DNA of 38,560 nt from Elainella saxicola E1 (GTDB lineage: Bacteria; Cyanobacteriota; Cyanobacteriia; Elainellales; Elainellaceae), in NCBI GenBank assembly GCA_002796835.1, contig LUGL01000029.1, forward strand, positions 47,535 through 86,094. Direction: 5' to 3'. The translations under genes and the position numbers were made by a program. Positions 1-38,560 of this stretch are shown here, in pieces (the stretch's first letter is position 1; the number at the start of each line of letters is the position of its first letter). The notes under the pieces were generated by a model, which saw only the letters and a list, made by a program, of their open reading frames with translations, was not told the origin of the DNA and did not search any database.

Positions 1-136
1 AAAAAACGACGAGGCTGGCAACCAGAGACAGAAATCGAGGTGTTTCCCCGTCTCCTATCTCCAATTCCCAGCCAATGCAAAGATTTGCAACTGAATTGGA
101 ATCAGCGACTCATGAATTTAAATCTTTAGCGTAGAT

Positions 137-850
137 CTATTCAGCTGTAGCCAATTCGGTGCTGCCGCGCGTGCGACGACGCGTAATACTGTTGTACAGC
201 ATCTGGCCGATCGCCTTGATCAGGTTGCCTTCCAGCTCTTGGAACATCTTCATGTTCATGCCAAACGCATCGATCGCCTCCTGGACAATCCGGTCAGCAG
301 TCGCATCATCGATCGGCGCTTCGTCTAAGTTGGCCCGGTATTTTGCTTTGAATGCTTTCTCATCCGAAATTTGGGGAAATTCATAGAAAGCAGTCCCTTC
401 TTCTCCCAGGTTCATCGCCCGTTGCGCGATCCCCTTAAGAATCTGCCCACCCGACAGGTCGCCAATGTAGCGGGTATAGGAATGGGAAACCAACAATTCT
501 GGAGCGGTATCGCCAATCTCACGAATGCGGGCTACATATTCTTGGGTTGCCGCCGAAGGAGAAATTTGCTCACGCCAGTTGTTACCAAAGTAAAACTGCA
601 TATCTTGCTCAAGCGAAGCCTTACGGTTCAACTCAGGGAAATAGATCTTAGAAACGACCGGATGCTGACGATGGCGCTCGATTTCTTCTTCCATCGCTGA
701 ATAGACATAGTAGAAATTAGCTGCCAGCTTCCGATAGGAGGTCTTTTCCACAACTCCTTTCAGGAAACACTTGATGAACCCCATGTTCTCTGCAGCGGTA
801 TGAGCTTTTTTGGTTCCCTCGCGCAACTTGGTTGCTAGATTACTGGTCAT
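137..850 (-). CDS. ho1: Heme oxygenase (biliverdin-producing), HO1 type
   Basis: This enzyme opens heme to biliverdin IXalpha, CO and iron using reduced ferredoxin, the first step towards phycobilins in cyanobacteria; it is soluble. The 237-residue protein has the HO N-terminus with the proximal heme ligand His17 in KKAHTAAE, and the distal-helix motif GDLSGGQILK in SHSYTRYIGDLSGGQ. Length matches cyanobacterial HO1 (about 240). The ATG at 850 is preceded by AGGA at suitable spacing. The C-terminus is Arg-rich and probably dispensable. It is transcribed divergently from dnaE across a 566-base gap, so it probably has its own promoter. HO1 versus the low-oxygen paralogue HO2 is inferred from overall similarity and is not proven. 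Confidence 0.95.
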   Translation of the reverse strand: MTSNLATKLREGTKKAHTAAENMGFIKCFLKGVVEKTSYRKLAANFYYVYSAMEEEIERHRQHPVVSKIYFPELNRKASLEQDMQFYFGNNWREQISPSAATQEYVARIREIGDTAPELLVSHSYTRYIGDLSGGQILKGIAQRAMNLGEEGTAFYEFPQISDEKAFKAKYRANLDEAPIDDATADRIVQEAIDAFGMNMKMFQELEGNLIKAIGQMLYNSITRRRTRGSTELATAE

Positions 851-1416
851 GCTAAAAGATCCTATCCCAACGCTAGATTGCTTATGTGAAACGTTCAGTG
901 TTTTAGAGATGCCGATCGATACATTACAAATGCACCGAAAGAACTACACCTAATTTGTTACAGTAGACCGATTTGATGAGCGTTTGTGTTAAAAATTCTT
1001 ACGCAAGAGTATGATCCCCATCCGGATCATCGGTCATGATAGTTCGCAAAGTGCCTAATTTAGCTGGATTCAACTCATCTCATTCAGATCGCGATCGTCA
1101 GCAACTCATGAGTCAGAAAAATTCATTTATTTAACATTCAGTTACTTTTATTGTGTTGGTGGCGCTAGAAGTTCCAGCCCGATCGTTCACTAATTTTTGC
1201 CAAGTTCTCCAAAAGTCCTGAGCCGCCTCAAAACCATTACAATTTGTTACTCATCCTTGATACATTGGTACTAAGCTATTACAGACCCAGCAGTTTGTGC
1301 TCCGAATCTGATCAACGCTATAGATGGAGGCTCTATTTCAAAAAAAGCGATAATTGATCTAGATGTAGAGAGCAGAATCAGCTACCCTGATCTCAGCCTT
1401 TGGTTTGGGAAACGCT
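851..1416. other. Divergent intergenic region between ho1 and dnaE
   Basis: This 566-base stretch is the shared upstream region of two divergent genes. I see no convincing coding frame, RNA gene or terminator. It has AT-rich stretches and recurring TTTGTTAC-like words (near 955 and 1241), and must contain both promoters, but no -35/-10 pair stands out enough to place one. Confidence 0.5.
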
Positions 1417-4400
1417 ATGTCTTTCGTTGGTCTACACATTCACAGCGATTACAGCCTGCTTGATGGTGCGAGCCAGTTGCCTCAACTTGTCGATCGCGTC
1501 GTGGAGTTAGGAATGCCTGCCGTGGCGCTCACCGATCACGGTGTTATGTATGGGGCGATCGAACTGCTCAAGGTTTGTAATGCCAAGGGCGTTAAGCCGA
1601 TCATCGGCAACGAAATGTATGTGATCAACGGCGACATCAGCAAGCAAGAGCGCCGTCCTCGTTATCACCAGATCGTCTTGGCCAAAAACACGTTGGGCTA
1701 CAAGAACCTGGTGAAGTTGACCACCGTTTCCCATTTGCAGGGCGTGCAGGGCAAAGGAATTTTTTCGCGACCCTGTATTAATAAAGACCTGCTGGAGCAA
1801 TATCACGAAGGGCTGATTGTCACGAGTGCTTGCTTGGGCGGAGAAGTGCCGCAGGCAATCATGCAGGGTAAGCCCGAAATTGCTCGTCGGGTGGCGCAGT
1901 GGTACAAAGATTTATTTGGCGACGACTATTATCTAGAGCTGCAAGATCACGGTTCGCAGGAAGACCGGATCGTTAATGTGGAAATTGTGCGAATTGCCAG
2001 AGAACTGGATATTCAGCTGATCTGCACCAACGATTCCCACTATATTTCCTGCTATGACGTGGAGGCCCATGACGCGCTGCTGTGCATCCAAACGGGCAAG
2101 CTAATTTCCGAAGATAAAAGGCTACGCTATAGCGGCACAGAATATCTGAAGTCAGCAGATGAAATGCGCTGCCTGTTCCGCGATCATCTCACTGATGATG
2201 TGATCGAAGAGGCGATCGCCAATACACTGGCTGTCGCTGAGAAAGTAGAGCCGTACCAGATTTTGGGTGAACCGCGCATTCCCGACTATCCCGTACCAGC
2301 AGACTACACTCTGTCTTCCTATATGGAAGAAGTGACGCGTCAGGGCTTAGTAGAACGCTTCAATTGCCAGTCTTATGAGGAAATTGCCCCAGCCTATCGG
2401 GAACGGTTGGAATATGAGATGCAAATGATGCACCAGATGGGCTTTGATGCCTACTTTCTGGTGGTGTGGGACTACATCAAATTTGCCAGAGATCACGGCA
2501 TTCCGGTCGGACCAGGACGGGGTTCAGCAGCCGGATCGCTCGTGGCTTATGCCTTGCGGATTACCAATATCGATCCAGTGCATCATGGTTTGCTGTTCGA
2601 GCGATTCTTAAATCCCGAACGGAAGTCGATGCCGGATATTGACACGGATTTTTGTATCGATCGCCGCGATGAAGTGATCGATTACGTTACCGAGAAATAT
2701 GGCAGCGATCGGGTGGCGCAAATTATCACCTATAACCGCATGACTTCGAAAGCGGTGCTGAAAGATGTAGCCAGAGTGCTGGATATTCCCTATGCCGAGT
2801 CCGATCGGATGGCCAAAATGATTCCGGTGGTGCGCGGCAAGCCAACCAAGCTGGCGGTAATGATTTCTGAGAATACACCCGCGCCAGAATTCAAAGAGAA
2901 ATATGAGAATGACCCAAACGTGCGCCGCTGGCTCGACATGGCGATGCGGATCGAAGGCACGAACAAGAGCGTCGGCATTCATGCAGCAGGCGTGGTGATT
3001 TCGGCGCAGCCCTTGGATGAAGTAGTGCCGTTGCAGCGAAACTCCGATGGGGCGGTGTTCACCCAATATTTCATGGAGGACATTGAATCGCTGGGTCTGC
3101 TGAAAATGGACTTCTTGGGCCTCAAGAACCTGACGATGATCCAGAAGGCGGTGGATCTGATCAAACAAACCCATCAGGTGGCTATTGATCTCGATCGCCT
3201 CCCCATGGATGATCCGAAGTCCTATCAATTGCTGGCTAAAGGCGAGCTAGAAGGTATTTTTCAGCTAGAGTCGTCCGGGATGCGGCAAATTGTGCGGGAA
3301 TTGAAGCCCTCTGGTCTGGAGGATATTTCATCTGTTCTGGCTCTCTATCGGCCTGGTCCGTTAGACGCCGGATTAATTCCCAAGTTTATTAACCGCAAAC
3401 ATGGTCGGGAAGAAATCAAATACGAAGATGAGATCTTGAAGCCGATCCTGAAAGAAACTTACGGGATTATGGTCTATCAGGAGCAAATCATGAAAATAGC
3501 TCAGGATATGGCTGGATATTCATTGGGACAGGCCGATTTGCTCAGGCGCGCCATGGGTAAGAAAAAGCCATCTGAGATGCAAAAACATCAGGAAATTTTT
3601 GTGGGCGGCTCTACAAAAAATGGTGTTAATGCAAAAGTTGCAGAGGCACTCTGGGAACAAATGGTGCAATTTGCAGAATATTGCTTTAACAAATCCCACT
3701 CCACTGCCTATGGATATGTCACCTATCAGACTGCCTATCTGAAAGCGAACTATCCGGTGGAATATATGGCATCTCTGCTGACTGCCAACAGCGGCGATCA
3801 GGACAAGGTGCAGAAATATATTGCTACCTGCATGACAATGGGAATCACGGTGGAACCGCCAGATATCAACCGTTCTGGTGTCGATTTCACTCCGTTGCAA
3901 GACAGCATTCTATTTGGTTTATCAGCAGTGCGTAACGTAGGCGGTGGCGCGATCGAAAATATCTTGATAGCCAGAGACGAAGGCGGCAAGTTTACCTCGC
4001 TTCCCGATTTGTGCGATCGCATCGACCCCAGAACCGTCAACCGGCGTGCATTAGAAGCCTTGATCCAATGTGGCGCACTCGATTGCATTAATCCCAACCG
4101 CAATCAGCTGATGCATGATTTGGATCTGGTGTTGGACTGGGCTCAGTCTCGTGCCAGAGATCGGGCGATCGGTCAAGGCAGCTTGTTCGATCTGTTTGGG
4201 GACAGCAGCACCACCAGCAATAACGGCTTTGAAACGGCTCCTAAAGCACCAGCCGTGGCCGATTATCCGCCGCAGGAAAAGCTGAAGCTGGAAAAAGATT
4301 TGCTGGGTTTCTATATTTCTGATCATCCCCTGAAAACCATTCAGCAGGCAGCCCGCATGTTGGCTCCAATTAACTTGAGCGATCTGGCCGACAAACCAGA

Positions 4401-4911
4401 CAACGTCACCCTCAGCGCCATTGTGATGATCAGCAGCCTCAAACCAATTGTTACCAAAAAGGGCGATCGCATGGCGGTTCTCCAAATCGAAGATTTAACG
4501 GGACAAGCGGATGCCGTGGTGTTTCCCAAGATCTTCGAACGCATCGGCCAATACCTCCAGGTAGACATGCGGCTGATGATTTGGGGTAAGGCCGATCGAC
4601 GGGACGATCGCAGTCAGTTTGTGATTGAAGATGCTGAGCCGCTCGAAGATGTGCATATGGTGATGGTGGAACTGGACGCTCGTATGGCAGGCGATATTAC
4701 CAAGCAGCATTATTTGCGTACCGTGCTGTTAGAGCAACGCGGCGAAGAGGAGAATGGCAAAATTCCGGTGATTGCAGTGGTATCCAGCCTGGAACGTCGC
4801 GAAATTGTTCGATTAGGCGCACAGTTCCGCGTTCAAGATCACCAGGCAGCCGTCAATGCTTTGCTAAAAGCTGGATTTCAAGCGCGATCGTCTTCATTAA
4901 TTGCCAGTTAG
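1417..4911 (+). CDS. dnaE: DNA polymerase III subunit alpha (DnaE), uninterrupted
   Basis: This is the catalytic subunit of the replicative polymerase. It runs from an N-terminal PHP domain ([11 protein letters not shown], residues about 6-16) through the polymerase core to a C-terminal OB fold and tail. The catalytic aspartates are visible: D407 and D409 in MPDIDTDF, and D565 in LLKMDFLGL. The length of 1164 residues is close to E. coli DnaE (1160). I chose ATG 1417 ([13 protein letters not shown]), which matches the usual cyanobacterial N-terminus and has GGGA upstream; a TTG at 1405 would add four residues. In many cyanobacteria the gene is split by an intein after the AEY of the sequence [10 protein letters not shown]. 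Here that junction (Y755/C756, 3681/3682) is continuous, so this is a one-piece gene. Its stop lies 21 bases from the convergent rsmH stop. Confidence 0.97.
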
Positions 4912-4932
4912 GCCCGAAGCCCAGCTCAGCTT

Positions 4933-5832
4933 TTATCCATCAAGACGTTCAGCAATTCGTAACTTAGCCGATCGCGCTCGACTATTTTGGGTAATTTCCA
5001 TTTCGGTCGGCACGATCGGTTTCTTGGTGATCACTCTCAATAATTCAGATTCCTTCAACGTATGTTTTACAATTCGATCTTCCAGGCTGTGAAAGCTAAT
5101 GATGGCCAAGCGACCGTTGGGTTTTAACCAGAGCGGAGCCTGCTGTAAAAAAGTTTCTAACACTTCAAGCTCACGGTTTACCGCAATCCGCAAAGCTTGA
5201 AAGGTCCGTGTTGCAGGATGAATGCGGCCATAGCGATAGGACCGTGGAACACTATGAAAGATGATTTCGGCCAGTTCGATAGTGGTATTTAATGGACGGC
5301 TCTCAACAATGCGGTGGGCAATGCGGCGCGACAGACGTTCCTCACCATAGTGATAGATCAAATTCGCTAATTCTGTTTCATCCCAGGTATTCACAATCTC
5401 CGCTGCAGTAAGTTCCTGGGTTTGATTCATGCGCATGTCCAGTGGAGCAGCCTGCCGAAAACTAAAGCCGCGATCGCCCCAGTCAAATTGGGCAGAACTG
5501 ACGCCTAAATCTGCCAGAATTCCGTCAAACTGCTGACCTCGGGGATTGAACGCCGCAAAGTTGGTGTGATGGAATGTTACCCGATCGCCAAACTCCGCTA
5601 GCTTTTGCCGAGCCGCCTGCAACGCCTGAGTATCCTGATCTAAGGCTGTCACCGTCACATCATCTGCCATCTGAAGCATTAACGCACTATGTCCACCACC
5701 ACCTACCGTTGCATCCAAATAACGTCCACCCGATCGCACCATCAGTCCTTCAATCACTTCCTGGCCAAGCACGGAAATATGGACAAATTCAAGAGTTAGA
5801 TCGGACTGTTGATCGGATTCAGAAGAATGCAT
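4933..5832 (-). CDS. rsmH: 16S rRNA (cytosine(1402)-N4)-methyltransferase RsmH
   Basis: RsmH uses SAM to methylate N4 of C1402 in the ribosomal P site. The 299-residue protein starts with a short polar extension and then VHISVLGQEVIEGL, followed by the SAM-binding glycine motif YLDATVGGGGHS (about residues 38-49). Further family motifs are GILADLGVSSAQFD and, near the end, AIISFHSLEDRIVK. It is the last gene of a minus-strand run radC - HTH - rsmH, with only 35 bases to the HTH gene, so co-transcription is likely. In many bacteria rsmH sits in the division and cell-wall cluster; here it does not. Confidence 0.96.
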   Translation of the reverse strand: MHSSESDQQSDLTLEFVHISVLGQEVIEGLMVRSGGRYLDATVGGGGHSALMLQMADDVTVTALDQDTQALQAARQKLAEFGDRVTFHHTNFAAFNPRGQQFDGILADLGVSSAQFDWGDRGFSFRQAAPLDMRMNQTQELTAAEIVNTWDETELANLIYHYGEERLSRRIAHRIVESRPLNTTIELAEIIFHSVPRSYRYGRIHPATRTFQALRIAVNRELEVLETFLQQAPLWLKPNGRLAIISFHSLEDRIVKHTLKESELLRVITKKPIVPTEMEITQNSRARSAKLRIAERLDG

Positions 5833-5867
5833 GGATCGATTTACTTTGCTCTAGCAGCATCCTAGCG

Positions 5868-6164
5868 CTAATTGGGCAGGTTGAAATCGGTAGTTGGTGG
5901 CTGGTTGGTTTCAGTCGGAGGCAGTAATCCCGATGCATCTGGCAACTCCTGGATCCGATCGATGCCAAACTGCTGACAGAGGGCCTTAAGTTGGGGAATG
6001 CTGAGTTTCACTTCCGTTTTACCTGCAATCCAGCGCTGATAGGTCGCTCTTGGAATGCCACAAAGTACGGCCAGCTCATCCTGAGACAGCTGAGTTCGGG
6101 ATAACCGCAACGTTTCCAACCAAATTTCACTGCCTTGTTTGCGACGATTCGATTGCCTGACCAT
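5868..6164 (-). CDS. Small XRE-like helix-turn-helix protein
   Basis: This is a 98-residue basic protein. Residues about 24-52 form a Cro/C1-type helix-turn-helix (SQDELAVLCGIPRATYQRW), followed by a helix ending in LKALCQQFGIDRIQEL. The tail is short, Pro/Thr-rich and probably disordered. It is likely a DNA-binding regulator or an accessory protein; its target is unknown. It sits between radC (61 bases upstream) and rsmH (35 bases downstream) on the same strand, which suggests a shared transcript. I see no toxin partner, so an antitoxin role is not supported. Confidence 0.8.
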   Translation of the reverse strand: MVRQSNRRKQGSEIWLETLRLSRTQLSQDELAVLCGIPRATYQRWIAGKTEVKLSIPQLKALCQQFGIDRIQELPDASGLLPPTETNQPPTTDFNLPN

Positions 6165-6225
6165 TGCAATATACGACCCTTACCATTTTTCGAGCTGCGC
6201 CATTTTTTAATCTGCGCTATCAACA

Positions 6226-6957
6226 TCAATCACCCTGCGGAATCTCCTGCCATAGCTTGGTAGTCTGCCGCAAACTAGTGTAGCCGCCGTTTCCCAAAAT
6301 CAGATGATCGAGCAGCGGAATATCGAGCAGTTTGCCACCTGATAACAACTGTCGCGTTAAAGCAATGTCTTCGGGACTGGGTTCCAAATTTCCGGAGGGA
6401 TGGTTATGGGCCACGATCGCTCGCACTGCTCCTTGCCGAATCACTTCTCGAAAAATGTCGCGGGGTGGAGCCAGGGTTTCTGTGGCTGTGCCGATCGTAA
6501 TCACCTTGGTGCCGATCAATCGATGCTTAATATCCAATAGCAAAATGGCAAATCGTTCTTGAGGTTGCCACATCAGGTCCGTGCTGAGGATTGCTGCTGC
6601 CACTGCTGGATCATCCACGACGGTTTGGTCAGATGCTTTCGCTGCTAAGACCCGTTTCCCCAATTCGATCGCTGCCAAAATAGTGCAGGCTTTTGCGGGC
6701 CCAACGCCTGAAATTTGCGTCAGTTCATGCACGCTAGCATCTCGCAACGCGGCCAAGGCATCTCGTTGACCTTCACTAAATTTGTTCAGAATATGTTGTC
6801 CCAATCCCACGGCTGATAATTTGCCAGACCCTTGACCTGTGCTCAGCAAAATTGCTAATAGCTCACCTGTTGCTAGGCTTCTGGCTCCCTGGCTGATCAA
6901 TCGTTCTCTGGGTCGTTCCGTGGAGGGTAGATCAATAATTCGTAGGCTATAGGTCAT
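6226..6957 (-). CDS. radC: RadC family JAB/MPN-domain protein
   Basis: The 243-residue protein has an N-terminal helix-hairpin-helix-like segment ([21 protein letters not shown]) and a C-terminal JAB/MPN metalloprotease-like domain. The family signature is intact: [19 protein letters not shown], giving the His-x-His and Asp metal ligands. RadC was once linked to DNA repair, but the E. coli evidence was withdrawn and its function remains unsettled. The ATG at 6957 precedes the typical RadC opening [20 protein letters not shown]. It is the first gene of the likely radC-HTH-rsmH unit. Confidence 0.93.
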
Positions 6958-7098
6958 GGAAATTGGCTGAGACGAAAATCAGGGATTGACTGATCTCAGT
7001 TATCCCAAAGGGAAGCAGAATTTTGAAGTTTGAGGGCAATTATCTTGCTTGCAAATCTCGTGCAGTTTTGCATGTTAAGGAAGAGGTCCAGTGAACAG

Positions 7099-7689
7099 CT
7101 AGGCCAAAATTTCATCGTCGATCGAAGTGCGCAAGAACAGCAGACAGCCATTTTGAGTTGCAGGTTGATGATCGGTTCCCGATGCCGAAATGACGCGATC
7201 GCCACTGCGGTAAACCTGTCCGCCAATTTCCAGATCGCCCTCCAGCACCACAATTTCTTCACTTTGCGCATGACGATGGCGGGGAAAGGTAACGGAGCCG
7301 ATCGCCCGCACAAAACATTGCACTTCTCTGGCAGTTTCATCAACGAGCAGCGTGCCTAGCATCGTCTGTGGCACAAGCGCATAGGGCTGCCACTGCACAG
7401 TTTCTGCTTGCTGTTTCAAAGTCTCGATCGTGCTCGGTTCAACCCACTCACCTCCCGGAAGTCGGACCTCATCTGCCACAATTCGCTGCATCAACCGCTC
7501 CTTCAGGTCATTGGCCAGGGGAACCAGTGGGGCACTATAGGCGATCGCCGCCACCGCTGCCTGAAATTCTGCGAGTTCTTCTGTCAACTCAGACTGGGCG
7601 AGTTCACGTTCAAATTGGCTGCGCTCATCTTTGGTCAGAACATCGAGCGCATAAAGGGCTGCTAATTCCTCAAAATCAGATGGTTCCAT
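7099..7689 (-). CDS. ChrR-like cupin anti-sigma factor
   Basis: This 196-residue protein is the probable anti-sigma partner of the ECF sigma factor encoded 73 bases upstream. The N-terminal half (about 1-75) is helical and acidic (FEELAALYALDVLTKDE), like anti-sigma domains, but lacks the HxxxCxxC zinc motif typical of ZAS domains. The C-terminal half is a cupin with RHRHAQSEEIVVLEGDLEI and a later His in GTDHQPAT, consistent with a metal-binding site. In Rhodobacter, the RpoE-ChrR pair responds to singlet oxygen. A similar redox or photo-oxidative role is inferred here from family and gene order, not shown. Confidence 0.85.
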   Translation of the reverse strand: MEPSDFEELAALYALDVLTKDERSQFERELAQSELTEELAEFQAAVAAIAYSAPLVPLANDLKERLMQRIVADEVRLPGGEWVEPSTIETLKQQAETVQWQPYALVPQTMLGTLLVDETAREVQCFVRAIGSVTFPRHRHAQSEEIVVLEGDLEIGGQVYRSGDRVISASGTDHQPATQNGCLLFLRTSIDDEILA

Positions 7690-7762
7690 GATCTTGGCCT
7701 CGCTTGTCGCTTACCTGCTGCTTGCTCACGGTTGGGATGTTCTGCATGGACAACTCCATCTT

Positions 7763-8335
7763 CTATGCTTCTGCCCAGGTTGCTAATGTGCCGCGCAATT
7801 TTGTTAACCCCAGCCGGATGCGCGTTTTTACAGTGCCTAATGAAATGCCCGTTTGGGCTGCGATCTCACGATGAGAAAGTCCCTTGTAATAGGCTAATTC
7901 AATCACCTGCCGCTGTTCGATCGGCAATTGATCAAGCGCAGCTAGAATTTGCACCCGTCGTTCAGACACAAACACGTCCTCGATTGGATCTACGCTGTGG
8001 GCTGGAGATTGGATTGGTTCCGCCTGGGTAGCAGCAGTAATTTTTTGGGTAACTCGCTGGAGCGATCGTAAGCGATCGAGCACCCGACTGCGGACCAGCA
8101 TGAACAACCAGGTATCGACCCTAGCTTTTTCTGCATTGTATTGCCCTGCAATTCGCCAAACCTGGGCAAAAACATCCAGCACTACTTCTTCAGCTTCTTC
8201 TACCGAGTTGAGACTTTTATAAGCGATCGAATAAACCACTCGCGCATAGCGATCGTAAAGCTCAGAAAGAGCGGCTTGGTCTCGCTGGGCAATTCGTTCA
8301 ATTAAAGCGGTTTCTGGCGAAGTAGGGGATGTCAT
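7763..8335 (-). CDS. ECF-type RNA polymerase sigma factor
   Basis: The 190-residue protein contains only sigma regions 2 and 4, as in group 4 (ECF) sigma factors. Region 2 includes LYDRYARVVYSIAYKSL and DTWLFMLVRSRVLDRLRS. Region 4 includes LPIEQRQVIELAYYKGLSHREIA and the recognition helix GTVKTRIRLGLTKLR. The ATG at 8335 has only a weak upstream ribosome site. The cupin anti-sigma gene follows at 73 bases on the same strand, the normal arrangement for an ECF/anti-sigma pair. I do not assign it to a named cyanobacterial Sig factor. Confidence 0.94.
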   Translation of the reverse strand: MTSPTSPETALIERIAQRDQAALSELYDRYARVVYSIAYKSLNSVEEAEEVVLDVFAQVWRIAGQYNAEKARVDTWLFMLVRSRVLDRLRSLQRVTQKITAATQAEPIQSPAHSVDPIEDVFVSERRVQILAALDQLPIEQRQVIELAYYKGLSHREIAAQTGISLGTVKTRIRLGLTKLRGTLATWAEA

Positions 8336-8516
8336 TCGAAAAAATGACAGGATTCGGCAAGGGGTACCCCATTATCTCCCTAAATTTTGGTTCCCAGCGC
8401 CAGCACACATAAAATACTTAAGGTTACAACTGCCATCAGTAATATCTTGTTGCTGAAAGACTTCGTAGAAAAGCCTCAACCACTCTTCCTATTGCCCCCA
8501 ATTGGAAAAGCGATCG

Positions 8517-8543
8517 AGGCTGTCATAACTCACAGGCTGTCAT
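8517..8543. repeat. Direct repeat AGGCTGTCAT x2
   Basis: Two exact copies of AGGCTGTCAT lie at 8517-8526 and 8534-8543, a period of 17 bases, between the ferritin-like gene stop (8554) and the ECF sigma gene. Spacing of about 1.6 helical turns could suit a dimeric regulator upstream of the sigma gene, but no function is shown. Confidence 0.5.
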
Positions 8544-8553
8544 CCAAGACCAA

Positions 8554-9207
8554 TCACACCTTCAACACCCACTCCATGCGGGTATCAGCACTGACAAACG
8601 AAGCGGGCACATAATCAATGCCAACCCCAAGCGACACAAAGGCGGCCCGGATCGCCGTGGCATGCGCCGATTCATTCGAGCCGATCGTCGCACCTGCGGT
8701 AATCAGGGCTGGGGTTTTGAGTTTGCTGACTTCAGTGGTATAGGCGATCGCCGCATCAGTTTCCAGCGCTAGCGCTAACTTGGCAATATTCACATCCGAA
8801 TCTAAGTTGCCTTCGCCGCGCTGAATATAGGACGAAACATCGTAGCTGCTTTCCGCCATCACGGGCATTGCACCCAGACTCTGGACGGCTGCGGTCAACG
8901 CATCCCGATGGGCCATGTGATCCATCATGTTGCGCTTCGCCAAGGCCAACACCGCCCGCCCCACATCACTATCGCTCAACTTGGTGGCGGCAAACTGATA
9001 GGCCCAGATCGCCTGATGTTCGTAATACAGCGCATTATTTAGAATTTCAGCATCGCCCGTTTGAGCGGCAGGACTGGCCTGACTGGCACGAGCCGTGAGT
9101 CCCGCTAGACCGATCGCCCCAGTCAATCCGGCAATCGAACCGCCAACTAAAATACCGCGACGCGAAAAAGACTTGCTGCGCAACGGCGCATGATGGATAT
9201 CTTTCAT
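8554..9207 (-). CDS. Tat-exported ferritin-like protein
   Basis: The protein has about 217 residues. The N-terminus carries a twin-arginine signal (SFSRRGILVGG) followed by a Gly/Ala-rich hydrophobic stretch, so a folded and probably metal-loaded protein is predicted to be exported. The mature part is a four-helix ferritin-like fold: NNALYYEHQAIWAYQFAA supplies a Glu-x-x-His, later helices have MMDHMAHRD and LETDAAIAYTTEV, and the last has ESAHATAIRAAFV. I chose ATG 9207 over TTG 9231 because GGGAG precedes it at normal spacing. It lies upstream of the ECF sigma/anti-sigma pair on the same strand, 218 bases away. This suggests, without proving, membership of the same stress response. Confidence 0.85.
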   Translation of the reverse strand: MKDIHHAPLRSKSFSRRGILVGGSIAGLTGAIGLAGLTARASQASPAAQTGDAEILNNALYYEHQAIWAYQFAATKLSDSDVGRAVLALAKRNMMDHMAHRDALTAAVQSLGAMPVMAESSYDVSSYIQRGEGNLDSDVNIAKLALALETDAAIAYTTEVSKLKTPALITAGATIGSNESAHATAIRAAFVSLGVGIDYVPASFVSADTRMEWVLKV

Positions 9208-9374
9208 GTGAAGTGTCTCCCGATGGAACAATGCAAAGGATGCAATTTGGCCAAAGCGGAAAACAGCGCTGCTTAACTTCGGCTTTCAAACAGAGATACG
9301 AGAGAGGGGAGCGATCGGATTTATAAAGCTACCTTTAATCTTTCACCTTTGAATTGCGAACAATTAGCGCTTAA

Positions 9375-11039
9375 ATGGTGAAGTGCGAACGCCGCTTTAC
9401 AAAACCTGTCCTTCCTGAAACACCTGTGTCTGACTCTTCCAAACCCTCTCGTTCGTTTGCTGGCATTGCTGGAATCGTCGCCGCCGCAACGCTTTTGAGC
9501 AAAGTTTTTGGTCTACTGCGCCAACAGGCGATCGCTGCCGTGTTTGGGGTTGGGGCAGCAGCAGATGCCTACAACTATGCCTATGTGATTCCCGGCTTTT
9601 TGCTGATTTTGCTGGGGGGCATCAACGGACCGTTCCATAGCGCGATCGTCAGCGTTGTCTCCAAACGCAAATCTGAAGAAATTGCGCCGCTGATCGAAAC
9701 CATTACAACCCTGGTCGTTGGCTCACTGCTGCTGTTGACCGTCGTGCTGATTATTTTTGCTGATCCGCTGATCGATCTGGTGGCTCCTGGTTTAGGCCGG
9801 ACGGAAGTAGGCTTGCAGACTCGGGCAATTGCGATCCAGCAGTTTCGGATTATGGCTCCCATGGCAGTGCTGGCCGGACTGATTGGCATTGGCTTTGGGG
9901 CGCTGAATGCAGCCGATCAGTACTGGTTACCTTCAGTGAGTCCGCTCTTTTCCAGCGTTACGGTTCTGATTGGCCTGGGATTTCTGGCGATTCAGCTTGG
10001 TGGACAGATCACCGCACCTGAATATGCCCTGATCGGTGGGCTAGTCCTAGCCTGGAGTACGCTGGCAGGGGCAATTCTGCAATGGCTGGTACAAATTCCG
10101 GCCCAGTGGAAATCGGGATTGGGTCGCTTGCGACTGCGGTTTAATTTTCAGCAGCCCGGTGTCCAGGACGTAATTCGGATTATGCTGCCCGCCACCTTCT
10201 CGTCGGGAATGCTGCAAATCAACGTCTACACCGATCTGTTTTTTGCCTCTTTTATTCCCCAAGCTGCCGCTGCTCTAGGTTACGCGAACCTGCTGGTACA
10301 GACACCACTGGGCCTGATTTCCAACGTAATTTTGGTGCCGCTGTTGCCAATTTTGTCCCGCTTGGCCGATCCCGAAGACTGGCCGGAGCTAAAGCAACGC
10401 ATCCGTCAAGGGTTACTGCTCACCGCCCTGACCATGCTGCCACTGAGCGCCCTGTTTATTGCGCTGGCCTTCCCGATCGTCCGTGTGGTATATGAGCGGT
10501 TTGCCTTTGGTGAAGAGGCTTCGCTGATTGTGACGCAGGTGCTGATTGCCTATGCGATCGGCATGTTTTTCTACCTGGGTCGGGATGTGCTGGTGCGGGT
10601 TTTCTATGCCCTGGGAGACGGAGATACCCCCTTTCGCATCAGCGTCGCCAACATTTTCCTGAATGCCCTGCTGGATTTCCTACTGATTAAGCCCTTTGGT
10701 GCGGCAGGTTTGGTACTTGCCACCGTTAGCGTCAACGTCATTTCAGTAATCTGGCTATTGCTGCTGCTCGATCGCAAAATTGCCGGTCTGCCCTGGCGCG
10801 AATGGAGTATGCCGATCGTCCAATTGAGTCTGAGTAGCGTCATCACGGGACTGGTCTGCTGGGCTACCCGCTGGGGACTGGAATCCTGGCTGGGCACCGA
10901 AGGGATTTTGATTCAGCTGATCCAGATTTGTGTGGCTGGGGCGATCGGATTAGGCATCTTCGCCTTATTAGCCGCTCGCACAGGTCTACCGGAAGTTGAG
11001 CAACTGGTATCTCGCTTACGTCAGCGCTTTGGCCGTTAG
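9375..11039 (+). CDS. murJ: Lipid II flippase MurJ (MviN)
   Basis: MurJ flips the peptidoglycan precursor lipid II across the cytoplasmic membrane. The 554-residue protein is almost entirely hydrophobic, consistent with about 14 membrane segments. It begins with the family motif GIVAAATLLSKVFGLLRQQAIAAVFG and has GINGPFHSAIVSV, NVYTDLFFASFI and FYALGDGDTPFRISV at expected places. The ATG at 9375 gives a short basic leader; a GTG at 9426 (VSDSSKPSRS) is a plausible alternative start. It is divergent from the ferritin-like gene and has no obvious operon partner. Confidence 0.94.
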   Translation: MVKCERRFTKPVLPETPVSDSSKPSRSFAGIAGIVAAATLLSKVFGLLRQQAIAAVFGVGAAADAYNYAYVIPGFLLILLGGINGPFHSAIVSVVSKRKSEEIAPLIETITTLVVGSLLLLTVVLIIFADPLIDLVAPGLGRTEVGLQTRAIAIQQFRIMAPMAVLAGLIGIGFGALNAADQYWLPSVSPLFSSVTVLIGLGFLAIQLGGQITAPEYALIGGLVLAWSTLAGAILQWLVQIPAQWKSGLGRLRLRFNFQQPGVQDVIRIMLPATFSSGMLQINVYTDLFFASFIPQAAAALGYANLLVQTPLGLISNVILVPLLPILSRLADPEDWPELKQRIRQGLLLTALTMLPLSALFIALAFPIVRVVYERFAFGEEASLIVTQVLIAYAIGMFFYLGRDVLVRVFYALGDGDTPFRISVANIFLNALLDFLLIKPFGAAGLVLATVSVNVISVIWLLLLLDRKIAGLPWREWSMPIVQLSLSSVITGLVCWATRWGLESWLGTEGILIQLIQICVAGAIGLGIFALLAARTGLPEVEQLVSRLRQRFGR

Positions 11040-11421
11040 GCTTTGATGGCAATTAGGAGACTTCTATTGAAGACATTCTCAATTTCAGTCGATCGAAAAT
11101 CAGGTCCTGAACGCTGCGTTTCACTCTCACCTGTGCCTAAACGGCAGGCTAAGTCTTTAGGCGATCGCAGAACCTAAATGCTGGTCTACAAAACTGAAAC
11201 ACGCCAATTTCCATAGCTACGTAATATAAGCCCGCTGCATTACATCTGCTGCATTACAAAAGCAACTACTATTTTATAAAACCGAAACTTGCGTAGATAA
11301 ACAATCTCTTGCAATGAATTATTGTAAAGGCTGAATCCCGCACCTATGAGTTATAGTTTCATTTCCATTGACAAACGTCTGTTTCTAAGTAATATTATTA
11401 CAAAGTAAAGCAAATAATTAT
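11040..11421. other. Gene-free region with a direct repeat
   Basis: This is 382 bases of increasingly AT-rich sequence between murJ and the HTH gene. No coding frame or RNA gene was recognised. The notable element is an 11-base exact direct repeat, GCTGCATTACA, at 11234-11244 and 11248-11258 (period 14). The last 100 bases probably hold the promoter of the HTH gene. No clear terminator follows murJ. Confidence 0.5.
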
Positions 11422-12171
11422 ATGGAAGACCCAAAAATCAAGTCGCATTGTATTAAACTTGCGCGTTATCTGAAGGAGACGATCGAACAAGCAGGCTTTA
11501 CCCCATCGTCTTTTGCTGACAGGGCAGGAATTCCAAAATCGACCGTGTATCAGTTAACTAAGGCTCAGGCGGAAATTTCACGTTCCACTTCAGTTACAAT
11601 ATCAGATGCTTTCAAAACCGTCCTAGGTGTGGAGGTCGGACCAGAAGAATTACTGGCAATGCTGGATGACGCTCCGAGCTCCGAGCCGAGGGGACCCAAG
11701 AAAAAACGCGAGATTCAGGAATGGACAGCGACACTCTGGCACCTGCAACGAACTCCGATCGTCGATCGAGTTCAGTTTTGGAAAGAAGCATTGAAAATCG
11801 CTGCTGATGATGTGTCAGCTTGGGATGCTGGTGAGATTCGTGTAATTCCGTTAGGACGTAAACCGGCAATCGATACTTTGATCCAGATGATCAATGACCT
11901 GGCCGATCGACATGGGCTAAGAGATACTGAGGAGTTTGCCCGGTGGATAGCAGCTTACTTTGACGAACAAACTCCTGAACATAATTTGATTTTGATCGGT
12001 CTGGCGCAGATTTTTATTGATAAAGAAATCCCTAATCAGCACTCCGTAGAGTATGCAGCTTTAATGTCAGCATTGGCGCGAGCTTTGGGCTTTCCTTCCT
12101 CTTCTCAACTCCAAAGCTACTGTGGATTGAAGGTAATGCATACGTCTGAGATCAGTGAATCTGATGATTGA
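11422..12171 (+). CDS. HTH-domain protein of unknown function
   Basis: I do not recognise this 249-residue protein beyond its N-terminus. Residues about 12-60 look like a Cro/C1-type helix-turn-helix (FTPSSFADRAGIPKSTVYQLTKAQAEISRSTSVTI). A basic linker follows (PRGPKKKREIQEW, about 89-101), then a helical C-terminal region of about 140 residues with no motif I can name. The ATG at 11422 has a weak ribosome site in an AT-rich leader. A small membrane protein gene follows after 56 bases. It is probably a DNA-binding regulator whose C-terminus senses a ligand or partner; that is inference. Confidence 0.7.
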   Translation: MEDPKIKSHCIKLARYLKETIEQAGFTPSSFADRAGIPKSTVYQLTKAQAEISRSTSVTISDAFKTVLGVEVGPEELLAMLDDAPSSEPRGPKKKREIQEWTATLWHLQRTPIVDRVQFWKEALKIAADDVSAWDAGEIRVIPLGRKPAIDTLIQMINDLADRHGLRDTEEFARWIAAYFDEQTPEHNLILIGLAQIFIDKEIPNQHSVEYAALMSALARALGFPSSSQLQSYCGLKVMHTSEISESDD

Positions 12172-12227
12172 GTGAAGCCTGAATTTGCGTCAAGTCCATT
12201 TCCTACATTAGAAATAAGGATAAGCTT

Positions 12228-12470
12228 ATGACCCTGCTGCCAGAACAACCAAATAATGACAGTGACGAACTGCATCTCAGCTTCGGTTTTAAAGGTCTGT
12301 GTAACGCTAAAGCCAGAGCGAAAGGCAGGAACGCTATCCAAGTCCTTTGGCGTGTATTTTTGGTGTTGATTGTTACTGGGTTAGTTACGGGTGCAGCGAC
12401 CTTCTTGAAGGTTCAAAACGATGAAGCAAAACAGCCTTCTATCCCTCAGTTAAATGAGAGAAACAAGTAA
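12228..12470 (+). CDS. Small single-span membrane protein
   Basis: This is an 80-residue protein of unknown function. A polar acidic N-terminus is followed by a basic patch (NAKARAKGR) and one clear membrane segment (VFLVLIVTGLVTGAATFL, about residues 44-61). A short polar tail follows. The positive-inside rule predicts a cytoplasmic N-terminus. Support for a real gene is the AAGGA ribosome site 9-10 bases before ATG 12228 and a probable terminator starting 32 bases after the stop. It may be co-transcribed with the HTH gene 56 bases upstream. Confidence 0.6.
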   Translation: MTLLPEQPNNDSDELHLSFGFKGLCNAKARAKGRNAIQVLWRVFLVLIVTGLVTGAATFLKVQNDEAKQPSIPQLNERNK

Positions 12471-12501
12471 AAACCGAAGGAAAAATTCATATGTGCTCAC
12501 T

Positions 12502-12527
12502 GCCGTTCATTATGAGCGGTATTTTTT
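12502..12527 (+). terminator. Probable intrinsic terminator
   Basis: The stem CCGTTC (12503-12508) pairs with GAGCGG (12514-12519), with one G-U pair, around the loop ATTAT. A run of six T follows at 12522-12527. It would end transcription of the HTH/small membrane protein unit. Confidence 0.6.
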
Positions 12528-12662
12528 GCTAACAATGCATTTTTTGGCGACGATACCTCAAGATAGACATATTTCAGAGAAACATGCCTATCCTTTCACC
12601 CCCTTTTCAGAGCTAAAGCTGACAGTTCAAGCGTTGTTTGAGGCTTAATAGTAAGCACAGCA

Positions 12663-13841
12663 TCAAGAAGCCTGGTCTTGCAGCTCAGCCGTGCGAACTG
12701 AGAGCTGTTGGGTAGCATTGCCGCGTCGTAAAGTGACCCGCAGGTTTTTGCCGACGCCACTTCGATCGACCAACATTTGCAGCTGCTCAGATTGGGTGAT
12801 CGCTTGACCATCAATTTGCGTAATCACATCGCCGCGTCGAACGCCCGCACTTGCAGCCGGAGAATTGGGCACGACTCCAACCACTAGCACTCCGGAAATT
12901 TCTGGCAACATCACCGTCGAATTAGGATCGCTATTATTTTGCTTCGCTAAATCTGGAGTCAGGGTAGCAATTTGGACGCCTAAGTAAGGGTGAGTAACTT
13001 TTTCACCACGCGCCAGGGTGGGCATTACTTCTTTAGCTTTGTTAATCGGAATCGCGAAGCCAATCCCAGCAGCATTAGCTCGAATTGCCGTATTGATGCC
13101 AATCACTTCACCCCGTTCATTCAGCAGCGGTCCCCCAGAGTTGCCGGGATTGATCGCCGCATCCGTTTGGATGAAGTCCAGCCGCTTGTCGGGAATGCCT
13201 GCCATGGCGCTCGATCGATTCAACGTGCTGACAATCCCTAGCGTCACCGTATTGTCCAAACCAAAGGGGTTGCCAACTGCGATCGCCCAATCACCCACCT
13301 GCACCTGATCGGAATCCGCCAGGGATGCAACAGGCAAACTACCGCTATCCACCTTCACTACGGCCAGATCGGTAACTTCATCCACGCCCAGCACCTTGCC
13401 ATCTAACCGACGACCATCTTTCAAAATCACGGTAACGCGATCGGCCCCTTCCACCACATGAGCATTGGTCAGAATCGTACCGTTGGCATCGACAATGAAG
13501 CCGGAACCCTGGCCTTGCAGCCGCTCCTCATAGGGGCCTTGTGGGAATCCGCTATCGCCAAAAAAGCGGCGGAAAAAAGGATCGCTCAAGAAAGGATCGG
13601 GCTGACGAGTAATCGTGCGTTCCGTGTCAATTCGCACCACCGCTGGACCCACCCGTTCCACCGCCGCAGCCACAAAACTACTGCTGCGCGAAGGCACTTG
13701 AGCAACCAGTCCCGCCGATCGATCGAGTCCAGTTCCAGTCTGGAGCGAAGCGGCTGCATGTAAAGGAACGGCCCAGCTAGCGGCGATCGGCGCAAACCCA
13801 AGAAAAACACCCAGAAGAATTGCAATGACACACTTGATCAT
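12663..13841 (-). CDS. Deg/HtrA-family serine protease with one PDZ domain
   Basis: This is a periplasmic or thylakoid-lumen quality-control protease of the S1C family. An N-terminal signal sequence ([21 protein letters not shown]) precedes a trypsin-like domain. The triad, counted from ATG 13841, is H128 (LTNAHVV), D158 (TDLAVVKVD) and S235 ([10 protein letters not shown]). One C-terminal PDZ domain includes [21 protein letters not shown] 13841 is preferred over TTG 13856 because it starts just before the signal peptide. Cyanobacteria usually carry three such proteins (HtrA, HhoA, HhoB); I cannot tell which this is. It appears to be monocistronic. Confidence 0.94.
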
Positions 13842-13967
13842 TCGTCGTAGCCCCAAATACTGAAGGAATCAGGCTTTTAAATCTCATTCTAGAAGGGGAT
13901 GCTGACCTGCTGACAAGGGGCAATCGAGTTCGGTTAGCCACCCCTGAGTGGACGGAATGCGGCAGAT

Positions 13968-14819
13968 TTAGTCCTGATCGTCCGGTAGGGTCAAGGCCAA
14001 CTGATAGAGTTGACGACGCGGCAGAGAAGTTTGCTGGGCTAACTGGCGACTGGCCTGCGATCGTGAAAGTCCTTGCTCTAGCAACTGCTGAAGTTCGGCG
14101 AGCAGCGCAGATTCGGAAAGTTGCAGCGGCGCAGCCTGATGACCAGCCAGCAGTAAGGTATATTCTCCTTGCGGATTGCGGCTGTCGTGATAGGCGATCG
14201 CTTCTGCCAAAGTGCCGCGCCAGAATTGCTCATGCAGCTTTGTAAGTTCCCTGGCCAGCACTACGGATCGATCGGCCCCCATCACGGTCATCAGATCTTG
14301 CAGGGTTTGCAACAACCGATGTGGCGCTTCATAAAACACGATCGTCCGAGCTTCAGATTGCAAAGACTCCAGCCTTTCGCGGCGTTCCTGACCTTTCGCG
14401 GGCAAAAAGCCTTCAAACACAAACCGATCGGTCGGCAGCCCACCCGCACTTAAAGCCGTTGTCACCGCAGTCGCGCCTGGAATCGGGACGATCGGCAAAT
14501 TCGCTGCAACGCAGGCTTGAACTAACTCATAGCCCGGATCGGAAATTCCCGGCATTCCAGCATCCGTCACCAAGGCAACCGCATCTCCTCGCTGCAACCG
14601 CTGGAGCAGTTCTGGAAGGCGGCTGTGCCGATTGTGGTCGTGATAGCTGATCTGAGACGTGGTGATTTGAAAATGTTGCAGCAGCTTGCCCGTGTGGCGC
14701 GTGTCTTCAGCAGCGATCAAATTCACTTTTTGCAAAACATCGATCGCCCGGAAGGTCATGTCTTCCAGATTGCCGATCGGCGTGGCCACGATGTAGAGAG
14801 TTCCAGCTTGCACCTGCAT
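13968..14819 (-). CDS. rsmI: 16S rRNA (cytidine(1402)-2'-O)-methyltransferase RsmI
   Basis: RsmI uses SAM to methylate the 2'-OH of C1402, the same nucleotide that RsmH methylates on N4. The 283-residue protein shows the tetrapyrrole-methylase fold: GTLYIVATPIGNLEDMTFRA at the start, LIAAEDTRHTGKLL, VALVTDAGMPGISDPGYELV and IPGATAVTTALSAGGLPTDRF. A C-terminal helical region (LEQGLSRSQASRQLAQQTSLPRR read in two parts) is usual for RsmI. ATG 14819 gives the standard N-terminus. It converges with nothing and precedes the Deg protease gene on the same strand by 126 bases. Confidence 0.96.
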   Translation of the reverse strand: MQVQAGTLYIVATPIGNLEDMTFRAIDVLQKVNLIAAEDTRHTGKLLQHFQITTSQISYHDHNRHSRLPELLQRLQRGDAVALVTDAGMPGISDPGYELVQACVAANLPIVPIPGATAVTTALSAGGLPTDRFVFEGFLPAKGQERRERLESLQSEARTIVFYEAPHRLLQTLQDLMTVMGADRSVVLARELTKLHEQFWRGTLAEAIAYHDSRNPQGEYTLLLAGHQAAPLQLSESALLAELQQLLEQGLSRSQASRQLAQQTSLPRRQLYQLALTLPDDQD

Positions 14820-14984
14820 ATCAGCATCTTATCCCAATCATCCCATTTCCCTATCCCATCTTGTTCAGCAGATGTTTTGTCCCCCATCAGACAACCAGGG
14901 TTTACAGAAACCTCCAAATTTCTGGCAGAAACCTTGCAGATTCGTAAAGCCTTAATGAAGGACTGCGGAAACTACTGAAATCTC

Positions 14985-15010
14985 CTAAGCAGAGGCTGCA
15001 TACTGCTTAG
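14985..15010. promoter_or_regulatory. Perfect inverted repeat CTAAGCAG/CTGCTTAG
   Basis: Two 8-base arms, CTAAGCAG (14985-14992) and CTGCTTAG (15003-15010), form an exact inverted repeat with a 10-base spacer, about 100 bases before the sugar transferase start. It could be a regulator binding site or an RNA hairpin in the leader. No T-run follows, so it is not an intrinsic terminator on the plus strand. Confidence 0.5.
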
Positions 15011-15112
15011 ACAAGAGGAGCAAAACAATCCTCACCTGCCCCACAACAAAACAATTTCAAAATTGATTTTTTGGCAAGGCAATTCCGCTGACTAGTTCTC
15101 ACCCCTCCGACC

Positions 15113-15802
15113 ATGACGACTTATTCGAAGCCCTACTTACTTTTCTCTGCTGCGATCGCTGGTCTTCCTCCTGACTCCACGATCGATACCACAGCCCACC
15201 CCTCCTTATACAGCCCAGCAAAGCGAGGTCTGGATATTCTAGGCGCAATGGTTGGATTGTTGATCACAGCGCTGATTTTCATTCCGATCGCAATTGCCAT
15301 TTATCTCGACAATCCTGGGCCAATCCTTTACAGCCAGGTGCGCTGTGGATGGAGAGGACGGGAGTTCCGCATCTGGAAATTCCGATCGATGGTCACGAAT
15401 GCAGAGCAGCTTAAGCATCAGGTCCAAAACCAAGCTAGCGGCCATATTTTCAAGAACGACAACGATCCCCGCATTACGCGCGTTGGACGGTTTCTGCGCC
15501 GCACCAGCCTGGATGAGCTGCCTCAGTTTTGGAATGTGCTGATGGGTGACATGAGCTTGGTCGGCACCCGTCCGCCTACAGTGGATGAAGTGCAAAAGTA
15601 CAACAACCGCCACTGGCAGCGCCTTGAAGTGAAACCGGGCATTACAGGCGAATGGCAAGCAAACGGACGCTCGACCGTCAGTGACTTCGAGGATATTGTG
15701 TCCATGGATCTGCGCTACATGAGCCGCTGGTCTGTCCTCTACGATGTACAGTTGATTCTGCAAACAATTCAGGCAGTACTGCAACGCAAAGGGGCTTGCT
15801 AA
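15113..15802 (+). CDS. Polyisoprenyl-phosphate sugar-1-phosphate transferase
   Basis: This is an initiating enzyme for exopolysaccharide or cell-envelope glycan synthesis. It transfers a sugar-1-phosphate from a nucleotide sugar to a lipid carrier at the inner membrane. The 229-residue protein has a variable N-terminus, one hydrophobic segment (ILGAMVGLLITALIFIPIAI, about 42-61) and the catalytic domain of the bacterial sugar transferase family. Motifs include FRIWKFRSMV, RRTSLDELPQFWNVL and VGTRPPT, then KPGITGEWQ. It is the short form without the N-terminal multi-span domain of WbaP-like enzymes. The stop TAA is followed immediately by the ATG of the next gene. Confidence 0.93.
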   Translation: MTTYSKPYLLFSAAIAGLPPDSTIDTTAHPSLYSPAKRGLDILGAMVGLLITALIFIPIAIAIYLDNPGPILYSQVRCGWRGREFRIWKFRSMVTNAEQLKHQVQNQASGHIFKNDNDPRITRVGRFLRRTSLDELPQFWNVLMGDMSLVGTRPPTVDEVQKYNNRHWQRLEVKPGITGEWQANGRSTVSDFEDIVSMDLRYMSRWSVLYDVQLILQTIQAVLQRKGAC

Positions 15803-16660
15803 ATGGCAACCGGGCTGTTCGTCGGATTAATCACCCTAGACCTGATTTATCTGACGCCTACCCTGCCCCAACCCAATCAAAAATTAGTTGCTTCAAATTA
15901 CACGATCGCCGCTGGAGGTCCTGCCACCAATGCGGCGATTGCTTTTCAGTACTTTCAGAATTCCGGGCGGCTCATGGGCGTTGTGGGTGCTCATGCCCTC
16001 AGTCAGCTCGTTCTAGCCGATTTACAGCAATGGTCGATCGACCTGATTGATCTGGATACCCTGCAAACCGAGCCTTTGCCCACCTCTTCGATTCTGGTAA
16101 CTGAGGGAACGGGCGATCGGGCGGTGATTTCGCTCAATGCCGTCCGGACTCAAGCCAAGCCTGAACAAATTCCAGCCGCAGTGCTGACTGGCGTAGATAT
16201 TGTCCTGATTGATGGACATCAAATGGCAGTCGGACGAGCGATCGCACAGCAAGCCAAGCAGCGAGGAATTCCGATCGTAATTGATGGCGGCAGTTGGAAA
16301 CCGGGCTTCGAGACAGTGCTGCCCTACGCCGACTATGCGATCTGCTCTGCGAATTTTCACCCTCCTGCCTGTGAGACTACTGAACAGGTGCTGGAGTATT
16401 TACAAACCCTTGGAATTTCCCATGTAGCGATCACGCAAGGATCGCAGCCCATCCTGTTTCGCGAACCTGCAACTCAAGGCCAAATCCCCGTTGCTCCAAT
16501 TACAGCCGTAGACACCCTGGGCGCAGGAGATATTTTCCATGGCGCATTTTGTCACTTTATTTTGCAAATGGATTTTCAAGCAGCCCTTGAACAAGCCGCA
16601 GTGATTGCAGGTCGGGCCTGCCAACAATTTGGAACAAGAGCGTGGATGCAAGCTCTTTAA
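15803..16660 (+). CDS. PfkB-family sugar kinase
   Basis: This 285-residue ribokinase-fold kinase has the N-terminal glycine motif AAGGPATNAAIAF (signature 1, about residues 37-49). The C-terminal ATP/anion-hole motif DTLGAGDIFHGAF (about 237-249) contains the catalytic-base Asp. The substrate cannot be read from sequence; it is probably a sugar or nucleoside. The start codon abuts the stop of the sugar transferase (TAAATG), so translational coupling is likely and the two products may serve one glycan pathway. That link is inference from gene order. Confidence 0.9.
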   Translation: MATGLFVGLITLDLIYLTPTLPQPNQKLVASNYTIAAGGPATNAAIAFQYFQNSGRLMGVVGAHALSQLVLADLQQWSIDLIDLDTLQTEPLPTSSILVTEGTGDRAVISLNAVRTQAKPEQIPAAVLTGVDIVLIDGHQMAVGRAIAQQAKQRGIPIVIDGGSWKPGFETVLPYADYAICSANFHPPACETTEQVLEYLQTLGISHVAITQGSQPILFREPATQGQIPVAPITAVDTLGAGDIFHGAFCHFILQMDFQAALEQAAVIAGRACQQFGTRAWMQAL

Positions 16661-16665
16661 TCACG

Positions 16666-16699
16666 ATCGCTCAGCCCCAAAAATCGCTCAGCCTCAAAA
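16666..16699. repeat. Tandem 17-base repeat (two copies)
   Basis: ATCGCTCAGCCCCAAAA (16666-16682) is followed without a gap by ATCGCTCAGCCTCAAAA (16683-16699), with one mismatch. It lies just after the PfkB kinase stop and 43 bases before the DUF2252 gene. It may be a simple duplication or a pair of protein-binding sites in the DUF2252 leader. Confidence 0.6.
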
Positions 16700-16742
16700 A
16701 TGGGGAATAGAATCGATCGCAATAGAGTAAAACGACATTGCC

Positions 16743-18131
16743 ATGGCTCCAGAAGCATCATTCGCTGAGCTGACCCTGTCTAAGTTGCCTGCTGCCGAGC
16801 AAAGAGACGCTGGGAGAGCTTTACGCCAAACGGTTCCCCGATCGGCCCACCGCGAATGGCATCCTGCTGCCGATCGGCCCCATCCCTTGAAGCTGCTGGA
16901 ACAATCAAACCAGGGCCGCCTTGCTGAGTTGATTCCACTGCGTTACGGCAGAATGCTGCAATCTCCGTTTACCTTTCTACGGGGATCTGCCCTGATCATG
17001 GCCACCGATCTGGCCACCACTCCGATAACGGGAATTCGGGTTCAGTCCTGTGGGGATGCGCATCTGCTCAATTTCGGCGGATTTGCCACCCCTGAACGCA
17101 ACTTCACCTTCGATCTGAACGATTTTGACGAAACTTTACCCGCTCCCTGGGAATGGGATGTCAAACGCCTAGCAACCAGCGTTTTTGTCTCTGGACGAGA
17201 TATTGATTTGTCGAAGGAGCATTGCTATGAAGCAACTCTGGCTGCCGTTCAAGCCTATCGCCTCAAAATGGCGATCTATGCCGAAATGCAGACCTTAGAA
17301 GTGTGGTATGACCGATTGGATCCAAATTTTTTAATCGAACATGCACCCGATGCAGCCACCCGCGATCGATGGAACCAGATGACAGCAAAGGCTTTTTCGC
17401 AAACCCTGGAGCAAACCTACCAACAGATCACTACATCAGGACATGGCCAGCCACGTTTGGTCGATCAGCCACCAAATCTCTATCATCCTGCCAACGCAGA
17501 GGAATATTTTGAGACGGTGCAGCATGCCTTTCAGCAATACCGTAAGAGCCTGCCACCCGATCGTCAATTTTTGCTCGATCGCTATCGTTTAGTAGATGCC
17601 GCCATGAAAGTTGCTGGCGTTGGCAGTGTGGGAACTCGGTGTGGAGTCGCATTGTTGTTAACGGCAAATCAAGAGCCTCTGTTGCTTCAGTTCAAAGAAG
17701 CGCGTTCCTCCGTGCTCGAACCGTTTGTCGGCAAAAATCCCTATTCCCGCAACAGTCAGCGCATCATCAACGGCCAACGATTGATGCAGTCTGCCAGCGA
17801 TATCTTTCTCGGCTGGACAGAACTTCACTCTAATGGGCAAACTCCAGACTTCTATTTCCGTCAGCTCCGCGATATGAAAACTTCGATCAAGCTGAAGGGG
17901 ATGTCGAGTTCCTGCTTAAAAAACTATGCCGAAATTTGCGGGATGGGTTTGGCCCGTGCTCATGCGCGATCGGGCTGTCCGAATTTAATCAGCGGCTATC
18001 TTGGCAAGCGCGATCGGTTTGATCAAGCAGTGGCAGATTTTGCGGCAGCCTATACCAACCAGGTCAAACACGATCATCAGCTTTTGGTTGAAGCTGTGCG
18101 GTCAGGTCAAATCAAAGTTCAACCCGAATAG
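16743..18131 (+). CDS. DUF2252 family protein
   Basis: This 462-residue protein belongs to the uncharacterised DUF2252 family. Family motifs are visible: FLRGSALIMATDL, then CGDAHLLNFGGF (about 102-113), FDLNDFDETLPAPWEWDVKRLATS, and later GVGSVGTRCG and KEARSSVLEPF. The GDxHxxN and DFD elements resemble the catalytic and metal-binding loops of aminoglycoside-phosphotransferase-like kinases, so a phosphotransferase activity is possible but unproven. It is a complete-length family member. It follows the PfkB kinase by 82 bases on the same strand and may or may not be in its operon. Confidence 0.9.
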   Translation: MAPEASFAELTLSKLPAAEQRDAGRALRQTVPRSAHREWHPAADRPHPLKLLEQSNQGRLAELIPLRYGRMLQSPFTFLRGSALIMATDLATTPITGIRVQSCGDAHLLNFGGFATPERNFTFDLNDFDETLPAPWEWDVKRLATSVFVSGRDIDLSKEHCYEATLAAVQAYRLKMAIYAEMQTLEVWYDRLDPNFLIEHAPDAATRDRWNQMTAKAFSQTLEQTYQQITTSGHGQPRLVDQPPNLYHPANAEEYFETVQHAFQQYRKSLPPDRQFLLDRYRLVDAAMKVAGVGSVGTRCGVALLLTANQEPLLLQFKEARSSVLEPFVGKNPYSRNSQRIINGQRLMQSASDIFLGWTELHSNGQTPDFYFRQLRDMKTSIKLKGMSSSCLKNYAEICGMGLARAHARSGCPNLISGYLGKRDRFDQAVADFAAAYTNQVKHDHQLLVEAVRSGQIKVQPE

Positions 18132-18142
18132 CCGCTGATTGC

Positions 18143-18171
18143 TTGTTACAAAATGCCTTTGTTACAAAATG
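18143..18171. repeat. Direct repeat TTGTTACAAAATG x2
   Basis: Two exact 13-base copies lie at 18143-18155 and 18159-18171 (period 16), with a degenerate third word GTTACAACA at about 18182. They fill the short gap between the convergent ends of the DUF2252 gene and the Cys-motif gene. Confidence 0.55.
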
Positions 18172-18182
18172 ACATAGATGCG

Positions 18183-18584
18183 TTACAACAGGCGTCTGCG
18201 AATCTGCTCTAGCTGTCCACGACTATCAACAGGCATGCGGGGCGACGGCAGATCGGTGTTGGGCCAAGTAGGCAAATCAAAACAGGGGCAACCATTCGGC
18301 TGCACTCCCATATTCACGATAGGTACGGGCATTGTGCAGCGAGCGCAATCTGCAATATCCCAGGTTTCGGACAGCAGATCGCTCAACGTTTGCAAAGTTC
18401 CTTCTAGATAGCAGTTTTCTCCACCCACTGCCAAAATTCGCTGCCAGCAAGCTTCAAATTCTCTGCTGTAGTGGTCTCCCTCGATCGGTCGAGGTTGTAA
18501 GATTTCACCACGATCGAGCACTAAGGATTTGCCAAGCTGTAGCCAGTAGGCTAGATAGCGTTTGACCTGTTCTTGAGATGCCAT
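18183..18584 (-). CDS. Conserved Cys-motif protein of unknown function
   Basis: This is a protein of about 133 residues with the look of a conserved cyanobacterial family, but no function is known to me. The N-terminal half is helical (QEQVKRYLAYWLQLGKSLVL). The middle has two Cys pairs, CARC and CPC, 14 residues apart, which could bind zinc or an iron-sulfur cluster. A Pro-rich segment (DLPTWPNTDLPSPRMP) and a basic tail follow. I chose ATG 18584 (MASQEQV); ATG 18611 adds nine residues and has an AGGG upstream, so it remains possible. The gene is isolated and convergent with the DUF2252 gene. Confidence 0.75.
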   Translation of the reverse strand: MASQEQVKRYLAYWLQLGKSLVLDRGEILQPRPIEGDHYSREFEACWQRILAVGGENCYLEGTLQTLSDLLSETWDIADCARCTMPVPIVNMGVQPNGCPCFDLPTWPNTDLPSPRMPVDSRGQLEQIRRRLL

Positions 18585-18707
18585 GTGCGAACCCAAACCT
18601 CTAGGTGACATCCATTCACCCTAATTCCATGCTACCGAGTTGTTCCTGTACCTATTGGCTTAAAATCTAGAGCAAAGCTTAAGGTTTTGGATAGATCTGT
18701 CTGCTAG

Positions 18708-19271
18708 TCAGTCCATCGGCAAGAGCTGCCCCAACTGACTGAGATTAAGCACATGTCCTCCTGTCACCAAATAGACCGGATCGGCGATCCTGCCAATACA
18801 GCGCGTCAGTTGCCCTAGCCGATCGCGAAAACAGCGTCCGATTGGATAAGCTGGAACGACTCCCCAGCCAGTCTCTTCCGCCACACAAATCACCTGGGCC
18901 TCAGTCTGTCGCAAAATCTGTAATAAGTCCTCTAAGGTTTTGGCCCAAGTAGAGGCATCCTGGTCTAGCAAATTGGCCAGCCAGGTTCCTAAAGAATCGA
19001 TTAACAGACAATGGGATGCATCAACTCGGCGTAAACTGTCGGCTAGATCGATCGGGATATGCCAGGTTTGCCAATCAGGGGGACGACGTTGTTGATGTTG
19101 ACGAATGCGTTGCTGCCATTCTGCATCGTTTGGATCCAACTGAGCCGTCGCAACATAAATTACGGTTTTACCGGAGTGAGTTGCCAGGTACTCCGCCCAT
19201 TCACTTTTGCCCGAACGAGCGGGTCCAGTCACCAAACTGAGGCGAGAAGGTATCGCGATCGAATTTGTCAT
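18708..19271 (-). CDS. cobU: Adenosylcobinamide kinase / adenosylcobinamide-phosphate guanylyltransferase
   Basis: CobU phosphorylates adenosylcobinamide and then adds GMP, two late steps of cobalamin nucleotide-loop assembly. The 187-residue protein has the P-loop GPARSGKSEWAE at residues about 17-28 and the later motifs LLIDSLGTWLANLL, VICVAEETGWGVVP and FRDRLGQLTRCI. Length is normal for the family. It stands alone here, with no other cobalamin genes and no B12-box-like sequence in its upstream region. Confidence 0.95.
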   Translation of the reverse strand: MTNSIAIPSRLSLVTGPARSGKSEWAEYLATHSGKTVIYVATAQLDPNDAEWQQRIRQHQQRRPPDWQTWHIPIDLADSLRRVDASHCLLIDSLGTWLANLLDQDASTWAKTLEDLLQILRQTEAQVICVAEETGWGVVPAYPIGRCFRDRLGQLTRCIGRIADPVYLVTGGHVLNLSQLGQLLPMD

Positions 19272-19347
19272 AAATCGGCTTTGTGACGCCCCTGCGAAAA
19301 AACATTTGCTATAAATCTGTCATGAAAAGTCATAATCTGACCAAGTC

Positions 19348-19366
19348 ATCTGGAGGTGAACCAGAT
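19348..19366. promoter_or_regulatory. Inverted repeat ATCTGG/CCAGAT
   Basis: ATCTGG (19348-19353) and CCAGAT (19361-19366) pair around the loop AGGTGAA in the 190-base gap between the divergent cobU and the next plus-strand gene. It is a possible binding site or small hairpin. No T-run follows. Confidence 0.35.
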
Positions 19367-19461
19367 AGAATACCCAAATCTGAAGGTGCATCACAGGTCT
19401 ACCCGATATTTTCACCAACGGTGTTGTAGACTCACAATCCTTGCTAGGGAATGAGGCGGTT

Positions 19462-20436
19462 ATGAAATCTGGACTAAAGCGCATTGAAGCAACCCTTGAT
19501 CAATTGCATACGCAGCATCCAATCACAGTTGATTTAGCCACAGAGCCGCAGGCCATGGCCCAAATCATCACAAGTAATGTGCCCCGCAGTTTAGCAACAG
19601 CATCCGCCAAACCCACGGTTAAAACGATTCAACCCTTTCCTATCCCCAGAGAGTCTACTACTCAACACTCCACAGCGACTCAGCACTTAACAGCCAGTGC
19701 GGAGGCTCCCCTCTCTCAGCCCCAGCCATCACGCAGTCATCCAACCTCGGCTAAACCAGGTCGATCGATCAATCGATCGGGGATGAAAGTCCGTAAACCT
19801 GGGGCAATTGTCAAATCAGCACCTTCTCAGCCCATTGCTACTCAGCCTGTTGCGGCTCAAAAGGCATTCCCAACGCGAAATAGCGATCCAGAAACCCCAA
19901 CACTGCCCAAGTCGAAACCGCCTAGCTTCAGCAGTCACCGTCATGCGGCCAATCCAAACCTGGCGGTAGGCATCCTCAAAGAAGTCGAATCGGTGGTTGT
20001 GAAATGGCAGCTTGAGTTAGAACAGGCCGTTCTCGAAATTCAGGCCCTATATATGGAAGGACCGATCGTCGATGGTTGGCTGGAATCCCATCCCTACGGG
20101 TCACCTCAAGTCATGCAGCCGATCGGAACGGCGATGTTGCGGCATGCGGAAATCGATCGCCTGATGGAATATGTCGAAGAAATTTGTCGTGTTCCCCAAA
20201 CTCTGGAAACGGGAGAAGTACCACGTACTGGCTACCGGCTCTGTGGCCTTGATGCGGAAGGACAACTCTGGTCACGTCCCTGTCCGGCTCAGCAGGTTCC
20301 TTATGTGGGATTGGCGATCGCCCGCTACCAAAAACTGCGAATTTTGCTGGCTCAAAAGCAAACCCTGGAAAACCGCCTCAACCAGCTTGTGCAAAGTCTG
20401 ACCCTGCTGCATGGCCAAATTCAAAGTCACGTTTAG
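19462..20436 (+). CDS. Hypothetical protein with disordered N-terminal half
   Basis: The protein has about 324 residues and I do not recognise its function. After a short helical start (KSGLKRIEATLDQLHTQHP), residues about 25-165 are rich in Pro, Ser, Thr, Gln and Ala and look disordered. The C-terminal part is ordered: a helix (EVESVVVKWQLELEQAVLEIQ), a segment GPIVDGWLESHPYGSPQ, GYRLCGLDAEGQLWSRPCP, and a terminal coiled-coil-like helix (LRILLAQKQTLENRLNQLV). I chose ATG 19462, preceded by GAGGCGG; a TTG at 19441 would add seven residues. Its 3' end overlaps the convergent YdcF-like gene by 59 bases. Confidence 0.75.
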   Translation: MKSGLKRIEATLDQLHTQHPITVDLATEPQAMAQIITSNVPRSLATASAKPTVKTIQPFPIPRESTTQHSTATQHLTASAEAPLSQPQPSRSHPTSAKPGRSINRSGMKVRKPGAIVKSAPSQPIATQPVAAQKAFPTRNSDPETPTLPKSKPPSFSSHRHAANPNLAVGILKEVESVVVKWQLELEQAVLEIQALYMEGPIVDGWLESHPYGSPQVMQPIGTAMLRHAEIDRLMEYVEEICRVPQTLETGEVPRTGYRLCGLDAEGQLWSRPCPAQQVPYVGLAIARYQKLRILLAQKQTLENRLNQLVQSLTLLHGQIQSHV

Positions 20437-21205
20437 CGATCGGATCAACCATTGCGACTGAATCAACTGGCGGGGCTGGTCGCGGCTCAAATCTACCTAA
20501 CAGCCCATAGCTGGCTAGCCCCAAATATTCTCGCAGAATCAAGAAAGCCTGTTTGCGGGTTTGATACTGAGCTGGGAAAGCAGTGGGATGAGGAATCACA
20601 GTCAAGCCAAAACTGCGAAACGTTAAGACCGATCGCAGCATATGCGGCCAGTCAGTCACGAGCAAAATTCGCTGTTTATTCTGGGATTTCAGGAAAGCTG
20701 CCGTAAACTTAGCGTTCTCTTCTGTCGTACGCGAGCAAGGTTCACCTTCGATCGCCCGATCAGGCAATCCAGCATGAGCCAAGGCTTGGGCAATCGGTTC
20801 TGCATCTCCCGCCCCACTGACAAACACAACCGGAGCCCGTCCAGATTGCCAGAGTTGAGCTGCCGCTTGAATCCGGTCCCGTCGTAAGTCTGGTCCTCGC
20901 CCTAGAATGACGATCGCATCTGCCTTGTGGCCCGTATCTTGCGGCAAAAGCCCTAGCAGCAGTCGATTCCCTAAGTGAACAGCAATGGGAGAGGCAAGTA
21001 AACTATAGCTGAGAAACAACAACAATCCTAAACTGCTGATCTGTCGTTTCCATCGCCAGGATCGAACAACCCAGGGCAGGATAATCATGATCAACAGCAG
21101 GGGCAGAATAATCGCGGGATTCGTGACCGTATCAAACAAGTGCCAGCTGAAGGAAGCCCACTGACTGGTTGGCGTATTACGGATGCATCGGGTAATTTCT
21201 AACAT
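20378..21205 (-). CDS. YdcF/ElyC-like membrane protein (DUF218)
   Basis: The 275-residue protein has two N-terminal membrane segments (IILPLLLIMIILPWVV and SLGLLLFLSYSLLASPIAV) followed by a DUF218 domain. The domain motifs are ADAIVILGRGPDLRRDRI, LWQSGRAPVVFVSG, TEENAKFTAAFL and LLVTDWPHMLRS. DUF218 proteins include SanA, ElyC and YdcF, linked to envelope integrity; the precise reaction is not known. The last 59 bases overlap the 3' end of the convergent hypothetical gene. Confidence 0.88.
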   Translation of the reverse strand: MLEITRCIRNTPTSQWASFSWHLFDTVTNPAIILPLLLIMIILPWVVRSWRWKRQISSLGLLLFLSYSLLASPIAVHLGNRLLLGLLPQDTGHKADAIVILGRGPDLRRDRIQAAAQLWQSGRAPVVFVSGAGDAEPIAQALAHAGLPDRAIEGEPCSRTTEENAKFTAAFLKSQNKQRILLVTDWPHMLRSVLTFRSFGLTVIPHPTAFPAQYQTRKQAFLILREYLGLASYGLLGRFEPRPAPPVDSVAMVDPIAKRDFEFGHAAGSDFAQAG

Positions 21206-21400
21206 TCAAACGCTCGTTTGCAACCTCTAGCACGGCATCTTTCGTTCGATCGCCAGTATAACGAGGCAGATGCAGCAATGTTGTGAAGTGGAGAACAAGG
21301 CCAGCCTGAGGAGGAATAAAGCTGATATGCAGTCATGGAAGGAGTGTTTTCTGACAAGGCACCCTTTATCCTGGAAAGTAAGCTTTTATGATTGCCGACT

Positions 21401-21907
21401 ATGAATTCGATCGCCCCTGCTCTGCTTTCTGTTCCAGCTTCAACCCATGCGCACGATCATTTCGCGATCACGTTTGCACCCCTTTCGCTCGATCAGGTGT
21501 ATCAGTTAGCTGATGATTCCACCAATGGGGCAATTGTGATGATGAGCGGGATGGTCCGCGACAACACGGAAGGCAAAGCAGTCGTGGCTCTGGAATATCA
21601 AGCCTATGAACCCATGGCGATACGGGTATTTCAGCAGATTGCCACTGAAATACGCCAAACCTGGCCCGATGTGACTCATATGGTGATTCATCACCGGACC
21701 GGCAAATTACAAATCGGCGAAATTAGTGTTCTGGTTGCGGTTGGCTGTCCCCATCGATCGGAAGCATTTGCTGCCTGTAAATATGCGATCGACACACTAA
21801 AACATAATGCGCCGATCTGGAAAAAGGAATGGTATAGCGAGCAGGACGGTACATTGTCCAGTACTTGGGTCAGTATTGGTGCTTGTGAAACTGAACAGAA
21901 TTGCTGA
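21401..21907 (+). CDS. moaE: Molybdopterin synthase catalytic subunit MoaE
   Basis: MoaE, with thiocarboxylated MoaD, converts cyclic pyranopterin monophosphate to molybdopterin. The protein has about 168 residues and the family motifs GAIVMMSGMVRDNTEGK, LEYQAYEPMAI, HRTGKLQIGEISVLVAV, CPHRSEAFAACKYAID and the catalytic lysine region APIWKKEWY. ATG 21401 is chosen; a TTG at 21392 is in frame. The N-terminus carries about 20 extra residues relative to E. coli MoaE. No moaD or other cofactor gene is nearby. It is transcribed divergently from the YdcF-like gene. Confidence 0.94.
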   Translation: MNSIAPALLSVPASTHAHDHFAITFAPLSLDQVYQLADDSTNGAIVMMSGMVRDNTEGKAVVALEYQAYEPMAIRVFQQIATEIRQTWPDVTHMVIHHRTGKLQIGEISVLVAVGCPHRSEAFAACKYAIDTLKHNAPIWKKEWYSEQDGTLSSTWVSIGACETEQNC

Positions 21908-21998
21908 AATTCTAGAATTACTCATGCGATCGGTAAACTACGCAACTCAGGTTGGTTGCGTTGCAACGTTGCCTGTCGTTTCAGTTCACGGAAGTTGA

Positions 21999-22550
21999 TT
22001 AGCTGGCAGGTTTTGGATCCTGCGGAATGCGGACACCAACAACTGGCGCATTAAAGCGATAGGTTTGACCTTCCAACTCCAGCGGCGTTCCTACTTTCAC
22101 TTTGCTGCCAGCAATCACTGCCCCATCTTCTTGAACCTGCGCGTCTCCGCCCAACGTCACCATCATGTCTACGGTATATTCCAATTCCGGTCGCGGATCG
22201 GGCATTGGCTTCACCGATCCATCGGGCTGGGGCACTGCAACCGATCGCGGTAAGGACTTCACGCCCAGCACTTTCACTGAACCGGCAGGCTGATTCCGAA
22301 TAATAATATTCGTGGTCTGCTGTTGCTGCAAGGATTCGACGAAAGCAGTGGGATTACTCACCGTTAGTCCCCGCACAATCACATCGATTTCGATCGGTTT
22401 CGTCGTTGCGCCAATCTGCGCCACCGAGGAACCAGAACCACCAGGTAACAGAAACAACCCTGCCACTACCATGAGGATAACTAATCCTGCTCCGATATCT
22501 AGCAGGCTAATTTTGCCAAACAAACGACCTTTGGAATCCAGAATAGCCAT
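21999..22550 (-). CDS. DUF4330 domain membrane-anchored protein
   Basis: The 183-residue protein begins ILDSKGRLFGKISLLDIG, typical of DUF4330, followed by one membrane segment (AGLVILMVVAGLFLLPG, about 21-37). The rest is extracytoplasmic and beta-rich: IEIDVIVRGLTVSNP, VKVLGVKSLPRSV, LEYTVDMMVTLGGDAQ. Its function is unknown. A strong GAGGAGG ribosome site precedes ATG 22550. Neighbours give no functional hint. Confidence 0.85.
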   Translation of the reverse strand: MAILDSKGRLFGKISLLDIGAGLVILMVVAGLFLLPGGSGSSVAQIGATTKPIEIDVIVRGLTVSNPTAFVESLQQQQTTNIIIRNQPAGSVKVLGVKSLPRSVAVPQPDGSVKPMPDPRPELEYTVDMMVTLGGDAQVQEDGAVIAGSKVKVGTPLELEGQTYRFNAPVVGVRIPQDPKPAS

Positions 22551-22789
22551 CTCTCAGCATCCTCCTCAAAACTTAGGCAATGGATGACAGATAGCACTGT
22601 ACCAGATTCGGTCACCCTGCGATCGTCCCCTATCAGATTTCCTGAGTTGAATCCTGCTGTCAAGCCGCAATTCCTCATTAGTTCAGCTGGGTATCTTAGA
22701 AGGAGCTAGCTGGCAACAATCTGCAGAATATCTGCGTCAGGGAATGAAAAGCTGGTTTCGTTTAGATATTGATTACTCTCCTCTCACCT

Positions 22790-23638
22790 ATGTTGGACCT
22801 TTTGTTCAATTTCTCTCATCACTTGCGCCGCCGTTGGGTTTATGGGTTGACCTCCTTGCTGGTGGCCTTTAGCGTGATCCTTACTACACCCCAGTCTTCT
22901 CAAGCTTTTTCCGTGCTGGAATTGCTGTTGCGCGGGGTTCAGATTATTCAGCTTTCTACCCTTTCAGATAATCAAGAAGTGGCGCTTGGCCAACAAATCA
23001 ACGATCAACTCGTCAGCAGCGAACTCACCCTCTATTCCGATCGCACCATTAATAACTATGTCAATCAGGTGGGGCAAAATCTCGTGCCCTATAGCGATCG
23101 CCCCAATCTTGCTTACACATTTCAGGTCGTGGAAAGCGATGACTTAAACGCATTTGCCACCATGGGCGGTTTTGTCTATGTCACGACAGGTCTGATCAAA
23201 GCGGCTGACAACGAAGCACAGCTTGCCAGCGTTATGAGTCATGAGATTGGTCACATTGCGGCTCGCCATTCTCTCAAGCAAATGCGGGAGTTAGCAGTTG
23301 CTCAAGGCATTGCCAGCGTCGCTGGACTCGATCGCAACACCGCAGTCAATTTAGGCGTCGAGTTAGCCCTGCGTCGTCCCAATAGCCGCCGTGACGAGTT
23401 TGAAGCCGATCAGAAAGGTCTAGCGACTCTGCAGAAAGCAGGCTATGCTCCAATCGCCATGCCCACCTTCATGGAAAAACTGCGGAATCAGGCTTCTCTA
23501 CCAGAATTTCTCAGCACTCACCCTGCCGTGTCCGATCGAATCCAGGCGCTCAATCAGGCCATCGATCCAAGGACGGCCAGTACAGGCAAAGGTTTGGATA
23601 ATTCAGCTTACCGATCGCGCATTAGTAGTTTGAGTTAG
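22790..23638 (+). CDS. M48-family zinc metalloprotease, exported
   Basis: The protein has about 282 residues. It has a signal sequence (WVYGLTSLLVAFSVILTTPQ then SSQAF) and one catalytic domain with the gluzincin motif HEIGH (H151, E152, H155 from ATG 22790) and the third-ligand Glu in RRDEFEADQKG. It ends soon after the STHPAVSDRIQAL motif typical of secreted M48 proteins such as BepA/YfgC. It lacks a TPR domain, so it resembles the short LoiP/YggG form. A probable role is envelope protein quality control. The in-frame TTG at 22769 is less likely as the start. Confidence 0.92.
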   Translation: MLDLLFNFSHHLRRRWVYGLTSLLVAFSVILTTPQSSQAFSVLELLLRGVQIIQLSTLSDNQEVALGQQINDQLVSSELTLYSDRTINNYVNQVGQNLVPYSDRPNLAYTFQVVESDDLNAFATMGGFVYVTTGLIKAADNEAQLASVMSHEIGHIAARHSLKQMRELAVAQGIASVAGLDRNTAVNLGVELALRRPNSRRDEFEADQKGLATLQKAGYAPIAMPTFMEKLRNQASLPEFLSTHPAVSDRIQALNQAIDPRTASTGKGLDNSAYRSRISSLS

Positions 23639-23639
23639 T

Positions 23640-23689
23640 GAGGGAAGGAGGAGTGGGGGAGTAGAAGAGTAAGAGAGTGGGAGAGTGAC
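23640..23689 (+). repeat. Purine-rich degenerate GAGTG/GAGTA tract
   Basis: About 50 bases directly after the protease stop are almost all A and G with regularly spaced T, built from words such as GAGTGGGGGAGTAGAAGAGTAAGAGAGTGGGAGAG. Similar purine tracts occur between genes in many filamentous cyanobacteria. No function is evident. Confidence 0.5.
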
Positions 23690-23783
23690 TATGACTTTCG
23701 CTCTTAGACTTCCAGTAAACCGATAACAGCAAGGACGATCGCTCATCGACCCACTGACCCACTAGCCTGCTACCCCATCTACC

Positions 23784-25571
23784 TCAATAATGAGTTGCCG
23801 CTTTGCGATGCTGTACTGCAGTGACGCCAACTGACTCCAAGACCTTGCCGTTATCGGCAGTGGCATAAATCAACCAGTGATCGCCACACTCCATTCGATT
23901 TTCTACGGTGCATTCCAAATAGGCCAGGGCATCTTCTAGAACCAGGCAGCCATTATTGGCCGGATGGGTTGCTACTTCTGCAAACCGATCTTCTCCCGGC
24001 AGCAAGGATCGCATGAAGTAGCGTCGGAGATTTCGTCCTTCTTTGAGGATATTCAGGACAAAGGGGCTGCCCGCATCCGCGAGGGCATTGGCTTGATCTT
24101 TGCTGACCGCGATCGTCAAACCGGGCGGGCTAAAGGTAGCCTGCGACACCCAGGAAGTCAAAATTGCCTGATGTTGATTCTCTTGATGAGTGGTGATAAC
24201 GCAGAGTGAGCCAATTACCCGACCGACAGCCTGTCCAGTTCGATCGCTCTTGGCATCGGCCACTTGCTGACGGGGAGCCCAGGCTTTTTTGGTCTTCCGC
24301 AGAATTTGAGCAAACTCTGTACCTGCAACTTCGCATTGCTGCAAGACCTCTTCGGTCGGCTTAAACTTCACCCGAATCGGCTCAAACCCAAAGCGATATC
24401 CAGCATCCTGAAGTTTCGTTTCTAGCAAATCCACGGCTTCACCGCTCCAGCCATAGGAACCGAACACTCCTGCCAGCTTTGATTTTGTGGCCGAAGAGAG
24501 CACAATTCCTAAAGCCGTTTGCATTTGAACAGGAGCATGGCCACCCAGCGTTGGTGAACCGATCACAAAACCATCACAGTCTTCTACGGCCTGGGCAATT
24601 TCAGCGGGTTCAGTAAATTCGCAGTTAATCGTGCGGACAGCCACCCCTGCTTGAGTAATGCCTTGGGCAATTGCTTTAGCCAGAGTGCCTGTGTTGCCAT
24701 AGGCCGACGTGTAGAGCAGGGCCACATTCAGCTCTTTATTTTGCTGCTGCTGACACCAATCGCGATAGTCCACCGTCAGACGGCTGAGGCTATGTTTGAC
24801 GATCGGTCCATGGGCGGGTGCGTAAATTTTGGCGGCAAACGGTTCTAACTTGTCCATGACTGTCTCGACTTGAGGCGCTTGGGCCGCATGCAAACAGTCG
24901 AAATAGTAACGGCGATCGTCTGCCAAGGTGCGCCAGTGAGCATCGGTCAGTTCATCACCACAAACATGGGTACCAAACAGTTTGTCGGTGTAAAGAATGT
25001 CTGTTGCTGGATCGTAGGTGCAAAGTTGGTCAGGATGGCGCGGCGTGGGGGCAAACCGGAACTGTAACTGGTGCCCATTGCCCAAATCGAGAATTTCTTC
25101 ATCGCGTACCACATGCAGCTTAAAGGAATGCTCTGCATCATATTGAATGCCAAAATCAAGGGCCTCATCCTCTTGCGTTGCTCGACCTTCTAAGGGTTGA
25201 TCAGCAAAGGCAACCTGCAAAAAATTGGCCGCTGGCTTCGAGCAGATCACCGTGGCATAGGACGCTGAATTCAACAACTGCTTAAGCGTACTAATGCGAT
25301 TTAAGTTGACGTGACTGAGAATAATGTAGTCAATTCTCTGATAATACTGATGGAGCTGCAGCTCTTCTAAAAAAATATCGGTAAAAGATTCACCCGGTGG
25401 ATCAAACAGAGCAACCTGGGGGGCCTGAATCAAATAGCTGTTCGCAGTCGTGCCTTTCTGCCTTGCATATTCGGTCTCAAATCGCAGGCGGGACCAGCTT
25501 CGCGATCGCAGCACCAAAGTATTTAGGCCAATTTCAGCAACCTGAACATCTCTTTGCTTCACTTCTGCCAT
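23784..25571 (-). CDS. Flavodiiron protein with non-canonical iron site (Flv1/Flv2 class)
   Basis: The 595-residue protein has the three cyanobacterial FDP domains: metallo-beta-lactamase-like (1-265), flavodoxin-like (about 282-425, LLYTSAYGNTGTLAKAI) and flavin-reductase-like (about 445-595, ITTHQENQHQAILTSWVSQ). Flv pairs pass electrons from photosystem I to oxygen, giving water. The diiron motif HxExDH reads H87-V-N89-L-N91-R92, so both acidic ligands and the following His are lost, while H179, D196 and H254 remain. Neutral substitutions of this kind mark the Flv1/Flv2 class, which works as a heterodimer with Flv3 or Flv4. No partner gene lies in the window, and I cannot choose between Flv1 and Flv2. 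AGGAGG precedes ATG 25571. Confidence 0.93.
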   Translation of the reverse strand: MAEVKQRDVQVAEIGLNTLVLRSRSWSRLRFETEYARQKGTTANSYLIQAPQVALFDPPGESFTDIFLEELQLHQYYQRIDYIILSHVNLNRISTLKQLLNSASYATVICSKPAANFLQVAFADQPLEGRATQEDEALDFGIQYDAEHSFKLHVVRDEEILDLGNGHQLQFRFAPTPRHPDQLCTYDPATDILYTDKLFGTHVCGDELTDAHWRTLADDRRYYFDCLHAAQAPQVETVMDKLEPFAAKIYAPAHGPIVKHSLSRLTVDYRDWCQQQQNKELNVALLYTSAYGNTGTLAKAIAQGITQAGVAVRTINCEFTEPAEIAQAVEDCDGFVIGSPTLGGHAPVQMQTALGIVLSSATKSKLAGVFGSYGWSGEAVDLLETKLQDAGYRFGFEPIRVKFKPTEEVLQQCEVAGTEFAQILRKTKKAWAPRQQVADAKSDRTGQAVGRVIGSLCVITTHQENQHQAILTSWVSQATFSPPGLTIAVSKDQANALADAGSPFVLNILKEGRNLRRYFMRSLLPGEDRFAEVATHPANNGCLVLEDALAYLECTVENRMECGDHWLIYATADNGKVLESVGVTAVQHRKAATHY

Positions 25572-25696
25572 GCTCTTTTCCTCCTGCGGGCCTCAGCTTT
25601 AAAGATAACCTTCTGTGTCCCCAGATCGATGAGAACGACAATTTGATTCTGCTATGGGTCTGATTATTTCTGTCTAGATCTCTCAACCCGATCCGA

Positions 25697-26671
25697 CTAT
25701 GGATTGTAGGTAAAACGGCTGCTCAGCTCCACTCCAGCCCAAATGCCATCAGACGATCGCCCCACGACGTAAACCTGTTCCTGATTCCAGAAATGAAGCT
25801 GATAAACCTGGCAATCAACCAGTTCCTGTCGCAACCATTGGTTTAACCGCTCGATCGAGGTAACATCCAACTGACTGATTGAAGGAGCAGGAAGAAACCG
25901 CTCAAACTGACCGAGCGTCAATAAGCCTGCCTGTATCAGGGTTCGTTCAAGGGCGCGATCGGCATTTTTGCCAGATGCCTGCACCAAATGGTAATTATGG
26001 ATCTGGTTGTAGCCGCCACCATAGTAGCCGTAGATTTTCACGTTACCGAGTCGATCGATCTGGTCTTGAATGCGCTGGGTGAGTTGAGCGGCCTCTGGCC
26101 CAATCTCGGCTTTAGACAGGTCAAGCGGCGGCAGCGGAGCACTTTGAATCAGCGGATCACGGTTGGGTGTGGCGATCGGCACCACTGGCGCAATCCCAAT
26201 CCAGACTTCAACCGCTTCTGATGTAGCAACCTGACCGAACAGCACGACCAGCCTGTATTCTTCGTCATGGCTGAGAACCACAGCTTGCCGATCTGCCAGC
26301 TCTGATTGCAGGGATTGCAGGAGGGTTTCATACTGGTGTTGCCGCATAGTTTGAGTCGCTGGATCGATCAGAATTCCGGCTTTGTCCTCGTCGGGAATGA
26401 GCCACTTCGCGCCATTGACTGCGCCAACCTGTTCGGGCTGCAACCAGGCTGCGAGAACCTGAGCAGACTCAATAGGCCGTAGCCAATTTTTCGATCGCAG
26501 CAAATTCAGAGGATTCAACAAACCTTGAACAGACTCATCCCAGATGAACGGCTGCAACTCGCTGCCATCCTCGTGATTGGGAAAGCGCAACGCCCAGCCC
26601 ATCTCGTCGGTCAGCAGGCTTTGAAGGGTCGATCGCAAGGTTTCAGCAAAGGTTTCAGCGTCAGAAGGCAT
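25697..26671 (-). CDS. Hypothetical protein, unknown function
   Basis: I do not recognise this 324-residue protein. It has no signal peptide or membrane span and is probably cytoplasmic. It begins with a helical acidic segment (AETLRSTLQSLLTDEMGW), has a central region that looks like mixed alpha/beta (VVLSHDEEYRLVVLFGQV, VEVWIGIAPVVPI), a Gly/Tyr motif (KIYGYYGGGYNQIHNYHL) and a C-terminal helix followed by strands. It starts nine bases after the stop of the DUF2085 gene, so the two are very likely co-transcribed. Confidence 0.75.
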   Translation of the reverse strand: MPSDAETFAETLRSTLQSLLTDEMGWALRFPNHEDGSELQPFIWDESVQGLLNPLNLLRSKNWLRPIESAQVLAAWLQPEQVGAVNGAKWLIPDEDKAGILIDPATQTMRQHQYETLLQSLQSELADRQAVVLSHDEEYRLVVLFGQVATSEAVEVWIGIAPVVPIATPNRDPLIQSAPLPPLDLSKAEIGPEAAQLTQRIQDQIDRLGNVKIYGYYGGGYNQIHNYHLVQASGKNADRALERTLIQAGLLTLGQFERFLPAPSISQLDVTSIERLNQWLRQELVDCQVYQLHFWNQEQVYVVGRSSDGIWAGVELSSRFTYNP

Positions 26672-26680
26672 GGCAGATGG

Positions 26681-27229
26681 CTAGGCACGGCAGGTCGATC
26701 GATATAAAACTGGGGCAATAAATAAACCAATGCCCAGACCGGTTAGATAGCCAAAAAACGTGACGATGAAATTGTTGTAGCTCCACCAGCCCGACAGTTC
26801 CGCAATCATTTCGATCGGATAGGCAAACGTGAGAATTGTAGCGATCGTTGCACCGACAAATCGATATTGGTTGAGCCAATAGAAACCTGTCCCTCGATCG
26901 CTGGCATAGAGCAATCTAGCCGTCAGCAACGCCAGCAGCACGCCATAACAGCGCATACAAACAGCCATCAAATGAGGCGGCATCAACATCAGCCCCATTT
27001 CCGGCTGCGGACAAACATGCTGCCCCATAAAGTAAATGATGCCGGAAATCACAGAAAACGGAAAAATGCCGATCGCGGCTAAAAAGGGAGCAGCTATCGG
27101 ACCACTCAGTAAGGCAATCAGCAAAATATCGGCTAGCAAACCGGGCCAGTGGGTCGATCGATCGATGCGGAGAGAAAAGGCTCTAGACATAACCAAAAGG
27201 GACTGAATCACGCTCTGACATCCCTCCAT
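26681..27229 (-). CDS. DUF2085 membrane protein
   Basis: The protein has up to 182 residues and about five membrane segments. The family hallmark is the Cys-containing stretch: a His/Cys/Pro segment (MGQHVCPQPEMG) followed by AVCMRCYGVLLALL, giving C-x-x-C with CYG. Its function is unknown; the paired cysteines could bind metal. ATG 27229 (MEGCQSV) and ATG 27190 (MSRAFSL) are both possible starts. It leads a two-gene unit with the unknown gene nine bases downstream. Confidence 0.82.
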   Translation of the reverse strand: MEGCQSVIQSLLVMSRAFSLRIDRSTHWPGLLADILLIALLSGPIAAPFLAAIGIFPFSVISGIIYFMGQHVCPQPEMGLMLMPPHLMAVCMRCYGVLLALLTARLLYASDRGTGFYWLNQYRFVGATIATILTFAYPIEMIAELSGWWSYNNFIVTFFGYLTGLGIGLFIAPVLYRSTCRA

Positions 27230-27564
27230 TATCCTGCGTTTGGGGATGACTTGCGATCTCTGCCCTCGTCGAGATGAAGTGGGCTAAATCAGACTCATCA
27301 ACCCGACCACAGCAGCACCTATTTTAGAAATCTAACAGCAAGCAATCGCATTGATACAACTTTAAATTGTAAATTTAGACACATTTTAAATTCATGCGTT
27401 TATATTCTTCACTACAAATAAAAGGAACCCGTATTTAAAGCAAACATAAACCTTGATAAAGGTTCTTTGGATATCCGGATTAATCTTTAAATTGAAGTAG
27501 ACGTGTTTAAGTAGATCAAACTAGTATTACCTAGACGACTTTCACATTTGCATATTCCCTGTTT
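27230..27564. other. AT-rich divergent region with hairpin and repeats
   Basis: This 335-base gap lies between the divergent DUF2085 and glycosyltransferase genes and holds no gene I can see. It contains CTTTAAATTG twice (27360-27369 and 27485-27494), a perfect hairpin AACCTT-GATA-AAGGTT (27449-27464) and the palindrome ATCCGGAT just after it. These could be regulator sites for the glycosyltransferase. Confidence 0.5.
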
Positions 27565-28878
27565 ATGAACTTACGCATCTTAATTGTTGCGGAGCACGCT
27601 TCTGCTCAATTTGGTGGTGAAGCTGCCCTCCCACTTCATTATTATCGCTTGCTTCGCAGCCGCAGAATTCCTGTTTGGTTGCTGGTTCACGATCGAATTC
27701 GACCAGAGTTGCAAGCATTATTTCCTGACGATCGCGATCAGATTGTCTATGTTCCAGATACAACCTGGCACTTGCTGCTGAATCGTTTTGGCAAGTTTCT
27801 ACCCGAACGGCTCTGGCCTTTCACGATCGGTTTTTGCATGGGGATTCTGACTCAATTAGCTCAGCGACGCATCATTCGGCAGCTTGTCAAACAGCATCAA
27901 ATTAATGTAATTCACCAACCGATTCCGGTGTCTCCCAAGCAACCTTCTATGATTTTTGGCATGGGTGCTCCTGTCGTGATTGGGCCAATGAATGGTGGAA
28001 TGGACTATCCACCGGGGTTTCAACAAAAGCACAGTCGCGTGGTGGACTTTACTGTGTATTTAGGGCGACAATTCGCTAATTTGCTCAATTGGATGATTCC
28101 AGGAAAACGGCAAGCATCTGCGCTATTAGTGGCAAATCAACGAACTCGCAAAGCATTACCTGCTGGCGTCTCGAAGCATGTGATTGAACTGGTAGAAAAT
28201 GGCGTTGATGCAGAACTATGGAGCAGTAATTCTCCGGTTTATGCCAAATCCCCATCTTCGGCGGTTCATTGCGTGTTTGTTGGAAGATTAGTGGATTGGA
28301 AAGCAGTAGATTTATTGCTGCTAGCGTTTAAGCAAGCCTTGTCCCAAGTTCCGATTAGTCTCACGATCATTGGAGACGGGAAAGAGCGGGAAAATCTGAT
28401 GCAGCAGGCCCAAGCGCTAGAAATATTGGGAACAGAAATACGTCAGCCCGGTCAGGTCTACTTTGCAGGTTGGTTAACACAGACAGATTGCGCCAGCTAT
28501 CTCAACCAATCAGATATCTTTGTGTTGCCCAGTTTGCTGGAGTGCGGCGGCGCGGTTGTCCTAGAAGCCATGATGCTGGGCCTGCCTGTGATTGCTGCCA
28601 AGTGGGGGGGACCAGCCGATTATCTGGATTCGAGCTGCGGAATTTTGATTGAGCCTCGATCGCAACAGCAGTTTGTTGAGGAGTTATCTCAGGCTTTAAT
28701 CACGCTAGCCCAGCATCCTCAATTACGGGAAGCCATGGGTCAGATTGGCCAAAACAAGGCGCGTCAGGAGTTTGATTGGGATGTCAAAATAGACCGGGTA
28801 CTAACAATTTATCAAAAAGTGGTTGCAGGCAACTTACAGCCGAGTAGAAGCCGTAAATACTATAGCAAATCAGTTTAA
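27565..28878 (+). CDS. GT4-family glycosyltransferase
   Basis: The 437-residue protein has a GT-B fold. The N-terminal acceptor domain opens LRILIVAEHASAQFGGEA. The C-terminal nucleotide-sugar domain begins near FVGRLVDWKAVDLLLLAF and includes the GT4 signature ECGGAVVLEAMMLGLPVIAAKWGG with the conserved E-x7-E pattern. Donor and acceptor are unknown; GT4 enzymes build exopolysaccharides, glycolipids and sucrose-like products. The ribosome site before ATG 27565 is weak. It has no glycan-biosynthesis neighbours here, and its stop overlaps the convergent cupin gene by four bases. Confidence 0.9.
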   Translation: MNLRILIVAEHASAQFGGEAALPLHYYRLLRSRRIPVWLLVHDRIRPELQALFPDDRDQIVYVPDTTWHLLLNRFGKFLPERLWPFTIGFCMGILTQLAQRRIIRQLVKQHQINVIHQPIPVSPKQPSMIFGMGAPVVIGPMNGGMDYPPGFQQKHSRVVDFTVYLGRQFANLLNWMIPGKRQASALLVANQRTRKALPAGVSKHVIELVENGVDAELWSSNSPVYAKSPSSAVHCVFVGRLVDWKAVDLLLLAFKQALSQVPISLTIIGDGKERENLMQQAQALEILGTEIRQPGQVYFAGWLTQTDCASYLNQSDIFVLPSLLECGGAVVLEAMMLGLPVIAAKWGGPADYLDSSCGILIEPRSQQQFVEELSQALITLAQHPQLREAMGQIGQNKARQEFDWDVKIDRVLTIYQKVVAGNLQPSRSRKYYSKSV

Positions 28879-29210
28879 GAAGTTGACGCAGTACTAAAGT
28901 GAATTGCCAGCCAAACGGCATCCTCAGAAGTTTGTTCTACCCGATGTTTCTGATGAGCCGGAATGATGAGATAGTCCCCTGCTTGTAAAGGCAGCATTTC
29001 ATCGGGTTCAAATTGCAGTGTGGCGCTTCCTCTCACCAGCACGACCCATTCATGCTCAGGCTGGTCGTACCAGAAATTGGGCGGACTGGCTGCACTGTAT
29101 GAAGTAATTTGCTCCAATCGAAAAGAACTGGTTTGGAGCAAAACGCCAAAGTCTTCCTGACCGGGAGACAAATGAGAGACCGCAAATAAATGGTTAAGTT
29201 CTGGAAGCAT
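28875..29210 (-). CDS. Small cupin-fold protein
   Basis: This 111-residue single-domain cupin has the stretch FWYDQPEHEWVVLVRGSATLQFE and then LQAGDYLIIPAHQKHRVEQT. These are cupin motifs 1 and 2 with His and Glu that could bind metal. Substrate and function are unknown. ATG 29210 (MLPELNHLF) fits the usual family N-terminus; a TTG at 29258 would make it directly follow the histidine kinase stop. It is downstream of the kinase gene on the same strand and may be co-transcribed. Confidence 0.82.
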   Translation of the reverse strand: MLPELNHLFAVSHLSPGQEDFGVLLQTSSFRLEQITSYSAASPPNFWYDQPEHEWVVLVRGSATLQFEPDEMLPLQAGDYLIIPAHQKHRVEQTSEDAVWLAIHFSTASTS

Positions 29211-29258
29211 GACAACGTGGTGAATGTTTGAGGCATTGAGATTAGGCTGCTGCGTCAA

Positions 29259-31889
29259 TCAAGACGGCTGCATTTGATGCGACTCAGCAGCTAAAGTTTG
29301 CTGAATGATTGTCACGAGTTGCTTGAGTTTAACAGGCTTCGCCATGTAATCGTTTGCGCCTGCTGCTAAACAGCGTTCCCGATCGCCTGCCATTGCCAGA
29401 GCAGTGAGCGCGATAATCGGCGTTTGAGTAAATTGTGGGTCTTGGCGAATTAAACGAATTGCCTCCAGACCATCTACTTCCGGCATCTGAACATCCATCA
29501 AAATTAGCGTCGGATGATGGGCTTTGGTGAGTGCGATCGCTTCAGCTCCATTAGCTGCTACCAACACACGGTAGCCCTTAATGGTCAGATAATTTGATAG
29601 GGTGAGCACATTGGCCTCATTATCTTCTGCCAAAAGGATGAGAGGCGCAGCAACGGGATTGGAGGAAACCCCTTCAAGGGAATGACCATTAGGCTGTTGC
29701 AATTGGAGAGGTTGGAACTGCTGTAAAGGCGGCGACATCGAGCCTGGGTTATTCACAATTTCGCACATATAGGGCAAACAAACCGTAAAGCAACTGCCGC
29801 GTCCTGGTTCACTCCACAAATGAACATCTCCCCCATGAAGATCGACAATTCGCTTCACGAGCGCCAGTCCCAACCCCGTTCCCTCATATTGCCGATTGAG
29901 GCTACTGTCAATTTGGACAAAAGGTTGGAACAGTTTTGCTTGATCGGCAGGAGCAATGCCAATTCCCGTATCCATCACTGAGATATAGAGATAATAACCG
30001 GGTACACCGTCATCGCAATTAGAGCCAGCGGCTGGAAACGGACGGGTAACAGGCACCCGATCGGCCAAATTGATATTGATCGGTTCACGGTGGGCTTCTA
30101 AGACGACTCGTCCATTAGTGGGCGTAAATTTGATCGCGTTCGTCAACAAGTTGATCAACACTTGGCGAATACGACGATCGTCCAGCGCAATTTCTCCTAA
30201 ATCCGGCGAGATGGCAAGATTAAGCTGAATTTGTTTTTTAAAGGCCTGGGCACGGACGAACGTGAGGCTATCTTGGCAAAGCTGAGCCACTGAAACCGTT
30301 GAAATATCTAGCTCTAACTTGCCTGCTTCAATTTTTGAAAGTTCTAGGATTTCGTTGATTAAAGCCAACAGATGCTCACCGCTCCGTTCAATGGTGCTAA
30401 TTGCCTTTTCTTGGCGATCGCTAATCGGACCCAAAATTTTGTCCAGCAGACTTTCTGACATCCCCAAAATGGCATTGAGGGGTGTCCGCAACTCATGACT
30501 CATGTTGGCAAGAAACTCATCCTTCAAACGCGTTGCTCGGATCAGCTCGGCATTGATGTAGGTGAGCTGTTGATGTTTTTCTTGCACCTGCGTATAGAGT
30601 TGAGCTTGCTGAATGGCGATGGTCAATTGTCCCGAAAGGTGTTGCAATAGCTCAATCTCCCAGGACTGCCACTGTCGGGAATGGTCACATTGATGGGCAA
30701 TCAACAGACCCCAAAGCGTTCCATTTTGCACAATCGGGGCAACCAGTTTTGCAGTCACCTGGATCTCTCTCAAAAAATCGACTAAGCAAGGTGAAATGCT
30801 GCTCTTTTCCCGATCGGCCAAAGCAAAAATTCGTCCCTCCAGATATTGGGAATAAATTTCTTGCGGAAAAACCTCCGCTGGAAAAACCCGGCCTAACATG
30901 ACTGGCCAATTAGAGGAAACCGATTCGGCAACCACTTCTCCCTGACCATCTGGCAACAGGCGATAGACCAAAACCCGATCCGTTTGCAATACCTGATGTT
31001 CTTCAGCAACTGTCGTATTCAGAATCTCTTGCAGATTGAGGGATGCTCGAATCCGTTGAGAGATGGCATTCGACAAATAATCCCGATGGGCTTGCTGTTG
31101 CAACCGGGCTTCTGCCTGTTTATGCTCTGTAACATCCTGAGCAGTCCCCAGCGTTTGAGCAACTTGCCCCTGATCATCCCGGCTAAAGATGGTATCTCGA
31201 CTGTGAAGCCAACGCCACTCCCCATCTGCATGCTTCATGCGATATTCAAATTCCAGGATTTCACCATCCTGCGCCGCATAAATCTGGCAATAGTACTCAG
31301 GCAATCGGCTGAAGTCATCTGGATGCATTAGATGCTTGAACAGATTGGACTCCATAGCCTGGACTTCTGTAGGTGCATAGCCAAGAATCGTACTGATTGC
31401 CTGATTCACATAGATATTGCGATCTGCCTGCAAATCGTACAAGTAGAGAATATTAGGCGATGCATCCGCAATGCGTTGAATCAAATGTTGGCTTTCCTGT
31501 AGGGCAAGTTCAGCTCGTTTGCGATCGGTAATGTCAATGTGGCAACCTACCAGCCGCAGGGGCTTGCCGGTGTCGTCCCACTCAACCACTTGGCCCATGC
31601 AGATAATCCAGACCGTTGAGCCATTTTTGTGGCGATAGCGTAATTCAACCTGGTAAGGAATTTCACCGTGGCTCTCAGCATGCTTTTGGTAGGCAGCGGC
31701 AGCAATGGGCAAATCTTCCGGAAAGACAAGTTTTTTCCAGGTATCAGGGGAGTTGCTCAACTCATGGTCTTGATACCCAAACATGCGCTTAAACCCAGGG
31801 CTGATATATTGCGTGTTGTTGACTAGGTCAGCATCCCAATAGCCTGCTAAAACTTGATCCAGAATATTTTCAAGGATACTGAGCTCCAT
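29259..31889 (-). CDS. Hybrid sensor histidine kinase (PAS-PAS-GAF-HK-REC)
   Basis: The 876-residue protein appears soluble, with no membrane segments. Domain order is PAS1 (about 5-128), PAS2 (about 130-260), GAF (about 280-435), HisKA with phospho-acceptor H465 in NMSHELRTPLN, HATPase with NLLTNAIKF, DTGIGI and GTGLGLALVKR, and a C-terminal receiver with phospho-acceptor D799 in LILMDVQMPEVDG. The GAF domain resembles phytochrome-type GAFs (YRLLPDGQGEVVAES), but I see no Cys where bilin attaches, and the usual DIP motif is absent, so light sensing is doubtful. No separate response regulator gene is adjacent; the next gene downstream is a cupin. Confidence 0.93.
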   Translation of the reverse strand: MELSILENILDQVLAGYWDADLVNNTQYISPGFKRMFGYQDHELSNSPDTWKKLVFPEDLPIAAAAYQKHAESHGEIPYQVELRYRHKNGSTVWIICMGQVVEWDDTGKPLRLVGCHIDITDRKRAELALQESQHLIQRIADASPNILYLYDLQADRNIYVNQAISTILGYAPTEVQAMESNLFKHLMHPDDFSRLPEYYCQIYAAQDGEILEFEYRMKHADGEWRWLHSRDTIFSRDDQGQVAQTLGTAQDVTEHKQAEARLQQQAHRDYLSNAISQRIRASLNLQEILNTTVAEEHQVLQTDRVLVYRLLPDGQGEVVAESVSSNWPVMLGRVFPAEVFPQEIYSQYLEGRIFALADREKSSISPCLVDFLREIQVTAKLVAPIVQNGTLWGLLIAHQCDHSRQWQSWEIELLQHLSGQLTIAIQQAQLYTQVQEKHQQLTYINAELIRATRLKDEFLANMSHELRTPLNAILGMSESLLDKILGPISDRQEKAISTIERSGEHLLALINEILELSKIEAGKLELDISTVSVAQLCQDSLTFVRAQAFKKQIQLNLAISPDLGEIALDDRRIRQVLINLLTNAIKFTPTNGRVVLEAHREPININLADRVPVTRPFPAAGSNCDDGVPGYYLYISVMDTGIGIAPADQAKLFQPFVQIDSSLNRQYEGTGLGLALVKRIVDLHGGDVHLWSEPGRGSCFTVCLPYMCEIVNNPGSMSPPLQQFQPLQLQQPNGHSLEGVSSNPVAAPLILLAEDNEANVLTLSNYLTIKGYRVLVAANGAEAIALTKAHHPTLILMDVQMPEVDGLEAIRLIRQDPQFTQTPIIALTALAMAGDRERCLAAGANDYMAKPVKLKQLVTIIQQTLAAESHQMQPS

Positions 31890-32264
31890 GTATGCTTCCT
31901 CAACCCACTCCAGCTGACATCTTGCGGTAATTTATTATTCCCATGACTTTCTAGCGATTCAAAATATGGCGATCGAGAAAGCAAAGAAATATGATCTAGC
32001 CCTGAGAGCGACACTATCTAACCAATATACAAACTGCCAATTCTCTTCGTAAGTATTTAGTACAAAACTTAGGAGATGTTCAAAAGCATCTCTTCAACGC
32101 TCAGTATTTACCGATACTGTACACAGCGATAGGGGATCGATACAGGCAATCGCTGCGTGATTGCGGCCCAATTACAGTGACATTACCCACTCTGATAGAG
32201 GCGTCTATACTGAAATTCATGATTTGATACGGATGTCAATTTTCTATCCAATTGCAAAAAGCCC
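31890..32264. promoter_or_regulatory. Divergent promoter region, kinase / P-type ATPase
   Basis: This is a 375-base gap without a gene. Features near the ATPase are the inverted repeat ATAGA-GGCG-TCTAT (32195-32208), which overlaps a -10-like TATACT (32206-32211), and a TTGATAC word at 32224-32230 that also occurs in the ars promoter. The -35 match at the right distance is poor (TTACCC), so the promoter call is tentative. Confidence 0.4.
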
Positions 32265-35030
32265 ATGAGCGACTGGTATCAACAAGAATCCACCCAAGTT
32301 TTACAAGCTTTGCAAACCACTGATAAAACTGGGTTAAGTCCAGCAGAAGCCAGTCAACGCCGATCGCAATCTGGTGCCAATGAATTAGCCGAACAGCGAC
32401 CCAAAAGTCCTTGGTTAATGTTATGGGAACAATTCACTTCCACGACTGTTCTAGTGCTGATTGTTGCAGGTGTGATTACACTCTTTCTACGGGAATTTGA
32501 AGATGCGATCGCCATTTTCATTGTTGTTCTGTTCAACGCCATTCTGGGCTTTACACAAGAATATCGAGCTGGGAAAGAATTTGCGGCTCTGCGGCGATTA
32601 GCTATTCCTCAAGCTCGTGTCTGGCGTAACAGTCAGTGGCAGCAGGTAGATGCTCGCGATCTCGTTCCTGGTGACATTATCCAACTCGAAGATGGTGATC
32701 AGGTTCCAGCAGATGGCAGAATTCTGGAAAACAACAATCTCCGCACTCAAGAAGCTGCATTTACAGGCGAATCAGAGTCGATCGAAAAAGCGATACAGCC
32801 CATCCAGGGCGATAATTTACCACTCGGCGATCGACATAACATGATTTTCATGGGAACGATCGTTACCTATGGGCGGGCCAAAGCGGTGGTGACTGAAACT
32901 GGCATGAATACTGAGTTAGGCAAAATTGCCAACTCCGTTCAAACCGTCAAACAAGAACAGACGCCTTTGCAGCGACGGCTCGATCAGCTCGGTAAACGGC
33001 TGGCAATTGCTGCTCTGGTCTTAGTCGCCGTAATTTTTGGGGTTGGGTTACTCCGTGGCGAAAATATCACTGAGATGTTCTTAACTGCTGTAAGTTTGGC
33101 GGTCGCAATCATTCCTGAAGGATTACCAGCAGTCGTGACAATTACATTGGCGATCGGTTCACGTCGAATGTTGAAACGACATGCGCTGATTCGCAAACTG
33201 CCTGCGGTTGAAACGTTAGGATCAGTCACGACCATTTGTTCTGATAAAACTGGCACGTTAACTGAAAATCGGATGACAGTGACGATCCTATCGCTGGCAG
33301 GTAAACGGATTGACTTGCGAGAATCTTATTCCCAACTCACAGCTCGATTAGAAGGCAACAAATCCCAATTTCCAGCCGGGGAAGGTAGCGCTTTAGAAAC
33401 GCCACTTTTACTGACGGTGATTGGAAGCGCCCTTTGCAATAATGCCACGTTAACTGAGGAAACCCCTGCGGATGAAACAGAGAATCCGAAAGCGATTGGC
33501 GATCCGACCGAAATTGCCCTGGTGGTTGCTGCCGATCGGTTGGGTTTAGACAAAGAAGACCTCGAAGATATTTTCCCCCGCATGGCTGAAGCTCCGTTTG
33601 ATTCCGATCGCAAACGCATGACAACGATCCATAAACTAGAGGTGCAGGATTGGTCTACGGGAGTTGCGAAACAGATCAGCAATTTGCAAGCGTTAGCCCA
33701 GCAGCCTTATATCGCTTTTAGCAAAGGTGCAGTTGATAGTGTACTGCAAGTTGCGACGCAAATTTGGCAGGAATCAGGATCAGTCAATCTGGACGAACAT
33801 TTAAGAGAACAGGTGAAAAGCGAGAATGATAAATTAGCGGCAATGGGAACTCGTGTCCTGGGTGTGGCGTTCCGCTGGCTCGATCGCCCTCCTGCCTCTG
33901 GCCAGGAAAAACAGGCAGAAGCAGAATTAATTTTCGTCGGACTGGTTGGTCTGCTCGATCCTGCCCGATCTGAAGCCAAAGAGGCCGTCCAAATTTGTAA
34001 TCAGGCTGGCATTCGCACTGTGATGATTACAGGAGATCATCCGCTGATGGCACGCCACATTGCCGAAGAATTAGAAATCTCACGTAATGGTCGATATTTA
34101 ACGGGTCAACAGCTCCATCAACTTGCTGGAAAAGAGTTAGAATCCCAAATCGCTAATACATCTGTCTATGCTCGCGTTTCACCAGAACAGAAATTGACGA
34201 TCGTTGATGCTTTACAAAAGCAGGGACAGATTGTCTCGATGACGGGAGATGGCGTCAATGATGCTCCAGCACTCAGCAAAGCAAATATTGGCGTTGCCAT
34301 GGGTATAACCGGCACAGATGTTGCTAAAGAAGCCTCTGACATGGTGCTACTCAACGATAATTTTGCGACGATCGTAGCAGCGATCGAAGAAGGAAGAGTC
34401 ATTTACGACAACATCCGCAAGTTCATTCGCTATACGCTTACAGGGAACGCCAGCACTGTTGTAATTATGCTGCTTGCACCGTTTCTAGTATTGCCGCAGC
34501 CTCTCCGCCCAACTCAAATTCTTTGGATTAATCTATTGGCAGACGGCTTACTGGCGCTGGCCTTAAGCGTGGAACCGGGCGAAAAAAATGTGATGCAGCG
34601 TCCACCCTATCCGCCCCAGGAAAGTGTGTTTAGTCGAGGTGTCGGACGGGATATTGCTGTGATTGGGGTCCTGCTGGGACTGGTGTTGCTGGGTTTTGGC
34701 TATTATGTTCGATCGATCGGCTGGGAAAATTGGCAAACCCTTCTGTTTGCATCACTTGCCTTTTCGCGAATTTTTCTGGCCTTGGCGATGCGGTCCGATC
34801 GCGATTTGCTGATTTACAAAGGATTGCTCAGCAATAAAACAATGTTGATTGCCGTAATCACCACTTTCGCCTTGCAAATGGCAGTCATTTACGCTCCCTG
34901 GCTACAGCCAATTTTCCAGACTCAGCCTTTGCCTCGCAACGAATTACTGATCGGCTTAGCGGTCAGCACCTTTGGTTTTTGGAGCGTCGAAATTCAGAAG
35001 TTGCTTTTACCCAAACAAAGAAGAAAATAA
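32265..35030 (+). CDS. Type II P-type cation ATPase (Ca2+-ATPase-like)
   Basis: This 921-residue membrane pump couples ATP hydrolysis to cation export, probably Ca2+. It has the actuator motif FTGES, the phosphorylation site D327 in CSDKTGTLT, the hinge [11 protein letters not shown] and about ten membrane segments. The M4 ion-site motif [15 protein letters not shown] and the M6 motif [16 protein letters not shown] place it in the SERCA/PacL-like type II group, not among heavy-metal (CPx) pumps. It also lacks N-terminal metal-binding domains. Substrate is inferred only. It precedes arsR by 178 bases on the same strand. Confidence 0.93.
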
Positions 35031-35197
35031 ACAGAGCAATGAGATATCATCCCCCTTCAGGCAAACCCTGTTTGGGCAAATCGCTCTATCATCATTAGCG
35101 ATCCATTGATGTTCCCCTTCAATCGATCGGGCAACTGTCGAGGCAGTCGCTTATACTAAGAAATCTTGAATCGACACCAGATCTTGCGTTTTTTCTT

Positions 35198-35211
35198 CAT
35201 CAACGTTGATG
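35198..35211. promoter_or_regulatory. Perfect 14-base palindrome over the arsR start codon
   Basis: CATCAACGTTGATG is its own reverse complement and its last three bases are the arsR ATG (35209-35211). The inner words ATCAA and TTGAT recur, in the opposite arrangement, at the arsB promoter. This position suits autorepression by ArsR; binding is inferred. Confidence 0.55.
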
Positions 35212-35532
35212 GCTACACCTCCAACTGCAACAGATATCGCGATCGTCTCTGGGTTTCATGCCCTGTCCGACCCCTTGCGCATCCAGATTCTAGAGCTTCT
35301 GAGAACCCAAGAACTCTGTGTTTGTGATTTGTGTGAGGCAACCAGCACATCGCAATCTAAGCTCTCGTTTCATCTCAAGGTACTCAAAGAGGCTGAATTA
35401 GTTCGTGCCCGTCAAGCGGGGCGCTGGATTTACTACAGTCTCGACTTACCCAAATTTGTAGTGTTAGAGCAGTATCTGGCTGAGTTTCGCCGCTTTAGCC
35501 CGATTGTCCCAGCTCGTCCCTGTGAGGACTGA
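35209..35532 (+). CDS. arsR: ArsR-family arsenic-responsive repressor
   Basis: This is a winged-helix repressor of 107 residues from ATG 35209. The classic As(III)-binding motif ELCVCDLC is present with C37, C39 and C42 at the start of the DNA-binding helix, as in E. coli ArsR. Recognition sequences SQSKLSFHLKVLKEAELV and the wing RQAGRWIYYSL follow. It should repress the downstream operon until arsenite binds. A 167-base gap containing a promoter separates it from the ACR3 gene, so arsR is probably transcribed separately or also from its own start. A TTG at 35206 is a less likely start. Confidence 0.94.
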   Translation: MATPPTATDIAIVSGFHALSDPLRIQILELLRTQELCVCDLCEATSTSQSKLSFHLKVLKEAELVRARQAGRWIYYSLDLPKFVVLEQYLAEFRRFSPIVPARPCED

Positions 35533-35617
35533 CTGCGCCATTCTGCACCGTCATTTCAATCAACCGTCTCAAATTTAGCCAGCCTCACAATTTTTTTACC
35601 CAACCTACTAATTTTTT

Positions 35618-35647
35618 TTGATACATCAACTTTTTTAGATATGATGT
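35618..35647 (+). promoter_or_regulatory. arsB promoter with overlapping candidate ArsR operator
   Basis: A -35 box TTGATA (35618-35623) and a -10 box TATGAT (35640-35645) are separated by 16 bases, close to the sigma-70 consensus. The -35 box lies within TTGAT-AC-ATCAA (35618-35629), an inverted repeat. ACATCA (35623-35628) also pairs with TGATGT (35642-35647) across the -10. A repressor bound here would block transcription of arsB-arsC-phosphatase-arsH. Confidence 0.6.
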
Positions 35648-35699
35648 GAAGTGACTTTCGATTTAGATTCTGGTCTTCCCCCTTCACGCCTGTATTTCT

Positions 35700-36767
35700 A
35701 TGGCAACAACAGCAACGGTTAAACAGCTCTCCTTCCTCGATCGCTTTCTCACCCTCTGGATCTTTTTAGCCATGGTGCTGGGCGTAGCACTCGGCTATTT
35801 CATTCCGGGCGTGGAGCAATTCATTCATCAATTCCAGGTAGGAACAACCAATATCCCGATCGCCATTGGCCTGATTCTGATGATGTACCCACCCCTTGCC
35901 AAGGTGCGATATGAGGAATTAGCAGATGTCTTTCGCAACGGCAAAATTCTAGGGGTCTCCCTGCTGCTGAATTGGATCATTGGTCCGATTCTGATGTTCC
36001 TGCTGGCGATCGCCTTCCTGCATGGCTATCCAGAATATATGGTGGGCCTGATCCTGATCGGCCTTGCGCGTTGCATTGCCATGGTTGTCGTCTGGAGCGA
36101 CTTAGCAAGGGGTAACACCGAGTACACCGCAGGCTTGGTTGCCTTCAATAGCATCTTCCAGGTCATCTTTTATAGTCCGTTTGCCTGGTTTTTCCTGAGT
36201 GTTCTGCCCCCTCTCTTTGGTCTACAGAGCAGTGTGGTGAATATCAGCATTGCCGAAATTGCCAAGAGTGTGTTCATTTATCTGGGTATTCCATTCCTGG
36301 CAGGCTACTTTACCCGCTTCTTCCTGGTGAAAGCGAAAGGGAAAGATTGGTATCACGAAACCTTCATTCCTAAGATCAGCCCGATCACTCTAATTGCCTT
36401 GCTATTTACGATCGTGGCAATGTTCAGCCTGCAAGGGGAAAAGATTGTGCAAATTCCGCTGGATGTGGTGCGGATCGCCATTCCTCTGCTGATTTACTTT
36501 GCGGCAATGTTTTTGGTCAGTTTCTACATGGCATGGCGGATCAAAGCTGACTATTCCAGGGCTGCCAGTGTCGCTTTCACTGCGGCAGGCAACAATTTTG
36601 AATTGGCGATCGCAGTTGCGGTTGCAGTATTCGGCATCAATTCAGGGGCTGCATTTGCAGCGGTGGTTGGCCCGCTGGTGGAAGTGCCTGCCTTAATTGC
36701 GCTCGTGAATCTGGCGTTCTGGTTTGAGCGACGCTATTTTCAACCGGCTCAATCTAAAAGACTGTAG
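35700..36767 (+). CDS. arsB: Arsenite efflux transporter, ACR3 family
   Basis: ACR3 is a membrane carrier that exports As(III), and sometimes Sb(III), driven by the proton gradient. The 355-residue protein has about ten membrane segments. The conserved Cys is present as C125 in [18 protein letters not shown], along with [31 protein letters not shown] and [14 protein letters not shown]. The symbol arsB follows cyanobacterial usage; the protein is ACR3 type, not the E. coli ArsB type. It is the first gene of the tight operon, and arsC starts 18 bases after its stop. Confidence 0.96.
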
Positions 36768-36785
36768 TATTTGAGGAAAATGACC

Positions 36786-37193
36786 ATGAAGCGAGTAATG
36801 TTTGTCTGTAAAAAGAATTCCGCTCGATCGCAGATGGCTGAGGGATTTGCCAAGCATTTGGGCATGGGAAAAATTGCAGTCACCAGCTCCGGCCTGGAAG
36901 CAAGTCAAGTCAGACCAGAGGCGATCGCCACCATGAAAGAGGCCGGTGTGGACATCAGCGATCAGACCTCAAAGGCATTAGGTGACTTTCAGCCAGAAGA
37001 TTTTGATGTCGTGATTTCGCTCTGCGGCTGCGGCGTTAACTTGCCTCCAGAGTGGTTGACAAGGGAGGTTTTTGAGGATTGGCAATTGGATGATCCCGCA
37101 GAGCAACCAGAAATTTTTCCCAGGGTGCGAGAAGAGATTCGGGAACGAGTCATTCGGTTGATCGAGATCCTGCAAACTACAACAGTCAAGTAG
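36786..37193 (+). CDS. arsC: Arsenate reductase, LMW-phosphatase fold
   Basis: ArsC reduces arsenate to arsenite for export by ACR3. The 135-residue protein has the phosphatase P-loop CKKNSAR beginning at C8 and the redox pair C80 and C82 in ISLCGCGVNLPPEW. The same three cysteines are used by the Synechocystis enzyme, which takes electrons from glutaredoxin and glutathione. ATG 36786 is chosen because GAGG lies at good spacing and Cys falls at position 8; ATG 36780 is too close to that site. The next gene starts nine bases after its stop. Confidence 0.95.
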   Translation: MKRVMFVCKKNSARSQMAEGFAKHLGMGKIAVTSSGLEASQVRPEAIATMKEAGVDISDQTSKALGDFQPEDFDVVISLCGCGVNLPPEWLTREVFEDWQLDDPAEQPEIFPRVREEIRERVIRLIEILQTTTVK

Positions 37194-37202
37194 CTCACTG
37201 CA

Positions 37203-37658
37203 ATGGAAGAACAACCAATCGAATCCGTTTCAGCAAATCTTTGGTGGGTGATTTCTGAAAAACTGGCAGGCGTCAGAAAACCTACCTCAGAGGAAATTGC
37301 AGAACTTCGAGCAGCAGGTATTGGAGCGATCGTTTCTGTAATGGATGATCCATCTAATCTGGATTTGTATCAGCAGGCAGAACTTCCCCACCTCTGGTTG
37401 CCGACGCAAGGCGGAACTGCGCCCAGTACTGAGCAAATTCAGGAGTTGCAACATTTTGTAGATCAGCAAAATCGTTTGGGTCATGGAGTGGCAGTTCACT
37501 GCACCAGTGGTCGACGACGCACCGGAACTATGCTGGCTGCTTATTTAATGAAAACTGGTTCAACCTTCAAGGATGCATTGCAAACGGTTTTAACTGCTAA
37601 TCATGATGTGGAATTGCGAGACGCTCAAATAAACTTTCTCAAATCGCTTACAGATTAA
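37203..37658 (+). CDS. DUSP23-like dual-specificity phosphatase in the ars operon
   Basis: The 151-residue single-domain protein has the Cys phosphatase signature [10 protein letters not shown] with C100 and R106. The surrounding [19 protein letters not shown] and the N-terminal [16 protein letters not shown] closely resemble atypical dual-specificity phosphatases of the DUSP23/VHZ group. D48 or D49 (VSVMDDPSN) could be the general acid. It lies between arsC (nine bases) and arsH (ten bases) in the same operon. Its substrate is unknown. It could act on a phosphoprotein, a small phosphate ester or possibly an arsenate ester, but no arsenic role is established. Confidence 0.85.
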
Positions 37659-37668
37659 TCAACACAAT

Positions 37669-38337
37669 ATGACCAAGTTTGATCACCCACCCAGAATTTT
37701 GTTCCTATACGGTTCTTTGCGAGAGCGATCCTATAGCCGTCTGTTGGCCGAGGAAGCAGCTCGGATTATTCAGGAATTTGGCGCTGAGGTAAAGTTTTTT
37801 GATCCACGAGACTTGCCAATTTACGGCAGCGTTCCTGATACACACCCCAAAGTCCAAGAACTCCGAATGCTGAGCCTCTGGTCAGAAGGACAGGTTTGGT
37901 CTAGCCCAGAAATGCATGGCCAAATTACCGGCATCATGAAAAATCAGATTGACTGGATCCCGTTAAGTATTGGCGCAGTTCGTCCCACTCAAGGCAGAAC
38001 ATTAGCGGTAATGCAGGTTAGCGGTGGGTCTCAATCTTTCAACGCTGTCAATACCTTGCGGATTCTGGGGCGATGGATGCGGATGTTCACGATTCCCAAC
38101 CAATCTTCTGTGGCCAAAGCTTACCAGGAATTTAATGAAGACGGCACGATGAAAGAGTCACCCTATCGCGATCGGGTTGTGGATGTCATGGAAGAACTCT
38201 ATAAGTTCACGCTTTTGTTGCGAGATCAGGTCGATTACTTAACCGATCGCTATAGCGAGCGAAAAGAGCAAGGCTTCCAGGAAACCATGGGCGACATTGG
38301 TAAATCAATCAATGGGGTCAATCTGAGCCAAATGTAG
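37669..38337 (+). CDS. arsH: ArsH, NADPH-dependent FMN reductase
   Basis: ArsH is a flavodoxin-fold FMN enzyme linked to arsenic resistance. Characterised members oxidise trivalent organoarsenicals or reduce quinones and metals with NADPH. The 222-residue protein has the FMN phosphate loop [19 protein letters not shown], followed by [37 protein letters not shown] and [24 protein letters not shown]. These are all ArsH hallmarks. It is the last intact gene of the operon. Its 3' end is followed within about six bases by the fragment of another arsenic-related gene. Confidence 0.95.
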
Positions 38338-38342
38338 GAACA

Positions 38343-38528
38343 ATTTTTGAAGAACACAACAGGGATTGCTGCGATGCCTCGCAGGCCAAAGTTTGGGTCA
38401 CTGATCCAGATGGCAACCGTTGGGAGATTTTCGTGGTCAAGGTGGCAAACACAGCTCCAGCCCATAAATGTAGGTTCATGCAACCCTCAATCGCCAGTTC
38501 AGCCAATGAAACCTTGCTGCGATTATGA
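38343..38528 (+). pseudogene. arsI: 3' remnant of an ArsI/CadI-like glyoxalase-fold gene
   Basis: Read in frame from 38343, the sequence gives IFEEHNRDCCDASQAKVWV then TDPDGNRWEIFVVK, followed by a non-conserved tail to TGA at 38526-38528. The vicinal Cys pair and the WVTDPDGNxWE metal-ligand motif match the C-terminal part of ArsI, the C-As lyase, and of CadI-like proteins. The N-terminal two thirds is absent: upstream the frame runs into arsH and meets a stop at 38301-38303, and there is no plausible start. I infer an arsI that once followed arsH and lost its 5' part by deletion. Loss of the normal C-terminus after EIFVVK is also possible. Confidence 0.75.
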
Positions 38529-38560
38529 GGTAGATCATATTTCCCTGGCCAAAACTTTGG

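Follow-up and report, generated by a model that had tools for sequence, protein, structure and literature searches.

Directly downstream of arsH in the ars cluster of Elainella saxicola E1, the DNA at 38340-38525 is, judged by its sequence, the C-terminal part of a gene for an ArsI/CadI C-As lyase. It is very probably a non-functional pseudogene fragment of a cyanobacterial-type arsI, which would have been left by a deletion or rearrangement and have drifted since.

The ars cluster and the identity of the remnant

The window, by which we mean the whole stretch of 38,560 bases analyzed, corresponds to bases 47535-86094 of a contig that is 178,987 bases long, in a genome of 8.7 Mb and 284 contigs. 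The end of the window is not the end of the contig, and the junction between arsH and the remnant is located inside the latter. Models of NCBIfam and Pfam assign the cluster the gene order arsR-acr3-arsC-phosphatase-arsH. The features are as follows:

35206-35532, + strand: arsR-type repressor gene (NF033788 HTH_metalloreg, E 6.2e-28)
35700-36767, + strand: acr3 arsenite efflux gene (TIGR00832, E 9.6e-138, above cut-off)
36771-37193, + strand: arsC arsenate reductase gene (TIGR02689, E 1.1e-61, above cut-off)
37203-37658, + strand: dual-specificity phosphatase-like gene (Pfam DSPc/PTP families; also in relatives' ars clusters)
37669-38337, + strand: arsH, intact organoarsenical oxidase gene (TIGR02690, E 2.5e-118, 392.9 bits versus a cut-off of 292.25)
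38338-38346, no strand: left junction between the arsH 3' edge and mid-arsI (arsH stop ends at 38337; arsI similarity from 38341-38346 in the closest genes)
38340-38525, + strand: very probable arsI remnant, C-terminal part (NF041414, E 2.4e-12; DNA similarity; alignment; start-codon scan)
38524-38539, no strand: palindrome TATGA-N6-TCATA, putative Crp/Fnr-type box of the downstream methyltransferase gene and right edge of the remnant (exact box in 9 of 17 relatives' loci)

The dual-specificity phosphatase-like gene is also present in the ars clusters of several relatives, with two copies in G026, and one copy plus a partial second one in G008.

The frame at 38340-38525 translates as TIFEEHNRDCCDASQAKVWVTDPDGNRWEIFVVKVANTAP, followed by 22 further residues. 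When this translation was compared with the ArsI/CadI models, hmmscan gave a match to positions 84-124 of the 147 positions of NCBIfam NF041414 (ArsI_CadI_VOC), with 46.7 bits and an E value of 2.4e-12. A fragment would not be expected to reach the curated cut-off of 116 bits, and the remnant scores below it, so that it does not qualify as an ArsI by family score. Pfam gave no match for the remnant at E 0.1, and none for its first 40 residues at E 0.01. The substrate-binding Cys pair (98, 99) is present as DCC at 38364-38372, and KVWVTDPDGNRWEIFVVKV is the same as in four of the five closest intact genes. These results confirm what the first-pass annotation had proposed, namely an ArsI/CadI stump that is without the N-terminal half and retains the Cys pair and the Trp-Glu motif.

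The same annotation had placed the stump directly after arsH and described it as fused to the 3' flank of this gene. The position holds, as the distance from the arsH stop codon to the start of the remnant is at most 10 bases, but because this stop codon (38335-38337) is in another frame than the remnant, the two are adjacent and do not form a fusion protein.

The similarity is also evident at the DNA level. The nearest intact genes are those of G008, G009, G021, G012 and G026, with 77-82% identity in a 40-column alignment. Over 38341-38525 the remnant is 78%, 75% and 74% identical to the intact arsI DNA of G008, G009 and G026, respectively (overall range 73-78%), and it is 75% identical to that of G021 across 38346-38519. 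The remnant extends slightly beyond what was initially described: after a frame shift, the arsI C-terminal tail is matched up to the terminal Cys-Cys codons at about 38520.

Alignment to the solved ArsI of Thermomonospora curvata (PDB 5C4P) demonstrates that Cys98, Cys99, Gln103, Lys105 and Glu117 are retained, and that the metal ligands Gln/His8 and His65, as well as Tyr38, belong to the missing part. Glu117 is therefore the sole one of the three metal ligands present in the remnant (residue roles as given in excerpts of PMC12607644). Thus, the remnant shares with the ArsI C-As lyases (NF041414; NsArsI of Nostoc sp. PCC 7120; T. curvata ArsI) the C-terminal sequence, the Cys-Cys site, Gln103, Lys105, the Glu117 ligand and, at the DNA level, the Cys-Cys tail. 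In contrast to them, it is without the N-terminal half containing two metal ligands and Tyr38, its frame is shifted, no start codon precedes the motif, and the stop codon is lost.

Lesions and edges of the remnant

The open frame at 38304-38525 comprises 74 codons, and the first ATG, GTG or TTG is located at 38433, past the Cys-Cys and Trp-Glu motifs. A nucleotide alignment with the five intact genes revealed a one-base length difference near 38461-38466 that shifts the frame of the remnant, and revealed also that the arsI stop codon is gone. With the late start codon and the frame shift, there is no translatable open reading frame across the conserved part. Hence, the DNA shows both features of an arsI pseudogene fragment, i.e., similarity to intact arsI DNA and disabling lesions. 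Single ambiguous bases are present in the source contig at positions 10096 and 11363 of locus L002, within 1.5 kb downstream of the junction. Given these nearby bases, the frame shift of one base may stem from a sequencing error, which would leave the missing 5' half unexplained.

In the 38 codons compared, there are six remnant-specific sites at which the five intact genes agree, and five of these changes alter the amino acid (Thr to Arg, Tyr to Asp, Leu to Ser, Asp to Ala and Asp to Asn). The uncorrected pN/pS values, obtained on 38 codons and without a significance test, are 0.13-0.16 for the five pairs that include the remnant versus 0.03-0.08 for the ten pairs of intact genes. No change is found in the Cys pair or in KVWVTDPDGNRWE. 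Because pN/pS is much lower than 1 and the motif downstream has not changed, these data speak against old decay; constraint on the remnant would have been lost recently, or may not be wholly lost.

The left edge of the remnant is located within 38338-38346, and its right edge, at about 38519-38526, coincides with the start of the palindrome TATGAGGTAGATCATA (38524-38539). Inspection of the left junction, by eye only, did not reveal microhomology beyond about three bases. The palindrome has the geometry TATGA-N6-TCATA, which we take to be that of a Crp/Fnr-family site. Among 17 loci of relatives, 9 have an exact copy of this box before the homologous methyltransferase gene, and the other 8 are without one there. 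In the source contig the box is found at L002 10059-10074 (window 38524-38539) and at 12739-12754, with the latter preceding a RIC/YtfE-type iron-sulfur repair gene. Between the methyltransferase and RIC genes lies a gene encoding cyclic-nucleotide-binding and Crp-type helix-turn-helix domains, which is split by an ambiguous base. This gene changes frame at L002 11363, and both of its parts are in one frame in L078, pointing to a local base uncertainty in the assembly. Together, the boxes and the Crp-type regulator gene look like a small predicted Crp/Fnr-family regulon.

The methyltransferase, Crp-like and RIC genes are also neighbours in G015 and G009. Since in these two genomes the methyltransferase module occurs apart from arsI (G015 is without ArsI, and the arsI of G009 is located on another contig), the remnant forms an island of roughly 180 bases, flanked by two unrelated units. 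The downstream methyltransferase was considered as a possible ArsM and rejected by the models, its best NCBIfam match being to another family, with 72.6 bits versus a cut-off of 155. A frame joining the remnant to the methyltransferase (L002 9882-10907) was rejected as well, since an ambiguous base lies within it and the methyltransferase gene is preceded by a box and has an ATG of its own.

ArsI and ArsH in the genome and its relatives

The first-pass annotation had supposed that the enzyme was lost, and indeed no intact ArsI was detected elsewhere in the genome at E 0.01. A weak match on contig 131 (22 bits) was rejected, since the protein, of VOC type and 121 aa long, does not have the Cys pair. 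A candidate ArsM, the best match to the ArsM model NF008823, was also rejected, since it reaches 93 bits versus a cut-off of 263, and none of the best 25 models for this protein reaches its cut-off. The genome contains an ArsP_1 (PF03773) permease above the Pfam cut-off, whose gene carries an ambiguous base and for which we do not claim MAs(III) export. Other pieces of the relatives' arsI neighbourhood (arsR2, the MFS gene, arsJ and GAPDH) were not found in the window plus 9 kb downstream, where the matches were confined to the genes of the cluster itself, apart from cross-matches to its ArsR and Acr3.

We then determined the distribution of both proteins in 98 genomes, including that of E. 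saxicola E1, counting matches above the family cut-off. ArsI was found in 16 of the 98 genomes and ArsH in 45; 12 of these 45 also contain ArsI, and 33, E. saxicola E1 among them, do not. All four same-genus genomes searched contain ArsH above cut-off, and none contains ArsI at E 1e-6. As these four genomes are without ArsI at this threshold, the gene may have been ancestral to the genus or may have arrived with the cluster.

Gene order was analyzed in named loci, for which we took the best 80 of 109 relatives obtained from a scan with C-terminal motifs only; E. saxicola E1 itself could not be recognized among these. In 8 of these 80 arsI loci, arsH is present inside the fetched flank (at most 6 kb), and in all 8 arsI is located upstream of arsH on the same strand. 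Among the whole-genome relatives having both genes close together on one contig, arsI is upstream in G008, G009, G026, G048 and G067; the contig of G008 is, judged by its length, the same as that of one of the eight named loci. The sole exception is G012, where arsH is upstream and arsI follows about 1.7 kb downstream, past another reading frame and a second arsR. As a separate observation, the arsH beside the above-cut-off ArsI of G009 is broken into two frames (L055 3749-4406), and a second arsH above cut-off is present elsewhere in that genome.

A comparison of the 3' flanks of arsH in relatives had been proposed as a check on the junction. Among the arsH loci compared, none but those of E. 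saxicola E1 itself carries the remnant. The usual position of arsI, upstream of arsH, does not agree with a truncation within the usual arrangement. Nor can ArsI be called the usual partner of ArsH, as had been stated, considering the 33 of 45 ArsH genomes without it and the presence of arsH in only 8 of the 80 named loci. ArsI and ArsH rather look like alternatives that sometimes coexist. According to excerpts of PMC6205960 and PMC5258700, ArsH is an MAs(III) oxidase with MAs(V) as its product, and it is listed, alongside ArsI and ArsP, as an enzyme of MAs(III) resistance; Nostoc PCC 7120, the source of the ArsI studied, seemingly has no ArsH (excerpts of PMC5258700).

For 78 of the 80 named loci, the N-terminal half of ArsI is part of the same tblastn alignment, and the other two are broken genes. 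Since the scan that yielded these loci used C-terminal motifs only, C-terminal halves on their own would seem to be unusual. Of 386 sampled genomes of the phylum, 13 match at E 1e-5; the remnant has the shortest open frame (74), followed by G350 (102), with the other 11 having at least 148. A literature search, in which papers were judged by their title and the start of the abstract, did not yield a paper on arsI remnants.

The two broken genes differ from the remnant in kind. The arsI of Desmonostoc geniculatum HA4340-LM1 (L149 5907-6180) has lost about 183 bases (about 61 codons) internally, without a change of frame; the G350 match (L068) is the same gene, as both its protein and a test stretch of 100 bases are identical. 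Like the remnant, this gene is broken, and the part kept past its deletion starts at the very Phe codon where the clear similarity of the remnant starts. Unlike the remnant, it keeps the N-terminal start, and no arsH is present in its 12-kb locus. The arsI of Oscillatoria sp. SIO1A7 (L161 4538-6135) is another broken cyanobacterial arsI, but in this case an insert of about 1.2 kb, with frames that match the transposase domains DDE_3 and HTH_33, interrupts the gene. It might be imagined that the Cys-Cys C-terminal half of ArsI is left repeatedly, two distantly related cyanobacteria having their breaks at one and the same Phe codon; the half might be kept, or put to new use, as a small peptide that binds arsenicals, or the codon might be a recombination hot spot. 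We regard this as highly improbable; two cases spotted post hoc do not make a hot spot.

Origin and meaning of the remnant

In the history that we favour, a deletion or rearrangement would have linked the middle of arsI to the bases that directly follow the arsH stop codon, with loss of the start codon and N-terminal half of arsI. At its other end, close to the arsI stop codon, a second breakpoint would have joined the arsI piece to the promoter region of the unrelated methyltransferase gene. Later drift of the scrap would account for the frame shift, the loss of the stop codon and the amino acid changes in a once invariant motif. As the remnant is located downstream of arsH, either the rarer gene order or a rearrangement is needed; a deletion from just past arsH into arsI, starting from a G012-like order, would be the simplest history, with a rearrangement of the commoner order as the alternative. 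The remnant would then make no ArsI enzyme, and the remaining cluster would provide inorganic arsenic export together with oxidation of trivalent methylated arsenic by ArsH.

The first-pass annotation had instead regarded arsI as the partner of arsH in this cluster, and its loss as a switch to inorganic arsenic export only. It is true that arsI appears to have once adjoined this arsH and that no other ArsI was detected. However, excerpts of PMC6205960 describe ArsH alone as detoxifying MAs(III), ArsH without ArsI is the commoner state, and all four same-genus genomes have ArsH and no detected ArsI, which makes this reading unlikely. A restriction to inorganic export does not follow, because the intact ArsH is itself of a type described as an MAs(III) oxidase and most ArsH genomes do without ArsI; ArsH of E. 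saxicola E1 is predicted to still detoxify methylated arsenic, and probably does so. The remnant is a real arsI relic of an ordinary kind, from which too much biology had been read.

That the junction is an assembly chimera, with an intact arsI present in the cell, we consider very unlikely. The 284 contigs and the two ambiguous bases close to the junction would favour such an error, but the junction lies well within a 179-kb contig, the N-terminal half was not found (E 0.01) in an assembly rated 99.99% complete, and the remnant-specific changes are not expected of a misjoined intact gene. It is extremely unlikely that the fragment is kept as a small Cys-Cys arsenical-binding protein. Although the unchanged Cys pair and KVWVTDPDGNRWE, and the same C-terminal part kept in the internally deleted gene of D. 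geniculatum, would be in agreement with it, the absence of an ATG, GTG or TTG before the motif, the frame shift and the motif changes Tyr to Asp and Asp to Ala argue against it.

In surveys based on motifs or short reads, a scrap that retains the Cys-Cys and DPDGN motifs could be miscounted as an arsI gene. As a pseudogene fragment, the remnant would record a further loss of ArsI from a cyanobacterium in which ArsH is retained, which fits the view that the two enzymes are alternative defences against MAs(III) that sometimes coexist.
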